Source of the DNA: an uncultured Neglectibacter sp.
GTDB lineage: Bacteria > Bacillota > Clostridia > Oscillospirales > Acutalibacteraceae
Assembly (NCBI GenBank): GCA_947647615.1
Contig: CANSKS010000002.1
Coordinates: 1-64,000, forward strand
Reading direction: 5' to 3'
Length of the DNA: 64,000 nucleotides
Position 1 is the first letter of the stretch. Each line of letters begins with the position of its first letter. A program made the translations under genes and the position numbers. The notes under the pieces are model-generated. The model ran no database searches. It was not told the origin of the DNA and was given only the letters and a program-made list of their open reading frames with translations. Positions 1 to 64,000 of this stretch are shown here, piece by piece.

Positions 1-165
1 CGGAAGCTTTCCGTTCTTTTGTTTTTCCCTTTTTATCTCCCCCTCAGAAAGGGGAAAGCCAAAGACTTTTATTCCGGCAGGGCCTCCGCTGGAGGGGAGC
101 TTTTTCCCCGAAGCCGAAGGTTCCTCCTGTTTTTTGTTTTTCCCTGAAAGGTAAGTTTTGTTTTT
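1..165. other. Intergenic stretch downstream of cysE
   Basis: No gene is supported here. The sequence holds several GC-rich short inverted repeats, including CCTCC-GCT-GGAGG near 89-100 and a CTCCCCCTCAGAAAGGGG-like hairpin near 38-56. On the minus strand these lie downstream of cysE and could act in termination or belong to a dispersed intergenic repeat; the sequence does not decide which. Confidence 0.3.
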
Positions 166-825
166 CTATTGGGTGGCGGAGGACTTGGTTAACTGCTCCA
201 CCTTCTTTTGGAGCCGTTCCAACTCTCCCCGCAGGCGGCACAGCTCCATGGAGACCGGGTCGGCCACATGAATCTGATCCAGCTGCTCGTTGCAGCTTGG
301 AACGCGTTTGTCGCCGATCTTTACCACCCGGGCAGGGACGCCCACTGCGGTGGCATCCGGAGGCACCGCATCCAGCACCACCGCCCCGGCAGCGATGCGG
401 GCATTGTCGCCCACCTGGAAAGGACCCAGCACTTTGGCCCCAGCTCCTACCAACACATTGTTCCCCAAGGTGGGGTGCCTTTTACCGTGGTCTTTGCCTG
501 TTCCCCCCAGGGTTACATTCTGGTACAAGGTGCAGTTGTCGCCGATCTCCGTGGTTTCGCCGATCACCACTCCCATGCCATGGTCGATAAACAGCCCCTT
601 TCCTATCCGGGCGGCGGGGTGGATCTCAATTCCCGTTTTTTTTCGGGAGCGCTGGGAAATAAAACGGGCGATAAATTTCAAATTGTGCCGGTAAAACCAG
701 TTAGCTTTCCTGTGGGCCCGTACGGCCTTGAAGCCGGAATAAAGGAAAAATACCTCCAGCCGGGAACGGGCCGCCGGGTCCCGGGCCATAACAGCGTCTA
801 AATCGTTCTTTAGGGTTTGAAACAT
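166..825 (-). CDS. cysE: Serine O-acetyltransferase
   Basis: A 219-residue protein that transfers an acetyl group from acetyl-CoA to L-serine, the first committed step of cysteine synthesis. The N-terminal part is helical. From about residue 68 there are left-handed beta-helix hexapeptide repeats with the family signatures IGKGLFIDHGMGVVIGET and a downstream GTGKDHGKRHP loop, and a C-terminal VGVPARVV. These carry the active-site His/Asp region known for CysE. The open frame extends upstream, but the ATG at 825 is preceded by GGAGGAAGT at good spacing and lies just after a T-box terminator, so the upstream frame is leader RNA. Length is shorter than E. coli CysE, as usual in Gram-positives. 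No cysK lies next to it. Confidence is high. Confidence 0.95.
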   Translation of the reverse strand: MFQTLKNDLDAVMARDPAARSRLEVFFLYSGFKAVRAHRKANWFYRHNLKFIARFISQRSRKKTGIEIHPAARIGKGLFIDHGMGVVIGETTEIGDNCTLYQNVTLGGTGKDHGKRHPTLGNNVLVGAGAKVLGPFQVGDNARIAAGAVVLDAVPPDATAVGVPARVVKIGDKRVPSCNEQLDQIHVADPVSMELCRLRGELERLQKKVEQLTKSSATQ

Positions 826-850
826 GAAAGGACTTCCTCCTATAAAGTAA

Positions 851-1107
851 AGCCTCCGCATGCCCGGAATAGGCATGCGAAGGCGATTTTTAACCGCGGT
901 TCCACTTCGCTTCTTTCTCATCACGGCAGATAACGGCGCCACCCGGGCAGAGATTTCCCCCTGCCTGCTCCGGAGTGCATTTCCCCGCAAAAAACGAAAG
1001 GGGTTTCCAGCCCATGGCCCCTTCTCTCTGCCGTTTTCCGCCTGCCTTGGAATTTCTTTTACTCTAACCGCAAGGCACCGCCGGGTACTTGGTTCCTTCT
1101 TCACATA
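851..1107 (-). promoter_or_regulatory. T-box leader of cysE, probably tRNA-Cys responsive
   Basis: On the minus strand the leader contains the T-box core AGTGGAACCGCGGTT (908-894). It is followed by a terminator hairpin, GCCTTCGCATGCC pairing with GGCATGCGGAGGC (about 883-852), with a T-rich tail. An upstream GGCTGGAAA resembles the Stem I distal motif. A GAAATGCAC segment places a candidate UGC (Cys) specifier at 979-977. Uncharged tRNA would favour the antiterminator and allow cysE expression. The specifier assignment is inference from position; the T-box core and terminator are seen directly. Confidence 0.85.
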
Positions 1108-1114
1108 TATTCGT

Positions 1115-1143
1115 ATTATATTCCGGAAAGGGGAATTTGTAAA
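1115..1143 (-). promoter_or_regulatory. Sigma-A-type promoter of the cysE leader
   Basis: On the minus strand TTTACA (1143-1138) and TATAAT (1120-1115) are separated by 17 bases. Transcription would start near 1107 and cover the whole T-box leader. Confidence 0.75.
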
Positions 1144-1210
1144 CGGGAAAAGAGAATTTTTTCTGAGAACTTGCGGATTTGAGGCACTTTAAGCCTGACG
1201 GGAAAGAAAA

Positions 1211-1246
1211 ATGCACCCTATACCGGTTGGCCGGTATAGAGTGCGT
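1211..1246 (-). terminator. Terminator of the aldo/keto reductase gene
   Basis: An inverted repeat, GCACTCTATACCGG pairing with CCGGTATAGGGTGC around a short loop, is followed on the minus strand by ATTTTTCTTT. It lies just past the stop codon at 1264. Confidence 0.8.
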
Positions 1247-1263
1247 GAAACTTTGAGGTTGTC

Positions 1264-2250
1264 CTAGAACCCCACCACATTGTGGGCGGTGTAGGGCTCT
1301 TCCAAATACCGGATTTCGTCGCTGGACAGCTTCACGCTGTCCAGCCCCACAACGGCTTCCTCAAAATGGCAAAGCCTAGTGGCGCCTAAGATGGGGGCGG
1401 TGACGGCCGGCTTGGACAGGAGCCAAGCCAGAGAGATTTGGATCATGGGCACGCCGCGTTTTCCGGCCAGCTCTTCCACTCGGCGAATGATCTCTAAGTC
1501 GGACTCAGCCTCCAAAGGGAAGAAGCGCTTGCCCACAGCTTCGTTGTCGTACCGTTGGGTGATGGTACCGGGCTTCCGAGCCAGGCGGCCCTTGGCGTTT
1601 GGGGACCAAGGGGTCAGGCCAACGCCCAGGTCCGCGCAGAGGGGGATCATGTCCCGCTCCTCCTCCCGGTAAATCAGGTTGTACAGGTTCTGCATGGTGA
1701 CAAACTTTGTCCAGCCATGCTGTTCCGCCACATACTGGGCTTTTTGAAATTGCCAGGCTGCCATGCTGGAAGCGCCCAGGTATAATACCTTGCCAGATTT
1801 TACCACGTCGTTAAGAGCATCCATGGTTTCCTCGATGGGGGTGTCGGGATCCCAGCGGTGGATTGTGTAGAGGTCAATGTAATCCATGCCCAGGCGCCTG
1901 AGGCTTTGATCTACCTCATACATGATTTCCTTCCGGGACAGGCCCCGGCAGTTTTTGCCCTCACTCATGGGGAAATGGACCTTTGTGGCCAGCGCGATTT
2001 CGTTTCGGCGGGCTATATCCTTCAGGGCCCGGCCCACAAATTCCTCGCTGGTGCCTGCCGAGTAGACATTGGCCGTGTCAAAATAATTGATGCCCAGCTC
2101 CAAGGCCCGCTTAATGATTTCCCGGCTGTTCTGCTCGTCAATGGCCCAACCCTTGCCGGTCATTCCTTTGGTGTTGTCTCCAAAGCTCATGCAGCCTAAA
2201 CAAATGCGGGAGACCTCCGTGCCAGTGTTGCCCAATCTGGTATATTCCAT
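1264..2250 (-). CDS. Aldo/keto reductase
   Basis: A 328-residue NADPH-dependent aldo/keto reductase with the expected TIM-barrel motifs. These are an N-terminal LGNTGTEVSRICLGCMSFG, the catalytic Asp/Tyr region in YFDTANVYSAGTSEE, the Lys/His segment around ALATKVHF and YIDLYTIHRWD, and the cofactor-binding C-terminal AWLLSKPAVTAPILGATR. It resembles the YajO/AKR11-like group; the substrate cannot be told from sequence. The frame is open further upstream, but the ATG at 2250 is chosen because it begins the family N-terminus (MEYTRLG) and has a GGGGG-type ribosome site. It lies downstream of, and on the same strand as, the LysR gene. Confidence 0.9.
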   Translation of the reverse strand: MEYTRLGNTGTEVSRICLGCMSFGDNTKGMTGKGWAIDEQNSREIIKRALELGINYFDTANVYSAGTSEEFVGRALKDIARRNEIALATKVHFPMSEGKNCRGLSRKEIMYEVDQSLRRLGMDYIDLYTIHRWDPDTPIEETMDALNDVVKSGKVLYLGASSMAAWQFQKAQYVAEQHGWTKFVTMQNLYNLIYREEERDMIPLCADLGVGLTPWSPNAKGRLARKPGTITQRYDNEAVGKRFFPLEAESDLEIIRRVEELAGKRGVPMIQISLAWLLSKPAVTAPILGATRLCHFEEAVVGLDSVKLSSDEIRYLEEPYTAHNVVGF

Positions 2251-2399
2251 TTGCCAACCCCCTGTGATTTTGTTCTTTTCGGTTCTGTGCCTATTGTACC
2301 GGGAAGCTTTGGGGGAAATCAATTCGAATTTCCGAGATTTTACATAAGGAAAACTAATGAAAAAGGCCGCACCCCAAAAGGCACAACCAAAAAATGAGC

Positions 2400-3284
2400 T
2401 TATTCCTCACAAAACTGGCTTTTCAAAATTTCGCCGAACTCCCGGATGGTTTCCGTTTCATCCGCCAGCCTCCAGAACACACAGTAGTTGCGGTGAATGG
2501 GTTTGCCCTTTCGCAGCAGCTTTACATGGCGAACAATCGCATCCGAAGGCGGTATAAATCCGCCTTCCACCGGCAGGAATCCCTTGCCGCCAACAACCAG
2601 CAGCCTGGCTTCCTCTGTGTTTTCGGCAAACACGAACTCGCTGGTGATGCCGATGATCTCTCGGAAATAGCTGCATTCGTTTTTCTGCTGTTTTTTTGGA
2701 GCTATCAGTACACAGGGGAGATGCTTTAATTCGGAAACCTCTATGCTTTCCATCCTGGCAATAGGGCTCCGGGCGGCAATCTCGATATAACACTGCCGCC
2801 TGGCCAGAATATGGTTTGCGTACTCCTCGGAAAAAGCCCGACGCTGGTCGCTGAGTACGGCGTCCGCCCGGCAGCTTATAAGGGCTTCGTACAGCTCTTC
2901 GTGAGTACCGTTGACAACATGAATGGCGGCCTCTGGGTGCCTCTCGGCAAATTCTGCCACAGCCTGTTGGAATTCCTGGCCGCCGTAGCCTTTCAGGCAC
3001 CCTAAATGCAGTTGGGGATTCTCCCGATGGGCAATGCGGATGGTCTCCGCTGCTATGCGGTCGTAGTCGGCGGTAAGGGTTAAGCTCTTTTGGTAGAAGT
3101 GCTCCCCGGCAGGGGTAAGGGTAAATTTCCGGCCTTTGCGCGCCAAGAGCTGTACCCCCAATTCCTGCTCCAAAGCCTGGATCTGTTGGGAAATGGCCGA
3201 TTGGGAGATGTAGCACTGTGCGGCAGCTTCGGTAAAGCTGCCGCAGCGCACAACCGCCTGGAAATAGCGTACCTGCTTGAGCAT
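2400..3284 (-). CDS. LysR-family transcriptional regulator
   Basis: A 294-residue LysR-type regulator. The N-terminal winged helix-turn-helix occupies residues 1-60, with the typical FQAVVRCGSFTEAA and SQSAISQQIQALEQELG segments. A periplasmic-binding-like effector domain (about 90-290) would sense an unknown small molecule. The start is set at the ATG at 3284, which opens the canonical LysR N-terminus and follows AAGGCGG. It reads toward the aldo/keto reductase gene 150 bases downstream, so it may regulate that gene, but LysR genes more often control divergent neighbours. The target is therefore uncertain. Confidence 0.9.
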   Translation of the reverse strand: MLKQVRYFQAVVRCGSFTEAAAQCYISQSAISQQIQALEQELGVQLLARKGRKFTLTPAGEHFYQKSLTLTADYDRIAAETIRIAHRENPQLHLGCLKGYGGQEFQQAVAEFAERHPEAAIHVVNGTHEELYEALISCRADAVLSDQRRAFSEEYANHILARRQCYIEIAARSPIARMESIEVSELKHLPCVLIAPKKQQKNECSYFREIIGITSEFVFAENTEEARLLVVGGKGFLPVEGGFIPPSDAIVRHVKLLRKGKPIHRNYCVFWRLADETETIREFGEILKSQFCEE

Positions 3285-3661
3285 GGGCACACCGCCTTCG
3301 CTTGAGTTTTTTTGGAAAGAGGCCGCAATCATGATTTTTCTATACCGAATCTGCTTCCATCAAAGGAGAAAAATTCCTTTCACATCGGTGGCACGAAACG
3401 CATTGTGGCTCACAGCGGCACAGGAAGCCTATTAGCTTTTCATTTTCGAATGCGGCAACACTCAATCCATACTGTATAAGTCAGGAATATCGTGCGCCTG
3501 TGGTAGGTCTCTTACATATTGCCGTTTATCATTATAGTTTGCAAGGGCGATTTCCATTGCTTCCTTAAGGTGCCTTTTTCAAAATTTAACCGATTTCAGG
3601 AATAATGAAAAAGGAATCGTACAAAACGAAAATCTGCCCTCTTACGAGGACAGATTTCTAT
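3285..3661. other. Intergenic region with possible gene debris
   Basis: No complete gene is seen. On the minus strand 3557-3462 reads a 31-codon frame (begins MEIALANYND, ends PDLYSMD). In another frame nearby, VAAFENEKLIGFLC recalls the central strand of a GNAT acetyltransferase. This could be a decayed acetyltransferase gene; the evidence is weak. Confidence 0.25.
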
Positions 3662-3663
3662 TT

Positions 3664-3740
3664 TGGTGGGGATAACAGGACTCGAACCTGTGACCTCCTA
3701 CGTGTGAAGCAGGCGCTCTAACCAGCTGAGCTATACCCCC
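3664..3740 (-). tRNA. tRNA-Val (anticodon CAC)
   Basis: A 77-base cloverleaf. The acceptor stem is GGGGGTA/TATCCCC with encoded CCA. The D arm is GCTCAGCTGGTTAGAGC. The anticodon stem is CCTGC/GTAGG with loop TTCACAC, giving anticodon CAC. The T arm is ACAGG-TTCGAAC-CTGT. It reads GUG valine codons. Confidence 0.96.
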
Positions 3741-3752
3741 ATAACGTTACTT

Positions 3753-3781
3753 ACTATAACAGATTTTTTCTTTACAGTCAA
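3753..3781 (-). promoter_or_regulatory. Promoter of tRNA-Val
   Basis: On the minus strand TTGACT (3781-3776) and TATAGT (3758-3753) are 17 bases apart, about 13 bases before the mature tRNA 5' end. Confidence 0.75.
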
Positions 3782-3931
3782 GACCCGATTTCTAAAAAGC
3801 CGCTCTTTTTTCCGGCAGTAACTTGTGGTATGATATCTTTAAGAAACGGGCGGATCTGAAACGGCGAGGGAACAGGTATGGCCTGTGGCACCAGAAGGGG
3901 GATCCGACCGGAAAAACAGGAGGAGTTTACT

Positions 3932-4582
3932 ATGAAAAACATTCTGGTACTTTGCGACGATTTTTGGCACCCGGGAGAGGTGATAGAAAAAGGGTTCGCT
4001 CTGTTGGAAGGGGAGGGGTTCCACTTCCAGTTTGCGCGGGACGCCAAAGATATTCTCACACCCAAGTATATCCGGGAATTTCCCATGGTGGTCAACTGTA
4101 AAAGCAACGCCATCAACGGGGCCAACAGCAACCCCTGGTTCGAGGAGGGCGTCACCGAAGTGATGCCCCGGGACTTTGCCGACTATGTGGAAGAAGGGCA
4201 CGGCTTTCTTTCTATCCATTCCGGCAATGCCTTCGGCGCCGGAAAATGCCCGGCTTACACAGATTTTGTAGGCTGCCATTTTGTGGGCCACCCACCCCGC
4301 TGTTCGGTGGAGGTTCGAGTGGCTGCTCAACATCCGGTGACCCAGGGCGTGGAGCCCTTTACCATTCGGGACGAGCATTACCAGGTTGAGGTGACAGCCC
4401 CCAACGCCCAAACGCTGCTGACTACCCATTCCGCTGCCGGTGGCGACCAGGTGGGCGGCTATGTGCGGGAGCTTGGGAAGGGAAGGATCTGTGTGCTGAC
4501 GCCCGGCCACATTTACAGCGTTTGGCAGGAGCCCCAATTTCAAAAGCTGGTGAAAAACGCCATTTTCTGGTGCTGCGGCTGA
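3932..4582 (+). CDS. ThuA-like domain protein
   Basis: A 216-residue single-domain protein of the ThuA (trehalose utilisation) family, a class I glutamine-amidotransferase-like fold found in sugar-catabolism loci. Family features are the N-terminal ILVLCDDFWHPGEVI, the central GFLSIHSGNAFG, and VGCHFVGHPP followed by HPVTQGVEPFTIRDEHYQ. The C-terminal GRICVLTPGHIYSVW is typical of the family's last strand. The exact reaction of this family is poorly defined. The ATG at 3932 follows AGGAGGAG. The GH42 gene starts 52 bases downstream, so both are probably one carbohydrate operon. Confidence 0.85.
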   Translation: MKNILVLCDDFWHPGEVIEKGFALLEGEGFHFQFARDAKDILTPKYIREFPMVVNCKSNAINGANSNPWFEEGVTEVMPRDFADYVEEGHGFLSIHSGNAFGAGKCPAYTDFVGCHFVGHPPRCSVEVRVAAQHPVTQGVEPFTIRDEHYQVEVTAPNAQTLLTTHSAAGGDQVGGYVRELGKGRICVLTPGHIYSVWQEPQFQKLVKNAIFWCCG

Positions 4583-4634
4583 GCTTTGGAAGCCGTCCAA
4601 AATTATAATGGTTTGACAAGGAGGAGCTTCGGAA

Positions 4635-6641
4635 ATGGAGCTGAAATTTTTACACGGAGCGGATTATAACCCCGATCAATGGCTAGATAGGCCCGATATC
4701 CTGCAGCGTGACATTGAACTGATGAAAGAGGCCCATATGAATTGTGTTTCGGTGGGCATCTTTTCCTGGGCAAAGCTGGAGCCCCAAGAGGGCGTGTACG
4801 ACTTCGACTGGCTGGAAAAGGTGATTAAAAGCCTCTACGAAAACGGGATTTCCACGGTTCTGGCCACGCCATCCGGCGCAAAGCCGGTGTGGATGAGTGA
4901 AAAATATGAGGAGATCCGCCGGATGTCCAGCAGTATGGTACGGGACCAGACCGGAGGCCGCCACAACCATTGCTATACCTCTCCCTACTACCGGGAAAAG
5001 GTGCGCCAAATCAACGAAAAATTGGCCCAGCGGTTTGGAAGCCACCCGGGAGTGATCCTGTGGCATCTTTCCAATGAATATGGCGGCACCTGCTGGTGTC
5101 CCCTTTGCCAAAAAGCTTTTCAGGGCTGGCTTCAAAAAAAATACGGGACCTTGGAGGAACTGAACCACCAGTGGTGGACGGCGTTTTGGAGCCATACCTA
5201 TACCAGCTGGGACCAAATACACGCCCCTATGGCCAACGGCGAAAGGAGCACTCACGGCCTTACGCTGGATTGGAAACGGTTCACCACGGAGCAGGTCCGG
5301 GATTTTATTCGGGAAGAGATCAAGGCGGTGCGCACCTATGCCCCCCATTTGCCGGTAACCGCTAATTTCATGTATTATTTCACTGAATATAATTATTTCA
5401 AATTAAAGGATGATCTGGATCTCATCTCTTGGGACAGCTACCCCCAGTGGAAAAAGGGCGACAATACCGAAGAGGCCTGTTCCACCGCCCTGTGGCACGA
5501 CGTGATGCGTTCTTTGAAGCACCAGCCTTTCCTGCTTATGGAAAGCACGCCCAGCTGTACCAACTGGACCCCGGTTTCCCGCCTGAAGAGGCCGGGCATG
5601 CACCTGGCCTCCAGCATGCAGGCAGTGGCCCATGGGGCCGATTCCGTCCAGTACTTCCAATTTCGGAAAAGCCGGGGCTCTTCCGAAAAATTCCACGGGG
5701 CCGTGGTGGACCATTATGGCGGCACCGATACCCGAGAGTTTCAGGATGTAAAAAACCTGGGCCAATTTCTGGAGGATATCCGCGAGGCCCAGGGCTCCCA
5801 AATAAAGGCACAGGTAGCCATGGTTCTGGACGTGGAAAGCTTTTGGGCCATGGAAGACGCCCAAGGCCCCAGAAACTGCGGCCTGCATTACTTCGAAACT
5901 CTAAAAGACCATTACCGGGCCTTTTGGAGCCGGGGGATCCCCGTGGATTTTGTGGACGAAGAAGGGGACCTTTCCGGCTACCGGCTGGTGGTGGCTCCCA
6001 TGCTTTACCTGCTGCGGGCAGGATTTGAGGCCAAGCTCCAAAGCTTTGTAGAGCAGGGCGGCGTTTTAGTGGGTACATACCACACCGGACTGGTCAACGA
6101 AAACGACCTCTGCTATTTGGGCGGCTGGCCGGGAGCCGGGCTTGCCCAGCTGTTCGGCCTTTGGCACGAGGCTACCGACGGCCTTTGGGATGGGGAAACC
6201 AACACCTTAAAGCTTGCGGAGGGGAAGGCCTATCGGCTCAGTGAGCTCTGTGCCCTGATCCACCTGAAAGGAGCAAAGGCATTGGGCGTTTACGGGGAAG
6301 ATTTTTATGAAGGCGAACCGGCTCTCACCGTAAACCAGTTCGGCAAAGGGAGGGCCTATTACCTGGCCGCCAAAGCAGAGCCTGCCTTTTATGGAGATTT
6401 TTACCAGAAGCTTTCCCAGGAGCTGGGTCTTGCCCGCGCCTTGAAAGAAATCCCCTATGGGGTAGAGGCCTGCCTGCGGGAAGGGGCAGAGGGCAGCTAC
6501 CTGTTTTTGCAGAATTTTTCCGGAGAGGAGAAAAGGGTGGAGCTGCCTCAGGCATCCCTGGAACTTCGCACAGGGGTGCCCCGGAAAGAGGTTCTGCTGG
6601 CCGGATACGACGCCGCAGTTCTGCGTATCGCATCAAAATAG
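4635..6641 (+). CDS. Beta-galactosidase, glycoside hydrolase family 42
   Basis: A 668-residue cytoplasmic beta-galactosidase of family GH42 that hydrolyses terminal beta-galactosides. The N-terminal TIM barrel begins HGADYNPDQWLDRP. The acid/base Glu is E148 in WHLSNEYG and the nucleophile Glu is E303 in LLMESTPS. Cysteines C113, C153, C155 and C158 (HNHCYTS, GTCWCPLC) match the zinc site seen in many GH42 enzymes. A trimerisation domain (about 390-590) and a small C-terminal beta domain follow. No signal peptide is seen. The start follows AAGGAGGAGC. It is paired with the upstream ThuA-like gene; no dedicated transporter is visible here. Confidence 0.95.
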   Translation: MELKFLHGADYNPDQWLDRPDILQRDIELMKEAHMNCVSVGIFSWAKLEPQEGVYDFDWLEKVIKSLYENGISTVLATPSGAKPVWMSEKYEEIRRMSSSMVRDQTGGRHNHCYTSPYYREKVRQINEKLAQRFGSHPGVILWHLSNEYGGTCWCPLCQKAFQGWLQKKYGTLEELNHQWWTAFWSHTYTSWDQIHAPMANGERSTHGLTLDWKRFTTEQVRDFIREEIKAVRTYAPHLPVTANFMYYFTEYNYFKLKDDLDLISWDSYPQWKKGDNTEEACSTALWHDVMRSLKHQPFLLMESTPSCTNWTPVSRLKRPGMHLASSMQAVAHGADSVQYFQFRKSRGSSEKFHGAVVDHYGGTDTREFQDVKNLGQFLEDIREAQGSQIKAQVAMVLDVESFWAMEDAQGPRNCGLHYFETLKDHYRAFWSRGIPVDFVDEEGDLSGYRLVVAPMLYLLRAGFEAKLQSFVEQGGVLVGTYHTGLVNENDLCYLGGWPGAGLAQLFGLWHEATDGLWDGETNTLKLAEGKAYRLSELCALIHLKGAKALGVYGEDFYEGEPALTVNQFGKGRAYYLAAKAEPAFYGDFYQKLSQELGLARALKEIPYGVEACLREGAEGSYLFLQNFSGEEKRVELPQASLELRTGVPRKEVLLAGYDAAVLRIASK

Positions 6642-6793
6642 GCCTTTTCCTATAAAACAAACTTGTGCAGTTCGTAAAAAACGGAAAATCCTTAGATTTT
6701 TTGTGGCATTATGCCGTGTTTTATGTTACTATTTTCTTAGATAAGATTCCCTTTGAGAAATTCTGTTTTGGGAAAGGACAGACAGTAAAACAT

Positions 6794-6824
6794 GCTCCCG
6801 CCCACCAGGGCGGGAGCCCTGGTG
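6794..6824 (+). promoter_or_regulatory. Alternative hairpins in the prs leader
   Basis: Two perfect hairpins overlap. GCTCCCGCCC (6794-6803) pairs with GGGCGGGAGC (6808-6817). CACCAGGGC (6803-6811) pairs with GCCCTGGTG (6816-6824). They share bases and cannot form together. They lie 25-55 bases ahead of the PRPP synthetase start, so a regulatory role is possible but unproven. Confidence 0.5.
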
Positions 6825-6849
6825 TGGAACAGAAAGGAAGGCCAAACGC

Positions 6850-8034
6850 ATGGAACAATCTGCTCAGTCTTTTTTTAGTCCGAAAAACCGTGTAGCTCCT
6901 TTGGGGATTCTCAGCCTACAGGGCGCCAACGAGCTTTCTGCGAAAATTGAGGCGCATCTGCTGCGTTGGGCCAGGGAAGCGGGCATGGAAGTGGACAGCT
7001 TTTCCATCGCCAACAGCTGCCCCCGTTTTTCTTCTGGCGATGGCAAAGGAATTATTCACGACACCATTCGCGGGTACGACCTATACCTGATCGTAGACGT
7101 GGGCAATTATAGCTGCACCTACGATTATTTCGGCCAGAAAAACCATATGTCGCCCGACGACCATTTCCAGGATTTAAAACGGCTGATCCAGGCGGCCAGC
7201 GGGAAAGCCCACAGGATCAACGTGATTATGCCCCTCCTTTACGGGGGACGCCAGCACCGCCGGAGCTACCGGGAATCGCTGGACTGCGCTTTTGCCTTAC
7301 AGGAATTGCAGCGGATGGGCGTAGCGAACATTGTGACCTTTGACGCCCATGACCCCAGGGTGCAAAACGCAGTGCCCCTGATGTGCTTTGATAATTTGAT
7401 GCCCACCTACCAGGTTTTGAAGAAGCTGTTCCGCAGCTTTCCCGATATTTCTACCGACCGGGATTCCTTTATGGTGGTAAGCCCCGACGAGGGAGCTTTG
7501 AGCCGGAATATGTATTATGCTTCCGTGCTGGGCGTAGAGCTGGGTATGTTCTATAAACGCCGGGATTATTCCCAGATGATAGAAGGCCGGAATCCCATTG
7601 TGGCCCATGAGTACCTGGGGTCCGATGTGGAAGGCAAGGACGTGTTTATTGCCGATGATATTGTTTCCTCGGGAGAATCGATGCTGGACATCGCCTACAG
7701 CTTAAAGGCGAGAAAGGCAAAGCGGATTTTTGCTTACGCCACTTATGCCATTTTTACCAATGGCCTGGGTACCGTTGATAAGGCCTACCAGGAAGGCGTG
7801 ATTGATGGCCTTTTTGGCTCCAACCTTACTTACCGCACGGAAGAGTTAAAGAACAGGCCTTGGTTCTACGAGGTGGATGTTTCCAAATATATCGCCTATT
7901 TCATTTCTGCCCTGAACCACGATGTTTCTATTAGTTCTTTGCTGGATCCTCACCAGAAGATCGACGCCCTGTTGGAAAAACGCAGGGCGGAGCGCAGCCT
8001 TTATGAAGATCAACAGCTGAGCTTTGAAAAGTAA
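6850..8034 (+). CDS. prs: Ribose-phosphate pyrophosphokinase (PRPP synthetase), divergent type
   Basis: A 394-residue PRPP synthetase family protein that would make PRPP from ribose 5-phosphate and ATP for nucleotide, His and Trp synthesis. It has the two phosphoribosyltransferase-like halves. The first contains the catalytic flexible-loop equivalent GGRQHRRSYRES and VTFDAHDPRVQ; the second contains VVSPDEGALSRN and the PRPP-binding VFIADDIVSSGESMLD. It is about 75 residues longer than classical Prs, with an extended N-terminus and a C-terminal tail, a form common in Clostridia. ATG at 6850 follows AGAAAGGAAGG. A strong terminator follows at 8068. Confidence 0.9.
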   Translation: MEQSAQSFFSPKNRVAPLGILSLQGANELSAKIEAHLLRWAREAGMEVDSFSIANSCPRFSSGDGKGIIHDTIRGYDLYLIVDVGNYSCTYDYFGQKNHMSPDDHFQDLKRLIQAASGKAHRINVIMPLLYGGRQHRRSYRESLDCAFALQELQRMGVANIVTFDAHDPRVQNAVPLMCFDNLMPTYQVLKKLFRSFPDISTDRDSFMVVSPDEGALSRNMYYASVLGVELGMFYKRRDYSQMIEGRNPIVAHEYLGSDVEGKDVFIADDIVSSGESMLDIAYSLKARKAKRIFAYATYAIFTNGLGTVDKAYQEGVIDGLFGSNLTYRTEELKNRPWFYEVDVSKYIAYFISALNHDVSISSLLDPHQKIDALLEKRRAERSLYEDQQLSFEK

Positions 8035-8066
8035 TTTGGGAAATCTATAAGCATAAGGGACGAACA

Positions 8067-8103
8067 AAGACTCCGGCTTTTTGGCCGGGGTCTTTTCTTT
8101 TGT
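8067..8103 (+). terminator. Terminator of prs
   Basis: AAGACTCCGGC pairs with GCCGGGGTCTT around TTTTTG and is followed by TTCTTTTGTG. It lies 33 bases after the prs stop codon. Confidence 0.8.
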
Positions 8104-8333
8104 GCAAAGCTTCGGCGCAGTGCCGGAATGGGAAAATCCCCGAGAATGCTTGTGCGGAGAGATCCCGAAGGGGGAATGTTTTTACCCGCTGCAGAGGTCT
8201 TTCTAAAGACCGGTTTTTCTGTGAATAATATCTTAGAAAAAATATATTTTAAAATAGCTAATATAGTGAGTAGAAAATTTGGGGATTCTCCTTTATGCTA
8301 AAAAGGTAAATTTAAAGTAGAGGAGGTGTTTTT
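8104..8333. other. AT-rich upstream region of the tandem-HTH gene
   Basis: No gene is supported. The end of the region (about 8220-8280) is strongly AT-rich and contains TATATT/TAATAT-like boxes that could serve as a promoter. An AGAGGAGGTG ribosome site sits directly before the ATG at 8334. Confidence 0.4.
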
Positions 8334-8999
8334 ATGGAAAATTTTGAAGGATATGGGAAAAACATTGCCAGATTGCGCCGTGCCCAAAAACTTTCTCAAA
8401 GAGAAGTGGCATCCCGCTCTCTGTTGAGTATTAACCATTTTCAGAACATTGAATATGGGCACACCAATACTACAATGGAGACCTTAGGCCGGATCGCCAA
8501 AACTTTGGGGGTCAATCCCCTGACGCTGGGCGTCTTCCCTTGGACAGACAAACAAATTCTGGCGCTGCTACACTGTGTTCCCGAACCAACAGGCTATATT
8601 GGCGAACCCTTGAACCCGTTTCAAAACATTGTCTTGGTACGAAAGGCATATGACCTGACCCAGCGGAAATTGTCTTTCCGGTCCGGTGTGAGCGTGGCTA
8701 CTCTTCGCAATATAGAGCACGGGGTCGCCAACATTTCTGTCTCTACCTTGCTTCGCATTGCAGAAGCCCTGGCAATTCCCACGCTGAAGCTTTGTATTCT
8801 CACTACCCCGGAGGAGGAATTTATCGCTGCGGTTCATGAGACCAGAAGGGCCGCCGGCCTCTCTACAAACGCACAGTTATTTGGAAAGGATGATCTTTAT
8901 GACCAAAGAGCAAATTTACCATCTCTACTTAAACGCGAATCCCACTTCTACGCCGGTCCCACAAGATTCCCTTTTTTCTTTTCCCATGCTCAACTTTGA
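8334..8999 (+). CDS. Protein with two XRE-type helix-turn-helix domains
   Basis: A 221-codon frame with two tandem Cro/C1-type HTH domains. The first (about 8-62) reads IARLRRAQKLSQREVASRS then NIEYGHTNTTMETLGRIA. The second (about 98-155) reads LVRKAYDLTQRKLSFRSG then NIEHGVANISVSTLLRIAEA. It is probably a DNA-binding regulator. From about residue 188 the reading becomes less natural and overlaps a second frame with its own ribosome site, so the true end is uncertain: the tail may be read out of frame by mutation. Base composition is more AT-rich than its neighbours, suggesting acquisition. Confidence 0.75.
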   Translation: MENFEGYGKNIARLRRAQKLSQREVASRSLLSINHFQNIEYGHTNTTMETLGRIAKTLGVNPLTLGVFPWTDKQILALLHCVPEPTGYIGEPLNPFQNIVLVRKAYDLTQRKLSFRSGVSVATLRNIEHGVANISVSTLLRIAEALAIPTLKLCILTTPEEEFIAAVHETRRAAGLSTNAQLFGKDDLYDQRANLPSLLKRESHFYAGPTRFPFFFSHAQL

Positions 9000-9168
9000 T
9001 ATTTACGAAGATGAGCAAATAGTGATTAATCGCCTGTTTTATGCCCTCCCTTTGCCGGAAACCTCCTCTTTGTTTCTCTTTTTTGAAGACAATTCCTTCT
9101 CAAAGGACTCCTGTGGGGAACTTGATTTTCTCCGTTCCTCTTTGGAGGTTTGGCAGCCCAATCCCTAG
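8899..9168 (+). CDS. Small protein of unknown function overlapping the HTH gene
   Basis: An 89-residue frame that begins inside the last 101 bases of the tandem-HTH gene, in another frame. GGAAAGGA lies 8 bases before its ATG. The protein begins MTKEQIYHLYLNAN and is rich in acidic and aromatic residues in its second half; no domain was recognised. Either it is a translationally coupled partner of the HTH protein, or the two were once one protein now separated by a frameshift. Confidence 0.45.
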   Translation: MTKEQIYHLYLNANPTSTPVPQDSLFSFPMLNFDIYEDEQIVINRLFYALPLPETSSLFLFFEDNSFSKDSCGELDFLRSSLEVWQPNP

Positions 9169-9358
9169 CATTGGCCTTTCCCGGACGGCTGCATGGCCCT
9201 GCGTTTCTCACTGCGTTGTTATCCTCCTGTTGCCGTGCCAAGGCTCGGGCGGCGTATAGCCGCCCGGCGGGAAACATTGCCGGGGATTGACTTCCCCTGA
9301 ATTTTCTGCTTCAATTAAGTACAGCAGGGCAATGAAAAAGGGAGCAGAGGGATAAGAC

Positions 9359-10702
9359 GTGATAAGGCGATTAGATTTAACCAAAGGAAGGGTTACCTTT
9401 ACCATGCTGCGCTTTGCAGCGCCCCTGATTTTTGGAAACCTTCTTCAACAGTTTTACAATGTGGCCGATACCTTGATCGTAGGCCAGTTCTTGGGCGCAG
9501 GAGCTTTGGCCGCGGTGGGGTCGGCCTATACGCTCATGACTTTCCTGACCTCCATCCTTTTGGGAATGTGTATGGGGAGTGGGGCGGTGTTTTCGGTCCG
9601 GTATGGGGAGCAGGACTTTTCCCGGCTGCGTGTTAGCATTGGCCTTTCTTTTGGAATGATCTTCCTTTTTACTTTGGTTCTGAATGGAGCGGTGTTCCTC
9701 GGAATAGATCCCATGCTGGAACTTTTGTCGGTTCCGGCGGAGGTGTACCCTCTGATGAGGGAATATCTGTGGGTGATCTTCTGGGGAGTCACCGCCACCT
9801 TCCTTTACAATTACTTTGCCTCTCTTTTAAGGGCGGTGGGGAATTCCGTGGCGCCTTTGGTCTTTTTGGCTGCTGCCGCCCTGCTCAACATTGGGCTGGA
9901 TTTGCTTTTCGTGGTGATCCTTTCCTGGGGGGTTGCGGGAGCGGCTTGGGCCACTGTAGCTGCCCAATGGCTTTCCGGCGTGGGCATACTGCTTTACACT
10001 CTGTTTAGCCAGCCGGAGCTGCGGCCGAAACGGCGGGAGCTTCGCTGGGAGAGGAAAATCGCAGCGGAGCTGGCCCGTTTTTCCCTGTTGACCTGTGTCC
10101 AGCAATCGGTGATGAATTTTGGTATTTTGATGGTGCAGGGGCTTGTGAACAGCTTTGGGGCCGCCGTGATGGCTGCCTTTGCCGCTGGCGTGAAAATCGA
10201 TTCCTTTGCCTATATGCCCGTACAGGATTTTGGCAATGCCTTTTCCACCTTTATAGCCCAGAATTACGGGGCGGGGGAAGAGGAGAGAATTCGAAAAGGC
10301 ACGAGGAGCGCGGTTTTTTGCGCGGCGGTCTTCTGTGCCGTGATCTCTCTGGTGGTGTTTCTGTTTGCCAGGGAGCTGCTTTTGCTGTTCATAAAGCCCT
10401 GGGAGGGGGAGATTCTAGCGGTTGGAGTGCAGTACCTGAGAACCGAGGGAGCCTTTTATTGGGGGATCGGCGGCCTGTTTTTGCTTTATGGGCTTTACAG
10501 AGCCATAGGGAGGCCAGGAATGTCTTTGGTGCTCACGGTAATTTCCTTGGGTACCCGGGTAGCGCTGGCCTATGGCCTTTCGGCCATTCCCGCTATCGGA
10601 GTGGCGGGAATATGGTGGGCGGTGCCCATAGGCTGGGTTTTGGCAGACATCACAGGGGTCCTTTTTTACAGGAAGCTCCGAAAAAGGAAAAAGGCTTTTT
10701 AA
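9359..10702 (+). CDS. MATE family multidrug/sodium exporter
   Basis: A 447-residue integral membrane protein with about twelve hydrophobic segments arranged as two MatE halves. The first half starts RFAAPLIFGNLLQQFYNVAD, with ADTLIVGQFLG as the family signature. The second half repeats the pattern from about residue 235 and includes FGAAVMAAFAAGVKID and NAFSTFIAQNYGAG. MATE proteins export cationic compounds using sodium or proton gradients; the substrate here is unknown. The start is GTG at 9359 with a GGAGCAGAGGG ribosome site upstream. It stands alone. Confidence 0.93.
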   Translation: MIRRLDLTKGRVTFTMLRFAAPLIFGNLLQQFYNVADTLIVGQFLGAGALAAVGSAYTLMTFLTSILLGMCMGSGAVFSVRYGEQDFSRLRVSIGLSFGMIFLFTLVLNGAVFLGIDPMLELLSVPAEVYPLMREYLWVIFWGVTATFLYNYFASLLRAVGNSVAPLVFLAAAALLNIGLDLLFVVILSWGVAGAAWATVAAQWLSGVGILLYTLFSQPELRPKRRELRWERKIAAELARFSLLTCVQQSVMNFGILMVQGLVNSFGAAVMAAFAAGVKIDSFAYMPVQDFGNAFSTFIAQNYGAGEEERIRKGTRSAVFCAAVFCAVISLVVFLFARELLLLFIKPWEGEILAVGVQYLRTEGAFYWGIGGLFLLYGLYRAIGRPGMSLVLTVISLGTRVALAYGLSAIPAIGVAGIWWAVPIGWVLADITGVLFYRKLRKRKKAF

Positions 10703-10854
10703 AAGCCCTTTCTGCCCATTGAAAAGTGCCACCCTTCGGCAACTTGTGATGTTGTTAAAAAAGTTCACACCTTCAACTCACAAAAAAGGAGCAGAATAGA
10801 GAGAAAAGGAAGGTGTAAAAAATGGGACAGAGGAAATACGGGAAAGAGTATAAA

Positions 10855-11178
10855 GTGCAGGTGGCCTTTATCCAGGTGGGTGGTGACGATAACCTGAAAT
10901 CTGTCGCCCCACATCTCCCGTGCCAGCTTTACGCCGATCTCATGGCACCGATCTGGGGTCACTTCACCGGGCTTGAAACTCTGATAGCCATGGCACGCAA
11001 TGTACTTGTCCTCTTTGCCACACCGCTGCTTTGTCAGGATCATATTTGCCGCAAGGCCGTTTGCTTCAGGCAGTTGATAGCGGTGACGAAAGAGCCGTCT
11101 GCGGTTTTGCGGGTTTTCCACACAGGCGATCAGGTCGCTGAGCTAGCCCTTGATTGCCATAGGCAGGAGGTTGCCACG
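10855..11178 (-). pseudogene. Decayed relaxase (MobA/VirD2-type mobilisation nuclease) fragment
   Basis: On the minus strand the frame reads ACHGYQSFKPGEVTPDRCHE, then a short stretch, then GDRFQVIVTTHLDKGHLH. This matches the relaxase domain, whose HxDxxHxH histidines bind metal. Homology stops abruptly at the HLH, where the next residues should complete the histidine triad. Upstream, an ENPQ motif continues only by switching frame to TADGSFVTAINCL and back to EANGLAAN, so at least two frameshifts are present. The gene is broken at both ends and cannot nick DNA. It follows the mobC remnant, as in integrative and mobilisable elements. Confidence 0.75.
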
Positions 11179-11331
11179 TCAGGCCACCTCCTGCAACAGC
11201 AGAACAAGTCGTTCAAACCGCAAACATTCTTCTGTCATCTCCGGGCAGTAGACCGCCAGCCGTTCCAGCTTGGTCTTTTCTTCTTCGGTCAGTCTGATTT
11301 TCAGACTGACTTTTTCATCGTGTGTACTCAA
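11179..11331 (-). pseudogene. Internally deleted mobC-like relaxosome gene
   Basis: A 50-codon frame starting at TTG reads KVSLKIRLTEEEKTKLERLA, the ribbon-helix-helix-like start of MobC proteins. It then jumps to FERLVLLLQEVA, which is their usual C-terminus, and stops. MobC proteins are normally about 100-120 residues, so the middle is missing. It directly precedes the relaxase remnant. Confidence 0.6.
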
Positions 11332-11949
11332 CTTGATTTCTCCATTTTGTCAAATTTCCGCTGTGGGAGGGGGGGTCAGGGGTTTCCCCTAGAAATGAAT
11401 TTTACCCCGTGGGGGGCGAAATCCGATGCTCGCTATTTCTGTGGACAGGATAACAGCGGGTAAGAGTGTTTTGCTGTCACTCAGAATCTTTCTCCCACCT
11501 CCTACTACAACTTTTAACGCCTAAAACGGAACTTTTTTCTTGAGGTTTTCCAAAAAATTTGTTCCCCCGGGCAAATAAAGAAACCGGTTACATACACAAC
11601 CGCACCAGCAGGATGCCCTCACCCCGTTGGTGTTTATTTTGGTTTGTGATATAACCGGATTTATCCCGTCCACCCACGTCCTGATCGAGCAGAAAAGTCT
11701 ATTATCATTGAAACACAGGATTACAGGAGAAGAATTACCCTACCTAATCTGAACAACCTAGCAACAATTTATTCAGATTAGGTAGGGCCGTTCAAAAAAC
11801 ACTTCCATTACCAGATAATCTGTGCTATACTTGGCCTGAAAGTCTGTTACCCGCTGGTCTGACACGGTACCACAGCTTCTGACCGGTGGAATTTAGCGGC
11901 TTTTATTTTGTCTATTTAAAAATTCTTCCCAAAAAGGAGCGACAAAAAC
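11332..11949. other. Non-coding remainder of a mobilisable element
   Basis: No intact gene is seen. Next to the mobC start lies a G/C-rich block (11360-11430) with runs of G and CCCCGTGGGGGG. In such elements oriT lies at this place, so this may be a relic oriT. Near 11640-11700 the minus strand reads LLDQDVGGRDKSGYITNQN, which may be further gene debris. A 16-base inverted repeat lies at 11738-11787. Confidence 0.4.
11738..11787. repeat. 16-bp perfect inverted repeat
   Basis: CCCTACCTAATCTGAA (11738-11753) and its exact reverse complement (11772-11787) flank an 18-base spacer. No T-run follows, so it is not a standard terminator. It may be an operator or a relic recombination site between the mobilisation remnant and the chemoreceptor gene. 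Confidence 0.7.
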
Positions 11950-13974
11950 ATGACGAGAAGGCAAAGGGACTTCCTCGCCGTCCGGGGGACAAAACGGAGC
12001 CTAAACAGGCGGATATTGAGAAATACTACGCCGAATATCCTAATCTTAGTGATTATATGCTGCGTAATCATGGCCCTTTCCTTACATTCACTTGCCAACA
12101 ATATATTGTTGGACAGCCTTAAGCCTATGGCCCGACAGTCGGCTAAGACAGTTGAGGCCAACGTCCATATGCTGGCAGACCGCATGATGACCATTGCCGC
12201 CGATTCTCGGATAAATGCGGTTCCTGTTTCCAATGAAATAGAGGAATTCCCTCCGAACCCCGCAGCGCTCTCGGAAAGCCGCAGGGGGTTACTGGAGGAA
12301 GCGGCGGAGATTTATGAGCTTTATACGATTGGCCTGTATGACTTGAACGGGCGGCTGCTGCAAGGGACCGGCAGTGCGCCAGAAGAGCTGGACAGCGGTT
12401 TCTTCACACTTTTGAGGGAAACAGACAACCTGACAATAAATTCCTCCACTATTTTCCAGGACAAGCTGGGCATCATGATGGGAATGCCGGTGAAGGCGGA
12501 CGGCGAAACCGCGCTCTATGTGATAGGCGTATACAAATATGACACGCTTAACGATGTAATCAGCAGTATCAACCTGGGCAGACGCGGTATGGCCTACATG
12601 GTCAACCGGGAGGGCCTTGTGGCCGGCCACCCCGATCAGTCTCTGGTCTTCAAGCGGAGCTCGCTGGTTCAGCTCAGCGGCGGCGGCGGAAATGCGGCGG
12701 AACGCGTCACCACAGGAGAAACAGGGGCGACAGAATTTTCTGTCGACAGGGAAAGAATGCTGGTGGCTTTTTCACCCATTCGCGGCACTCAGTGGTCGCT
12801 GGTCATTCAGGTCCCCAAGTCGGATTACAATCATTTTATCAACGCGGCCATGCTTTTGTCGGTTCTGGCTACCCTAGTCGGATTAACTATCTCAATACTG
12901 CTGATTTTGCGGTTTGCCCGCTCCATTTCCCGTCCAGTGAAGTGCGTAACGGAGCGGATGGTTGCCCTCTCCAACGGCGATTTGCACACGGAAATACACC
13001 CTATCGGCACCGGAGATGAGCTGGAAGTCATGACAAAGACGCTGGAGGCCACGCTGGAAAGCGTGAACCGATACATATCTGACATCCAGCAGGTATTGAC
13101 TCATGTTGCGGAAGGGGACCTGCGCACCGGACCACAGGTGGACTACAAGGGTGATTTTGAGTTGATTCGGGACAGCCTACACACAATTACCCAGTCTATG
13201 AACGAGACCCTCCTTGGTTTCCGCGCCGCTGCGGACCGGCTTACCACGATGGCGGAGCAGCTGAACGGGCAGTCCGCGCAGTTGCATGAGGCGTCTCTGG
13301 AACAGAATCGGTCCACCGAAGACCTGGTTCACGAGGTGGCCCGCGTGAAAGACAGGCTAGCCGACGTTACGGAAAGCAGCGGCCAGACACGTGCCCAGAC
13401 CGAGGAGATTACCCTGCGTATTCAAAGCGCCAACGAGCAGATGGCAGTTCTGTCCTCGGCGATGGACGACATCAGCGACAACGCGCAGCAGATTACAAAA
13501 ATCGCCAAAGATATTGAGGACATCGCGTTCCAAACCAACATTCTGTCCCTTAACGCCTCTGTAGAGGCGGCCCGTGCCGGAGCAGCCGGAAAAGGCTTCG
13601 CGGTTGTAGCCAATGAGGTAAAGCGGCTTGCCGCTAAGAGCGCTGAGGCCGCGCAGAGCGCCACGGTCATGGTTAACAACACCAAAACAATTATTCAGAC
13701 TGGCGTGGTGTTGACTGCGGATACCGCCGACTCCCTCCGCGCAATTTCAGACGTATCTGCGCAGATCAGCGCAATTTCGGACCAGTTGGTCACGGCGGTA
13801 CAGGGACAGAAGATAGCTCTGAGCGCCATGGAGGAGCGAATTGATACCATTTCCGGAATCGCGGACCGCAATTTGCAAAACGCGGGAGAGACAAAGTTGT
13901 CCAGCGGTTCCCTGGCAAAAGAGGCGGAGGCGCTTCAATCTCAGGTACGAAAATTTGTTTTAAAGGAGGACTGA
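11950..13974 (+). CDS. Methyl-accepting chemotaxis protein
   Basis: A 674-residue transmembrane chemoreceptor. TM1 is at about 29-48, an extracellular Cache-like sensor domain at about 50-297, and TM2 at about 299-322. A HAMP domain follows (RSISRPVKCVTERM), then a second HAMP-like linker (ISDIQQVLTHVAEGDL), then the methyl-accepting signalling helices. The conserved tip reads IAFQTNILSLNASVEAARAG then GKGFAVVANEVKRLA, which binds CheA/CheW in the family. The ATG at 11950 follows AAAAAGGAGCG. No che genes are nearby, so it must work with a chemotaxis system elsewhere. It is followed after 5 bases by an FMN-binding lipoprotein. Confidence 0.93.
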   Translation: MTRRQRDFLAVRGTKRSLNRRILRNTTPNILILVIICCVIMALSLHSLANNILLDSLKPMARQSAKTVEANVHMLADRMMTIAADSRINAVPVSNEIEEFPPNPAALSESRRGLLEEAAEIYELYTIGLYDLNGRLLQGTGSAPEELDSGFFTLLRETDNLTINSSTIFQDKLGIMMGMPVKADGETALYVIGVYKYDTLNDVISSINLGRRGMAYMVNREGLVAGHPDQSLVFKRSSLVQLSGGGGNAAERVTTGETGATEFSVDRERMLVAFSPIRGTQWSLVIQVPKSDYNHFINAAMLLSVLATLVGLTISILLILRFARSISRPVKCVTERMVALSNGDLHTEIHPIGTGDELEVMTKTLEATLESVNRYISDIQQVLTHVAEGDLRTGPQVDYKGDFELIRDSLHTITQSMNETLLGFRAAADRLTTMAEQLNGQSAQLHEASLEQNRSTEDLVHEVARVKDRLADVTESSGQTRAQTEEITLRIQSANEQMAVLSSAMDDISDNAQQITKIAKDIEDIAFQTNILSLNASVEAARAGAAGKGFAVVANEVKRLAAKSAEAAQSATVMVNNTKTIIQTGVVLTADTADSLRAISDVSAQISAISDQLVTAVQGQKIALSAMEERIDTISGIADRNLQNAGETKLSSGSLAKEAEALQSQVRKFVLKED

Positions 13975-13979
13975 GGCAA

Positions 13980-14423
13980 ATGAAACGAATTGCTGCTGTA
14001 CTTTTGAGCACACTGCTGACAGCATCGCTGCTGTCAGCCTGCGGAAGCCAGACGAAGCTTCAAGACGGATACTACACTGCCCAGGCATCCGAATTCAGCC
14101 ATGGATGGAAGGAGTATATCACCATTCTGGTAACAGACGGGAGTATTATCTCTGTAGAGTATAACGCGGAAAATGCCAGCGGCTTCATCAAAAGCTGGGA
14201 TAACGCCTATATGCAGACGATGCTTCATGCCAACGGAACTTATCCCAATGAGTATACCCGCTACTACGCGAGCCAGTTTCTAGAAGGACAGGGCGAGGGC
14301 AATATCGACGCGATAACAGGCGCTTCGAGTTCTCATGGGTCGTTTCAAATATTGTCCCAAGCTGTATTGGAACAGGCTCAGAAGGGGGACTCCAGCATCG
14401 TAGTTGTGGACACGGCTCACTAG
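13980..14423 (+). CDS. FMN-binding-domain lipoprotein
   Basis: A 147-residue secreted lipoprotein. The signal peptide ends in the lipobox LLSAC (Cys21). The rest resembles an FMN-binding domain (NqrC/RnfG C-terminal type): DGYYTAQASEF, then VTDGSIISVEYNAENASG, then DAITGASSSHGSF. The last motif corresponds to the site where FMN is esterified to a Thr/Ser by ApbE in this family. It would sit on the outer face of the membrane. It starts 5 bases after the chemoreceptor stop and is surely co-transcribed, which suggests a joint role in redox or flavin-linked sensing. That joint role is inference. Confidence 0.8.
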   Translation: MKRIAAVLLSTLLTASLLSACGSQTKLQDGYYTAQASEFSHGWKEYITILVTDGSIISVEYNAENASGFIKSWDNAYMQTMLHANGTYPNEYTRYYASQFLEGQGEGNIDAITGASSSHGSFQILSQAVLEQAQKGDSSIVVVDTAH

Positions 14424-14546
14424 CCCGGCTCGGATGAAGTTCTGGATTACCTGGGGGTAGCGCTCCATTTCTGGAGATAGGCGAACACCTGGCACTGATC
14501 AGTATAGACTTGGGGCAGGGCAAGCTGTTCCATGCTGTTACTGCTT

Positions 14547-14737
14547 TTACCTGCGATATTCCAGGGAAAAATCAATTTTCCTAATAAAGCAGAAACTGAG
14601 GAGCAACTTTGACGAATCGGTGTGCTTCTTTACAATTTTCAGGAAACTCTTAACATTGACGGCTTGTATCTCAGAGGCCTCAACAACGGTGTTATTGTAG
14701 TCCTCCGATATAAATACACACGGGCTGACTTCACAAA
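14547..14737 (-). pseudogene. Possible serine recombinase C-terminal fragment
   Basis: On the minus strand a 60-codon run contains EASEIQAVNVKSFLKIVKKH followed by TDSSKLL. It resembles the segment before the end of clostridial large serine recombinases (DUF4368-type, usual form FxxLVRKYTDIxEL). No start codon or catalytic domain is present. The assignment rests on one motif and is tentative. Confidence 0.35.
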
Positions 14738-14740
14738 AGT

Positions 14741-14785
14741 TTTGGGAGGAACTTCCTTATGAAGTTCCTCCCAAAGGCGGCCTTT
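14741..14785 (+). terminator. Strong hairpin, terminator-like
   Basis: TTTGGGAGGAACTTC (14741-14755) and its exact complement (14761-14775) enclose a 5-base loop. GGCGGCC and TTTTTCTT follow. It may end transcription from the chemoreceptor-lipoprotein pair or be an end of a mobile element. Confidence 0.5.
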
Positions 14786-14966
14786 TTCTTGTAGCCGGCA
14801 AACGCACAGTGGGATTGTCCGCAGTTGTCCTCCAAGGGCTGCCGCGCCGGGCGTTTTTCCCTGCCCGGCCGCACAAGTGGGGCTTGCGTGGCGGTGGTAT
14901 TTGAGGTGTACTGATCCTTAGTTTAGAACTTGGCAAATCATTTTTTGTATCACAAAAGGATTTTTA

Positions 14967-15551
14967 ATGAACAAAAAAATTATTATTGTTGAGGGCTATT
15001 TAGCCTCCGGGAAGTCTACCTTTGCCCTGTGGCTGTCCAAATCCCTGAAGATACCATATTTGCTTAAGGACACTTTTAAAATTGCACTGTGCAAAAATAT
15101 TTCTGTTGCTGACAGAGCAGAGAGCAGTGTTTTTTCAACGGTTACATTTGACGGTATGATGTATGTTGCGGAAAGAATGTTGGAAACAAGTACGCCTGTT
15201 ATTATGGAGGGGAACTTTGTTCCTCCCGGTATCAAAAAGGTTGATGAAGCTGGTGCAATAAAGCGCTTGATTGATCAATACGGCTGCACTTCGCTGGATT
15301 TCAAATTTAGGGGTGATACAAGAGTTTTGCATCAGCGGTTTTTGGAAAAAGAAAAAACCGTTGAACGGGGAGAAGTCAACAAAATTGGACTGGATGTCCC
15401 CTATGACACCTTTCATCAGTGGTGCCGCAATCTCGACGGTTTTGATATTGGCGGAGAAACAGTACGGGTAGATACCACAAATTTTTCCAATGTCAATTTC
15501 AATACCTACATCGAGTTGGCAAAAGAATTTATGGACAGACTAAATACGTAA
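14967..15551 (+). CDS. P-loop NTPase / small-molecule kinase-like protein
   Basis: A 194-residue protein with a Walker A motif GYLASGKST (residues 10-18) and a Walker B-like PVIMEGNF. It fits the AAA_33/zeta-toxin-like kinase group, which includes antibiotic phosphotransferases and polynucleotide kinases. The substrate is unknown. The gene is clearly more AT-rich than the surrounding genes, which suggests recent acquisition. ATG at 14967 is preceded by AAAAGGA. It stands alone with no partner antitoxin. Confidence 0.7.
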   Translation: MNKKIIIVEGYLASGKSTFALWLSKSLKIPYLLKDTFKIALCKNISVADRAESSVFSTVTFDGMMYVAERMLETSTPVIMEGNFVPPGIKKVDEAGAIKRLIDQYGCTSLDFKFRGDTRVLHQRFLEKEKTVERGEVNKIGLDVPYDTFHQWCRNLDGFDIGGETVRVDTTNFSNVNFNTYIELAKEFMDRLNT

Positions 15552-15712
15552 AGCGAATTGAGGGGGGGAACTTGATGGAATTTCCCCCCCTGCACGGCCC
15601 TTGTTCCGGCGGGCCGAAAGCTGGGCAGACTCCCATGTTTTTACCGTTCCCGGAACTGTGAAGGGAACAGGAGACAGCTTAACCTAAAAAGAGTGAAAAG
15701 GGGTAATGGAAG

Positions 15713-17047
15713 ATGAAGAAGCAGTGGCTTGCCGCTTTTTTGTCGGTTCTTTTGGTTGTGTGCGGAATTTCTGTCCCTGCCGGGGCAGAGGAGAACGACT
15801 GCCAGTACAGCACAGAGGAGGCAAAGGAATACCGGATCCCCACCGAAGTGGTACAGGAGCGCTTAAAGGGAGGGATCAACTACCTGGACAGGTTCGGTGT
15901 GACCCGGAAAAAGGTGGTGGCGGAGCTTACCGCCCATGAACATGACGATTATTATTTGAACACGCCTTTTGTGGGCGGAGACTGGCAGTCTCCCAGGGGG
16001 GACATCTCCTATAACGGTGCGCCGGGAACCAACTGCGCAGGTTTTGTGGCCTATGTGCTGCGCAAGTGCGGAATGGACACGGTAGCTGTCCAGCAAGTCA
16101 TGCGCGCCAGCGGCAAATATACCAACTGGGGAAGCGGGAGGCCTCACGACGGCCTTGCCTCTGCAAGCAATTACATGGGTTTGGCTGTACAGGGGAAAAT
16201 TATCTCTTATGCTTTTCCCAGCAAAGCGGCGATGCTGGCCAGCGGTAAAGCCGAAAAGGGGGATCTTGTGCTCCGCTTTTGGACGAACGAGTGGGGCGGC
16301 TGGGACGAAGATAACCACTTGATGATTTTCTGGGGGAATACTCCTCAGGAAGACAAGGTATGGCAGAACGCCTCCGGCCGGCTGCACATTGGCCAGATGT
16401 GGGACGAGGACGATTCCAGCTTCGTGCTGATCAAGTTTGCCCCATCGGGACCTCCGGCCCCGCTGGTAGAAGGCTTCCGGGATGTGTGGGAAACCCTGTG
16501 GTATGCCGAGGACGTGCGGTATGTCAGTAAGGCTGGTCTGATGAAGGGCACCCTGAAGGATCAGTTTTCTCCCCAGGAACCCTTGCTCAGAGGACAGCTG
16601 GTTTCCATTCTGTGGCGCATGTCCGGAGAGCCCGCTGCCGGGCTTCCGGAGGACAGCCCGGCCTTTGCCGATGTGGAGGCGAACCAATATTATGCGGAAG
16701 CGGTGAACTGGGCAGAGCAGGCCGGTATTGTGAAGGGCTACCCCGATGGCACCTTCCGGCCGGGCCAGCCTGTTTCCCGTCAGGAAATGGCGGCGATTCT
16801 TTACAGCTATTGCAGCTGGCGAGGTTTGGATACCGAGGCTCGGAGCGACCTTTCCGGTTATACGGACAGGGACCTGATCGACAGCTACGCAGAGGAAGCG
16901 CTGAGCTGGGCCAGCGCCACCGGCCTGATTACCGGTCACTCCTCCGGGGCTATGGATCCTCTTTCCCAGACCCAGCGCTGTCAGGCGGCGGCGGTCTTTA
17001 GGCGCCTGTGTCATTGGATAGAGCAAGCCACAGAAGAGGAAGAATAA
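15713..17047 (+). CDS. Secreted NlpC/P60-like protein with three SLH domains
   Basis: A 444-residue exported protein with a signal peptide (about 1-25, ending AGAEE). The N-terminal region (about 75-240) looks like an NlpC/P60 or related cysteine-peptidase fold, with a likely nucleophile C108 in GTNCAGFVAYVL and a candidate His202 in DNHLMIFWG. Three SLH repeats follow (about 250-435), recognisable by DVEANQYYAEAVNWAEQAGI, GYPDGTFRPGQPVSRQEMA and GYTDRDLIDSYAEEALSWA. SLH domains anchor proteins to pyruvylated secondary cell-wall polymers, so this is probably a surface-bound wall hydrolase. It is followed closely by a GH18 gene. Confidence 0.8.
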   Translation: MKKQWLAAFLSVLLVVCGISVPAGAEENDCQYSTEEAKEYRIPTEVVQERLKGGINYLDRFGVTRKKVVAELTAHEHDDYYLNTPFVGGDWQSPRGDISYNGAPGTNCAGFVAYVLRKCGMDTVAVQQVMRASGKYTNWGSGRPHDGLASASNYMGLAVQGKIISYAFPSKAAMLASGKAEKGDLVLRFWTNEWGGWDEDNHLMIFWGNTPQEDKVWQNASGRLHIGQMWDEDDSSFVLIKFAPSGPPAPLVEGFRDVWETLWYAEDVRYVSKAGLMKGTLKDQFSPQEPLLRGQLVSILWRMSGEPAAGLPEDSPAFADVEANQYYAEAVNWAEQAGIVKGYPDGTFRPGQPVSRQEMAAILYSYCSWRGLDTEARSDLSGYTDRDLIDSYAEEALSWASATGLITGHSSGAMDPLSQTQRCQAAAVFRRLCHWIEQATEEEE

Positions 17048-17121
17048 AAAAGGCGGCCGGCGAAGTGTCCATAGACAATTCCGGCCGGGATATCATGAGA
17101 AAAAATGCTGGGAGGTTCCCT

Positions 17122-18126
17122 ATGAAAAAGTATGCAATCGCTTATGCGGTGAACAATTCTCTTCCCCTTCTTACAGAGGAAGACCTGCGCAGCTTAACCC
17201 ACATCAACCTGGCCTTCGGGGTGGTGGAAGGAGAGAAGCTGAATATTAGCCGGCTCACCCACATGGGGCTGATAAAAAAATTTCGGGAATGGAACCCGGA
17301 TGTTCGGGTTGTCCTGTCTGTGGGCGGCTGGAGTGCGGGAGGCTTTTCCGAGATGGCCATGACGAAGGCCGGGCGGGAAAGCTTTGCTCAGTCCTGCCTG
17401 GAAACCGTGGAGCGCTGCGGCCTGGATGGCATTGACATAGATTGGGAATACCCCTGCAGCGACCAGGCGGGCATTGGCTCTGACCCCAAAGATAAGGAAA
17501 ATTTCACCCTCTTGCTGCAAGCCCTGCGAGATAAATTGGGTTTGCGCCTCCTGTCTATCGCTGCCGGCGCGGGAGAGTATTTTACCCGGGGCACGGAGAT
17601 GGAAAAGGTGTCGCAGATCGTAGATTATGTGCAGATCATGACCTACGATATGCGGGGAGGATTTGCCCACGAAGCAGGCCACCACGCAGCATTGCGGGCC
17701 AGCCGGGAGGATCGCAGCGGCTTGAATACGGTGGATATGGTGGGCCTGTTCCATCGGGCCGGGGTGCCGGTGGAGAAGCTGGTGATTGGCGCGGCATTTT
17801 ACTCCCGGCGGTGGTCCGGGGTCAAAAATTGGAATAACGGGCTGCTGCAAAGGGCGGAGTCGGTAGGGGAGTACGGGCCTGCTTACAGCGAAATCACCCC
17901 GGAATTCATCCGGCAAGGAAGCTACCAAAAACTGTGGGATGAAGACGCCCAGGCGGCTTATCTCTGGAACGGGGAAACGTTTATCAGTTATGAATCCCCA
18001 GAGGCTATTGCCTTAAAATGCCGGTATGTCAAGGAAGCTGGGCTGGCCGGTATCATGTATTGGGAACACGGGTGCGACTGTACCCATGAGCTGCTGCAGG
18101 TGATTGGCAGGGAGCTTTCTTCATAA
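17122..18126 (+). CDS. Glycoside hydrolase family 18 (chitinase-like)
   Basis: A 334-residue GH18 TIM-barrel enzyme with the catalytic DxxDxDxE motif intact as DGIDIDWEY (D102, D105, D107, catalytic E109). Other family landmarks are VVLSVGGWSAGG, the MTYDM strand and the final IMYWEHGCD. GH18 enzymes cleave beta-1,4 GlcNAc linkages in chitin, N-glycans or peptidoglycan. No signal peptide or binding domain is seen, so the protein may act inside the cell or in a spore context. The start at 17122 follows GGGAGG, while the longer open frame overlaps the upstream gene. It lies 75 bases after the SLH protein. Confidence 0.9.
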   Translation: MKKYAIAYAVNNSLPLLTEEDLRSLTHINLAFGVVEGEKLNISRLTHMGLIKKFREWNPDVRVVLSVGGWSAGGFSEMAMTKAGRESFAQSCLETVERCGLDGIDIDWEYPCSDQAGIGSDPKDKENFTLLLQALRDKLGLRLLSIAAGAGEYFTRGTEMEKVSQIVDYVQIMTYDMRGGFAHEAGHHAALRASREDRSGLNTVDMVGLFHRAGVPVEKLVIGAAFYSRRWSGVKNWNNGLLQRAESVGEYGPAYSEITPEFIRQGSYQKLWDEDAQAAYLWNGETFISYESPEAIALKCRYVKEAGLAGIMYWEHGCDCTHELLQVIGRELSS

Positions 18127-18149
18127 AAGACTGTAAAGGGCGTAAAAGC

Positions 18150-18770
18150 ATGAAGGTATATACGATCATTGGCGGCGTGAACGGCACGGGGAAAAGCAGC
18201 TTAACCGGCGTGCTGCGGACGCAGACAACGGAATTAGGGCAGATGATAGACGTGGATAAAATCACAGCGGAAGGGAAGCTTTCTCCTGTTGCGGGCGGCA
18301 GGATAGCCCTGCAAAGAGTTCGGGATTGTTTGGAAAAGGGGCTCAGCTTTACGCAAGAGACGACTCTTTCCGGCCATCGGACAGAAGCCACGGCGGCAGA
18401 GGCAAAGCGGCAGGGGTATTTTATCCGTTTGTATTATGTGGGCCTTGATACCGTGGAAGAAAGCCTAATGAGAATTAAAAACCGGGTAAGGCGTGGGGGC
18501 CATGATATTCCAAAGGAAGACGTTTCCCGCCGCTTTTCCGGGCGGTGGCAGGCGGTTTCCAGGGTGCTGCCCTATTGCGATGAAGCCCGGTTCTTTGATA
18601 ACGATAACGGTTTTTGGGAAGTGGCGGAATACCGGAATGGAGCTTTGCTCTTAAAGGGGGAATACCGCCCGGCATGGGCGCGGGAACTTTGTGAATACCT
18701 GAAACAGGGGACTCATATGGCGAATGTTAGAACGGTCAAGAACAAAGATGGGCAGGCTACTTCTTACTAG
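18150..18770 (+). CDS. Zeta-toxin-like P-loop kinase, C-terminus fused to an integrase remnant
   Basis: A 206-codon frame. The core is a zeta-toxin-like kinase: Walker A is GGVNGTGKSS (about 8-17), followed by IDVDKI and the strand FTQETTLSGH. Such proteins phosphorylate UDP-N-acetylglucosamine in true zeta toxins, but many chromosomal homologues have unknown substrates. No epsilon antitoxin is adjacent. The normal end appears to be near ELCEYLK (about 18703). The frame then runs straight into MANVRTVKNKDGQATSY, the N-terminus of an integrase, so the last 18 residues come from a neighbouring decayed gene. Confidence 0.7.
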   Translation: MKVYTIIGGVNGTGKSSLTGVLRTQTTELGQMIDVDKITAEGKLSPVAGGRIALQRVRDCLEKGLSFTQETTLSGHRTEATAAEAKRQGYFIRLYYVGLDTVEESLMRIKNRVRRGGHDIPKEDVSRRFSGRWQAVSRVLPYCDEARFFDNDNGFWEVAEYRNGALLLKGEYRPAWARELCEYLKQGTHMANVRTVKNKDGQATSY

Positions 18771-18921
18771 ATCACGGCTTCGGTTGGCCGTGTAAATGGG
18801 AAGCAAGTACGAAAATAGGAGACCTGGATACCTGAGCCGGGCATGACATCCCGGCAAATAGAAAAAATTCTGAATGCGGCAGGCGAGCGTATCGCGGAAG
18901 CTCTGTTCCGAAAAAAAGCGT
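18717..18921 (+). pseudogene. Broken N-terminus of a tyrosine site-specific integrase
   Basis: The frame starts MANVRTVKNKDGQATSY, hits a stop, resumes as ITASVGRVNGKQVRK, and continues after a frameshift as TWIPEPGMTSRQIEKILNAA. This is the usual N-terminal arm-binding region of integrases of conjugative or mobilisable elements. No catalytic domain remains. It lies about 85 bases from the 3' end of tRNA-Arg, a typical target, so it marks a former integration site. Confidence 0.65.
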
Positions 18922-18966
18922 AGGCTGTGCGTAAAAACCGAAATATAGCAGGAATCAGACAAAAAC

Positions 18967-19003
18967 AGAAAACCCTAGGAACCGCATGATTCCTAGGGTT
19001 TTC
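18967..19003 (-). terminator. Terminator of tRNA-Arg
   Basis: AGAAAACCCTAGGAA and its exact complement TTCCTAGGGTTTTCT enclose an 8-base loop; on the minus strand TGTTTTTGTC follows. It lies just past the tRNA 3' end. Confidence 0.9.
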
Positions 19004-19005
19004 TG

Positions 19006-19082
19006 TGGCGCGCTTGGAGGGACTCGAACCCCCGACCTTCTGGTTCGTAGCCAGACACTCTATCCAGCTGAGCTACAAGCGC
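19006..19082 (-). tRNA. tRNA-Arg (anticodon ACG)
   Basis: A 77-base cloverleaf. The acceptor is GCGCTTG/CAAGCGC with encoded CCA. The D arm is GCTCAGCTGGATAGAGT. The anticodon stem is TCTGG/CCAGA with loop CTACGAA, giving anticodon ACG (A34 normally becomes inosine). The T arm is GGGGG-TTCGAGT-CCCTC. It reads CGN arginine codons. Confidence 0.96.
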
Positions 19083-19119
19083 AAAGGTGAAGAGAAAAGC
19101 TTCTCTTTACAGCCTTATT

Positions 19120-19148
19120 ATTATAAAGGAACTAACTGGGATTGTCAA
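19120..19148 (-). promoter_or_regulatory. Consensus promoter of tRNA-Arg
   Basis: On the minus strand a perfect TTGACA (19148-19143) and TATAAT (19125-19120) are 17 bases apart. It overlaps the last codons of the GH13 gene. Confidence 0.85.
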
Positions 19149-21042
19149 GTCCTTTTTCGTCACTTTTTTCAGTTGTTTTTTCACTTTGAAACAGCAGGGC
19201 ATGGCCCAGGGGAGGAAGGGACTTGGAATTGGTTTGCAAGTCGCCGGAAAGGGAATAGCTGCGCTCCAGGGGAAGATCGATCTCCGGAGGAAGGCCCTGG
19301 TGAGAAAAGCCCCGGTTTATGGTCAGCAGCAAGGAGCTCTTTTCTTCCCCGCAGGTCAAAGAGCGCCGGAAAAACAGCAGGTCCCCCTTGGCATAGAGAA
19401 TTTCAAAATCGCCCTTAGCAAACAGCTCCCGCTGGTCCCCCCGCAGCTTTCCCAGGAAGGAATACCAGGAAATCAACTCCTGGTCCTCGTGGCCCCAGGG
19501 GAAACACCCGCGGTTGAAGGGGTCTTTATACCCTTCCAGACCGGCCTCATCCCCGTAATAAATGCAGGGCACGCCGGGCAAAAGGAATTGCAGAAGCGTG
19601 GCCAGCTTTAGACGCTTCTTGCCCAGCTCTCGCTGTTCCGGAGAGAGCCGGTGGGCACTTTGCCATTCCCGGCCATTGGTGCCTACGGGCTCCCCTGCCA
19701 AAACGGTGATGGCCCGTTCTGTATCGTGGGTGCCAATGTGATTCATCAGCAGAGGAATGCAAGGGGAGGGGTAGTTTTCCAACAGCTCTTCTACCGCCTC
19801 GCGGAACCGTTCCGATTCCCCTGCCAGTAGGAAATGTAAAATGGCGTCCCGGAAGGGATAGTTCATCACAGTGTCCAACTGGCCGCCCAGCAGGTACCTG
19901 CGGCGGACGCCATAGGCTGTTTTGTTGGTGGCGTCTTCCCATACCTCGCCCAGCACCAGGGCTTCCGGGTCCTCTGCCTTTACGGCGGCGGTGAGGTTAT
20001 CTAAAAATTCGTCGGGGAGCTCGTCGGCCACATCCAGCCGCCATCCAGAGGCGCCGGCCTTCAGCCATTTTCGCACGATTCCCTCTTTCCCATTGATATA
20101 TTCGTTGTATTCCGGCTGAGTCTCCCGCACGTTGGGCAAGGTGGAAAAGTTCCACCAGCAGTCATAAGAATTGGGCCATTGGTGAAAAGTATACCAGGAA
20201 TAGTAGGGGGATTGCTGGGACTGGTAGGCGCCCAGACTTTGGTAGCGGCCCGCATGGTTGAAATAGACGCTGTCGCTGCCGGTGTGGCTGAACACCCCGT
20301 CCAGCAGGATACGGATGCCCAGCTCTTTGGCGGCAGCACAAAGGGAGACAAAATCTTCCTCTGTGCCCAAGAGGGGATCGATTTTAGAATAATCGGCTGT
20401 GTCGTACCGGTGGTTGGAATGAGATTCAAAAATGGGATTGAAGTAAAGGCAGGTGACCCCAAGGCTTTTAAGATAGGGAAGCTTTTGCTCAATTCCCTTG
20501 AGGTCGCCCCCAAAGAAATCGGAATTGGTGATATGCCCCTGGGCATTGGGACGCCACTGGGGCTGCTCGCCCCAGTCACTGTGCATTTCCCGGTCTCCCG
20601 GGACGCCGGTTTTTTCCTTGCCGGAGCGGTAAAACCGGTCGGGGAAAATCTGGTACATCACGCCGCCGGCAAGCCATCCGGGAGTTTGGAGTTCCCCTGC
20701 ATATACGGTGAGCTGCCAGCGGTCTATGCCGGTAAATACCGCGTTCCCTCCGGGGCCGCGGGAAAGCTGCCGGTGGCCGAAACAAGTGCGGCATTCGAAA
20801 TGGTAGAAGTAAAGCCCCGGAGCCTCCGGCGTAAAGTGGCATTCCCACCATTCCTCCGTTTTCCCGTTCATGCCGCACCAGAACATGCCGAGAAAAAAGG
20901 TTTTCCCCTGGTCTTGCTCTACCAGCAGGTAAGCCTGGGAGCAGGCCAACTCCCGGGGCAGGGAAATGCGAAAATGAATAGCTTGCCCCACAGGCACTGC
21001 GCCGGTGGGGTCACGGTATTTTTTATTTCGAGAATTGAACAT
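19132..21042 (-). CDS. Glycoside hydrolase family 13 (neopullulanase/alpha-amylase type)
   Basis: A 636-residue alpha-glucan hydrolase. An N-terminal beta domain (about 1-115) resembles the starch-binding N domain of neopullulanases. It leads into the GH13 barrel at MYQIFPDRFY. Catalytic residues are visible: Asp337 in GWRLDVADE, Glu366 in LGEVWED and Asp440 in HIGTHDTE, plus DGVFSHTGSDS for conserved region I. No signal peptide is seen, so it probably acts on imported maltodextrins or glycogen in the cytoplasm. ATG at 21042 is chosen for AAAGGAGTC and the family N-terminus. It is transcribed after glgP, and the pair forms a glucan-breakdown operon. Confidence 0.9.
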   Translation of the reverse strand: MFNSRNKKYRDPTGAVPVGQAIHFRISLPRELACSQAYLLVEQDQGKTFFLGMFWCGMNGKTEEWWECHFTPEAPGLYFYHFECRTCFGHRQLSRGPGGNAVFTGIDRWQLTVYAGELQTPGWLAGGVMYQIFPDRFYRSGKEKTGVPGDREMHSDWGEQPQWRPNAQGHITNSDFFGGDLKGIEQKLPYLKSLGVTCLYFNPIFESHSNHRYDTADYSKIDPLLGTEEDFVSLCAAAKELGIRILLDGVFSHTGSDSVYFNHAGRYQSLGAYQSQQSPYYSWYTFHQWPNSYDCWWNFSTLPNVRETQPEYNEYINGKEGIVRKWLKAGASGWRLDVADELPDEFLDNLTAAVKAEDPEALVLGEVWEDATNKTAYGVRRRYLLGGQLDTVMNYPFRDAILHFLLAGESERFREAVEELLENYPSPCIPLLMNHIGTHDTERAITVLAGEPVGTNGREWQSAHRLSPEQRELGKKRLKLATLLQFLLPGVPCIYYGDEAGLEGYKDPFNRGCFPWGHEDQELISWYSFLGKLRGDQRELFAKGDFEILYAKGDLLFFRRSLTCGEEKSSLLLTINRGFSHQGLPPEIDLPLERSYSLSGDLQTNSKSLPPLGHALLFQSEKTTEKSDEKGLDNPS

Positions 21043-21093
21043 AGAAGAAAAGACTCCTTTTTTCGCAGTAGAAAGTGAAAGAAGGCGGGATAT

Positions 21094-21146
21094 GGGGAAA
21101 ACAATCCCCGAAAGGCACTTTCCACCTTCCGAGGATTGTTTTACCC
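21094..21146 (-). promoter_or_regulatory. Intercistronic hairpin between glgP and the GH13 gene
   Basis: GGGGAAAACAATCC (21094-21107) pairs with GGATTGTTTTACCC (21133-21146), ten central pairs being perfect, around a 25-base partly paired loop. It may stabilise the glgP mRNA or attenuate the second gene. Confidence 0.4.
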
Positions 21147-21207
21147 AAAACGCGCCGCGCCTTGTGCTGAGAAAAGAAGCGAGCATGCTTCGGTTTTTGA
21201 AACGGGC

Positions 21208-23649
21208 TTATTTTTCCGGAATTTTAGCCTCCAGGTTTTTGATGGGGGGGACAGGGGAGGCATGCCAAATGTTGCCGGCATAGTCTCGGATGGAACGGTC
21301 AGCGGCAAAGCGACCGGCCTGGGCGATGTTGATGAGGGACATTTTGTTCCAATGCTGCTGGTTTTTATACAGCTCCTGAGCCCGCTTTTGAGCCTGAGAA
21401 TAGGACTCGAAATCTGCCAGAGCCATGTAGCGGTCTACGTTGAGAAAAGCATGGTACAAATCCTGGAACTGCAGGCCTTCGAACCCGGCGCGCATTTGAT
21501 CCAAAGCCCGGCGGATGGCGGGGTTATTCTGGTAATGGACGTGAGGGTCATAACCGGAGCGCCGGAGCTCTTCCATTTGAATGGCCGTCATGCCAAAGAG
21601 AATGATGTTTTCATCGCCCACGGCTTCATGGATTTCCACATTGGCGCCGTCCAGGGTGCCCAAGGTGATAGCGCCGTTGATCATGAACTTCATATTGCTG
21701 GTACCGGAGGCCTCAGTGCCGGCCAGAGAGATCTGTTCGCTGATCTCTGCGGCGGGAGTCAGGAACTCGGCCCAAGTGACACAATAGTTTTCCACAAACA
21801 CCACCTTCAGCTTTTTGTTCACCCGCTCGTCGTTGTTGATCTTCTTTGCCAAAGTGGCAATAAATTGAATGATCTGCTTTGCCAAATAATAACCGGGTGC
21901 GGCTTTGGCGCCGAAGAAATAGGTGTGGGGGACAAAATCTGCATTGGGGTTGTCTAAAAGCCACTGGTAGGTGGCCAAAATGTTCAGGGCGTTCATATGC
22001 TGGCGCTTATACTCGTGGAGGCGCTTTACCTGTACGTCGAAAATAGAATCGGGGTCCACCCGGTCGTTCTGTGTTTTCTTCAGGTAGGCGGCCAAGCGCT
22101 CTTTGTTTTCCCGTTTGATCTTTTGCAGGCGTTCCAGTACCGCGGCGTCGTCCTGGTATTTCATGAGCCCGGAGAGCTTGTCGGCATCATAAACGAACTC
22201 CTTGCCGATGAGTTCGGTAATAAAGGAACTCAGGGCGGGATTGGACTGGCACAGCCAGCGCCGGTGGGCAATGCCGTTTGTCACGTTGGTGAACTTCTGG
22301 GGATCTTCCACATAAAAATCGTGGAACACATTGTTTTTGAGAATTTCGCTGTGGAGGGCCGAAACTCCGTTCACCGTGTGGGAGCCGATAACGGCCAGAT
22401 TGGCCATTCTCACATAACCGTCGTTAATGGGGGCCATGCGGTAGATTTTCGATTCGTCTACGCCCTTCCCGCGCATTTCTTCCCAGAACCGCCGGTCAAT
22501 CTCCTGAACGATCTGGAAAATTCGGGGAAGGCGCATTTTGAACAGGTCGAAGCCCCAGGTTTCCAAAGCTTCGCTCATGACGGTATGGTTGGTATAGGCC
22601 ACCGTGCGTTTTACAATGTTCCAGGCGTCATCCCAGCCATAGCCGCATTCGTCCAGCATAATGCGCATCATTTCGGGGATGGCCAGCACCGGGTGGGTGT
22701 CGTTCAAATGGATGGCTGCCAGTTTTGGCAGGTCGTCCAAGCTGCTGTGAGCGAAGAGGTGGCGGCGGATGATATCCTGAATCGAGGCCGATACCAGAAA
22801 GTACTGCTGGGAAAGGCGCAGCATTTTCCCGTCGGTGTGGTTATCTTCCGGGTAAAGGACCTTGGTAATGACTTCCGCCATGGCCTGCTCCTCCATGGCT
22901 CGCATATAGTTGCCGCCGTTGAAGAGGCGCATGTCGAACTTGTTGTTTTCCGCCTTCCAAATCCGCAAAAGGCTTACGCCCTTGCCATCCATACCGGCCA
23001 CGCACAGGTCATAGGGTACGGCGGTGACGGAGGTGTAATTCCGGTGACGGGTGGAGTGGTACTGGTCATGCCACTGTTCCTCGATGTAGCCGTCGAAATG
23101 GACCTCTACGGACTGCTCCGGAACACGCTGCAGCCAGGCACTTCCGCCGGGCAGCCAAAAATCGGGGAGCTCGGTCTGCCAGCCATCTACCAGCTTCTGG
23201 CGAAAAATGCCGTACTCATACCGCAAAGAATAGCCCATAGCCGGATAACCCTGAGTGGCCAGGCCATCCAGGAACCCGGCAGCAAGACGGCCCAGGCCGC
23301 CGTTGCCCAAACCTGCGTCGGGCTCCTCCTCGTACAAAACGTCCAGTTTAATGCCCAGCTCCGACAGGGCGGTGCGAAAAACGGGTTCCAATCCCAGGTT
23401 ATAGAGGTTGTTTTTCAAAGACCTGCCCAGCAGGAATTCCATGCAAAGGTAATAGATTTGTTTTGTTTCTGTTTTTTCCGCGTTGGCGGCGAACTCCGTG
23501 CGGCCCTTGTTCAAAAGCTCCCGCACAATTAAAACTACCGATTTGTAATATTCCTCATTGGTGGCGTTTTCCGCGGAAACGCCAAAAGAATGGGCCAACT
23601 TTGCCTTTATTTCCTCTTTGACCTCACTAACAGTCATTTCGTAATTCAT
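21208..23649 (-). CDS. glgP: Glycogen/starch/alpha-glucan phosphorylase
   Basis: An 813-residue GT35 phosphorylase that releases glucose 1-phosphate from alpha-1,4-glucans. Family landmarks are YLCMEFLLGRSLKNNLYNLG, DAGLGNGGLGRLAAGFLDGL, GYSLRYEYGIF, HLNDTHPVLAIPEMMR and the pyridoxal-phosphate region EASGTSNMKFMINGA, whose Lys holds the cofactor. Length is normal for bacterial GlgP. The ATG at 23649 follows GGAGGTC and opens the family N-terminus; the longer open frame reaches into the promoter. It is the first gene of an operon with the GH13 enzyme. Confidence 0.95.
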   Translation of the reverse strand: MNYEMTVSEVKEEIKAKLAHSFGVSAENATNEEYYKSVVLIVRELLNKGRTEFAANAEKTETKQIYYLCMEFLLGRSLKNNLYNLGLEPVFRTALSELGIKLDVLYEEEPDAGLGNGGLGRLAAGFLDGLATQGYPAMGYSLRYEYGIFRQKLVDGWQTELPDFWLPGGSAWLQRVPEQSVEVHFDGYIEEQWHDQYHSTRHRNYTSVTAVPYDLCVAGMDGKGVSLLRIWKAENNKFDMRLFNGGNYMRAMEEQAMAEVITKVLYPEDNHTDGKMLRLSQQYFLVSASIQDIIRRHLFAHSSLDDLPKLAAIHLNDTHPVLAIPEMMRIMLDECGYGWDDAWNIVKRTVAYTNHTVMSEALETWGFDLFKMRLPRIFQIVQEIDRRFWEEMRGKGVDESKIYRMAPINDGYVRMANLAVIGSHTVNGVSALHSEILKNNVFHDFYVEDPQKFTNVTNGIAHRRWLCQSNPALSSFITELIGKEFVYDADKLSGLMKYQDDAAVLERLQKIKRENKERLAAYLKKTQNDRVDPDSIFDVQVKRLHEYKRQHMNALNILATYQWLLDNPNADFVPHTYFFGAKAAPGYYLAKQIIQFIATLAKKINNDERVNKKLKVVFVENYCVTWAEFLTPAAEISEQISLAGTEASGTSNMKFMINGAITLGTLDGANVEIHEAVGDENIILFGMTAIQMEELRRSGYDPHVHYQNNPAIRRALDQMRAGFEGLQFQDLYHAFLNVDRYMALADFESYSQAQKRAQELYKNQQHWNKMSLINIAQAGRFAADRSIRDYAGNIWHASPVPPIKNLEAKIPEK

Positions 23650-23724
23650 AGAAAGACCTCCAAATTCTGTTCGTATTAGCTTAAAAAAAATCGGAAAAAA
23701 GAGATATCGCAAAGTAATATGTGC

Positions 23725-23753
23725 ATTATAAACTAAAAACAGGCAAAAAACAA
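23725..23753 (-). promoter_or_regulatory. Promoter of the glgP operon
   Basis: On the minus strand TTGTTT (23753-23748) and TATAAT (23730-23725) are 17 bases apart, about 75 bases before the glgP start. Confidence 0.6.
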
Positions 23754-24014
23754 CGGTAATTAACTCCAAGGTAAAGGGAAATATTTGTTAAAGATACACA
23801 AGGGAGGGGGAAAGTGCGCGGCAAGAGCCAAAAAAGAAGAACCGCGGGGAAAAAAAGCCCGCCGGGGAGGAGGCGGGGGAAGGCGGAAACCAATGTTTTT
23901 CTTATTTTACCACAAAAAGCGGGAAAACACAATCTGCCCTCAAGAAAACCTCGGATTTTTCTAAAGGGTAGGAGGGGGTCCCGTAATTTTTTCGGAAAAA
24001 AGAACGAAAATGTT

Positions 24015-24043
24015 TTGCGTTGCCAAGGCTTTTGGCCTATAAT
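24015..24043 (+). promoter_or_regulatory. Promoter of zapA
   Basis: TTGCGT (24015-24020) and TATAAT (24038-24043) are 17 bases apart, 45 bases before the zapA start codon. Confidence 0.7.
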
Positions 24044-24087
24044 AATAGCAGAAAGCTCACGCAGTAATACAGAAAGAAGGGTCAGCT

Positions 24088-24987
24088 TTGGAAAAAAGGC
24101 GCATCCGGCTGGAGATCAACGGCGTTGTCTGCGGCCTTATCACACAGGAAAGCGAAGAGTACATGCGGTCTCTGGCAGGCGAGGTGGGCGACTTGATGAA
24201 AGAGATCCTGGCGGCCTCACCCTTTATTACCAGGGAGGCAGCGGCGCTGACTGCGGCGCTCAGCTATTGTGATGACGCAAAAAAGAACGGTGTGAAGGCC
24301 GCCCGGCTTAACGACCGGGTAGAGGAACTGGAAGTAGAGGCAGAGATCTGGCAGGAAGATAAAGAAAAGATGTTGGCTCAAGCGGCTGTGCCCGATGAGG
24401 AGCTGCGGAAAAAGCTGGAAACCCTGGAACGGGAAAACACCCGTTTGTCGGAAGCGGTGCTGATGGTGGCGGAGCTGGAGGGAAGGATCCGCCGGCTTTC
24501 CGATGAAAACACGGCGCTGCAGGAGGCCGCCCAAAGGGCCGCCGGCCTGGAGGAGCAGCTGCAACACCTCCGGAAAGAACAGGCGGAGGCAGAGGCTTCC
24601 GCTGGGGAAGCGGAAGAGCTGAAGGAGACTATAGAGAAGCTTTCCGAGGAAAACAGGGGTCTGCAGGAGGCAGCCCAAAGGGTCGCCGGCCTGGAGGAGC
24701 AGCTGCAGCACCTCCGGAAAGAACAGGCGGAGGCAGAGGCTTTCGCTGGGGAAACGGAAGAGCTGAAGGAGACCATAGAGAAGCTCTCGGAAGAAAACAA
24801 GGCGCTGCGGGAAGCAGCAGGGCACGCCCCGGGAAAAGAGATTGCTCCGGAAAAGGCAGAGACAGAAAAAAGGGGAGGCTCCCAGAAAAAGTGGAAAAAC
24901 CCCCTTCGGCATGAGGAATTGGACCAGCTGGGACTGGTCAGCTTTTTTGAAAAAAATGAAGGCGGAAAGAAGCATGAAGGGCATTGA
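24088..24987 (+). CDS. zapA: ZapA-type cell division protein with a long repeated coiled coil
   Basis: A 299-residue protein. Residues 1-75 match ZapA, which binds and bundles FtsZ: RRIRLEINGVVCGLITQESE, then EYMRSLAGEVGDLMKEIL and the helix ALTAALSYCDDAKK. Standard ZapA is about 80-110 residues; here about 190 residues of coiled coil follow. This part contains a near-identical 48-residue unit twice (LQEAAQRxAGLEEQLQHLRK onward). A basic-then-acidic tail ends it. The start is TTG at 24088 with AGAAAGAAGGG upstream. The stop overlaps the next start by 14 bases. The extension could act as a spacer or cross-linker at the division ring; that is inference. Confidence 0.85.
   Translation: MEKRRIRLEINGVVCGLITQESEEYMRSLAGEVGDLMKEILAASPFITREAAALTAALSYCDDAKKNGVKAARLNDRVEELEVEAEIWQEDKEKMLAQAAVPDEELRKKLETLERENTRLSEAVLMVAELEGRIRRLSDENTALQEAAQRAAGLEEQLQHLRKEQAEAEASAGEAEELKETIEKLSEENRGLQEAAQRVAGLEEQLQHLRKEQAEAEAFAGETEELKETIEKLSEENKALREAAGHAPGKEIAPEKAETEKRGGSQKKWKNPLRHEELDQLGLVSFFEKNEGGKKHEGH
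24517..24804 (+). repeat. Two tandem 144-bp in-frame repeats within zapA
   Basis: The unit beginning CTGCAGGAGGC at about 24517 recurs at 24661 with few differences, giving a 48-codon period, and a third partial copy starts near 24805. The repeat encodes coiled coil and could expand or contract by recombination. Confidence 0.85.
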
Positions 24988-27046
24988 GGTATTGGCGCCG
25001 GCGGGCGGGGAGGAATCTCTGCGCGCCGCCGTGTTTTCCGGGGCGGATGCCGTCTACCTGGGGGGCCAGGCCTTTGGCGCCCGGGCGAACGCCCAGAATT
25101 TTGACCGGGAGGCCTTGAAGCAGGCGGTGGAATTTTGTCACGGCCGGGGGGTCAAGGTCTATGTTACGGTGAACACGCTGCTGAAGGAGACTGAGCTGCC
25201 TCGGGTCCTGGAATTTGCCGCCTACCTTTGCACCTTGCCGGTGGATGCCATACTGGTACAGGACATGGGGTTGTTTTCCCTGCTGCGGGAACGGGCACCA
25301 GATCTGGTGCTGCACGCTTCCACTCAGATGAGCCTCCACACGCCGGACGGGCTGCGGCTGCTTTTCCGGCTGGGGGCCAGCCGGGTGGTACTGGCCCGGG
25401 AAATGTCTTTGAACGAAATCCGCGAGGCCGCCCAAAGCTGCCCCATTGAACTGGAGGCTTTCGTACACGGGGCGCTGTGTATGTCGGTTTCCGGCCAGTG
25501 CTATCTCAGCGCCATGCTGGGAGGCCGCAGTGGGAACCGGGGCATGTGTGCCCAGCCCTGCCGGCTGTCCTTTGCCGCCCCCGGCGGAACGGGCCATGAC
25601 CTTTCTTTAAAGGACCTTTCGTTTTTGGAGGAAGTGAAGGAGCTGGAAAGGGCCGGGGTGTGTTCCGCTAAAATAGAGGGCAGAATGAAGAGGCCGGAAT
25701 ATGTGGCTGCGGCGGTGTCTGCCTGCCGCAAAGGGGCGGACGGGGAGGAGATTCCCCGGGAGCTGCTGGAGGATTTGCAGGCGGTATTCTCCCGCTCCGG
25801 GTTCACAAAGGGTTATCTCACCGGTCAAAGGGGTGCGGCCATGTTCGGCGTTCGCACCAAGGAAGATGTGGCCGGGGCCACGGAAAAGGTCTTTTCCCGC
25901 CTGCGGGGGCTGTACCGGGGAGAACGAGGGGCTCTGCCGGTGACCCTGCGCCTGTGGGAAGGGGCGGAGGACGTGGCCCTTTCGCTGGAAGACGGGGAGG
26001 GCGGCAAGGGGGTTGCCCTGGCAAAGAGGCAGGAGGGCCTTTCTCCCCTCAGTGAGGAAAGGTGCGCGGAACAGCTGAAAAAGTTGGGAGGAACCCCTTT
26101 CTTCCCAAAAGAGGTACAGGTACCCCGGGAAGGGGTGTCGCTGACAGTGGCCGCTTTAAATGGTCTGCGCCGTGAGGCAGTGGAGAAGCTCCTTTCCGCC
26201 CGAGAAAGAAGGCCGGCCATTCCCTGGCAAGAGAAGCCCTTGTGTTTTCCGGAGCATCTTGTCAGGGAAGCGGGTCCCCTGCCCTTACGGGCTGCTTTTC
26301 GGGCTTCCTCCCAGGTGTGTGAAGAGGCCAAGGGCTGTGAGGCGATACAGCTTCCCTTGAATACAGATCTGGGGGAGCTGGAGCGGCTTCGGGATGGGGG
26401 ATTCCCGCCCATCCTGTTGGAGTTGCCCCGGGCTATGTTTGGCCAGCAAAAAGCAGTGGAAGCGCTGCTTTCAGAACGGATGGAGGCAGGATTTTCCCAG
26501 GTGGTCTGCGGGAACTGGGGGGCCCTGGAAACGGCCGGAAGACTTGGGGCTGTACCCCATGGCTCCTTTTCCCTCAATGTGACCAACACTGCCACCCTGG
26601 AGCTGCTGGCCTCTTTGGGAGTGAAAACGGCGGAGCTCTCTTTTGAGCTTACCGGCAAAGAGCTTTCTCTTCTGGGCGGAACGCTGCCTCGGGGTGTGAT
26701 GGTCTACGGGCGCCAGGCCCTAATGCTCACAAGAAACTGCCCCCTGGCCAATTCTCCCAAGGGATGCCGGAACTGCACGGCTCCCGGTTTTCTCACCGAC
26801 CGGAAGAAAAAGCGGTTCCCCGTGGTGTGTACGAAAATCGGGAGCCTCCGGGGAGTGGAGCTGCTCAACAGTGTTCCCCTGGCCCTTTCCGGACAGGAGC
26901 CGGAATTGCGGTGGGTAGATTTTGGGGTGTGCCGCTTCACCGTGGAAAGCCCTGTGGAAAGCGGGACTATTTTAAAAGGTCTTTTTACCGGGGATTTTTC
27001 AGGATCCGACTGGACTCGCGGGCTTTTTTACCGGGGCGTGGAATAA
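24974..27046 (+). CDS. U32 family peptidase-like protein (RlhA/DUF3656 type)
   Basis: A 690-residue U32 protein. The N-terminal half reads VLAPAGGEESLRAAVFSGAD, AVYLGGQAFGARANAQNFD and VHASTQMSLH, followed by a cysteine cluster FVHGALCMSVSGQCYLSAML and GMCAQPCRLSF. In better known relatives (RlhA, TrhP) these cysteines help bind an iron-sulfur cluster used in RNA base hydroxylation, rather than proteolysis. The second half matches the DUF3656/C-terminal domain of the RlhA type, with a second Cys group NCPLANSPKGCRNC. ATG at 24974 overlaps zapA and follows GGCGGAAAGAAG. The pairing of zapA with a U32 gene is common in Clostridia. Confidence 0.85.
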   Translation: MKGIEVLAPAGGEESLRAAVFSGADAVYLGGQAFGARANAQNFDREALKQAVEFCHGRGVKVYVTVNTLLKETELPRVLEFAAYLCTLPVDAILVQDMGLFSLLRERAPDLVLHASTQMSLHTPDGLRLLFRLGASRVVLAREMSLNEIREAAQSCPIELEAFVHGALCMSVSGQCYLSAMLGGRSGNRGMCAQPCRLSFAAPGGTGHDLSLKDLSFLEEVKELERAGVCSAKIEGRMKRPEYVAAAVSACRKGADGEEIPRELLEDLQAVFSRSGFTKGYLTGQRGAAMFGVRTKEDVAGATEKVFSRLRGLYRGERGALPVTLRLWEGAEDVALSLEDGEGGKGVALAKRQEGLSPLSEERCAEQLKKLGGTPFFPKEVQVPREGVSLTVAALNGLRREAVEKLLSARERRPAIPWQEKPLCFPEHLVREAGPLPLRAAFRASSQVCEEAKGCEAIQLPLNTDLGELERLRDGGFPPILLELPRAMFGQQKAVEALLSERMEAGFSQVVCGNWGALETAGRLGAVPHGSFSLNVTNTATLELLASLGVKTAELSFELTGKELSLLGGTLPRGVMVYGRQALMLTRNCPLANSPKGCRNCTAPGFLTDRKKKRFPVVCTKIGSLRGVELLNSVPLALSGQEPELRWVDFGVCRFTVESPVESGTILKGLFTGDFSGSDWTRGLFYRGVE

Positions 27047-27141
27047 TTGTGGAAAACTCTGTGGAAAGTGTGAATTTTTCAAGATGGGGCATGGCTTTGC
27101 GGGCTGTGTGAAAAATTTGAGAAGAAGAAAGGCTGTGTGTT

Positions 27142-27603
27142 ATGACGGAACAGGGAAACCGGCCGGATGCGGTGCGGGTAAAGCGGCTGAACGCCGGAGC
27201 GGAGCTGCCTAAAAGGCAAACCACAGGCAGTGCGGGTTACGATCTCAGGGCCTGTATAGAGGAGAAAGTCACCATAGAGCCGGGGGGCCAGGCCTTGTTC
27301 CCCACTGGCCTGGCGGTGGAGATCCCCCAGGGCTTTGTGGGGCTTATCTACACCCGAAGTGGCTTGGGGATCAAGCATGGGATAGCGGTGGCTAACGGCG
27401 TGGGCGTGATCGACAGCGATTACCGGGGCGAGCTCCATGTGGGTCTCCGGAACTTTGGAGGAAAGCCCTATACCATAGAGCCCGGGGAGCGGATTGCCCA
27501 GCTGATTTTCCAGCCCGTGTACCTGCCTCGGCTGGAAGAAGCGGAAGAGCTCAGCGAGACAGGCCGGGACCAAGGCGGGTTTGGAAGTACGGGAACCCGG
27601 TAA
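27142..27603 (+). CDS. dut: Deoxyuridine 5'-triphosphate nucleotidohydrolase
   Basis: A 153-residue trimeric dUTPase that converts dUTP to dUMP and keeps uracil out of DNA. All five family motifs are visible: GSAGYDLRA, TRSGLGIKHG (with the SG-type motif 2), VGVIDSDYRGEL, GERIAQLIFQP and the C-terminal GRDQGGFGSTG that closes over the substrate. Length is standard. The gene lies between the U32 gene and mreB. ATG follows AGAAGAAAGG at moderate spacing. Confidence 0.96.
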   Translation: MTEQGNRPDAVRVKRLNAGAELPKRQTTGSAGYDLRACIEEKVTIEPGGQALFPTGLAVEIPQGFVGLIYTRSGLGIKHGIAVANGVGVIDSDYRGELHVGLRNFGGKPYTIEPGERIAQLIFQPVYLPRLEEAEELSETGRDQGGFGSTGTR

Positions 27604-27688
27604 AATGGAATATCTTGTGTAGGGACTGGGAAAAAATGGCACATCTTATGCATTTTTGAAAATGTAAGGGTTTATGTAAACTTTCATG

Positions 27689-27717
27689 TTGAGAAAAAAA
27701 AGAAAATCGGGTATAAT
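27689..27717 (+). promoter_or_regulatory. Promoter of the mreBCD-PBP2 operon
   Basis: TTGAGA (27689-27694) and TATAAT (27712-27717) are 17 bases apart, upstream of mreB. Confidence 0.7.
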
Positions 27718-27833
27718 ATTCTGTATGTTCGGTTCCCCGCTTTTGAGGGAGCGGGGGCAATGCCCTGTAATGGGGAGAAAAATGAAATTTTTAGGAAGGC
27801 TTCGCCAGGCGGAGCCGGAAAGGCAGAATTAAA

Positions 27834-28883
27834 ATGGCAGGGCTTTCTGGGCTTTTTTCTATGTTTTCTATGTTTTCCAAGGATATTGGCATTGACTTGG
27901 GAACCGCTAATACCTTGGTATTTATGCGGGGGAAGGGCATTGTGATGCGGGAGCCTTCGGTGGTGGCGGTGGACGTACGTACCGACGAAGTGCTGGCCGT
28001 GGGCAAACAGGCAAAGGAAATGCTGGGCAGAACCCCCGGCTCCATCGTGGCGGTACGGCCCTTGAAGGACGGCGTGATCGCCGACTTTGACGTGACGGCC
28101 GCCATGCTGAAATACTTTATTAAAAAGGCGTTAAAATCCGGGGCGTTGAGCCGCCCGCGAATTGTGGTCTGTATCCCTTCCGGCGTCACCGAAGTGGAAA
28201 GAAGAGCTGTGGAGGACGCGGCCCGTCAGGCCGGTTCCAACAACGTGGATCTCATTGAGGAGCCCATGGCGGCGGCTATTGGCGCCGGGCTTCCCGTAGG
28301 GGAACCCACCGGCAGCATGGTAGTGGATATTGGCGGCGGCACCTCGGAAGTGGCGGTGATCTCCCTGGGAGATATTGTGACGGCTGTTTCCGTGCGCATG
28401 GCCGGCGATAAATTTGACGAAGCCATTGTCACCTATGTGAAAAAGAAATATAACCTGCTCATCGGCGAGCGCACCGCCGAAGAAATTAAGATGAAGATCG
28501 GTTCTGCTTTCCCAACAGAAGACACCATCAATTCTTTCGTGGAAATCAAGGGCCGGAACCTGGTAGACGGACTGCCGAAGAACGTGACCATCCATGCCGA
28601 CGAAGTGCGGGAGGCCTTGACGGACAGCGTGATGATCGTGGTGGACGCCATCAAGGACACCTTGGAAAAAACGCCGCCGGAGCTGGCGGCCGATATTATT
28701 GACCGGGGCATTATGCTCACTGGCGGCGGCGCCCTGCTGCGGGGCCTGGACAAGCTGGTGAGCCAGGAAACCGGCATCCCGGTGCATGTGGCGGAACGGC
28801 CCTTGGACTGCGTGGTAGAAGGCACAGGGAAGAGCTTGGAGATCGACCTGCCCAAGTCTTACTACCGTTCCCGGAAAAAGTAA
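27834..28883 (+). CDS. mreB: Rod-shape-determining protein MreB
   Basis: A 349-residue bacterial actin that polymerises on the inner membrane face and guides lateral wall synthesis. Actin-fold motifs are phosphate 1 [13 protein letters not shown], connecting EPSVVAVD, phosphate 2 [34 protein letters not shown] and adenosine [31 protein letters not shown]-terminus is amphipathic and may contact the membrane. Length is normal. It heads the mreB-mreC-mreD-mrdA operon. Confidence 0.97.
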
Positions 28884-29104
28884 GCCGCCGGAAGAGGGGA
28901 CCGTTGGGAAAAGCGGGCTTCCGAGAAAAGGCCGGGCGGATTTTATCTCTTTGGAAAGCTGTTTGCGGAGTACAGAAAAAGTAACAAGAAAGAGGACTGC
29001 CGCGGGAAGGGGGCGGCGAAGGGGAGAGGCCTGGTTTTTAGGCCCGGCTTTCGCGTCCATTTTTGTGGCAGTCCCACTTCACTTCACGGAAAGGGGGTGT
29101 CGCT

Positions 29105-30019
29105 TTGAAGGATTTTTTCAAAACCAGTTCTTTTAAGGTTCTCATGATCACGGTAGTGGTATTGTTGGGCCTTATCATTTACACGGCCAGCGCGGGCGGG
29201 TCTTTTCTTGCCAACATATTGGGGTTTGTCTCCTCCCCCATGCAGAGCATCGCTACGGAGACCACAGACGGCGTACAGAGCTTTGTGAATTTAGACGGCT
29301 TTTCCAAGGAGGAGCTGAAGGACATGATCACCAGTCTGCAGGAGGAAAACGCCATTTTGCGGGAGGGCCAGGTAAAGCTCCGGGACCTGGAGCAGGAAAA
29401 CGAACAGCTGAAGGAACAGCTGAAAATTCAAGAGGCGGTGCCCGATACGGAAATGCTTTCCGCCTCGGTGATCGGCCGGGATCCCAGTGACGTATTTTTT
29501 GGGTTTTCCATTAACAAAGGGACCCTGTCGGGGATTAGTGTGGGCGACCCGGTGATTACCAAGCAAGGGCTGGTGGGGCTGGTAACCCAGGCCTATGCCA
29601 CCACCAGCAAGGTCACCTGTATTCTTTCGGAGGAGGTGCCTGTGGGAGCCATTTGCAAAAAGGAAGGAGGGTATTCCGAAAGCGGTGTGGTCACAAGCAA
29701 CATTCAAACTGCCGCCAGCGGGCTTCTGCGCATGGAATATCTTTCCAATGAGACGAAAATAGAGCCGGGAGACATCATTGTCACTTCGGGATCCGCCAGC
29801 ATCTACCCGGAAAACCTGATCATCGGGGAAGTGCAGAGCGTGGAAAAATCGGAAAACGACATTTCCCATTACGCAGTCATAAAGCCTTATGAGGATATCA
29901 AAAACGTAAAAGAAGTACATGTGATCCTGAACTTCCCCGGCAAAGGGGAGGAAACCCCGGAGGAGACCACCAGCGGCGTGGACTCCCAGGACCCGGAAGA
30001 CGCGGAGGCGGTCAAATGA
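29105..30019 (+). CDS. mreC: Rod-shape-determining protein MreC
   Basis: A 304-residue bitopic membrane protein of the elongation complex. One transmembrane helix lies near residues 10-29. A coiled coil follows (about 60-105; EENAILREGQVKLRDLEQEN). Then come two beta-barrel MreC domains with VIGRDPSDVFFGFSINKG, VGDPVITKQGLVGLVTQAY and GDIIVTSGSASIYPENLIIG. MreC activates PBP2. The start is TTG at 29105, 6 bases after GGGGG, rather than the upstream ATG, because it begins directly before the membrane helix. The stop overlaps mreD by 4 bases. Confidence 0.95.
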   Translation: MKDFFKTSSFKVLMITVVVLLGLIIYTASAGGSFLANILGFVSSPMQSIATETTDGVQSFVNLDGFSKEELKDMITSLQEENAILREGQVKLRDLEQENEQLKEQLKIQEAVPDTEMLSASVIGRDPSDVFFGFSINKGTLSGISVGDPVITKQGLVGLVTQAYATTSKVTCILSEEVPVGAICKKEGGYSESGVVTSNIQTAASGLLRMEYLSNETKIEPGDIIVTSGSASIYPENLIIGEVQSVEKSENDISHYAVIKPYEDIKNVKEVHVILNFPGKGEETPEETTSGVDSQDPEDAEAVK

Positions 30020-30528
30020 CAGATTTTAACCGCGTCATCCGGTATTTGGCCTACACCCTGGAGCTCCTGGTGCTGTTTATGCTCCAGGAGACGCCGGGGC
30101 TGATGCCGGCTATTTTCGGGAGCCGTCCCTTGATGGTGCTTCCTGCTGCCGTCACTATCGCTCTGTTCGAGCCGGAGCTGACGGCTATGGCCTTTGGCGT
30201 GCTGGGAGGGCTGTTTTTGGATTTCGGCTTTTCCTGCCCAATGGGCTTTCACGCCCTGATTCTGGCGGTGCTTTGCTTCTTTGTGAGCACCATCGTGAAG
30301 GTGTACCTCCAGGTGAATTTCGTCACCGCTATGATTACCGGTCTTTGGACTACGGCAGTGGTAGTGGCGTCCATTTGGCTGTTCCTGTACTATTTTCCCG
30401 GTTATTCCATGCCGGGATACGCCGTTTTACACCGGTATTTGCCGGAGTATTTTTATACCCTGTTGTTTTTCCCTCTTACCTTCCTGCTGAACAAGGCCCT
30501 TTATCAGGCGTTAAAGCAGCAGGAGTAG
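30016..30528 (+). CDS. mreD: Rod-shape-determining protein MreD
   Basis: A 170-residue polytopic membrane protein with five to six hydrophobic helices, including MVLPAAVTIALFEPELTAMA and GVLGGLFLDFGFSCPMGFHA. The FEPE and GLFLDF segments are typical of MreD. It works with MreC and PBP2 in lateral wall synthesis. The ATGA overlap with mreC indicates translational coupling. Confidence 0.92.
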   Translation: MTDFNRVIRYLAYTLELLVLFMLQETPGLMPAIFGSRPLMVLPAAVTIALFEPELTAMAFGVLGGLFLDFGFSCPMGFHALILAVLCFFVSTIVKVYLQVNFVTAMITGLWTTAVVVASIWLFLYYFPGYSMPGYAVLHRYLPEYFYTLLFFPLTFLLNKALYQALKQQE

Positions 30529-30580
30529 CCTAAGCTGCCCTTTGGGCTGTGGGGAACAAGAAAAAGGAATGGAGGATAAA

Positions 30581-32983
30581 ATGAAGTTGCCTTTCTTGCC
30601 GAAGCTGCCTAAAATAGGGCGGGAGACGGCGTGCGTACTGGCTTTGCTGGCGGTATTTTCCCTTTATATTCTGCGGCTGGTGGACTGGCAGATCGTGCGG
30701 GGCCAGGAATTCCGGGAAGAATCCATGAGGAATAATATGGATTCCATGGAGATCACACCGGCCAGAGGGGAAATTTTAGATAAAAACGGGGTGGAGCTGG
30801 CGGGTAACCGCACCTCCTACGATTTGATATACGATGCCCTGAAAATGGTTTATTCCGAACGCAACACCACCATTGTCCGGGTGGTTTCCCTCCTGGAAGA
30901 GCGGGGAGAAAAATGGAGGGATATCCTGCCTATTGAAGTGGATGAAGAGGGGGGCTACGTGTTTTCCGAAAACCGGGAAGGCGCCATCGCGTCCCTGAAG
31001 GAGGACCTGAGCCTGGCGGAATATGCCACGGCAGAGGACTGCATGGCGGCGCTGATTGAGGAATATAACTGTTTTGGCTATTCCAGCGAAGATACCCGGG
31101 TCATGGCCTCGGTGCGTTATTCCATGACCAAGGACGGCTATTCCAGGACGAACCCCTATGTGATTGCCCGGGATGTATCGGCAGAAACCATCGGTGTTTT
31201 CCGGGAACGCCAAGGGGAGTTCCCGGGCATAGAGGGCCGTGTTTCGGTGGCCCGGTATTACGGAGACGAAAGCATGCTGGCAGCCCATGTGGTAGGGGAA
31301 CTGGGCATGATTACCGATACTCAGTACGCTGCCGCGGAGGAAAACGGCACCGCCTACGACAGCGAGACCAACCCTGCGGGCTACCGGTGGACAGACGAGA
31401 TGGGCCGCAGCGGCATGGAGCTGGCTTTTGAATCGGAATTGCGGGGAAAGCGGGGGAAAAAGAGCATTCTCCTGGACGAAGCCGGAGAGCTGCGGAGCAT
31501 TACGGTGACAGAAAGCGCCGAGGAGGGACACACCATACACACCACCTTGGACACGGACCTCCAAAGGGCCGCCATGTTTTCCCTGGAGGAAAATATCAAG
31601 GCCAACAGCGGGTATAAGAAGGCCAAGGATTGTAAGGCAGGGGCTGCGGTGGTGCTGGATGTAAAAAATTTTGGCGTGTTGGCCTGTGCCTCCTACCCGG
31701 GATATGATTTGAACAAGTATATGGAGGACGACGCCTATAAGCTCCAGCTGCTTAACGATGAGGACACAAAGCCCCTGAACAACCGGGCCCTGGAGGGCGT
31801 GTATACGCCCGGTTCTGTGTTCAAGCCTATGGTGGCCTTGGCAGCCCTGCAGGAGGGGATTGTCACTGCGGACAGCACCCCTTACAACTGTGATATGAGC
31901 TACCGGTACGCCGACCTGACCCTGGCCTGCACCGGGGAGCACGGGTACGCCAATATTTATTCGGCCATGGCGGGCTCCTGCAACGCCTATTTTTGCGATG
32001 TGGGTATGAATTTAACCATTCGCCGAATGGACGCCTACGCGGAATATTTTGCTTTGGGGACAGCCACCGGGATCGAACTGCCGGAAGCTTTGGGCACCAT
32101 GTCAAGCCCCCAGGAATACGAGGAGTCCCACCAAGCACCCTGGACGGACGGTTTGACCCCCCAGACGGCCATTGGCCAGTGCGACAATGCCTTTACTCCC
32201 ATACAGCTGGCCACCTATTGTGCCACCATCGCCAACGGGGGCGTGCGGATGCGCACCCATTTTTTGGATCACGTCACCAATTATACCCGGGATGAAGTTC
32301 TGAGGCGCTATGAGCCGGAGGTGCTTTCCGACGCAGGGCTTTCCGGGGACGTGCTCTCCGTGGTCCAAGAAGCCATGCGCCAGGTGGCGGCCAGTCCCGC
32401 CGGTACCGCCTATGGCGTTTTTGGAGATTACCCCTACGGTGTGGCGGCGAAAACTGGCACTGCCGAGCTCGATTCCGGTGTGGACGCCGCCATAGAGCCC
32501 AACCTGACCTTCATCGCCTACGCGCCCATCGAGGACCCCCAGATTGCGGTGGCCGTAGTTCTGGAACGGGGCTATAAAGGGGACTATGCCCAGCGGGTGG
32601 CTAAGGATATTTTTGACCAGTATTTTGGCCTTGCCACCTGGGACACGGAAGGGAACCGCTACAACAGCGACGGCGACAAAATAGACCGGGAATGGCAGGT
32701 GGTAAAGACCAAGGAGGAGCTGGATGAAGAAGAGGACCGCCAGGAAAGCGCCGGTACTTCTTCCGGCACAGAGGATGGGACTTTGCCGGAAGCTGGCCTG
32801 TCCTCGGAACCCTCCGGCGGCAGAGATGAAGGCATTCCCGACACGCCTTTTACAGGTGATGCCACGCCCGCTCCCACGGAAAGCCCTTCCCCGGAAAACA
32901 GCGGCGGAGCCTCGGAAAGCAGCAGTGTGATCGACTTCCCCTATTGGAACGGCGAAAACCGTTATATTTCTCGAAAAGAATAA
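30581..32983 (+). CDS. mrdA: Penicillin-binding protein 2 (elongation transpeptidase)
   Basis: An 800-residue class B PBP that cross-links peptidoglycan during elongation. A TM helix lies at about 12-31, the PBP dimer domain begins ITPARGEILDKNGVELAGNR, and the transpeptidase domain carries SxxK (Ser412 in TPGSVFKP), SxN (in AGSCNAYF, reading SCN) and KTG (AAKTGTAE). The last 90 residues are a low-complexity Ser/Glu/Pro-rich tail, which is unusual for PBP2. ATG at 30581 is chosen because AATGGAGG stands 8 bases before it. It is the last gene of the mre operon. Confidence 0.95.
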   Translation: MKLPFLPKLPKIGRETACVLALLAVFSLYILRLVDWQIVRGQEFREESMRNNMDSMEITPARGEILDKNGVELAGNRTSYDLIYDALKMVYSERNTTIVRVVSLLEERGEKWRDILPIEVDEEGGYVFSENREGAIASLKEDLSLAEYATAEDCMAALIEEYNCFGYSSEDTRVMASVRYSMTKDGYSRTNPYVIARDVSAETIGVFRERQGEFPGIEGRVSVARYYGDESMLAAHVVGELGMITDTQYAAAEENGTAYDSETNPAGYRWTDEMGRSGMELAFESELRGKRGKKSILLDEAGELRSITVTESAEEGHTIHTTLDTDLQRAAMFSLEENIKANSGYKKAKDCKAGAAVVLDVKNFGVLACASYPGYDLNKYMEDDAYKLQLLNDEDTKPLNNRALEGVYTPGSVFKPMVALAALQEGIVTADSTPYNCDMSYRYADLTLACTGEHGYANIYSAMAGSCNAYFCDVGMNLTIRRMDAYAEYFALGTATGIELPEALGTMSSPQEYEESHQAPWTDGLTPQTAIGQCDNAFTPIQLATYCATIANGGVRMRTHFLDHVTNYTRDEVLRRYEPEVLSDAGLSGDVLSVVQEAMRQVAASPAGTAYGVFGDYPYGVAAKTGTAELDSGVDAAIEPNLTFIAYAPIEDPQIAVAVVLERGYKGDYAQRVAKDIFDQYFGLATWDTEGNRYNSDGDKIDREWQVVKTKEELDEEEDRQESAGTSSGTEDGTLPEAGLSSEPSGGRDEGIPDTPFTGDATPAPTESPSPENSGGASESSSVIDFPYWNGENRYISRKE

Positions 32984-33044
32984 CAAATATATGTTATAAA
33001 AAATAGAGATATGCTACAAAAAAACAAATAATTAGTATTTGTTT

Positions 33045-33073
33045 TTGACAACTTGCCCTTTCTGTGTTAAGAT
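33045..33073 (+). promoter_or_regulatory. Promoter of the minD-like gene
   Basis: A perfect TTGACA (33045-33050) and TAAGAT (33068-33073) are 17 bases apart, 20 bases before the minD-like start codon. The gene can thus be expressed independently of mrdA. Confidence 0.75.
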
Positions 33074-33092
33074 GATAATTGAGGTAGTTTTT

Positions 33093-33827
33093 ATGGGAGT
33101 TTCAACAGTGATTACGTCCGGAAAAGGCGGGGTGGGAAAATCTACCGTGTCGGTGGGCTTAGGGCGCGCTTTGGCGCAAAAGGGCAGAAGAGTCCTGCTG
33201 GTAGATTGTGACGCAGGCCTGCGCAGCCTGGACCGGATGACGGGCGTGGAAGAAAGCCTGGTGTTTGACCTTGCCGACGTGGTAGAGGGGCGCGCCGCCC
33301 CGGCAGACGCCATTTACCCCTGCGCGGAGGCTACGGGACTGTACCTTTTGCCGGCTCCTTCCTCCGGGGAGCGCATGGCCAGCCCCCAGGTGATGCGGCG
33401 GCTGGCAGAGCTTTTAAAACGGTATTACGATTATGTATTGCTGGATTCCCCGGCAGGCGTGGGCGACGGCTTTCGCTCGGCGGCCTATGGGGCGGATCGC
33501 GCCCTGGTGATCTGCAGCCCGGACCCGGTTTGCGTGCGCAGCGCCAATGCGGTAAAGGGCCTTTTGGAGGAAATTTCTGTATTGGAGCCCCGTCTGGTGA
33601 TCAACCGGTTTAATGGGGACTTTTTTTGGGAAACAGGTGTCTATAGTGACTTGGACAGTGTGATCGATGCCTCCGGCGTACAGCTGTTTGGCGTGGTCCC
33701 GGAAGACTTTTCTTTGGCAGCCGCTTTTTTAAAAGGAAAAAAAGCTCCGGAACGGTCTTCGGGTATGATGGCGCTGGCGCGGATCGCCGAAAGGCTGGAG
33801 GGCGCGTCGGTGCCCATTGCCCTTTAG
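33093..33827 (+). CDS. minD: MinD/ParA-type ATPase
   Basis: A 244-residue deviant-Walker ATPase with ITSGKGGVGKST (about 7-18), VLLVDCDAGLRSLDRM (switch I) and YVLLDSPAGVGDGF (Walker B). The pattern CDAGLRSLD and FDLADVVEG places it closest to MinD, which positions the division site. It is shorter than typical MinD and its C-terminus (RLEGASVPIAL) lacks the basic amphipathic helix that normally tethers MinD to the membrane. No minC is present next to it. The start at 33093 follows TTGAGG at good spacing and lies after a promoter. It could therefore be a MinD relative with a changed role. Confidence 0.8.
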   Translation: MGVSTVITSGKGGVGKSTVSVGLGRALAQKGRRVLLVDCDAGLRSLDRMTGVEESLVFDLADVVEGRAAPADAIYPCAEATGLYLLPAPSSGERMASPQVMRRLAELLKRYYDYVLLDSPAGVGDGFRSAAYGADRALVICSPDPVCVRSANAVKGLLEEISVLEPRLVINRFNGDFFWETGVYSDLDSVIDASGVQLFGVVPEDFSLAAAFLKGKKAPERSSGMMALARIAERLEGASVPIAL

Positions 33828-33958
33828 AGGCTCGACTTTTGAGAGCCTGGCGCCGGAAGATTCATTTTGGGAAAATTCATGTTTTTTCCGCAAGACAGTT
33901 CTGGGGAGAAGATATGTTTAAAAGCCGATAGAAAAAAATTGTAAGGAGGATTGTAGCT

Positions 33959-34357
33959 ATGAACATTGCGATTACTGCTCATGATGCGAAAAAAGAATTG
34001 ATGGTCCAGTTTTGTATTGCCTATTGTGGAATTTTGAGCCGTCACAGTTTGTGCGGCACAGGGACGACGGGAAAAATGGTGTCGGAAGCTACCGGGCTGA
34101 AGATCCAGCAATTTTTAAGCGGCCCTCAAGGCGGTGACCAACAAATTTCCGCGCGGATTGCCTTTAACGAGATCGATCTGCTGTTGTTTTTCCGGGATCC
34201 GTTGACGCCCAAGCCCAACGAGCCCAACGACATGAACCTGCTTCGCATTTGTGACATGCACAATATTCCGGTGGCCACCAACATTGCTACGGCAGAGGTG
34301 CTCATCCACGGTTTGGAGCGGGGAGATTTGGATTGGCGGGATTTGGTGCGCAACTGA
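33959..34357 (+). CDS. mgsA: Methylglyoxal synthase
   Basis: A 132-residue enzyme that converts dihydroxyacetone phosphate to methylglyoxal and phosphate, a bypass of lower glycolysis under phosphate limitation. Motifs are [30 protein letters not shown], the catalytic-Asp loop [14 protein letters not shown] and [20 protein letters not shown], which holds the active-site histidine and arginines later in the protein. Length is standard. An AAGGAGG site precedes the ATG. It lies downstream of the minD-like gene. Confidence 0.96.
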
Positions 34358-34402
34358 CGTTGCGCTTTCTGTGCCCGGCTGTTGGAAAAGACGTTTTCTA
34401 TC

Positions 34403-34431
34403 TTGACAAACGGCCTTTGAGACGGTATGAT
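34403..34431 (+). promoter_or_regulatory. Promoter of the hisS-aspS operon
   Basis: A perfect TTGACA (34403-34408) and TATGAT (34426-34431) are 17 bases apart, just upstream of the T-box leader. Confidence 0.8.
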
Positions 34432-34439
34432 TTTAGACA

Positions 34440-34668
34440 GCGACTTGACGAAGACCGGGATTAGTACTCCGTGGCCTCACAGCAGAGAGAAGGGACGCCG
34501 GTAGGCGCTGCAAGCCCCTTTTGTGAAAGGCGGAGGAAGGACGCCCGCAGTCAAAACAGAATCAAAAAGGAAGGCAGGGCTCCTGCCTTTAAATTAGGGT
34601 GGCACCACGGAGAAAACCTTCGTCCCTTGTACGGTCTTTTACCGGCAGGGAGGAGGTTTTTTTATTGG
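34440..34668 (+). promoter_or_regulatory. T-box leader of the MazG-like/hisS/aspS operon
   Basis: The leader contains a Stem I with GCAGAGAGAAGGGAC and GGCGCTGCAAG, a hairpin AAGGCAGG/CCTGCCTT (34569-34589) and the T-box core TTAGGGTGGCACCACGGA (34594-34611). A terminator follows, AAACCTTCGTCCCT...AGGGAGGAGGTTT, with TTTTTTTATT. The likely specifier is GAC (34540-34542, Asp) within GGAAGGACG, which suits aspS downstream. GGA in the same loop is an alternative, so the tRNA assignment is inference; the T-box itself is clear. Confidence 0.88.
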
Positions 34669-34692
34669 CTGGGAAGGAGGGGCGGTGATACT

Positions 34693-35004
34693 GTGAAGGA
34701 AGGGCAGGCGGCGGTAGCCGAATTTGTTTGTGCCCATGGGTTGGAAACAGAGCCTCGGACACGCTTTTTAGACTTGACTTCTGAACTTGGAGAGCTTTCC
34801 AAGGAGCTTTTAAAAGCTTCCGAATACGGGAAGAAGCCCGTTACGGTAACAGCCGAGCTGGAAGAGGAGCTGGGGGACTGTATGTTTTCTTTTCTTTGTC
34901 TGTGCGATAGTCTAAAGCTGAATGCCCGTGAGGCGCTGGAAAAAGCCCTGGCAAAGTATGAACGGCGGCTCCGGGAAACAGGTACGCTGGGAAGTGGAAG
35001 GTGA
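34693..35004 (+). CDS. MazG-like nucleotide pyrophosphohydrolase
   Basis: A 103-residue all-alpha protein of the MazG/NTP-PPase superfamily. The metal-binding pattern is visible as LTSELGELSKELLKASEYGK followed by ELEEELGDCMFSFL, the EExxE...ExxD arrangement known for this fold. Such enzymes hydrolyse nucleoside triphosphates to monophosphates, often damaged or excess nucleotides. The start is GTG at 34693 after AAGGAGGGGCG; the longer frame runs back through the T-box and is not coding. It is the first gene of a tRNA-synthetase operon, placing its expression under amino-acid control. Confidence 0.8.
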   Translation: MKEGQAAVAEFVCAHGLETEPRTRFLDLTSELGELSKELLKASEYGKKPVTVTAELEEELGDCMFSFLCLCDSLKLNAREALEKALAKYERRLRETGTLGSGR

Positions 35005-35055
35005 ATTTTTAACGGTAATTTTGAGAAGGGAAAGGTTTTTACAGAAAGGAAAGCG

Positions 35056-36351
35056 GTGATTGCAATGGAACTTATCACAAAAGCGCCCAAGGGGACGGTA
35101 GACCTGGTTCCCGGGGCATCGGAAAAATGGCAGTTGGTAGAAGGGGTCTTCAAGAATGAGGCGGAGCTGAATGGCTTTTCTGAAATACGCACCCCGGTAT
35201 TTGAACATACCGAGCTTTTTTTAAGAGGGGTAGGCGATACCACCGATGTGGTGGAAAAGCAGATGTATACCTTTGAAGATAAAGGCGGGCGGTCCATTAC
35301 CCTGCGGCCGGAAGGCACTGCGGGCGCGGTACGGGCCATGCTGGAAAACGGCCTTTACAACAATGGTTACCCGGTAAAGCTCTATTATCTCACCTCTTGC
35401 TACCGGTATGAAAAGCCCCAGGCCGGCAGGCTGAGGGAGCTGCACCAGTTTGGGGTGGAAATGTTCGGCGCGGCGGAGCCGGTGGCAGACGCCCAGGTGA
35501 TCGCCCTGGCCCTTTCTGCCTTTCGCAGGCTGGGCCTGAATGACGTGGGGCTTCAGCTCAATTCCATTGGCTGCCCGGAATGCCGCAAGGAGTACCACAG
35601 GGCTTTGAAGGAATATTTCTCTGCCCGGAAAGACCAGCTTTGCGAGACCTGCCTTTCCCGGCTGGAGCGGAATCCCATGCGCATTTTGGACTGCAAAAGT
35701 CCGGTATGCCAGGAGCTGGCAAAAGGCGCTCCCAAAATTACGGAGTATCTTTGCGAAGACTGCCGGAACCATTTTGCCCGGGTGCAGGAATGCCTTTCCG
35801 ATTTGGGTATCGCCTTTGAGATTGACCCCGGCCTGGTGCGAGGGCTGGATTACTACACCCGCACTGTCTTCGAGTTCCCCTCCAAAAGCCTGGGATTTGC
35901 CCTGGGCGGCGGCGGAAGATACGACGGCCTGGTGGAAGAGATGGGCGGGAAGCCCACCCCTGGCCTGGGCTTCGGCCTGGGGCTGGACCGGATCCTGATG
36001 GCGTTGGAGGCTCAGAACACGGAGTTCCCGCCCCAAAACCGCTGCGAGGTATATTTTGCCTCTATGGGGGAGAAGGCTCAAAGGCTGGCCTTTCGGCTGG
36101 CAGATAAACTGCATGGATGCGGGGTCCCGGCAGACTGTGACCTGTGCGCAAGGGGCTTAAAGGCTCAAATGAAATATGCCAATAAAATAGGAGCCCGCTA
36201 CACCATGGTGCTGGGAGAAAACGAGCTGGAGGCGGGAAAGGCAGAGCTGAAAAATATGGAGACCGGAGAGAAGAGAAAGCTTTCCCTGGGGGAAAGCTTC
36301 GTAGACGAATATATTGCCGCCTGTACGGCCCAGGAAGACTTGTCTTTTTAA
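35056..36351 (+). CDS. hisS: Histidyl-tRNA synthetase
   Basis: A 431-residue class II synthetase. Motif 1 lies near SEIRTPVFEHTELFLRGVGD. Motif 2 is TSCYRYEKPQAGRLRELHQF. The histidine-specific signatures LVRGLDYYTRTVFEF and GGGGRYDGL, and motif 3 GLGFGLGLDRI, are all present. A C-terminal anticodon-binding domain covers about 330-425. A four-cysteine insertion (CPECRK, CETC, CEDC) in the middle is typical of this HisRS subtype. The best spaced ribosome site favours GTG at 35056; an in-frame ATG follows at 35065. It is under the upstream T-box. Confidence 0.95.
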   Translation: MIAMELITKAPKGTVDLVPGASEKWQLVEGVFKNEAELNGFSEIRTPVFEHTELFLRGVGDTTDVVEKQMYTFEDKGGRSITLRPEGTAGAVRAMLENGLYNNGYPVKLYYLTSCYRYEKPQAGRLRELHQFGVEMFGAAEPVADAQVIALALSAFRRLGLNDVGLQLNSIGCPECRKEYHRALKEYFSARKDQLCETCLSRLERNPMRILDCKSPVCQELAKGAPKITEYLCEDCRNHFARVQECLSDLGIAFEIDPGLVRGLDYYTRTVFEFPSKSLGFALGGGGRYDGLVEEMGGKPTPGLGFGLGLDRILMALEAQNTEFPPQNRCEVYFASMGEKAQRLAFRLADKLHGCGVPADCDLCARGLKAQMKYANKIGARYTMVLGENELEAGKAELKNMETGEKRKLSLGESFVDEYIAACTAQEDLSF

Positions 36352-36426
36352 GGGAGAAAAAATATATTTACGGGCTTTTCCAAGGCCCTATTTGAACTTA
36401 TCAACAAAAGAAAGAAGGAGATCGGC

Positions 36427-38217
36427 ATGGTCCAATCCAGGACTCATACCTGCGGCCAGCTGCGGCTGGAAAACGTGGGGGAAACAGTGACCCTAACAGG
36501 ATGGATGGAAAATGTGCGGGAGGTGGGCAGCAATTTTGCCTTTTTGGTCCTGCGGGATTTTTACGGCACCACCCAGGTGGTACTGGAAACAGAAGAGATG
36601 GTGGGCATTGTAAAGCCCCTCAACAAGGAATCTACCATTTCTGTCACGGGGGTGGTGCGGGAGAGAACCAGCAAAAACCCCAAGCTTCCTACCGGCGATA
36701 TTGAGATTGCCCCCACCGAAATCAAGCTTTTGGGCCGCTGCCAATATAACGAGCTGCCCTTTGAGATCAACTATTCCCGGGATGCAGATGAATCCCAGCG
36801 CTTGAGGTACCGGTATCTTGACCTGCGGAACCCCCAGGTCAAGGGGAATATCGTGCTTCGGAGCAAGGTGGTTTCCGCTTTGCGCCGGGCCATGGAGAAT
36901 TTGGATTTCCTGGAGATCACCACCCCTATTCTCACGGCCTCTTCTCCCGAGGGTGCCAGAGATTACCTGGTCCCCTCCCGGAAGCATCCGGGAAAGTTCT
37001 ATGCCCTGCCCCAGGCGCCCCAGCAGTTCAAGCAGCTGCTCATGGCCTCCGGCTTCGACAGGTACTTCCAAATTGCGCCCTGCTTCCGGGATGAAGACGC
37101 CCGGGGTGACCGCTCCCCGGGGGAATTTTACCATCTGGATATGGAAATGGCCTTTGCTACCCAGGAAGATGTGTTTGAGGTGCTGGAGCAGGTTTTGCCC
37201 CCCATTTTTTCCCAGTTCGGCAAGTACGGGGAGGTTTCCAAAGCCCCCTTTACCCGCATCCCCTATTTGCAGGCCATGGAGGAGTTCGGCAGCGATAAGC
37301 CGGACCTGCGGATAGACCTGCGCATTCAGGATGTGACGGAGCTCCTCTCCGGATGCGGCTTCGGTCCCTTTGAAAATGCCGTGGTCAAGGCTGTGCCGGT
37401 AAGCGAATGCACCCTGGCCAGGAAAGCGGTGGATAAGATTTGTACAGAGGTGGAGGTGCAGACCGCCCAGAAGGCCTATTGGTTCAAGATGGACGAAAAA
37501 GGGGAGATTGCCGGAGGCATCGCCAAGTTCCTCAACGCCGAAGAAGGCTTGGCCGCCCGGGTGACGGAAGCGCTGGGGCTGGGGCCCAATTCCCTGGTCA
37601 TGCTGGCGGCCGGTCCCAAAGCCGTAGCCCAGAAGACCGCCGGGGTGGCCCGGAAGCTGTTGGGCGCCGCCTGCCCCAACCACATAGACGAAAACCGGTA
37701 CGAGCTTTGCTGGATTGTAGATTTCCCCATGTTTGAGATCGGCGAGGAAAGCGGCCAGCTGGAATTTGGCCACAACCCCTTCTCCATGCCCCACGGCGGG
37801 ATGGAATCGCTTTTAAAGATCGAACGGGGAGAGGCGGACCCGCTGGACCTGCGGGCACACCAGTACGACCTGGTGTGCAACGGCTTTGAGCTGGCTTCCG
37901 GTGCGGAACGCAATTACAACCCCGAAATCATGGTGAAGGCCTTTGAACTGGTGGGCCTCACGGAGGAAGACGTGCGAAGCAAGTTCCCGGCCATGTACAA
38001 CGCCTTTTGTTACGGGGCGCCCCCTCATGCCGGCGCGGCTCCCGGCATAGACCGGCTGGTGATGCTCTTGACCGGGGAGAGCTACATTCGGGAAGTGATC
38101 ACCTTCCCGATGAACCAGAACGCTCAGGATGTGATGATGGACGCCCCCTCCGCCGTGCGGCCGGAGCAGTTAAAGGAATTGGGGATCCAAGTCGTGGAAC
38201 ATTGCGAAGAGGCCTAA
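36427..38217 (+). CDS. aspS: Aspartyl-tRNA synthetase
   Basis: A 596-residue bacterial-type AspRS. An N-terminal OB-fold anticodon domain (TLTGWMENVREVGSNFAFLV) is followed by the class II catalytic core with motif 1 around FLEITTPILTASSPEGARDY, motif 2 FRDEDARGDRSPGEFYHLD and motif 3 APGIDRLVMLL. The bacterial GAD insertion domain lies at about 290-410. Whether it is discriminating or also charges tRNA-Asn cannot be read with certainty. The start follows AGAAGGAGATC. It ends the T-box operon. Confidence 0.96.
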   Translation: MVQSRTHTCGQLRLENVGETVTLTGWMENVREVGSNFAFLVLRDFYGTTQVVLETEEMVGIVKPLNKESTISVTGVVRERTSKNPKLPTGDIEIAPTEIKLLGRCQYNELPFEINYSRDADESQRLRYRYLDLRNPQVKGNIVLRSKVVSALRRAMENLDFLEITTPILTASSPEGARDYLVPSRKHPGKFYALPQAPQQFKQLLMASGFDRYFQIAPCFRDEDARGDRSPGEFYHLDMEMAFATQEDVFEVLEQVLPPIFSQFGKYGEVSKAPFTRIPYLQAMEEFGSDKPDLRIDLRIQDVTELLSGCGFGPFENAVVKAVPVSECTLARKAVDKICTEVEVQTAQKAYWFKMDEKGEIAGGIAKFLNAEEGLAARVTEALGLGPNSLVMLAAGPKAVAQKTAGVARKLLGAACPNHIDENRYELCWIVDFPMFEIGEESGQLEFGHNPFSMPHGGMESLLKIERGEADPLDLRAHQYDLVCNGFELASGAERNYNPEIMVKAFELVGLTEEDVRSKFPAMYNAFCYGAPPHAGAAPGIDRLVMLLTGESYIREVITFPMNQNAQDVMMDAPSAVRPEQLKELGIQVVEHCEEA

Positions 38218-38243
38218 AAATCCCAGAAAACTTGTGGAAAAAA

Positions 38244-38279
38244 TGCGTTTCCCCGGGTTGTGAAACCATGGGGAAACGC
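38244..38279 (+). terminator. Hairpin after aspS
   Basis: GCGTTTCCCC pairs with GGGGAAACGC around a 15-base loop, followed by GTATATTTTGCG. The T-run is weak, but the position after aspS fits a terminator. Confidence 0.6.
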
Positions 38280-38318
38280 GTATATTTTGCGTTATTTGTA
38301 TTAAAGTTGCGCTAAAAA

Positions 38319-38362
38319 ACACCATATATAGTGTTGACAGCTTCTGGGAAAAAGCTTATAAT
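38319..38362 (+). promoter_or_regulatory. NrdR box and consensus promoter of nrdD
   Basis: ACACCATATATAGTGT (38319-38334) is a near-palindrome that matches the known NrdR-box pattern (ACAC-WATATATW-GTGT). It touches the -35 TTGACA (38334-38339); TATAAT follows at 38357-38362 after exactly 17 bases. NrdR represses ribonucleotide reductase genes when dATP is high. Only one clear box is seen, though NrdR usually uses two. Confidence 0.8.
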
Positions 38363-38396
38363 AGGAAGCGCTCTCCCTTTTGGGGAAAGGATAGAT

Positions 38397-38492
38397 ATGG
38401 AAATTTCCGGAGGACACAGGAGTCGGGGCAGCCGGGCCTTGGCAGCCTGTAAACGGGAAGCACAGCAAGAAGAAAGGAAAGATATATGCTAA
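38397..38492 (+). CDS. Possible leader peptide upstream of nrdD
   Basis: A 31-codon frame between the nrdD promoter and nrdD. GGGGAAAGG stands 8 bases before its ATG. The peptide is basic and ends KDIC; its stop TAA overlaps the nrdD start codon region by 7 bases, a layout that would allow translational coupling. No known peptide was recognised, and chance is possible. Confidence 0.3.
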   Translation: MEISGGHRSRGSRALAACKREAQQEERKDIC

Positions 38493-40783
38493 AAAGTATC
38501 GTGAAAAGGAGCGGGGAAAAAGTATCTTTTGACCCGTCAAAAATCAGGGCCGCTATTTTTAAAGCCAATGTGAGAATCGCCACCGAACGGTTCAGCGACG
38601 AGGAATTGGACCGGCTCACCGGGGAAGTGGTAGCTCAGCTGGAGACTTTAAAAAAGGTCCCCACTGTAGAGCAGATTCAGGACATTGTGGAAGAAAAGCT
38701 CATCCAGGAGGACTATGCGAAAACCGCCAAGGCCTACATCCTTTACCGGGCCGAGCACCAGAAGATCCGGGAAATGGATGACGAGCTGGTGAAAATTTAT
38801 TCTGCGCTGACCTTTGTGGCGGCGGAAGACGTGGACCTGAAACGGGAAAACGCCAACATCAATGCCGATACCGCCATGGGGACCATGCTGAAATACGGCT
38901 CCGAGGGCGCCAAAAGCTTTTACGACAAATATGTGATTCCCGCCCACATTGCCAAGGCCCACGGGGATGGCGATATCCACATTCACGATAAAGATTTTTA
39001 CACCCTTACAGAAACTTGCTGCCAGATCGACCTGTTAAAGCTTTTCCACGGCGGGTTTTCTACCGGCCATGGGTATTTGCGGGAGCCCCAGGACATTCGC
39101 AGCTACGCGGCCCTGGCCTGCATTGCCATTCAGGCCAACCAGAACGAAATGCACGGGGGGCAGAGTGTCCCCATTTTCGATTATGCTATGGCCGAAGGAG
39201 TGGACAAGACCTACCGGAAGGAATATTTCAAGGCTCTCATTGAGTTTTTTAGGATTTTCAAAGCCATGCCTTACGACGACGCGGAGGCCATGGTTTCTTC
39301 CGCCAGGGAAGCCCTGGGGGAAAAGGTGACCATGGACCGGGTGGAGGAATATAGCGCCGGGCTCGAGGAATACCTGCCTCGGCACCAAAGGGAAAACGGC
39401 TACGAGGAGATCACCTGGGAAGAGGCGGCGGATGCCTGCCGCTATGCCCAAGACACGGCCTGGCGGGAAACCGACGAGGCCACAAAACAGGCCATGGAAG
39501 CCCTGGTGCACAACCTGAATACCATGAATTCCCGGGCCGGGGCCCAGGTTCCCTTTTCCTCTTTGAATTACGGCACCGACACCTCTCCCCAGGGCCGCAT
39601 GGTGATCCGCAACCTGCTTTTGGCCACCGAGGCCGGCTTGGGCGACGGGGAAACCCCCATTTTCCCGGTGCAGATCTTCAAGGTAAAGGAAGGGGTTAAT
39701 TACACGGAGGAGGACCCGAACTACGATTTGTTCAAGCTGGCCATGCGGGTTTCGGCCAAGAGGCTGTTCCCAAATTTCAGCTTTATCGACGCTCCCTTTA
39801 ACCTGAAATACTATAAGCCCGGCGATTACGACACAGAAGTGGCCTATATGGGTTGCCGCACCCGGGTGATGGGGAATGTCCATGACCCCAAGCGGGAAGT
39901 GACCTGCGGCAGGGGGAACCTGAGCTTCACTTCCATCAACCTGCCCCGTATTGGCATTGAGGCCAAGGGGGATATCAAGAAGTTCTACGAGATTTTGGAC
40001 CAACGCATAGACCTTTGTGTAGAGCAGCTTTTGCACCGCTTTAAAATTCAGTGCAGCAAAAAGGCCTACAATTACCCCTTCCTCATGGGCCAGGGGGTGT
40101 GGATCGATTCCGAAAAACTGGACCGGAATGACTCCGTGGCAGAGGTGTTAAAGCACGGTACCCTTTCCATTGGCTTTATTGGCCTGGCGGAAACCTTAAA
40201 GGCACTCACCGGCAAGCATCATGGAGAAAGCCAGGAAAGCTATGACCTGGGCTTGGAGATCATCACCTATATGAGAAAGCGCATGGATGCGCTTTCTAAA
40301 GAGCACAGCCTGAACTTCACCCTGCTGGCCACTCCCGCCGAAGGGCTTTCCGGCCGGTTTGTACGCATAGACAAAAAGAAATACGGGGAGATCCCCGGCG
40401 TTACCGACCGGGAATATTACACCAACTCCTTCCATGTGCCGGTGTACTACCCTATCGGCGCCTTTGAGAAAATTAAAAAAGAGGCGCCCTTCCATGCCCT
40501 TACCAACGCCGGGCATATCAGCTATGTGGAGCTGGATGGGGACGTGTGCAAGAATATCGACGCCTTCGAGAGCATTATCCGCTGCATGAAAGAGGAAGGG
40601 ATTGGGTATGGTTCTGTAAATCATCCGGTAGACAGGGACCCTGTTTGCGGGTATAATGGGATTATTGGAGAGGTGTGTCCAAGGTGCGGGAGACATGCGG
40701 GAGAGGGTGTGCCCCTTTCCAAGCTCCAGGAGCTGCGGAAAAAATACCATGACGTGCCGGACTATTCCTGCATGATTCATTGA
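38486..40783 (+). CDS. nrdD: Anaerobic (class III) ribonucleotide reductase, large part lacking the glycyl-radical loop
   Basis: A 765-residue NrdD that reduces ribonucleoside triphosphates to deoxynucleotides without oxygen. An ATP-cone allosteric domain (1-93) begins VKRSGEKVSFDPSKIRAAIF. The ten-stranded barrel includes DGDIHIHDKDFYTLTETCCQ and NEMHGGQSVPIFDYAMA. Near the end lies the cysteine-rich metal region DPVCGYNGIIGEVCPRCGRH, after which fused relatives continue into the glycyl-radical loop. Here the frame instead adds a 29-residue tail (starting AGEGVPLSKL, ending YSCMIH) and stops. The radical loop is encoded by the next gene. Expression is from a strong promoter with an NrdR box. 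Confidence 0.93.
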   Translation: MLKSIVKRSGEKVSFDPSKIRAAIFKANVRIATERFSDEELDRLTGEVVAQLETLKKVPTVEQIQDIVEEKLIQEDYAKTAKAYILYRAEHQKIREMDDELVKIYSALTFVAAEDVDLKRENANINADTAMGTMLKYGSEGAKSFYDKYVIPAHIAKAHGDGDIHIHDKDFYTLTETCCQIDLLKLFHGGFSTGHGYLREPQDIRSYAALACIAIQANQNEMHGGQSVPIFDYAMAEGVDKTYRKEYFKALIEFFRIFKAMPYDDAEAMVSSAREALGEKVTMDRVEEYSAGLEEYLPRHQRENGYEEITWEEAADACRYAQDTAWRETDEATKQAMEALVHNLNTMNSRAGAQVPFSSLNYGTDTSPQGRMVIRNLLLATEAGLGDGETPIFPVQIFKVKEGVNYTEEDPNYDLFKLAMRVSAKRLFPNFSFIDAPFNLKYYKPGDYDTEVAYMGCRTRVMGNVHDPKREVTCGRGNLSFTSINLPRIGIEAKGDIKKFYEILDQRIDLCVEQLLHRFKIQCSKKAYNYPFLMGQGVWIDSEKLDRNDSVAEVLKHGTLSIGFIGLAETLKALTGKHHGESQESYDLGLEIITYMRKRMDALSKEHSLNFTLLATPAEGLSGRFVRIDKKKYGEIPGVTDREYYTNSFHVPVYYPIGAFEKIKKEAPFHALTNAGHISYVELDGDVCKNIDAFESIIRCMKEEGIGYGSVNHPVDRDPVCGYNGIIGEVCPRCGRHAGEGVPLSKLQELRKKYHDVPDYSCMIH

Positions 40784-40826
40784 AAATAAAGAAAATTTAA
40801 AACCGGAAATAAAGGAGGAACTTACC

Positions 40827-41018
40827 ATGACAAAAGCCGCTGTAAAAAAAGGAACCAGAAAACCCAGTAAAAAAGAGCAGGAAATTTTAATTGGCGAAGG
40901 CCGGGATTTTGAGCGGATCCGCCGCATCACCGGTTACCTGGTGGGCACCATCGACCGCTGGAACAACGCCAAACGGGCCGAGGAGCAGGACCGGGTAAAG
41001 CATACGCTGAGCCATTGA
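40827..41018 (+). CDS. Separate glycyl-radical domain of class III ribonucleotide reductase
   Basis: A 63-residue protein. Residues 1-25 are a Lys-rich extension (MTKAAVKKGTRKPSKKEQE). Residues 28-60 match the C-terminal end of NrdD: FERIRRITGYLVG followed by RWNNAKRAEEQDRVKH. In NrdD the glycine of this RxxGYL-type motif carries the catalytic radical installed by NrdG; here it would be Gly36. AAAGGAGG stands 8 bases before the ATG, so it is made as its own polypeptide and must dock into the large subunit. It lies 43 bases after nrdD and 3 bases before surE. The functional split is inference from sequence. Confidence 0.85.
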   Translation: MTKAAVKKGTRKPSKKEQEILIGEGRDFERIRRITGYLVGTIDRWNNAKRAEEQDRVKHTLSH

Positions 41019-41021
41019 GGG

Positions 41022-41765
41022 ATGAGGATATTACTTGTCAACGACGACGGGGTTCATTCTCCCGGCCTTCGGGAGCTGGCGGCGGGACTGGCGGAAAACC
41101 ACCAGGTGACTGTGGCGGCACCAGACCGGGAACAAAGCGCCGTAGGCCACGGCATTACCATGCGGACGCCCTTGCTGGTGCAGGAATTTGACCTGGGCCC
41201 AAAGGTCCAGGCCTACGGGGTGGCCGGCACACCGGCAGATTGTACCCGCCTGGGGCTTTATGCCTTCACCCGGGGCCAGGTGGACTTGGTGATCTCCGGC
41301 CCCAACCGGGGCACGAACCTTTCTTTGGATATTCTGTATTCCGGTACGGTTTCCGCCGCGCTGGAAGCGGCCATGCTGGGCTATAAGGCCATTGCCCTTT
41401 CCGCGCCTTCGGAGGCAGATGAAAAAGCGGTGACAGCCTGCTTCCTTTCCCTTTTGGCACAGCTGGATGTGGGAAGGGATATCCAAAAGGTGTTGAATGT
41501 CAATATTCCGGCCCTTCCCCCCGAAGAGATGAAAGGGGTAGTGTGGACGGCTCAGGGGTCGAAGGCCCGGTGGCGCGATCGCTACGAGCGGCGGGAAGCC
41601 CCCTTGGGGGGAACCTACTATTGGCTGGACAGCGGGTCCTTTTTGGAAAAATATGACGAAGACACCGATGTGGGATGTTTGGAGGAAGGGTATATTACCT
41701 TGACGCCGCTGACCTTTCTGCTCACAGATCCGGAGGGGTTTTCCGGAAAAAAGTTTACATTGTAA
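41022..41765 (+). CDS. surE: 5'/3'-nucleotidase SurE
   Basis: A 247-residue SurE-family metal-dependent phosphatase that removes phosphate from nucleoside monophosphates. Landmarks are ILLVNDDGVHSPGL (Asp pair binding metal), VAAPDREQSAVGHGIT, VDLVISGPNRGTNLS (metal-binding Asn) and YSGTVSAALEAAMLG. Length is standard. It begins 3 bases after the glycyl-radical gene, so it is part of the nrd transcript, a sensible link between nucleotide pool functions. A terminator follows directly. Confidence 0.95.
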   Translation: MRILLVNDDGVHSPGLRELAAGLAENHQVTVAAPDREQSAVGHGITMRTPLLVQEFDLGPKVQAYGVAGTPADCTRLGLYAFTRGQVDLVISGPNRGTNLSLDILYSGTVSAALEAAMLGYKAIALSAPSEADEKAVTACFLSLLAQLDVGRDIQKVLNVNIPALPPEEMKGVVWTAQGSKARWRDRYERREAPLGGTYYWLDSGSFLEKYDEDTDVGCLEEGYITLTPLTFLLTDPEGFSGKKFTL

Positions 41766-41812
41766 AAAAGGGCCGCTGTAAAATTCTTTATTTTGCAGCG
41801 GCCTTTTTGCCC
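41766..41812 (+). terminator. Terminator after surE
   Basis: AAGGGCCGCTGTAAAAT pairs with ATTTTGCAGCGGCCTTTTT, a long stem with a T-run, between surE and nrdG. Confidence 0.9.
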
Positions 41813-41830
41813 TAAAAAGGAGAGATTGTG

Positions 41831-42328
41831 ATGAATCTAAAAATTTCCGGTATTGTGGCGGAATCTATTGTAGACGGGAAGGGAATTCGTTATACGGTGT
41901 TTACCCAGGGTTGTCCCCATGGATGTCCCGGATGCCATAACCCCCAGACCCACGATTTTGAAGGGGGGCGATGGGTCACGGTGGAAGAGCTGTTCCGAGA
42001 ATTCCAAAAAAATCCCTTGCTGAAAGGAATCACCTTTAGTGGGGGAGAACCATTTTGCCAGCCGGAGCCTTTGACGGAGTTGGCAAGGTTGGTCCATGGC
42101 ATGGGGAAGGATGTGACGGTGTTTACCGGCTGGACCTATGAACAGCTGCTGGAAAAGGAAGATCCTGCGGTTTTGGCCCTTTTGGAGGAGACCGACCTGC
42201 TCATTGACGGTCCCTTCCTGGAAGCCAAAAAAAATTTGGAGCTGACCTTTCGGGGCAGCGAAAACCAAAGGCTGATCGATATGAAAAAGACCAGGGAAAA
42301 GGGAATCCCGGTCTTGCTGGAGGAATAA
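41831..42328 (+). CDS. nrdG: Anaerobic ribonucleotide reductase activase (radical SAM)
   Basis: A 165-residue radical SAM enzyme that uses a 4Fe-4S cluster and S-adenosylmethionine to make the glycyl radical on NrdD. The cluster motif is CPHGCPGCH (CxxxCxxC) near residue 28, preceded by VDGKGIRYTVFTQG. SAM-binding GGEP occurs in ITFSGGEPFCQPE. The C-terminal LLIDGPFLEAKKNLELTFRG is typical of NrdG. Length is standard. ATG at 41831 follows AAAAAGGAGAG. In this genome its substrate glycine lies on a separate small protein. Confidence 0.95.
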   Translation: MNLKISGIVAESIVDGKGIRYTVFTQGCPHGCPGCHNPQTHDFEGGRWVTVEELFREFQKNPLLKGITFSGGEPFCQPEPLTELARLVHGMGKDVTVFTGWTYEQLLEKEDPAVLALLEETDLLIDGPFLEAKKNLELTFRGSENQRLIDMKKTREKGIPVLLEE

Positions 42329-42356
42329 CGGGTTTTACGGGAGAAAGGAGAAAAGG

Positions 42357-42644
42357 ATGTCGGAATTCTTTGAAATGTTAATGGTGGTGGCCTTTGGAAT
42401 ATCCTGGCCCATGAATATTGTGAAGTCTTTGCGTTCAAAAACCGCCAAGGGAAGGAGTGTGGCCTTTACGCTGCTGATTCTGGTTGGCTATGTCTGCGGC
42501 ATTGTCAGCAAGCTAATCTCGGACAAGGGCCTCACCTATGTGTTTGTGTTTTACGTGCTGAACCTCATTATGGTTTCTATAGACCTGGGCCTCTATTTCC
42601 GGAACCGCCGGCTGGACGCGGAGCGGGACCAAAAGAACGCCTGA
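42357..42644 (+). CDS. Small PQ-loop/SemiSWEET-like membrane protein
   Basis: A 95-residue protein with three hydrophobic helices (about 5-20, 37-54, 62-82). The loop WPMNIVKSLRSKTAKGRSVA resembles the PQ-loop-type motif of SemiSWEET half-transporters, which dimerise to move small sugars. No experimental function is known for this subfamily. ATG follows AAAGGAGAAAAGG. It sits 28 bases after nrdG and may be co-transcribed with it. Confidence 0.6.
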   Translation: MSEFFEMLMVVAFGISWPMNIVKSLRSKTAKGRSVAFTLLILVGYVCGIVSKLISDKGLTYVFVFYVLNLIMVSIDLGLYFRNRRLDAERDQKNA

Positions 42645-42666
42645 AGGGGTTGGGAAAAACGGAATA

Positions 42667-42696
42667 TTGACCAAGTAAGCGGGCTTGTGCTAAAAT
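42667..42696 (+). promoter_or_regulatory. Promoter of the degV-family gene
   Basis: TTGACC (42667-42672) and TAAAAT (42691-42696) are 18 bases apart, upstream of the DegV gene. Confidence 0.55.
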
Positions 42697-42760
42697 AACG
42701 CTGTGAGAGAAATTCAAAAATTTCCAGTGAGGAAAATTTTTCAGAAAGGAACCAGCCATT

Positions 42761-43597
42761 ATGGTAAAGATCTTGACAGACAGTTCCTGTGATTTAAGCC
42801 TTGCCCGCTGTGAGGAATTGGGCGTGGAAATGCTTCCCATTACCGTGAATTTCGGAGAAGAGAGCTACCGGGCTAATTTGGACATCACCAACGGAGAGTT
42901 CTACGAAAAGCTGGCTGCGGCTTCCGAGCTCCCCAAAACCGCCCAGATCACCCCCGCCTATTTTGAAAAGATATTCCGGGCCTATCAGGAAAGCGGCGAC
43001 GAGGTGGTGTGTCTGTTTATTTCCGCCAAAATGAGCGGGACGCTGCAATCGGCCACTGTGGCCAGAGATATTTTGGGAGCAGATAACATTTACCTGTTCG
43101 ATACGGAAAACGTCACCTTCGCCTTAGGGCTTTTGGTGGAAGAGGCGGTTAAGATGAGAGACAGGGGCCTTGGCGCCCGGGAAATTGTCCGGGACATCAA
43201 GGAACTGGTGCCCCGGGTGCGGCTTTGGGCCCTCATCGACGACTTGAAATATTTGAAAATGGGCGGAAGGCTTTCCGCCACCAGCGCGCTCTTTGCCACC
43301 ATTTTAGGCATTTGTCCCATTATCACCTTGAAGGACGGCCTGGTGGAGGTGGTGGGCAAGGCCCGAGGAAAGAAGGCTGCCTTTAAAACCATTCGGGGCC
43401 TGGTAGAGAAAAACGAGATTTCTTCCGATTACGGTGTTTCTGTTGGCCATGCCAATGTACCAGAAACCCGGGACAGCTTTTTGGAGTATTTCGAGGACGT
43501 TTTGAAAAAGCGGGAAGTTTATAGGCAGGACATCGGCAGCATTGTGGGAACTCACACTGGCCCCGGCGCCGTGGGGTTTGCCTATATTAAAAAATAA
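42761..43597 (+). CDS. DegV family fatty-acid-binding protein
   Basis: A 278-residue two-domain DegV/FakB-type protein. The N-terminus VKILTDSSCDLSLARCEELG and PITVNFGEESY is typical. The fatty-acid contact segment is TAQITPAYFEKIF and FISAKMSGTLQSA. Gly-rich YLKMGGRLSATSALFATILG and the final GTHTGPGAVGFAYI complete the family pattern. FakB proteins present fatty acids to the kinase FakA; no fakA is adjacent. ATG follows AGAAAGGAACC. Confidence 0.93.
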   Translation: MVKILTDSSCDLSLARCEELGVEMLPITVNFGEESYRANLDITNGEFYEKLAAASELPKTAQITPAYFEKIFRAYQESGDEVVCLFISAKMSGTLQSATVARDILGADNIYLFDTENVTFALGLLVEEAVKMRDRGLGAREIVRDIKELVPRVRLWALIDDLKYLKMGGRLSATSALFATILGICPIITLKDGLVEVVGKARGKKAAFKTIRGLVEKNEISSDYGVSVGHANVPETRDSFLEYFEDVLKKREVYRQDIGSIVGTHTGPGAVGFAYIKK

Positions 43598-43620
43598 GAC
43601 CGTCCTCCGGGAGAAAACAG

Positions 43621-43651
43621 TTGACTTAAAGTGCACTTTAACAGGTATAAT
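43621..43651 (+). promoter_or_regulatory. MerR-type promoter with 19-bp spacer and palindromic operator
   Basis: TTGACT (43621-43626) and TATAAT (43646-43651) are 19 bases apart. A perfect 16-base palindrome, TTAAAGTGCACTTTAA (43626-43641), fills the spacer. This is the hallmark of promoters activated by MerR-family regulators, which untwist the long spacer. No merR gene is nearby. Confidence 0.75.
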
Positions 43652-43686
43652 GACTTTACAAGTATATTTTCGGGGAGGAAAAACCA

Positions 43687-44802
43687 ATGAGCTATTTAGG
43701 AGAAGACATCAAAAAGCTGGGCTTTGGGCTGATGCGCCTGCCCATGAATGGGGAAGAGATCGACATAGAGCAGACGAAGAAAATGGTGGATACCTTTATG
43801 AGCAAGGGCTTTACCTATTTTGACACGGCCTATGTCTATATTGGCGGGAAGTCGGAGGTGGCTTTGAAGGAAGCGGTGGTAGACCGTTACCCCCGGGAAA
43901 GCTTCCAGTGCGCCACCAAGCTGCCCATTTGGGACCTGAAGGGCCCGGAGGAAATGGAGACCATTTTCCAAACCTCCTTGGACCGGGCAGGCCTTTCCTA
44001 TTACGATTTTTACCTTTTGCATGCCATGGACAAGACCAAGGTGCAAAAGGCCGACGAGTTGAAGGCCTGGGACTTTATGAAGCAGCTGAAAACTCAGGGA
44101 CGGGCCAAGCACATTGGCTTTTCCTTCCATGACAGCGCCGAGGTGCTGGATGAGATTCTTTCCGCTCACCCGGAAATGGAATTTGTGCAGCTTCAAATTA
44201 ACTATGCCGACTGGGAAGACGAAAACGTCCAGTCCCGGAAATGCTACGAGACAGCCAGGAAGCACAACGTGCCGGTTATTATCATGGAGCCGGTAAAGGG
44301 CGGGTCTTTGGCCACCATGCCGCCCCAGATCCAGGAACTGTTCAAGGCTGCCGAGCCCGAAATGTCGGTGCCTTCCTGGGCAGTGCGCTATTGCGCCTCC
44401 TTGGAGGGAGTTATTACCGTGCTCAGCGGCATGTCTAATGAGGCCCAGCTGGACGACAACGTTTCCTACATGGAGCACTTCCAGCCCCTTACCGGAGAGG
44501 AGCGGGAAACTGTAGGGAAAGCGGTGGAAATTCTTCGCACCTTACCCACCATTCCCTGCACAAAGTGCAAGTACTGCGTGGACGGCTGCCCCCAGAAGAT
44601 CAATATTCCCGAAATTTTTGCGGCGAAGAACCAGTACACCTTATACAACAACATAGACGGGGCCAAGCGTTCTTACGAAAACGCCGTGAAGGAGGGCGGG
44701 AAGGCCTCCGACTGCATCCAGTGCGGCGCCTGCGAGGCCCATTGCCCCCAGCATATTGAAATCATAGAAATGCTGAAAAAAGCGGCGGCGGATTTCGAAT
44801 AA
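43687..44802 (+). CDS. Aldo/keto reductase with C-terminal 4Fe-4S domain
   Basis: A 371-residue fusion. Residues 1-265 form an aldo/keto reductase barrel (KLGFGLMRLPMN, YFDTAYVYIGGKSE, YYDFYLLHAMD, IGFSFHDSAEVLDEIL). Residues 285-365 hold two ferredoxin-like Cys clusters: CTKCKYCVDGCPQKINIP and CIQCGACEAHCPQHIEI. This arrangement is common in anaerobes, where electrons may come from ferredoxin. The substrate is unknown. ATG follows GGGGAGGAA. Expression is from a MerR-type promoter, which suggests induction by a stress or an electrophile such as an aldehyde. Confidence 0.92.
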   Translation: MSYLGEDIKKLGFGLMRLPMNGEEIDIEQTKKMVDTFMSKGFTYFDTAYVYIGGKSEVALKEAVVDRYPRESFQCATKLPIWDLKGPEEMETIFQTSLDRAGLSYYDFYLLHAMDKTKVQKADELKAWDFMKQLKTQGRAKHIGFSFHDSAEVLDEILSAHPEMEFVQLQINYADWEDENVQSRKCYETARKHNVPVIIMEPVKGGSLATMPPQIQELFKAAEPEMSVPSWAVRYCASLEGVITVLSGMSNEAQLDDNVSYMEHFQPLTGEERETVGKAVEILRTLPTIPCTKCKYCVDGCPQKINIPEIFAAKNQYTLYNNIDGAKRSYENAVKEGGKASDCIQCGACEAHCPQHIEIIEMLKKAAADFE

Positions 44803-44827
44803 TTTCCTAGCAGAAGAGGCCAAACTA

Positions 44828-44863
44828 AGGGTGCCGGCAAAATTTCGCCGGCGCCCTTTTTCC
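44828..44863 (+). terminator. Terminator after the iron-sulfur aldo/keto reductase
   Basis: AAGGGTGCCGGC pairs with GCCGGCGCCCTT around AAAATTTC, followed by TTTCC. Confidence 0.88.
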
Positions 44864-44879
44864 ATCATAACCGAATATT

Positions 44880-44908
44880 TTGCATTTTTATGTCAGGTGT
44901 GCTATAAT
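44880..44908 (+). promoter_or_regulatory. Promoter of the cell-wall polymer gene cluster
   Basis: TTGCAT (44880-44885) and TATAAT (44903-44908) are 17 bases apart, about 60 bases before the sugar transferase start. Confidence 0.72.
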
Positions 44909-44968
44909 ACCATCTATTATGGGAATCGACGACTCCTTACGACCCTTTCACCGAGGTGAGGCTTCCTT

Positions 44969-46396
44969 ATGCACATGATAAAAAAGCTGAAGAGGACCAT
45001 TGTTTTCGTTTTGAAGATCTGCCTTTTCGCCGCTTTGTTCGGTATATTTTTTGGTATTTTCTCTATTCACAACCCATGGCTCTTTAACCCTTCCCGTACC
45101 ACCGGTGTTACCATGGTAACCTTTGTGGTGCTGGGCATCGCGCTGATGTCGGTTTACGGCGGCTATGCCATCGGCACCCAAAAGAGCAAGCCCATTGTCC
45201 ATTCCATGGGACTGGCTACCGTGATGACCGATCTGGTGACCCATTTGCAGCTTTCCATTATGAATACCAGCGAAAAGAACAACGCCCATTTTGTTTATGA
45301 GACGCCTCATTTGCTGCTGCTTGTGATTGTCCTGCAAATTTTGGTGATCATCTTTTTCGCCTATTTCGGGAATTATATTTATTTTTCCTTGGAGCCTCCG
45401 GAAAAATGCTGTGTGATCTCTTCTTCCCGCCAGAGCCTGGGCCATTTGATCCCCAAGATCCAGCGGTACCGGAAGCAGTATGAGATTATTGAGATCATAC
45501 GCTATGACGCCAAAAACGTGCTGGATGTCATAGAGCGGAATGACACGGTGTTCCTCTACGATGTGCCGGACCAGCCCAGGACGGACCTGATCAACTTTTG
45601 TTACCAGAAGCAGAAAAATATCTATTACAATTTTGAAATGCGGGATGTGGTTTCCCAGGGGGCAAAATATATCACGCTGGACGACAAGTCCCTGGTGATG
45701 TATACGGCCAAGGACCTGACCTTTGAACAGCGGGTGGTCAAACGGCTGATGGATATTTCCATTTCCCTGCTGGCCCTGGTGATCACAAGTCCCATCATGC
45801 TGGGCTGCGCCATCGCCATTAAGCTGGAGGATGGGGGAAAGGTCTTTTATAAGCAGAAGCGCCTGACAAAATACGGCCGCATCTTTGAGGTTTACAAGTT
45901 CCGCACCATGAAGGAGGAAAACTCCATTCACAAATCGGTGACAGCGGATGACGACCGTATTACCAAGGTGGGAAAGTGGCTGAGAAAGTTCCGCATTGAC
46001 GAGCTGCCCCAGATGCTCAACATTTTAAAGGGCGACATGACCGTGGTGGGGCCCAGGCCGGAGATGCTGGAAAATGTGGAGAAATATACGGGCGAGCTGC
46101 CGGAATTCCGTTACCGCCTGCGGGTAAAGGCCGGTTTGACAGGCTTGGCGCAAATTGGCGGCAAGTACAATACTTCCCCAAAGGACAAGCTTGTCATGGA
46201 CTTGATGTATATTGAAAACTACAGCATTTGGCAGGACCTGAAGCTGATTTTTCAAACCTTTACGGTGTTTTTAAAGGCTTCCGAGAGCACCGAGGCTTTT
46301 GGAGTGGAAGAGTTGTATAATTTCGATGAAGACCGGCAGGAAGAACGCAGGGAACAAAGGGTAGAAAAGGAAGGGGAAAATCATGGCGGGAATTAA
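44969..46396 (+). CDS. Undecaprenyl-phosphate sugar phosphotransferase (bacterial sugar transferase)
   Basis: A 475-residue phosphoglycosyl transferase of the WbaP/CpsE type. Several N-terminal membrane helices (about 10-140) precede a CoA-binding-like domain and the catalytic bacterial-sugar-transferase domain (about 250-440). That domain shows RLMDISISLLALVITSPIML, the FYKQKRLTKYGRIFEVYKFR segment, the catalytic DE pair in FRIDELPQMLN and the GDMTVVGPRPE loop. It loads the first sugar phosphate onto undecaprenyl phosphate at the membrane. The next gene overlaps by 14 bases and encodes the second transferase. Confidence 0.92.
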   Translation: MHMIKKLKRTIVFVLKICLFAALFGIFFGIFSIHNPWLFNPSRTTGVTMVTFVVLGIALMSVYGGYAIGTQKSKPIVHSMGLATVMTDLVTHLQLSIMNTSEKNNAHFVYETPHLLLLVIVLQILVIIFFAYFGNYIYFSLEPPEKCCVISSSRQSLGHLIPKIQRYRKQYEIIEIIRYDAKNVLDVIERNDTVFLYDVPDQPRTDLINFCYQKQKNIYYNFEMRDVVSQGAKYITLDDKSLVMYTAKDLTFEQRVVKRLMDISISLLALVITSPIMLGCAIAIKLEDGGKVFYKQKRLTKYGRIFEVYKFRTMKEENSIHKSVTADDDRITKVGKWLRKFRIDELPQMLNILKGDMTVVGPRPEMLENVEKYTGELPEFRYRLRVKAGLTGLAQIGGKYNTSPKDKLVMDLMYIENYSIWQDLKLIFQTFTVFLKASESTEAFGVEELYNFDEDRQEERREQRVEKEGENHGGN

Positions 46397-47108
46397 GCAG
46401 TACCTGGAGCTGGTTTTTTCCGGCACGCAGCAGGAGTTTTTCCAAAAGGCAGACCATGCCTTGCTTTCCGGGGAGCGGATGTTTGTGATTACGGCGAACC
46501 CGGAAATTCTCATGCACGCCCAGCGAAACCAGGAGATCCACCGGGTGTTGGCTTCTGGCGAGGCCACCATTGTGCCGGATGGCATCAGTGTGGTACGGGC
46601 CATGCAGGAATGTGGGATTGGGGCCACCCAGCGGATCACGGGGGTGGACCTGGCGGAGCATCTGCTGAAAACAGCGGGGGAAAAGGGGAAATCTATCTAT
46701 TTGCTGGGAGCAAAGGAAGAAGTGGTTTGCGCTTTGGCCCAAAAGCTGAAAAAGGAGTTTCCAAAGGCCCAGGTGCGGTACCAAAACGGCTACAGCCAGG
46801 ATAAGGACCGGGATTTTGAGGGGATTCGAAGGGTGGAGCCGGATCTGGTGCTGGTGGCCCTGGGCGTCCCCGCTCAGGAGCTTTTGATTGCCCGGCACCT
46901 GGAAAAGTTCCAGAAGGGGGTTTTCGTAGGCGTAGGCGGCTCCTTCGACGTGCTCAGCGGCGCCAAACGGCGGGCCCCGGCCCTTTTTGTAAAAACCAAT
47001 ACGGAATGGCTGTACCGCATTTTGCGGGAGCCCTCCCGGCTGGGCAGGTTTTACCGGAACAATGTCAAGTTCCTGGGCCAGGTAAAGCGGGAATGTACCA
47101 AAAAATGA
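46383..47108 (+). CDS. tagA: WecG/TagA/CpsF family N-acetylmannosamine-type glycosyltransferase
   Basis: A 241-residue GT26 enzyme. Signatures are FVITANPEILMHAQRN, VPDGISVVRAM, RITGVDLAEHLL, IYLLGAKEEVV, LVLVALGVPAQELLI and VGVGGSFDVLSGAKRRAP. TagA adds ManNAc to undecaprenyl-PP-GlcNAc, making the linkage disaccharide of wall teichoic acid; WecG adds ManNAcA. Here a WecB epimerase, the source of UDP-ManNAc, lies downstream, which favours ManNAc. It overlaps the sugar transferase gene. Confidence 0.9.
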   Translation: MAGIKQYLELVFSGTQQEFFQKADHALLSGERMFVITANPEILMHAQRNQEIHRVLASGEATIVPDGISVVRAMQECGIGATQRITGVDLAEHLLKTAGEKGKSIYLLGAKEEVVCALAQKLKKEFPKAQVRYQNGYSQDKDRDFEGIRRVEPDLVLVALGVPAQELLIARHLEKFQKGVFVGVGGSFDVLSGAKRRAPALFVKTNTEWLYRILREPSRLGRFYRNNVKFLGQVKRECTKK

Positions 47109-47286
47109 GGAAGGCCTGTATGCGGGGCAGAGGAGGCCGGGGAAGAAAAAACCTGGGCCCGGGTGCCGTGGATACAGGCCTTTCCCCGGTTCCGTCCCCT
47201 AAAACCGACAGGAATCCGTAAGAAATTCGTTGATAATAATTTGAAAGTACTCATATATTATAAAGCAGGAAAAGGAGCACAAGGGC

Positions 47287-48402
47287 ATGGAAAAAGTAAG
47301 AGTGTTGTCTGTGTTCGGCACCCGGCCGGAAACCATTAAAATGGCGCCCCTGGTAAAAGAACTGGCCGGGCGGGAAGAAATAGAAAGCACGGTGTGTGTA
47401 ACGGCTCAGCACCGGCAAATGCTGGACCAAGTGCTGAACGCCTTTTCCATTGTGCCTGATTACGACCTGGACATCATGCGGCAAGGGCAGACCCTTTCCG
47501 ACATCACGGCCAGGGTCCTGAAAGGGCTGGAAGAAGTGATTGCCCAGGCAAAGCCCCACATGATTTTGGTCCATGGGGACACCACCACCACCTTCGCGGG
47601 CGCGCTGGCTGCCTATTATGCCAGGGTGGCCGTGGGCCATGTAGAGGCGGGGCTGCGCACCTACAACAAATATTCCCCTTACCCGGAAGAGATGAACCGC
47701 CAGTTTGTGGGCTGTTTGGCAGACCTGCATTTTGCCCCTACCCAGCTCAGCCGGGAAAACCTGCTGCGGGAAGGGAAACGGGACGAAACCATTGTGGTCA
47801 CGGGGAACACGGCCATTGACGCGCTGAGCACCACGGTCCAAAAAGATTACCGGGACGAGCTCCTGGACTGGGCGGAGGGCTCCCGCCTGCTGGTGTTGAC
47901 GGCTCACCGCCGGGAAAATTTGGGAGAGCCTATGCACCGTATGTTCCGGGCCATCCGCCGGATTATCGAGGAATTCCCCGATGTCAAAATGGTGTATCCG
48001 GTGCATTTGAATCCTCTCGTGAGGCAGGCGGCGGAAGAAGAGCTGGGGAGCTGTGACAGGGTTCGCCTTGTGCCGCCTATGGAGGTGGTGGAATTCCACA
48101 ACCTGCTGGCCCGCTCCTACCTGATCCTTACCGACAGCGGCGGGATTCAAGAGGAGGCGCCATCCCTGGGAAAACCGGTTTTGGTGCTGCGGGATACCAC
48201 AGAGCGGCCCGAGGGCATAGCGGCTGGCACGCTAAAGCTGGCGGGCACTGGAGAAGCCGCCATATATGGGCTGATCCGAGAGCTGCTCACCGACAAAGAG
48301 GAGTACCACCGCATGAGCCATGCGGAAAACCCCTACGGGGATGGCAGGGCCAGCACGAGAATTGCGGAGGCCATTCTGCGATGGTACCAAAACCAGAACT
48401 AA
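47287..48402 (+). CDS. wecB: UDP-N-acetylglucosamine 2-epimerase (non-hydrolysing)
   Basis: A 371-residue epimerase interconverting UDP-GlcNAc and UDP-ManNAc. Motifs are VFGTRPETIKMAPLVKEL, TAQHRQMLDQVL, MILVHGDTTTTFAGALAAYY, VGHVEAGLRTYNKYSPYPEE and LTDSGGIQEEAPSLGKPVLV. Length is standard. An AAAGGAGC site precedes the ATG. It supplies the sugar nucleotide for the TagA/WecG enzyme encoded just upstream. Confidence 0.95.
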   Translation: MEKVRVLSVFGTRPETIKMAPLVKELAGREEIESTVCVTAQHRQMLDQVLNAFSIVPDYDLDIMRQGQTLSDITARVLKGLEEVIAQAKPHMILVHGDTTTTFAGALAAYYARVAVGHVEAGLRTYNKYSPYPEEMNRQFVGCLADLHFAPTQLSRENLLREGKRDETIVVTGNTAIDALSTTVQKDYRDELLDWAEGSRLLVLTAHRRENLGEPMHRMFRAIRRIIEEFPDVKMVYPVHLNPLVRQAAEEELGSCDRVRLVPPMEVVEFHNLLARSYLILTDSGGIQEEAPSLGKPVLVLRDTTERPEGIAAGTLKLAGTGEAAIYGLIRELLTDKEEYHRMSHAENPYGDGRASTRIAEAILRWYQNQN

Positions 48403-48425
48403 AAGTAAAAAAGGAACGATAGTTT

Positions 48426-50486
48426 ATGCTAGAAGAAATACAGAATCCAGGCCCGGAGCCCCTCTTCGGGCTAAGGTTTCGCGCAACCCGGAAGAGAATA
48501 GCGGCAAGCACGGTTCTTTTGGCGGCGTGGGCCTTGTTTTTCGCGCTGAATCCTCAGCTGTTTTTCGGGGGGCCATTGGAAAGCCCTCTGCCCTTCCAAT
48601 GGGGCCATACGCTGCTTTACGGGTTTTTGCTGTTGGGCTGTGCGGCGCTTTGCTTTTTGGAGGTGACCCTTCCCTATGGCCTTCGGGCCGCTGTGGGTTG
48701 GCTCCTTTTGCCGGTACTGCCCCTGCTGAGCTTTATCGCGGTAGATAACATCAACGAAACCAGAATAGCCGATTTCCCTTTCTCCACCCTGCTTGCCAAT
48801 TACATAGGCTACCTGATGATTTTCTCTTTGATTTTTGCCCTTTGCCGCCGGGTGTGGATTACCGCCGCCGTAGGCGGAGGTATTTTCCTGCTCTTTGGCA
48901 TTGCCAACTATTTTACGGCGGAATTTCGGGGCGCGCCTATTTTGCCCTGGGATATCCAAACCGTGGGCACGGCGTTTTCCGTAGCGGGAGGGTACCGCTA
49001 CGAAATGACAGTGCCCATCGCGGTTTCCCTGCTGGCCTACTTGTGGCTTTGCCTCTTTTGCTACCGGGTCTGCCCCCGGGGGAAATATCACACCACCCGC
49101 CGGTTCCGCATGACGGAACGGTTTGGGGCCCTGGTTCTTTCTGCAATGCTGTTTTTCATGATTTTTTCCGGCGATATTCTCACCTCCCTGGGTATTTCCG
49201 TTTGGGCTTGGAACCAAAAGACCAGCTCCACCCTGACGGGCGTTACGGCAGGATTTTTCGCCAACGTGCAATACCTGCTGGTGGATAAGCCAGAAGGCTA
49301 TTCCCGCCAGCGGGTGGAAGAGCTGCGGGAAGAGATCGCGGAGCTTCCGGAACCGGAAGCCTTGGGAGCGCCCAAGGGCACTCCCACCATTGTGGCGGTG
49401 ATGAACGAATCTTTTACCGATCTGGCTGCGGTGGGGGAAGGGCGGATCAGCCTTTCTCCCGACAACCTGCCTTTTCTCCACCGGCTGCAGGAATCGGGAG
49501 AAGTCATTTGGGGCACTGCCTATTCCTCGGTTTACGGCGGCAATACCTGCAACAGCGAATATGAATTTTTAACAGGCAACAGCCTTTCCTTTTTGCCCAA
49601 CGGGAGCAAGCCCTACCAGCAGTATGTGGACCAGGATCAAACCTCCTTGGTGAGCACCTTGAAGGACCAGGGGTACCGCTGTGTGGCCATTCACCCCGGC
49701 CAGCGTTCCGCTTGGAGCCGGGATACTGCCTACCCCTTTCTGGGCTTCGATGAATTTTTAGATGTGCGCACTTTTACGGTGAGCCGGAGGCTGGAGCACA
49801 ACCTGACCAGTGACAGTTCCTGTTACGACCAGATAATCTATGAATATGAAAACCGGGGCGATTCCCCCCTTTTCCTTTTTAACGTGACCATACAAAACCA
49901 CGGGGGCTATGAGGACGAGGATTACCCCACCACCGTGAAAATTCAAGAGGCGGCAGGCCAGTTCCCCCAGGCGGAGCAATACTTAAGCCTCACAAAAAGC
50001 TCCGACCAGGCCCTGGAAGAGCTGCTGGGCTATTTTTCCCAGCAGGAAGACCCTGTTTTGGTGCTGTTCTTCGGGGACCATTGGCCCAACCTGGAAACGG
50101 AGTTCCTTTCTCTTCTGTTGGGGGAAAACGCGGAAGCCCCCTCTTTTGAAACGGTGATGCAGGAAAGGCAGGTGCCCTTCCTGCTCTGGGCCAACTACCC
50201 CTTAGAGGGCCAGGAAATCCAGCAGGTGAGCTTAAACTACCTTTCCGGCCTGCTGCTAAGGGCTGCTGGGGTGAAGGGCCCCGATTACATAAAGTTTTTG
50301 GAACAGGTGCGCCAGACCTTCCCGGTGATCACTGCCGACGGGAAGATCGACAAAGACGGGAATTATTACAAAACAGAAGAGGCCACCCCCTACGACCAGC
50401 TTTTGAACGATTACGCCATCCTGCAATATAACAACGCCTTTGGCAACGGGGAAAAGGTAACAGAGGTCTTTACGCCGGCTTTGTAA
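48426..50486 (+). CDS. LTA synthase family phosphoglycerol transferase
   Basis: A 686-residue membrane sulfatase-fold enzyme. Five to six membrane helices occupy about 20-250, followed by an extracellular catalytic domain. Metal and catalytic residues of the family are visible: VAVMNESFTDL (Glu328), GGNTCNSEYEFLTGNS (nucleophile Thr374) and the late LVLFFGDHWPNLE. HPGQRSAWSRDTAYPFLGF is typical of clostridial members. Such enzymes move glycerol phosphate from phosphatidylglycerol onto a growing polymer or glycolipid. It lies 23 bases after wecB and is probably part of the same wall-polymer locus. Confidence 0.9.
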   Translation: MLEEIQNPGPEPLFGLRFRATRKRIAASTVLLAAWALFFALNPQLFFGGPLESPLPFQWGHTLLYGFLLLGCAALCFLEVTLPYGLRAAVGWLLLPVLPLLSFIAVDNINETRIADFPFSTLLANYIGYLMIFSLIFALCRRVWITAAVGGGIFLLFGIANYFTAEFRGAPILPWDIQTVGTAFSVAGGYRYEMTVPIAVSLLAYLWLCLFCYRVCPRGKYHTTRRFRMTERFGALVLSAMLFFMIFSGDILTSLGISVWAWNQKTSSTLTGVTAGFFANVQYLLVDKPEGYSRQRVEELREEIAELPEPEALGAPKGTPTIVAVMNESFTDLAAVGEGRISLSPDNLPFLHRLQESGEVIWGTAYSSVYGGNTCNSEYEFLTGNSLSFLPNGSKPYQQYVDQDQTSLVSTLKDQGYRCVAIHPGQRSAWSRDTAYPFLGFDEFLDVRTFTVSRRLEHNLTSDSSCYDQIIYEYENRGDSPLFLFNVTIQNHGGYEDEDYPTTVKIQEAAGQFPQAEQYLSLTKSSDQALEELLGYFSQQEDPVLVLFFGDHWPNLETEFLSLLLGENAEAPSFETVMQERQVPFLLWANYPLEGQEIQQVSLNYLSGLLLRAAGVKGPDYIKFLEQVRQTFPVITADGKIDKDGNYYKTEEATPYDQLLNDYAILQYNNAFGNGEKVTEVFTPAL

Positions 50487-50497
50487 GGGGTTATAAT

Positions 50498-50535
50498 ATA
50501 CGGTGTGTGGGATTTCCCGCGCGCCGTATTTTTAT
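50498..50535 (+). terminator. Terminator after the LTA synthase-like gene
   Basis: ATACGGTGTGTGGGA pairs with TCCCGCGCGCCGTAT (with G-T pairs), followed by TTTTATT. Confidence 0.75.
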
Positions 50536-50564
50536 TGGGATAAAAGGGGGAAAGCCCAAACAGG

Positions 50565-51176
50565 ATGAGAAGAGTGGCGGTAAGAAGGATCAATGAATGG
50601 GATGGCCCTTCCATGTTAAAAATTTATGCCCCTTATCTTCCGGGGCCGGAAGCCCCGGAGGGGGAACTGCCGGAGCTTTCCACCTACATTCAGCGGATAG
50701 ACCGGTACACCTACGGGCTGGGCTGGATTTTGTGCGAGATCGATTCCACCCCGGCGGGGTTTTGTTTTCTGAAGGAGGACCGCAGGGAACCGGAAAATTT
50801 ATTTTCCGTGGAATTGCAGCTGTATGTAAAAGGGGAGTTCCAGGGTCGGGGCGTTGGAAAGGCCTTAATGGCATTGATCACAGATATCATGGAGTATGGA
50901 AACCGGAAAAAGGTGACGGCCCGGGTGGCGCTGCCCAACCCGGCGGCGGAGGCCTTTTTCCAGGCCGTGGGGTTTTCCCGGAAGGCGTTGGAGCCGGGAG
51001 CCCTAAAAAAGCCGGGCGGGCCCTATGACGTGCAGGTTTGGGAGAAAGAGCTTTCTCCCAAGGACCCGGCGGCACAGCGGCCTACAAAACCTTACCTGAT
51101 CGAAAATTACGATTACGAGATGGCTCGGGAGCAGGCCGCAAAATTGGTGAGAGAAGAAAGAAGGAGTAAGGAATGA
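50565..51176 (+). CDS. GNAT family acetyltransferase with C-terminal extension
   Basis: A 203-residue protein. Residues 1-165 form a GNAT N-acetyltransferase: VRRINEWDGPSMLKIYAPYL, the core strand VELQLYVKGEFQGRGVGKAL with the acetyl-CoA pyrophosphate loop GRGVGKA, and NPAAEAFFQAVGF. The remaining 35 residues are a basic/acidic tail without known domain. The substrate is unknown. Its stop overlaps the cinA start by 4 bases, so the two are translationally coupled. Confidence 0.85.
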   Translation: MRRVAVRRINEWDGPSMLKIYAPYLPGPEAPEGELPELSTYIQRIDRYTYGLGWILCEIDSTPAGFCFLKEDRREPENLFSVELQLYVKGEFQGRGVGKALMALITDIMEYGNRKKVTARVALPNPAAEAFFQAVGFSRKALEPGALKKPGGPYDVQVWEKELSPKDPAAQRPTKPYLIENYDYEMAREQAAKLVREERRSKE

Positions 51177-52426
51177 ACGCAGAAATTATTTCGGTGGGCA
51201 CAGAACTTTTGCTGGGACAGGTGGTAAATACAGATACGGCCATTGTGGCCCAAGCGCTTTCCGGCTTGGGGATCAACCTGTGGTATTCCGCGGTGGTGGG
51301 CGATAACGCACAACGGTTGAAGTCTGCGGTAGAGGCCGCCATTGCCCGCAGCGACCTTTTGATTATGACCGGAGGCCTTGGCCCTACTGCCGACGACCTG
51401 ACCAAAGAGACCACCGCAGCGGCGGCCGGGAAAAAGCTGGTGCTTCACCAGGAAAGCCTGGAGCGGATTCGAACCTATTTCAACGAGAAGACCGTAAGCA
51501 AATACCAGGAAAAGCAGGCCTGGCTGCCGGAGGGCTGCACCGTGCTGCAAAACGACAACGGCACCGCCCCGGGATGCGCCTTCCAGGCGGAAAACGGCTG
51601 CACGGTTATGATGTTTCCGGGGCCCCCTTCCGAACTGGAGCCCATGCTGCAAAACTACGGGGTGCCCTATTTGAAGCGAGGTCAGGAATCGGTAATTGTA
51701 TCTCACAACATCCACATTTATGGCCGTGGGGAAGCGCCGGTGGCCCAAATGATGGACGACCTGCTCCAAGGGGAAAACCCCACTCTGGCTCCCTACGCCA
51801 AGGAAGGGGAGTGCTACCTGCGGGTGACGGCCAAGGCGAAAAATGAGGAACAGGCAAATGAGATGTGTGCTCCCGTCATCGCGGAGGTAAAAAAGAGGCT
51901 GGGCGAATTTGTATATGGTGTGGACGTAGGAACCCTGGAACAACTGGTGGTGGAGGAGCTTGCCAAACAGGGGAAGACTTTGGCGGCGGCAGAATCCTGT
52001 ACAGGGGGCCTGCTTTCCAAGCGGATTACCGATGTCCCCGGCTCTTCCGCCGTATTCCAAATGGGATGCGTCACCTATGCCAACGAGGCCAAAGAAGCTC
52101 TGCTGGACGTGCCTGGGGAAACCCTGCGGGAGTATGGAGCGGTTAGCGAGGAGACGGCCCGGGCCATGGCAGAAGGGATTCTTCGCCGGTCCGGCGCCCA
52201 CCTGGGCTTGGGCATTACAGGGATCGCCGGGCCCGGAGGCGGCACGGAAGCGAAGCCGGTAGGGCTGATCTATATTGCTCTGAGCGACGGGAAGAATACT
52301 TGGGTCACAGAGCGCCGCCCCCTGGGACGCACCAAAAACCGGGCGTGGCACCGCCACTGCGCGGCTTCCCAAGCTCTGGATATGGTGAGGCGGTATTTGG
52401 CGGGGCTGCCGGTGACAGTGAAATAA
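51173..52426 (+). CDS. cinA: CinA-family nicotinamide nucleotide amidase/pyrophosphatase
   Basis: A 417-residue two-domain CinA protein. The N-terminal MoCF-like domain (1-170) reads IISVGTELLLGQVVNTDTAI, TGGLGPTADDLTKET and MMFPGPPSELEPML, and in studied homologues acts as ADP-ribose pyrophosphatase. The C-terminal domain (about 250-410) reads TLAAAESCTGGLLSKRITDV and GLGITGIAGPGGGTEAKPVG, the NMN deamidase part that recycles pyridine nucleotide. Length is standard. ATG at 51173 overlaps the GNAT gene. A shared terminator follows. Confidence 0.94.
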   Translation: MNAEIISVGTELLLGQVVNTDTAIVAQALSGLGINLWYSAVVGDNAQRLKSAVEAAIARSDLLIMTGGLGPTADDLTKETTAAAAGKKLVLHQESLERIRTYFNEKTVSKYQEKQAWLPEGCTVLQNDNGTAPGCAFQAENGCTVMMFPGPPSELEPMLQNYGVPYLKRGQESVIVSHNIHIYGRGEAPVAQMMDDLLQGENPTLAPYAKEGECYLRVTAKAKNEEQANEMCAPVIAEVKKRLGEFVYGVDVGTLEQLVVEELAKQGKTLAAAESCTGGLLSKRITDVPGSSAVFQMGCVTYANEAKEALLDVPGETLREYGAVSEETARAMAEGILRRSGAHLGLGITGIAGPGGGTEAKPVGLIYIALSDGKNTWVTERRPLGRTKNRAWHRHCAASQALDMVRRYLAGLPVTVK

Positions 52427-52459
52427 CCTCCCCTGGCGGGCCCGGATTTCAAAAAAAGC

Positions 52460-52499
52460 AAAAGGGTGGCGCGCGGTTTCCCGCGTACCACCCTTTTGG
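52460..52499. terminator. Bidirectional terminator between cinA and the oxidoreductase gene
   Basis: AAAAGGGTGGCGCGCGG pairs with CGCGTACCACCCTTTT. A-rich and T-rich flanks on both sides allow it to end both convergent genes. Confidence 0.85.
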
Positions 52500-52519
52500 T
52501 ATGGAAAGAAAATAAAAGC

Positions 52520-53752
52520 TCAGATATTGTCGATGGCGGCTTCGCCGACCCCACGGAAGAAGCCGGGCTCCAGGGGAGCAGGGCGGACAGGCCTGGACTG
52601 CATGGTGTAGACCTTGTTGTCTTTGCAGGACTTGGAAATGGCATCCAGAACCTCTACGGTGTGCAGGGCCAGCTCCGGGCTGCTGCGGTGGGGCCGGTTG
52701 CGGCGAATGGCGTAAGCCATATCCACCACTGCAAGGCCGCGCCAGCTGTTGTGGCAGGGCTCCCTTTTGCCGCTGAGAGCGGGCACAGAGGGGTCGGTAT
52801 CGCTAAAGCCGTGGGTGAGGGGCATTTTAAAGACCTGGTTTTTGTTGCCATCCACGTTTCCGGCTCTGGTGAGGTACACCTGGTTGTCCCAGCCGCCAAA
52901 GAAATTGGGATCGGGCAGGGTGAGAATACCCTCGGTGCCCAAGATCTCCATGCGGGGAGTTTCCGGGAAGAAGCCTTCCGAACACAGGGTGAGGCTTCCG
53001 TAGCAGCCGTTTTCAAATTCCAGGCTGCCCAACAGCATGGAATCGCCCCGGGGCTGGCCGCCGATCTCGGCGTCTACAGGGGATTTGTACCTGGGGTGGC
53101 GGGGGTTCCCGTAAACTCTGTCGTCATAGAAGCGGGTAAAACCGGAAACCCGGTTTACAGCACCCAGCATATTCACAAGAATGTTCATATAATAACCGGC
53201 CATGTCATAGGTGATGGTGGTGCCCTGGGAGCCCATTTTGGGATCGGCAGGGTCATCGGCCGCCATATGGCTGTAATAGCCCCGGTAGCACATGGCATGA
53301 GCGATCAAGGGTTTGCCAATAGCGCCGTCGTCTAAAAGTTTCCGGGCAGTCTGGAAAGCGGAACCCATGTAGCAATCGGGGGCGCAGCCAAAACGCAGGC
53401 CCTTGGAGGCGGCTAAGTCATAGTTGGCCTTGGCGCCTTCGTAGGTATCGCCCATGGCCTTTTCGGAATAAGCATTTTTCCCGGCTTCCAAGATCTGGCG
53501 GGTTACGGCAGTGTGGTTCCAGAGCTGGGTGGTGTTGATGACAATTTCGATCTCAGGGTCGTTGAGAATTTCCTCGTTGGTCATTTGGCGAATGCCAAAA
53601 AGCTCGGCCCGGGCTTTGCTGCGCTCGGGGATAAGGTCGGAACAGCCCACCACATCGACGATGTGGAAGCCTCCGTTGACCAGCGTGTTCAAATAGGTGT
53701 AGCTGATGTTGCCGCTTCCGATCAAAGCGACTTTTACAGGTTTAATAGACAT
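52520..53752 (-). CDS. Gfo/Idh/MocA family oxidoreductase
   Basis: A 410-residue NAD(P)-dependent sugar or inositol dehydrogenase-like protein. The Rossmann domain starts VKVALIGSGNISYTYLN, followed by the family's EKP-like element as EAGKNAYSEKAMG (the usual Lys-Pro replaced by Lys-Ala). The C-terminal alpha/beta domain has TITYDMAGYYMNILVNMLGA, where the catalytic His/Asp pair of the family normally lies (an Asp is seen here). The substrate is unknown. ATG at 53752 follows AGGAGGAG. It stands alone, convergent with cinA and divergent from gluQ. Confidence 0.88.
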   Translation of the reverse strand: MSIKPVKVALIGSGNISYTYLNTLVNGGFHIVDVVGCSDLIPERSKARAELFGIRQMTNEEILNDPEIEIVINTTQLWNHTAVTRQILEAGKNAYSEKAMGDTYEGAKANYDLAASKGLRFGCAPDCYMGSAFQTARKLLDDGAIGKPLIAHAMCYRGYYSHMAADDPADPKMGSQGTTITYDMAGYYMNILVNMLGAVNRVSGFTRFYDDRVYGNPRHPRYKSPVDAEIGGQPRGDSMLLGSLEFENGCYGSLTLCSEGFFPETPRMEILGTEGILTLPDPNFFGGWDNQVYLTRAGNVDGNKNQVFKMPLTHGFSDTDPSVPALSGKREPCHNSWRGLAVVDMAYAIRRNRPHRSSPELALHTVEVLDAISKSCKDNKVYTMQSRPVRPAPLEPGFFRGVGEAAIDNI

Positions 53753-53891
53753 GACAACTCCTCCTAAAAAAATTTGCCTATCGAATAAATTATAGGAGAT
53801 GGGGTGGACAAAGTCAATAGAAAATTTGGAGATGCCTTCCAAATTTTTTGTTTTTAGCGAAAAAGGCCAGGAAAATCGGGAAGGGGAAAGG

Positions 53892-53920
53892 TTGACAGGG
53901 GTGAGGCAGGTGGGTATAAT
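53892..53920 (+). promoter_or_regulatory. Consensus promoter of gluQ
   Basis: A perfect TTGACA (53892-53897) and a perfect TATAAT (53915-53920) are 17 bases apart, 32 bases before the gluQ ATG. This also shows that the longer open frame upstream is not coding. Confidence 0.88.
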
Positions 53921-53951
53921 CGAACCCATAAAAGAAAAGAGGAATGCCTTT

Positions 53952-54902
53952 ATGGGGAAAAAAGTAATGGGACGTTTTGCGCCTTCCCCCAGCGGAAGGA
54001 TGCACCTTGGAAACTTGTTTTGCTCTTTGTTGGCCTGGCTTTCCGCCCATGCACAGGGCGGGGAAATCCTGCTGCGGGTGGAGGACCTGGACCGAGAACG
54101 CTGTCCCGAAAAATTTTCCCGGCAGCTGGAGCAGGACTTCCTGTTTTTGGGGCTCACCTGGCAGGAGGGAGGAAGCCTGGGAGGCCCCAGAGGGCCCTAT
54201 TTCCAGGGAGAACGGTCCGGCTATTACCGGGAACTTTTGAATAAGCTGGAGGCTCAGGGCCTGGTTTATCCCTGCTTTTGCAGCCGCGCTCAGCTTCACA
54301 GCGCCTCGGCCCCCCACGCCTCCGACGGGGACCCTGTCTACACCGGGGCTTGCCGGGGCCTTTCGAAAGAGGAAATCGCAGAAAAAGCCCTCAGCCGCAA
54401 GCCTGCCCTGCGGCTGAGGGTGCCCAATGAAGCAATCGCTTTTACCGATGGTCACTACGGGCCAGTCTCTCAAAATCTCGCCTTGGAATGCGGCGATTTT
54501 ATTTTGCGCCGGTCCGACGGGGTTTTCGCTTACCAGCTGGCAGTGGTAGGGGACGATGGCGCCATGGGCGTCACCCAGGTGGTGCGGGGGAGGGATCTGC
54601 TTTCTTCCACACCCCGGCAGCTTTATTTGTACCGGCTTTTGGGGCTGGCCCCACCGGAGTTTTACCACACGCCCCTGCTCCTTTCCCCGGAAGGGCGCAG
54701 GCTCTCTAAGCGTGACGAGGATCTTGGCCTGGACGCCTTGAGGGAAAAGGGCCTTTCCGGGCCCGACATTGTGGGCAGGCTGGCCTTTTGCGCGGGGCTG
54801 CTGGACCGGCCGGAGCCTGCCCGTCCCCAGGAGCTTTTGCCTCTCTTTTCCTGGGAAAAGGTGCCGTTGGAGGATGTTTGCCTGCCAAAAGGGCTGTTTT
54901 AA
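53952..54902 (+). CDS. gluQ: Glutamyl-Q tRNA(Asp) synthetase
   Basis: A 316-residue class I synthetase-like enzyme, equivalent to the catalytic half of GluRS without an anticodon domain. It reads GRFAPSPSGRMHLGN (HIGH-type), LLRVEDLDRERCP, the DFILRRSDGVFAYQLAVVGD segment and LSKRDEDLGLD (KMSKS-type). GluQ attaches glutamate to queuosine in the anticodon of tRNA-Asp. Cysteines in YPCFCSR and TGACRG may bind zinc, as in GluQ. ATG at 53952 follows AAAAGAGGA. It converges with the methyltransferase gene, overlapping by 4 bases. Confidence 0.93.
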   Translation: MGKKVMGRFAPSPSGRMHLGNLFCSLLAWLSAHAQGGEILLRVEDLDRERCPEKFSRQLEQDFLFLGLTWQEGGSLGGPRGPYFQGERSGYYRELLNKLEAQGLVYPCFCSRAQLHSASAPHASDGDPVYTGACRGLSKEEIAEKALSRKPALRLRVPNEAIAFTDGHYGPVSQNLALECGDFILRRSDGVFAYQLAVVGDDGAMGVTQVVRGRDLLSSTPRQLYLYRLLGLAPPEFYHTPLLLSPEGRRLSKRDEDLGLDALREKGLSGPDIVGRLAFCAGLLDRPEPARPQELLPLFSWEKVPLEDVCLPKGLF

Positions 54903-55663
54903 CGGCCCTCCGGCTTTTCTGCCAGGGTGGCCCAAAAGGTGGGGACGCCATGGTCGTGGAGAAAACCGCTGCCGTTGGTGTCCTCATAAAGGTCCAGCAG
55001 GGTAAAGCCCGTTTGGAGCTGGCCGCGGATCTGCTCCTCCAGGGTGTGAGAAAACTGCACGCCCTCGTTATTTTTTTCCAGGTCCTGGAGCAGGCGGGGA
55101 TCCTTTAGGGGGTTAAAGGGCAGAGCGTATTTTACCCGGCTTTCGTCGGTGGCCTCGAACAGGAAATTGACGCCGTTATCCAGCCCGGCCATCAGCCTGC
55201 CGCCGGGTTTTAGCACCCGGAAGCATTCCTTCCAAAGGGAAAGCACGTCTTCGATGTAGCAGTTGGATACCGGGTGAAAGATCAGGTCAAAGCTTTCCGC
55301 CCCAAAGGGCAGGGGCTTTGTCATATCGGCCCGCAGGGCTTGGATGCGGTAGCCTTCCCGGGCGGCTACCAGCTCTTCACTTTCGATTTGCCGCCGGGAA
55401 TAGTCCAGCACGGTGCATTCCGCGCCTAAAGCGGCGAAAATGGGCATTTGCTGGCCTCCGCCGGAAGCCAGGCCCAGCACCCTTTTTCCCGCCAGAGAGG
55501 AGGGGTACCAGGCTTTGGGTACCGGTTTTGTGGGGGTTAGCAGCATAGTCCACCGGCCCTTTTTGACTGCGGCGAATTCTTCCGCAGAAATGGGGCATCC
55601 CCATTCCCAGCCACCATCCACCCACTGGTCGATGGTTTTAGAATTGATTTCTGTGTAGTTCAT
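54899..55663 (-). CDS. Class I SAM-dependent methyltransferase
   Basis: A 254-residue Methyltransf_11-type protein. SAM-binding motif I is VLGLASGGGQQMPIFAALG, the acidic loop is CTVLDYSRRQIESE, and ALRADMTKPLPFGAESFDLI and CFRVLKPGGRLMAG are motifs II-IV. The N-terminal WVDGGWEWGCPIS is characteristic of a clostridial subgroup. The substrate is unknown. It ends inside the last bases of gluQ on the other strand. Confidence 0.9.
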   Translation of the reverse strand: MNYTEINSKTIDQWVDGGWEWGCPISAEEFAAVKKGRWTMLLTPTKPVPKAWYPSSLAGKRVLGLASGGGQQMPIFAALGAECTVLDYSRRQIESEELVAAREGYRIQALRADMTKPLPFGAESFDLIFHPVSNCYIEDVLSLWKECFRVLKPGGRLMAGLDNGVNFLFEATDESRVKYALPFNPLKDPRLLQDLEKNNEGVQFSHTLEEQIRGQLQTGFTLLDLYEDTNGSGFLHDHGVPTFWATLAEKPEGR

Positions 55664-55739
55664 AACATGTTTTCCTCACAAAGTCTTATAAGCCATTGAT
55701 TTTATCCCATAAGAAAAACTGCGCAAGAAGCGGCTGTTT

Positions 55740-56165
55740 TTACGGACGCAGTTTCTTTGAAAAATGCAGTTCCCCATCTATCTGGTATCCCAGGCTATGG
55801 TAAACGGCCTGAGCAGCCGCGTTGTCTTCGCCTGTAAGAAGGCCGCATTCAAAAACAGGATAATTTTGAAGCAGCTCTTCCGCAAAGGTTATCATGGCTT
55901 TTGCAATTCCCTTTCTTCTACAAGCTTGCCGTACATACACTTCTGTGATTTCGGGGAGGTATTCTATATAACAGAATGATTTTTTTAGCTGGATACATAG
56001 AAAACCTGTAATCTGGCCATTTTCCTCGTCTATCATAACAAGCTCCCGCTTATTTCCGGTAAGGGACTTTTCTATACTTTCAACAGTTGCTTCGCCTTTT
56101 CCGTTGAATTCCTCGTTTAAGGCTTTTAACTGAGCAGCGTCATTTACCATTGCCAGACGTACCAT
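55740..56165 (-). CDS. GNAT family acetyltransferase
   Basis: A 141-residue GNAT protein with VRLAMVNDAAQLKALNEEFN at the start, the core strand ITEVYVRQACRRKGIAKAMI (acetyl-CoA loop RRKGIAKA) and NAAAQAVYHSLGYQ. It resembles small aminoglycoside-type acetyltransferases, but the substrate cannot be assigned. Its start lies inside the last 26 bases of the upstream hydrolase gene, so the two are coupled. It is more AT-rich than its neighbours. Confidence 0.88.
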   Translation of the reverse strand: MVRLAMVNDAAQLKALNEEFNGKGEATVESIEKSLTGNKRELVMIDEENGQITGFLCIQLKKSFCYIEYLPEITEVYVRQACRRKGIAKAMITFAEELLQNYPVFECGLLTGEDNAAAQAVYHSLGYQIDGELHFSKKLRP

Positions 56166-57096
56166 GAGAAGCTCCTTTCGACGCCTGTTTTTCTTTTAGC
56201 CAGTGATAAATGTCTTCGAATACCTGGCTCCGGTTCGATTCATTTAAAAGCTCGTGGCGTTTGCCTTCGTAAAGCTTTAGGGAAACATCCTGGCAGCCGG
56301 CCGCTTTTAAGGCCTCCGCCACCTGGCGGGGGCCTTTTCCGTAGGCCCCCACCGGGTCGGCGTCCCCGGCCAGCAGGAAAATGGGCAGCTCCTTCGGGAC
56401 TTTGCGGGCCCATTGAGGACTGCTGATTTCTTCCAAGCCGGAAAACAGGTCGTAAAACCCGCCGGCAGTAAAGGGGAAGCCGCAAAACTCGTCTTCCTGG
56501 TAGGCTACGCAGACGTCTTCTACCGTGGACAGCCAGGCAAAGTGGTTGACGGGATTTTTTATTTTCTTATTGTAGCTGCCAAAGGCCAGAAGGTCCAGGA
56601 GACGCCCCTTCGACTGGGGGCCCAGAACCTTTTTTTGCAGGGCCGCCAGCGTTTTCCCCACCTTGACCCCCGGGTTTTTCCCCATGGTACCGCAAAGGAT
56701 GCAGCCGGAAAGGCGCTCCCCGTAGCGGGTGAGGAAAGACCGGGAAAGGAAGGAACCCATGCTGTGGCCCATGAGGAACAGGGGAAGGGAGGGGTATTCC
56801 GCCGAAACCTCATCGAGAAGGGCTTTAATGTCCTTTACCACAAATTCCCAGCCCTGGTCCTGGGCAAAATGCCCCTTCACCTGGGCGGACTTTCCGTGAC
56901 CGGCGTGATCGTTCATACAGACCAGGAAGCCCCGCTCCGCCAGGTAAGAGCCGAAGGCGTCATACCGGCCGCTGTGCTCGGCCATGCCATGGGCCACGAC
57001 CAAAATCGCCTGGGGCTGCTCCTCTCGCCAAAGCCGGGAGAAAATTTTTCCCTGACCGCTGGAGGCCGGACGGGTCCATTCTTTTTTCACGACCAT
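56140..57096 (-). CDS. Alpha/beta hydrolase, monoacylglycerol-lipase-like
   Basis: A 318-residue serine hydrolase of the Hydrolase_4 family. HGMAEHSGRYDAFGSYLAE is the family oxyanion region, NDHAGHGKSAQ follows, and the nucleophile Ser lies in FLMGHSMGSF (GHSMG). The acid Asp is in LLAGDADPVG and the His in YEGKRHELLNE. Likely substrates are monoacylglycerols or lysolipids. The ATG at 57096, 8 bases after GGAG, is preferred over the GTG at 57105. The 3' end overlaps the GNAT gene by 26 bases. Confidence 0.9.
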   Translation of the reverse strand: MVVKKEWTRPASSGQGKIFSRLWREEQPQAILVVAHGMAEHSGRYDAFGSYLAERGFLVCMNDHAGHGKSAQVKGHFAQDQGWEFVVKDIKALLDEVSAEYPSLPLFLMGHSMGSFLSRSFLTRYGERLSGCILCGTMGKNPGVKVGKTLAALQKKVLGPQSKGRLLDLLAFGSYNKKIKNPVNHFAWLSTVEDVCVAYQEDEFCGFPFTAGGFYDLFSGLEEISSPQWARKVPKELPIFLLAGDADPVGAYGKGPRQVAEALKAAGCQDVSLKLYEGKRHELLNESNRSQVFEDIYHWLKEKQASKGASHGTSGNGK

Positions 57097-57121
57097 GAAT
57101 TCCACTCCTTTCCGGATTTCC

Positions 57122-58330
57122 TTAGAACAAATTCAGACACCAGAAGGGCTTCCGGTAAAAGACATTCCGGAAGGGGGCGCTGCTGTTGTGCAGGGTTACC
57201 TGAGGCATCCAGGGAAGCTCTTCCCCGTCCCGGGCGCCGGAAAGAAGCGCGGAAAGGTCTTGAATGCCCAGAGTGATGTGGGGGGCTTCCTCGGTTTTTT
57301 CTACCTGGTTTTCTTTTCCGGGGGCGAAGCTCAGCTTCCAAACGCCCCGGTTTTGTTCCAACATGGGATCGCTTACTTCCAGGATCAAGGTTCCTTCGCC
57401 TTGGCAGCGACAGCAGGAAAGGACCTTTTCCAGGTGGACGATCCGCACCATGCCGTTGGGGAAGGCGCGGCACTGACTTTGGGTCATTTCCGGCAGCAGG
57501 GAAAGGATGTTCAGGGTGCCGGGCACCGTAAAGCGGATGGAGCGGTAGTAGGCAGGAAAGGCGTTTTTCACAAAGCGGAAAAGGGCCTGCAGGGAACGAG
57601 CGTCGGAAAAGAGCAGGTTGTTGCGCATTGGGAACTCCAGGGTGCAGTCTAAAATTTCATCCTTTCCGTGGCAGATCAGAAAAGAGCGGGGAGCTCCCGT
57701 TTCGTCCCGCCAAAGGAAGATGTACCGCCGTTGGGCCATGATGTTTTCCTTTAACCCGGCATCGTATTCGGTGCGCAGGCAGGAAAAATTGAGATGTTCG
57801 GTGTAGTTTTCATAAACCTCCAGCAGGGGGGAAAGGTCGTCTTCGGAAAACAGCTCCTCTACTGTGCCCCCCACATCCGGCAAATTTAGGGAGGCAATGG
57901 GCACAGTCCAGGTTTGCAAAAGCCCGCCGTTTTCATAGCCGAACTGTCGGTAAAAGGCCGTACTGAAAGGATAGAGGAAAGAAAAGCCGTAGCCGTTTTC
58001 ATACATGCTTTCCAAAGCCTTTTGCATACAGGCCCGCACGCCTCCCTGGCGGCGGTAAGGAGGCAGGGTAGCCACGCCCCCTACGCCGCCCATGGGCAAA
58101 ACAGAACCGTCAAACCTCGCCTGGTAGGTGGAGACGTCAAAGGAGCTGTAAAGGGTACTGCCGTCGTCGGAATAGGCGCCCCAGGTTTCTGTGGGAGGGC
58201 CCTTTTGAGGCTCTTCCGGTTTTTTCAGCGCTTCCCGTTCTTTTTCCGGGTCGAAGAACCCCTGGAAGGCCACGGCAGCAGCCCGGTTGGCGTAAAAGCG
58301 TTCTTGCCGGTCTAATTTTTTTACTTGCAT
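57122..58330 (-). CDS. Eis-like GNAT acetyltransferase with SCP2-type C-terminus
   Basis: A 402-residue protein of the Eis/GNAT_9 type. The N-terminal GNAT domain has MGGVGGVATLPPYRRQGGVR (acetyl-CoA loop) and FLYPFSTAFYRQFGYENGG, the hallmark of the Eis family. A second GNAT-like domain follows. The last 110 residues (about 290-402) look like an SCP2 sterol-carrier fold. Eis proteins can acetylate aminoglycosides and protein lysines; the role here is unknown. The gene is in series with the hydrolase and GNAT genes downstream. Confidence 0.88.
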   Translation of the reverse strand: MQVKKLDRQERFYANRAAAVAFQGFFDPEKEREALKKPEEPQKGPPTETWGAYSDDGSTLYSSFDVSTYQARFDGSVLPMGGVGGVATLPPYRRQGGVRACMQKALESMYENGYGFSFLYPFSTAFYRQFGYENGGLLQTWTVPIASLNLPDVGGTVEELFSEDDLSPLLEVYENYTEHLNFSCLRTEYDAGLKENIMAQRRYIFLWRDETGAPRSFLICHGKDEILDCTLEFPMRNNLLFSDARSLQALFRFVKNAFPAYYRSIRFTVPGTLNILSLLPEMTQSQCRAFPNGMVRIVHLEKVLSCCRCQGEGTLILEVSDPMLEQNRGVWKLSFAPGKENQVEKTEEAPHITLGIQDLSALLSGARDGEELPWMPQVTLHNSSAPFRNVFYRKPFWCLNLF

Positions 58331-58362
58331 TTTTTATCCCTGCCTTTTTTCAAATTCTTATT

Positions 58363-59040
58363 TTAAAGTTCGGAAGTGGCCACAGCCAGCAGCTCCCCGG
58401 CGTTTTTCACCAGGTATTTCGCCCCATTTTCCAAAAGCTCCTCCTTGGAGCGGAACCCCCAGAGCACGCCGCAGGGGTCCATGCCCCCGTTGAGCCCTGT
58501 TTGCATGTCCACCCCGCTGTCGCCCACATACAAAATTTCCCGGGGAGAAAGCCGGAACCCGGCGGCCATGTCCAGCACCGCCTGGGGGTTTGGCTTTTTC
58601 GGCACATCGGGCAGCTGGCCCTGGACCCTGTGGAACAGGCCGCCGTAAAGCTTTTCCACGATAAACCGGGTCATATTGTCCGGCTTATTGGAAAGCACTC
58701 CCAACATAAAACCCATTTCCTTCAATTGGGAAATCAGCTGGGGGAGGCCGTCGTAAGCTGTTACCAGCTTCATGGGGTCGCTTTCGTAGAGCCTGTCATA
58801 TTCCCGGCGGAAGGCCAAAAGCTCTTCCGGGGAAAGGCTTGCCCCTACAGCGGAAAGCATGCGCTGCATGAGCACGTCGGCCCCATTGCCCACCAGAGTC
58901 CGGTAATTTTCCGGCGCAATGGTGGAAAAGCCAAAAGCCTTTAGGGCAGTGTTTCCAAAATGTGCAATAGAATATAAAGTGTTGGCCAGGGTGCCGTCCA
59001 AGTCGAAAATACAAGCCCGGTAGCCTAAGTGTTTTTCCAT
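58363..59040 (-). CDS. HAD family hydrolase, phosphoglycolate phosphatase-like
   Basis: A 225-residue HAD phosphatase. Motif I is ACIFDLDGTLANT, motif II is LGVLSNKP, the Lys lies in PDVPKKPNPQAVLDMA and motif III is ILYVGDSGVDMQTG. A helical cap (about 20-90) gives it the phosphoglycolate-phosphatase-like C1 type. The start is ATG at 59040 because a perfect -10 at 59081-59086 lies inside the longer frame. It reads divergently from the malic enzyme gene. Confidence 0.92.
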   Translation of the reverse strand: MEKHLGYRACIFDLDGTLANTLYSIAHFGNTALKAFGFSTIAPENYRTLVGNGADVLMQRMLSAVGASLSPEELLAFRREYDRLYESDPMKLVTAYDGLPQLISQLKEMGFMLGVLSNKPDNMTRFIVEKLYGGLFHRVQGQLPDVPKKPNPQAVLDMAAGFRLSPREILYVGDSGVDMQTGLNGGMDPCGVLWGFRSKEELLENGAKYLVKNAGELLAVATSEL

Positions 59041-59080
59041 AAAGCAGGCCGCCTCTTTCTTTACAAAATAAATTAAGCCC

Positions 59081-59109
59081 ATTATAAGGGGTATTGCCAA
59101 AAACCGCAA
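59081..59109 (-). promoter_or_regulatory. Promoter of the HAD hydrolase gene
   Basis: On the minus strand TTGCGG (59109-59104) and TATAAT (59086-59081) are 17 bases apart. Confidence 0.75.
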
Positions 59110-59119
59110 GTGCGGAATC

Positions 59120-59148
59120 TTGATTAAAGAAAGTAGTGGTGCTATAAT
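59120..59148 (+). promoter_or_regulatory. Promoter of the malic enzyme operon
   Basis: TTGATT (59120-59125) and TATAAT (59143-59148) are 17 bases apart. It stands back to back with the HAD promoter. Confidence 0.75.
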
Positions 59149-59229
59149 CGGCATGGTAAATTCCCTCCGGCCGGTAAAACCTGGGGGGAGTTTGAGAAAA
59201 GAGATAAGACAAAAAAGGAGGCCGCGGTT

Positions 59230-60432
59230 TTGGATTATTCACAAAAAGCGTTACAAATGCACAGGCAGTGGCAGGGGAAAATTCGGGTGAATACGGTTTG
59301 CCCTTTGGGAAATAAAGACGACCTTTCCGTGGCCTATACCCCCGGGGTGGCCGCGCCCTGCTTGGAGATTGCGAAGGACACAGAAAAATCCTATGACTAT
59401 ACCCGCCGGGGGAACCTGGTGGCGGTGGTGACCGACGGCACTGCCGTGCTGGGGCTGGGAGATATTGGCCCAGAGGCCGGTATGCCTGTGATGGAAGGAA
59501 AATGCGCCCTGTTCCAGGCCTTTGCCGGAATTGATGCGTTCCCCCTTTGCATCCGTTCGAAAGAGGTGGACGAGATTGTCCGCACCGTGGAGCTTTTGGC
59601 AGGCTCCTTCGGCGGCATCAATCTGGAAGACATCGCTGCCCCCCGCTGCTTTGAAATAGAGCGCAAGCTCAAGGAGCGGCTGGATATCCCGGTATTTCAC
59701 GACGACCAGCATGGTACCGCGGTGGTGACGGTGTCCGCCATGCTCAACGCCCTGAAGGTGGTGGGGAAGGAGCTTTCCCAGGTTTCCGCGGTGGTGAACG
59801 GCGCCGGGGCGGCCGGGACGGCCTGCACTCGCCTGTTGATGGCCCTGGGCCTTAGGGACGTGGTGGTTTGCGACAAGGCGGGGGCGTTGTATGAGGGAAT
59901 GCCAGGGTTGACAGAGGCCCAGGCAGAACTGGCGAAGGCCACGAACCGTGAAAAAAAACAGGGAACCCTGGCCCAGGTGATTGGGGGGGCCGATGTGTTC
60001 CTGGGCTTTTCCGCCCCCAACTGCTTGACCGGCGAGATGGTGAAGGCCATGGGGAAGGACCCGGTGATATTTGCCTGCGCCAACCCCACCCCGGAGATCT
60101 TCCCGGAGGAGGCCTTGGCCGCAGGGGCCAGGGTAGTGGGAACCGGCCGTTCCGATTACCCCAACCAGATCAACAACGTGCTGGCCTTTCCCGGCATTTT
60201 TAGAGGCGCCTTAGATGTGAGGGCAAGAGAGATCAACGACGAGATGAAAGTGGCTGCGGCAAAGGCCATTGCCGGCCTGATTCCGGAAGAGGAGCTGCGG
60301 GAAGATCACATTATCCCCTCGGCTTTTTGCAAGGACGTAGTGCCCGCCGTAGCCAAAGCGGTGGCGGAAGCCGCCCAAAAGACAGGGATGGCCAGAAGAA
60401 ACGCGGCATCCAGGGAGGAGTCATTAACATGA
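59230..60432 (+). CDS. NAD(P)-dependent malic enzyme
   Basis: A 400-residue malate dehydrogenase (oxaloacetate-decarboxylating) that converts malate to pyruvate and CO2. Family segments are [77 protein letters not shown] and the nucleotide-binding [20 protein letters not shown]. The short bacterial form fits. The start is TTG at 59230, 7 bases after AGGAGG. It overlaps the following ECF transporter gene by 4 bases. Confidence 0.95.
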
Positions 60433-61022
60433 AAAACGGAACGAGAAATTATGGGTACCCGCCTTTCCGGGGAGTTTACCCCATTGCCGCGGCGGCTGTG
60501 TTCGCGGCCCTGGTTTTTGTGGCCAGTATCATTAGCGTACCGGTACCTGCGGCCTTTGGCATGACCCGCATCCACCTGGGGAATATTTTCTGTTTGCTTT
60601 CCGGGCTGATTTTGGGCCCCGTGGGCGGCGGCCTTGCAGCCGGCGTAGGCTCAGGCCTTTACGACATAATCGTCTACGGGGAGATCGCTTCCGCCCCCTT
60701 TACCATGGTTTTCAAATTCCTGCTGGCCTGTGTGTGCGGGCTGGTGGCCTACAGCGGGAACAGCCGGGGAGAAAGCCAAAAGAGAAACCTGTTGGGGGCT
60801 ATTTTGGGAAGCGTGACCTATATGGCCCTGTATTTGGGGAAGAGCTTTTTGGAGGGACTTTTGCTGGGCAGCCAGCTGGGCACGGTGCTGACTACCCTGC
60901 TCACAAAGTTTGTGACCTCCGGGATCAACGCGGGAATTGCTGTGGTGGTGGCGCTGCCTCTTTCTATAGTGCTGCGCGTGGCCTTGCAAAAAAGCGGTAT
61001 GGGGGAAAAGCTGTACCTGTAA
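60429..61022 (+). CDS. ECF transporter S component
   Basis: A 197-residue membrane protein with about six helices, typical of substrate-binding S components of energy-coupling-factor transporters. MTRIHLGNIFCLLSGLILGP and GGGLAAGVGSGLYDII are characteristic. S components bind vitamins or similar micronutrients and share one ECF module. No ATPase or T component lies nearby, so it would use a shared module encoded elsewhere. The substrate cannot be assigned. The ATGA overlap with the malic enzyme gene implies coupling. Confidence 0.88.
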   Translation: MKNGTRNYGYPPFRGVYPIAAAAVFAALVFVASIISVPVPAAFGMTRIHLGNIFCLLSGLILGPVGGGLAAGVGSGLYDIIVYGEIASAPFTMVFKFLLACVCGLVAYSGNSRGESQKRNLLGAILGSVTYMALYLGKSFLEGLLLGSQLGTVLTTLLTKFVTSGINAGIAVVVALPLSIVLRVALQKSGMGEKLYL

Positions 61023-61208
61023 ATTTGGCTTCTTTTTCATTTTTTATATTTTTAGAAAGGCGTTCATAAAAAGGATATTTATTAATCAGAAAAATCTCCA
61101 ATAGCCGTCACATGTTTTTCACAAATCGGGCCCATAATAAAAGCACAGTAAAGGAAACGGGAAGAAAACAAAGGACTTCCCCCCGATTTTACGAAAGGAA
61201 GACGGTTT

Positions 61209-62678
61209 ATGTATCAGCCTTATGGAAACAATCCTTATCATAACAACAACGAACAGCCTGTAGATCAAAAACAGGAAAACCAGACCTCCGGGGCTTACGG
61301 CAGTTCTTCTTATACCACGCAAACCTCCCAGGGACAAACCGCCCAGGGCGCTTCTTATTCTCCCAGCACCTGGAGCCAGGCCCAGCAGCCCAGGCCCTCT
61401 TACACCTGGAACACCCAGGGCGCTCAAACTCAGCCCACAGTTTCTTATTACGGAGGGGGCCAACCCCCCCAGAAGAAGAAAAAGAACGGCGGGAAGACGG
61501 CCTTGAAGGTTGTGGCGGCGGCTCTCTGCTGCGCGGTGGTCTCTTTAAGCTCTGTGGGCGTGTTCGCCATGATGATCCAAAACGGCATTGTGAACGTACA
61601 GAGCACCGGCGATTCCGGCAAGGCGGCCATCACTCTTTACAAGAAGGCCGAAAGCGAGACCAACCCGGAAAACGTGGTGGTGGCCGGAGCGGATATGACG
61701 CCCCAGGAGGTGGCGGAAAAGCTGATCCCCTCCGTGGTGTGCATCCAGAATTACCAGATCAGCCGGCAACAGCAGCAGGGCTTTTTCCTGGGCGGCTATA
61801 TGGAAGATAATTCCCAGTCCGCCCAGCCCACTCCCAGCGGCGAGGGTTCTGGTATTGTCTTGACGGAAGACGGCTACATTGTCACCAACCAGCATGTGAT
61901 AGACGGGGCCACCAGTTTAAAGGTGATCACCTCCGACGGCATGACCTATGAGGCCGAGTTGGTGGGGGAAGACACCCAAACCGATTTGGCGGTCATCAAG
62001 GTGAACACGGAAGATAAGCTTACCCCGGCAAGCTTCGGCTCTTCGGAGGACCTGCGGGTGGCGGATGAGGTGATGGCCATTGGCAACCCCGGCGGCCTGC
62101 AGCTGAGCTCCAGCGTGACCATTGGCTACGTTTCGGCCCTAAACCGCCAGGTGACCAACAGTGAAACCGGCTTTACCGTAGAGTGCATTCAAACCGATGC
62201 GGCCATTAACCCCGGCAATTCCGGCGGCGCTTTGGTAGACAGGAACGGCTATGTGGTGGGGATCAATTCCTCCAAAATCGTTTCTACCAGCTATGAAGGC
62301 TTGGGCTTCGCCATTCCTTCCGACACGGTACAGCCTATTGTTTCCGACCTGATCGAATATGGCTATGTAAAAGACAGGGCTATGCTGGGCGTTACCGGGT
62401 TATATATAGACCGCCTCACCGCCAGCTTTTACGGCCTTTCCCAGGGCTGGTGCATTGAAAAGGCCACCAGCGCCAACGCTCAAAAGGCGGGCCTCACCAT
62501 GTACGATGTGATCACCGCTATCGATGACGTGCAGGTCACCTCTGCCAATACCATCGCCTCTTATATTGCCAACAAAAAGCCTGGCGAAACGGTAATGTTG
62601 ACAGTGGTAAGAGCTTCCTCCGGCCAGACGGAGCAAATCGAACTGGCTCTTTCCGAAAACACCGGAGAATCTGACTAA
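61209..62678 (+). CDS. HtrA/DegP-type serine protease with PDZ domain
   Basis: A 489-residue membrane-anchored protease. A Gln/Asn/Ser-rich cytoplasmic N-terminus (1-95) precedes a KKKKNGGK stretch and one TM helix (about 100-120). The trypsin-like domain carries the triad His229 (TNQHVIDGA), Asp259 (TDLAVIKV) and Ser338 (NPGNSGGALV). A PDZ domain follows (about 390-485). It acts on the outer side of the membrane in protein quality control. ATG follows GAAAGGAAG. A strong terminator follows. Confidence 0.94.
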   Translation: MYQPYGNNPYHNNNEQPVDQKQENQTSGAYGSSSYTTQTSQGQTAQGASYSPSTWSQAQQPRPSYTWNTQGAQTQPTVSYYGGGQPPQKKKKNGGKTALKVVAAALCCAVVSLSSVGVFAMMIQNGIVNVQSTGDSGKAAITLYKKAESETNPENVVVAGADMTPQEVAEKLIPSVVCIQNYQISRQQQQGFFLGGYMEDNSQSAQPTPSGEGSGIVLTEDGYIVTNQHVIDGATSLKVITSDGMTYEAELVGEDTQTDLAVIKVNTEDKLTPASFGSSEDLRVADEVMAIGNPGGLQLSSSVTIGYVSALNRQVTNSETGFTVECIQTDAAINPGNSGGALVDRNGYVVGINSSKIVSTSYEGLGFAIPSDTVQPIVSDLIEYGYVKDRAMLGVTGLYIDRLTASFYGLSQGWCIEKATSANAQKAGLTMYDVITAIDDVQVTSANTIASYIANKKPGETVMLTVVRASSGQTEQIELALSENTGESD

Positions 62679-62717
62679 TTTCGAGTACAAGTTTATCTTT
62701 TTCATAAAATCTCCTTT

Positions 62718-62766
62718 TTCAAAGCAGAAGAGGCAGGGCATTTGCCCCGCCTCTTCTGCTTTCTTT
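62718..62766 (+). terminator. Terminator of the htrA-like gene
   Basis: AAGCAGAAGAGGC pairs with GCCTCTTCTGCTT, extended by GGGC/GCCC, followed by TCTTTAC. Confidence 0.88.
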
Positions 62767-63451
62767 ACAGCCAGAGTCTCTCTCTTTGCGGTGACTGAGG
62801 GGGCAGGTTACTTTCCCCTAGCTTCCCCGTGACGCAAAGGGAAGTTCCTGCCTTTCTTGAAAGCTCCTGCCCTTTGCGTTTTATTCTTCATTCCTCAAAG
62901 GGGCTTCGCCCCTTTTGAACCCCAAAAGCTTCGGATAGCTTACTTTAAATTTTGAGCGCACCCTCTCCGTCATGGCTTACTCCCAGGGCTCCCTTGTGTA
63001 AAGGGAGCTGTCAGCGAAGCTGACTGAGGGATTGTTTTCCCTGGGCTTTCCTTAAGCTTTCCCATTACGCAAAAGGGTGATTTCTGCCTTCGCACACCCT
63101 CTCCGTCACGGCTTACGCCGTGCCACCTCTCCCTGAAGGGAATGCTTTCCTGCGGAAAGCATAGGGCAAGCTGCCGCAATAAAATTTGCCAAAGCAGGGC
63201 TTGGGGCAGCAGCTTGGAGCAAAAAAGGCCAAAGGCCACCGGGTCGTTAGCGGTGGCCTTTGGCTCCCCTTGGGCCGTGTTCGGTAAAACATCGGTAAGG
63301 AGATCACTTTTGTTTTTTTACGTGCCCTTGGGGAATGAGGAAGAATCTAGGGGAAACGCCAGCGGCAGGTTTCACCCCGCCGGGCGGTTCCGGCAATCAT
63401 AAATTTTTTAGAAACGGCAAGCTTCTGAGAATCTCAACTTTTAAGAATCGT
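62767..63451. other. Repeat-bearing intergenic region
   Basis: No gene is supported. Two diverged copies of a composite repeat are present. GACTGAGGG followed by a C/T-rich arm and TGACGCAAAGGG lies at about 62793-62850, and a matching copy with TTACGCAAAAGGG lies at about 63021-63076. A second motif, ACCCTCTCCGTCAYGGCTTA, occurs at 62960-62979 and 63095-63115. Small perfect hairpins occur (GTCAGCGAAGCTGAC, CACGGCTTACGCCGTG). These look like dispersed intergenic repeats of clostridial genomes. Confidence 0.6.
63221..63264 (-). terminator. Terminator of the surface protein gene
   Basis: GCCAAAGGCCACC (63228-63240) pairs exactly with GGTGGCCTTTGGC (63252-63264); on the minus strand CTTTTTTGC follows. 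It lies about 190 bases past the stop at 63452. Confidence 0.8.
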
Positions 63452-64000
63452 TCAGGTTCCCGACGACGCATGAACAAATTCCACCTTAAAGGTAGTGTAG
63501 CTCATGGTGCCATCCGCCTTAGTCCAGCGATAAATGACCTGCCAGCTTTTTGCAGGAGTGATCAGTTGGAAGTCATCGCCATCTTTATTCACTGTAGCGA
63601 AGCCAAACCACTGCCCAATGGTTTTGATCTTTCCGTCTCCCTCTGTGACGTCAATGCCCTTCGCGTTCAGGGAGTCTTTTGTCACAGCACATTTCGCGCG
63701 CCAGGTAAGGCCGTTATCGGTGCTTCCGGTAAAGAAGCAAGTGCTGTCGATGTCGTTGGGAACATTGGAATTGACACGGATATATAGCCTGTCTTCGTGG
63801 TTCAAGGCGGCTTTCTCAGCTTCAGTTAATGCCTCATACTTTTCTTTGACATTTTCCGGAATCGTAATTGTCAAAGTCCCATTTTCTGCCTTAGCCGTAA
63901 TTTCCAATTTTCCGGCTACACCGGTTACAGACGCATTCACTCCTTCTGTGGCAGGAATGGCTTTTGTCCACTTTGCGGTGACTTCGGTATTCGCGGTGAT
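63452..64000 (-). CDS. C-terminal part of a surface protein (5' end outside the window)
   Basis: The minus-strand frame is open from the stop at 63452 to the window edge, 182 codons and probably much more. Near the edge it reads ITANTEVTAKWTKA, the end of an InlB B-repeat/Listeria-Bacteroides-type repeat. Then follow TAKAENGTLTITIPENVKEK, GSTDNGLTWRAKC and a C-terminal VIYRWTKADGTMSYTTFKVE. No membrane anchor or LPxTG is present at the end. It is probably a secreted or surface repeat protein of unknown function. Confidence 0.6.
   Translation of the reverse strand: MTANTEVTAKWTKAIPATEGVNASVTGVAGKLEITAKAENGTLTITIPENVKEKYEALTEAEKAALNHEDRLYIRVNSNVPNDIDSTCFFTGSTDNGLTWRAKCAVTKDSLNAKGIDVTEGDGKIKTIGQWFGFATVNKDGDDFQLITPAKSWQVIYRWTKADGTMSYTTFKVEFVHASSGT

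Follow-up and report, generated by a model that had tools for sequence, protein, structure and literature searches.

A predicted two-chain class III ribonucleotide reductase with its glycyl-radical segment on a separate gene in an uncultured Neglectibacter

Ribonucleotide reductase (RNR) is an essential enzyme. In the available text of the literature on its class III form, the radical glycine appears only as part of the catalytic chain. Among the papers that full-text searches of openly accessible journals listed, none describes a split NrdD or an NrdD spare part in its title or abstract opening. In a stretch of 64,000 nucleotides from an uncultured Neglectibacter sp. (positions 1 to 64,000 of contig CANSKS010000002.1; hereinafter, the window), nrdD ends before the glycyl-radical loop, which is encoded by a small gene downstream. 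Is this pair an enzyme with a detachable radical subunit, as an earlier note on the window had proposed, or is the small protein a spare part, one half of a product that is joined after all, or the remains of a broken gene? The best reading, strongly supported by the comparisons below, is that the small protein would act as an obligate trans-acting glycyl-radical subunit.

The locus and the position of the break

The features of the locus are the following.

38486..40783, plus strand: nrdD core without the radical loop, 765 residues (ATP-cone at residues 4-92, barrel, zinc-site region)
39854-39856, plus strand: codon of NrdD Cys457, in the barrel (active-site cysteine loop MGCRTR)
40697..40780, plus strand: 28-residue C-terminal tail of NrdD, AGEGVPLSKLQELRKKYHDVPDYSCMIH; relatives carry similar tails
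40811..40818, plus strand: ribosome-binding site of the small gene, AAAGGAGG, read from the sequence
40827..41018, plus strand: putative separate glycyl-radical subunit, 63 residues, ATG start (NRDD profile positions 531-562)
40932-40934, plus strand: codon of the radical Gly36 of the small protein (motif RRITGYLVG)
41022..41765, plus strand: open reading frame (ORF) between the radical subunit and nrdG, which we take to be surE-like from its start, MRILLVNDDG
41828..42328, plus strand: nrdG, radical SAM activase (TIGR02491, 146.5 bits against a cut-off of 126.1)

The two genes are in different reading frames, with 43 nt between the nrdD stop and the small-gene ATG, and the NrdG activase expected of a class III RNR is encoded nearby. 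NrdD ends in CGYNGIIGEVCPRCGRH followed by the tail, and cysteines 721, 731, and 734 make up its zinc-site region. The earlier note was correct that the protein stops after the metal-binding region, although it gave the tail 29 residues where we count 28. The small gene does have a ribosome-binding site of its own, as had been claimed. The Lys-rich N-terminal extension ascribed to its product is present in the window but varies among relatives and is not a general trait; the steadier element ahead of FERIRRITGYLVG in the small proteins is (V/I)GEG or a close variant.

The PF13597 (NRDD) profile has 562 positions, of which NrdD covers 1-530 and the small ORF 531-562, so that the pair fills the profile exactly once. 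NrdD scores 637.8 bits against PF13597 and 79.9 bits against the ATP-cone in the Pfam search and exceeds the cut-off of NF005497, and the NCBIfam NrdD models are split at the same point as the Pfam model. The glycyl-radical loop is therefore located not in the chain of the NrdD core but on the 63-residue protein. The division of NrdD into two genes is real, with the PF13597 halves in adjacent genes and the same split in all searched members of the genus.

The best solved relative is the NrdD of Prevotella copri (8P23), to which the core encoded in the window can be aligned as far as chain position 706; chain positions 707-738 are matched by the small protein. Chain positions and published numbers differ by four residues by our count, and this offset sets Gly36 as Gly711 and Cys457 as Cys416; the radical glycine is thus Gly36 of the small protein, as first suggested. 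The residue pairs across the break are Gly36/Gly711, Tyr37/Tyr712, Arg44/Arg719, Cys457/Cys416, and Glu619/Glu581. All five P. copri residues are named in the available text of PMC11226230 as linking the radical loop, the active site, and the flap, and their matches in the window indicate that partner residues have been retained in each of the two chains. The loop MGCRTR around Cys457 aligns with the cysteine loop of 8P23, and C457, C721, C731, and C734 are invariant in an alignment of 16 split NrdDs. There is a fourth cysteine in the zinc region of 8P23 (RCLDCGY), whereas the window protein and its fused relatives have an Asp there (RDPVCGY).

The break falls within the glycyl-radical domain, leaving the zinc site on the core and the loop on the small protein. 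The one-chain P. copri enzyme has the same domains and active-site residues, but, going by the available part of PMC11226230, its zinc site and glycyl loop form one domain of one chain. Fused NrdDs from neighboring genera (21 of the loci L003-L024 and 30 of 75 named loci) are close to the window NrdD and have a near-identical FERIRRITGYLVGT segment, but consist of one chain, and neither a tail nor a second gene is present at that position. According to the accessible text of PMC12662201, the glycyl-radical domain flips out for activation and then returns, and such flipping would make a detached version mechanically reasonable.

Distribution of the split and of other ribonucleotide reductases

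All 25 genomes of the genus sample (the window's own and 24 others) have the split, with a core that ends at profile position 530/531 and a separate radical match; two of them have the core only as fragments. The radical match is within 1 kb of the core in 24 genomes and on another contig in G394. Close relatives share the split, which is thus not the loss of a fusion in a lone strain, and the identical arrangement in 25/25 genomes excludes chance. No other NrdD core was found in 22 of the 25, and PF02867, the class I/II RNR large subunit, was absent from all of them (0/25), although many of the sampled genomes are MAGs, in any single one of which a second RNR could be missed. These counts suggest that the split enzyme very probably works, and, with neither an intact NrdD nor another RNR found in the 22 genomes, the proposal of a detachable radical subunit is strongly supported in the form of an obligate partner. 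Completeness is 90% or more in 16 of these 22, and another feature of the set is that G393 consists of one contig; an intact NrdD is also kept in the other three genomes of the sample (G371, G378, and G389). The window's genome, a 94-contig assembly, contains no second intact nrdD, in line with the earlier proposal: its contigs gave no other NRDD match and no class I/II large-subunit match. Overall, the split is found repeatedly among gut bacteria and in phages, and genomes with it often yield no RNR besides the pair.

Extra copies of the radical gene are also found in G375, G389, G391, and G393. An additional partial NRDD match in G377 was rejected as an NrdD core, as it is the end of a PHP-like protein; this 401-residue frame (L343; G377:C2:168188-168418) has a PHP-domain-like start and an end resembling the zinc and radical-loop region of NrdD (CPVCGEPVFDTYQRIVGYLVP).

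At the family level, 17 of the 100 sampled genera are split. The small ORF is adjacent in 16 of these 17 loci as read by script, and the seventeenth (L037) was found to be split on a separate reading. Five of the 17 genomes have a second NrdD (G077, G002, G040, G006, and G054), and four have a PF02867 match (G095, G068, G055, and, weakly, G078). Neither a second NrdD core nor PF02867 was detected in eight, of which six are at least 90% complete. We considered G081, G054, and G078 as fusions via a long linker and rejected this, since the ORFs are separate and in the same frame. L076 (G052) belongs to another NrdD subtype, and its frame runs, by inspection, into a thioredoxin/glutaredoxin-like domain (CPNCKIACAML).

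At the order level, 95 of 98 genomes have an NRDD match, and in 25 of the 95 the core ends at 530-540. Every one of these 25 has a separate radical gene: 21 are adjacent in the rows listed, those of G361 and G326 are remote, the halves in G349 are at contig edges, and the gene in G343 is adjacent on a reading of the DNA, with two more copies elsewhere. Of the remaining 70 genomes with NRDD, at least 9 have a separate radical gene, and the association between a truncated core and a separate radical gene (25/25 versus at least 9/70) has a Fisher P of ~1e-15. The extra G343 copies (L321 and L322, on G343:C12) are of the short type, and a recombinase-like ORF is found near L321, as in prophages. 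L344 (G349:C54) and L345 (G323:C3) are NrdD-like but end at profile position 502, lacking both the zinc site and the radical loop; a split NrdD is present in their genomes as well.

Across the phylum, NRDD was found in 102 of 119 genomes, seven of them truncated, and five of the seven have a listed radical match. G164 and G207, which belong to one genus, have a radical match below the Pfam cut-off, located in a 102-residue ORF between nrdD and nrdG. Two further NrdD subtypes are also split, judging from their C termini (L307/L308 and L313/L314); the small ORFs of L313/L314 read SRVVG(F/Y)L. Two-piece NRDD matches within one frame of 964-1209 residues (G192:C4, G213:C110, G221:C43, and G206:C21) look as though NrdD were interrupted by a large in-frame insert, for instance an intein. 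Plasmid hits in Clostridioides and Monoglobus were set aside, being annotated as full-size NrdD.

Not all radical genes adjoin their nrdD. In named genomes, 575 stretches were confirmed, of which 80 were listed; 75 of the C termini of these 80 were read by script, and five were left unread. The 75 comprise 35 split loci, 30 fused loci, and 10 that have no radical ORF alongside, one of these lying at a contig end. A cultured species with the split is Scatolibacter rhodanostii (L181). We searched 12 genomes that lack an adjacent radical ORF (nine of these 10 plus three of the unread), and the radical gene was on another contig in 11. The exception, G148, has a truncated locus for which no separate radical gene was found, but also an intact NrdD of another type. 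Seven of the 12 (G142, G143, G144, G145, G151, G152, and G153; completeness not given) yielded neither a further NrdD core nor PF02867. The same combination with a remote radical gene occurs in G361 (99% complete), G326 (100%), and G187 (99%); by its coordinates, G151 is G361 again. With no other RNR found in these remote-partner genomes, deoxynucleotides seem makeable only if the small protein acts in trans. Their truncated cores often end in a remnant like ERIRRI, just ahead of the lost TGYLVG. An apparent read-through match in G143 proved to have no decayed radical loop in the DNA past the stop. At about positions 3410-3685 of G145:C5 (L291), a stand-alone radical protein is frame-broken; the genome has two other copies.

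Stand-alone copies and alternative explanations

The reading that competes best, though we judge it improbable, is that the small protein is only a spare part, which repairs an oxygen-cleaved NrdD in the manner of GrcA/YfiD and is not an obligate subunit. GrcA/YfiD of Escherichia coli and Y06I of phage T4 are autonomous glycyl-radical proteins for pyruvate formate-lyase (PFL); going by the available text of PMC8683613, only the PFL spare parts have been validated and others are speculated. The likeness noted earlier holds in that each is a small separate protein (63 residues in the window) carrying the C-terminal glycyl-radical segment of a larger enzyme, can be phage encoded, and has an extra N-terminal region before that segment. 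It does not extend to the sequence family: GrcA/YfiD belong to PF01228 (Gly_radical), whereas the window protein belongs to NRDD (PF13597) and gave no PF01228 match at an E value of ≤0.1. Furthermore, the large enzyme in the window differs in having no radical loop of its own, which would make its small partner obligate.

Genomes with an intact NrdD plus a stand-alone copy fit a spare part. There are 7 among the 100 family genomes and at least 9 among the 98 order genomes (including G314, where NrdD is broken over contigs), in addition to G158 and G159. Among 18 stand-alone loci, which include L054, for which no NrdD is known, 3 have a homologous Crp/Fnr-type regulator adjoining the radical gene, and one of the three, in G159, also has a flavodiiron-type protein; such a regulator adjoins the gene at none of 16 remote-partner loci. 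The regulator is weakly suggestive of oxygen control of the stand-alone copies and is the only hint, a weak one, at replacement after oxygen damage. In L328, L329, and L331, which are also stand-alone radical proteins, the N-terminal region differs (MYDRDIINPDNLD...) and represents another type of extension.

Viral contigs point in the same direction. There, 349 of 473 candidate stretches were confirmed, and among the best 80 of the 349, the 78 that were read are all open frames of 84-161 residues, most with an N-terminal domain of ~50 residues. When 42 of the best 80 records were searched with NRDD, the small protein was alone in 37; because viral records are fragments, the absence of NrdD there is weak evidence. 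The other five also hold an NrdD core without a radical loop, in the order nrdD, small gene, nrdG (nrdG by inspection). When neighbors were sampled at eight viral loci, four of the loci hit named phage families (an integrase, two tail proteins, and a clamp loader), two match only families of mostly unknown function, and two have no match. A viral record (L174) and a contig of Anaerovibrio slackiae (L301; G154:C10) both have 55741 bases and identical small-gene coordinates, which suggests that this element is probably carried by a host that itself has a split NrdD. Adjacent small proteins with an N-terminal domain of ~50 residues are found in Selenomonadaceae (A. slackiae L188, Anaerovibrio RM50 L197, Megamonas L206, and Schwartzia L201); this domain in L197 was the one compared with Pfam, and no family matched there.

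Against repair as the sole function, the window's genome and most of its genus have no intact NrdD to repair and no other detected RNR. The stand-alone copies may serve in repair, but repair could not account for everything that the small protein does in the window.

We consider it very improbable that a single protein is made after all, by programmed frameshifting, ribosomal bypassing, read-through, or protein trans-splicing. The ORFs are mostly adjacent and in order, and in L212, L250, and L048 they share a frame with one stop between them. However, the gap varies between 1 and 411 nt among 57 split loci, which include at least four genomes twice, and each of the three frames is represented (14, 21, and 22 loci); at several loci the ORFs are separated by two to ten in-frame stops. 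An SD-like sequence precedes 54 of the 57 chosen starts, versus 47 of 649 sampled ATGs, although the choice of starts favored SD. The radical gene is sometimes on another contig or has its own N-terminal domain of ~50 residues, and no intein-like ends were visible by inspection. Taken together, the frames, gaps, and remote copies strongly disfavor both frameshifting and decay.

Gene decay or an assembly error in this strain deserves hardly any weight: the many contigs of the window's genome and the remnant ERI.RI just ahead of the stop in Ruminococcus-like truncated NrdDs are compatible with it, but the identical break recurs throughout the genus in many separate assemblies, including the single-contig G393, both genes appear to be under purifying selection, the ribosome-binding site is good, and no other RNR was found. 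For the selection, the 32-codon radical segment of the window differs from those of seven distinct relatives (nine rows, two of them repeats) at 8-21 codons by synonymous changes only and at 1-4 by nonsynonymous ones. For the whole small gene, dN/dS against L178-L180 is about 0.12-0.17, imprecise values given that dS is near or above 1.

A proposed two-chain mechanism, its origin, and its meaning

On the evidence of these sequences, it is highly probable that the window encodes a two-chain class III RNR with the radical on a separate subunit, and this type of enzyme is real and widespread, and very probably dependent on its small chain as an obligate partner. The nrdD chain would supply the allosteric ATP-cone, the barrel, the active-site cysteines, and the zinc site, and the 63-residue protein would supply the glycyl radical. 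NrdG would abstract a hydrogen from Gly36. Docking of the FERIRRITGYLVGT segment into the barrel would bring Gly36 to Cys457, as happens with the C terminus of a one-chain NrdD; the helix and tail that follow (WNNAKRAEEQDRVKH) would hold the segment from outside. We infer the activity of the two-chain enzyme from the sequences. By analogy with GrcA/YfiD, a role in repair of oxygen damage is plausible; that the split has been retained so that the small part can be replaced after cleavage by oxygen is speculative. A precedent for a catalytic chain broken into two genes toward its C terminus is the split RNR NrdJa/NrdJb, which differs in having class II chemistry (available text of PMC9669993).

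The probable origin of the split is that either the 3' end of nrdD was duplicated or a stand-alone copy, often one borne by a phage, took over, after which the original loop was lost. In a tree of 38 NrdDs and two outgroups, for which the radical segment was left out, the split forms are intermingled with the fused ones, and at least 7 changes of the split label are required (shuffled mean, 12.9), a pattern compatible with one origin and later refusions as well as with several splits. The tails of split NrdDs resemble the GEGV-FERIRRITGY strand of their own small protein in 36 of 48 cases at P ≤ 0.05 and in 17 of 48 without the shared GEG part (window tail, P = 0.056). The tail is possibly a degenerate copy of the radical strand. 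This resemblance would tend to favor tandem duplication, with the first loop then lost, for the short type at least. Where the small protein has an N-terminal domain of its own, a stand-alone copy may rather have taken over.

A natural two-chain class III RNR would allow direct tests of radical installation on an isolated domain and of subunit exchange during turnover, and would let revival of an oxygen-killed enzyme by a swap of the small part be tested. The loci described here are a large candidate set for the question, left open in the available text of PMC8683613, of spare parts for other glycyl-radical enzymes; if proven, this would be the first such part beyond PFL. On balance, we favor the view that in Bacillota, some MAGs labeled Desulfovibrio(naceae), and many phages the radical of class III RNR may reside on a separate, exchangeable subunit, which would be an obligate partner for an NrdD that has lost its loop and a spare part, also phage delivered, for an intact one. 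It would be the class III counterpart both of GrcA and of the radical subunit in class I. The phage copies suggest that viruses may sustain the dNTP supply of their hosts with one gene of ~90 residues.
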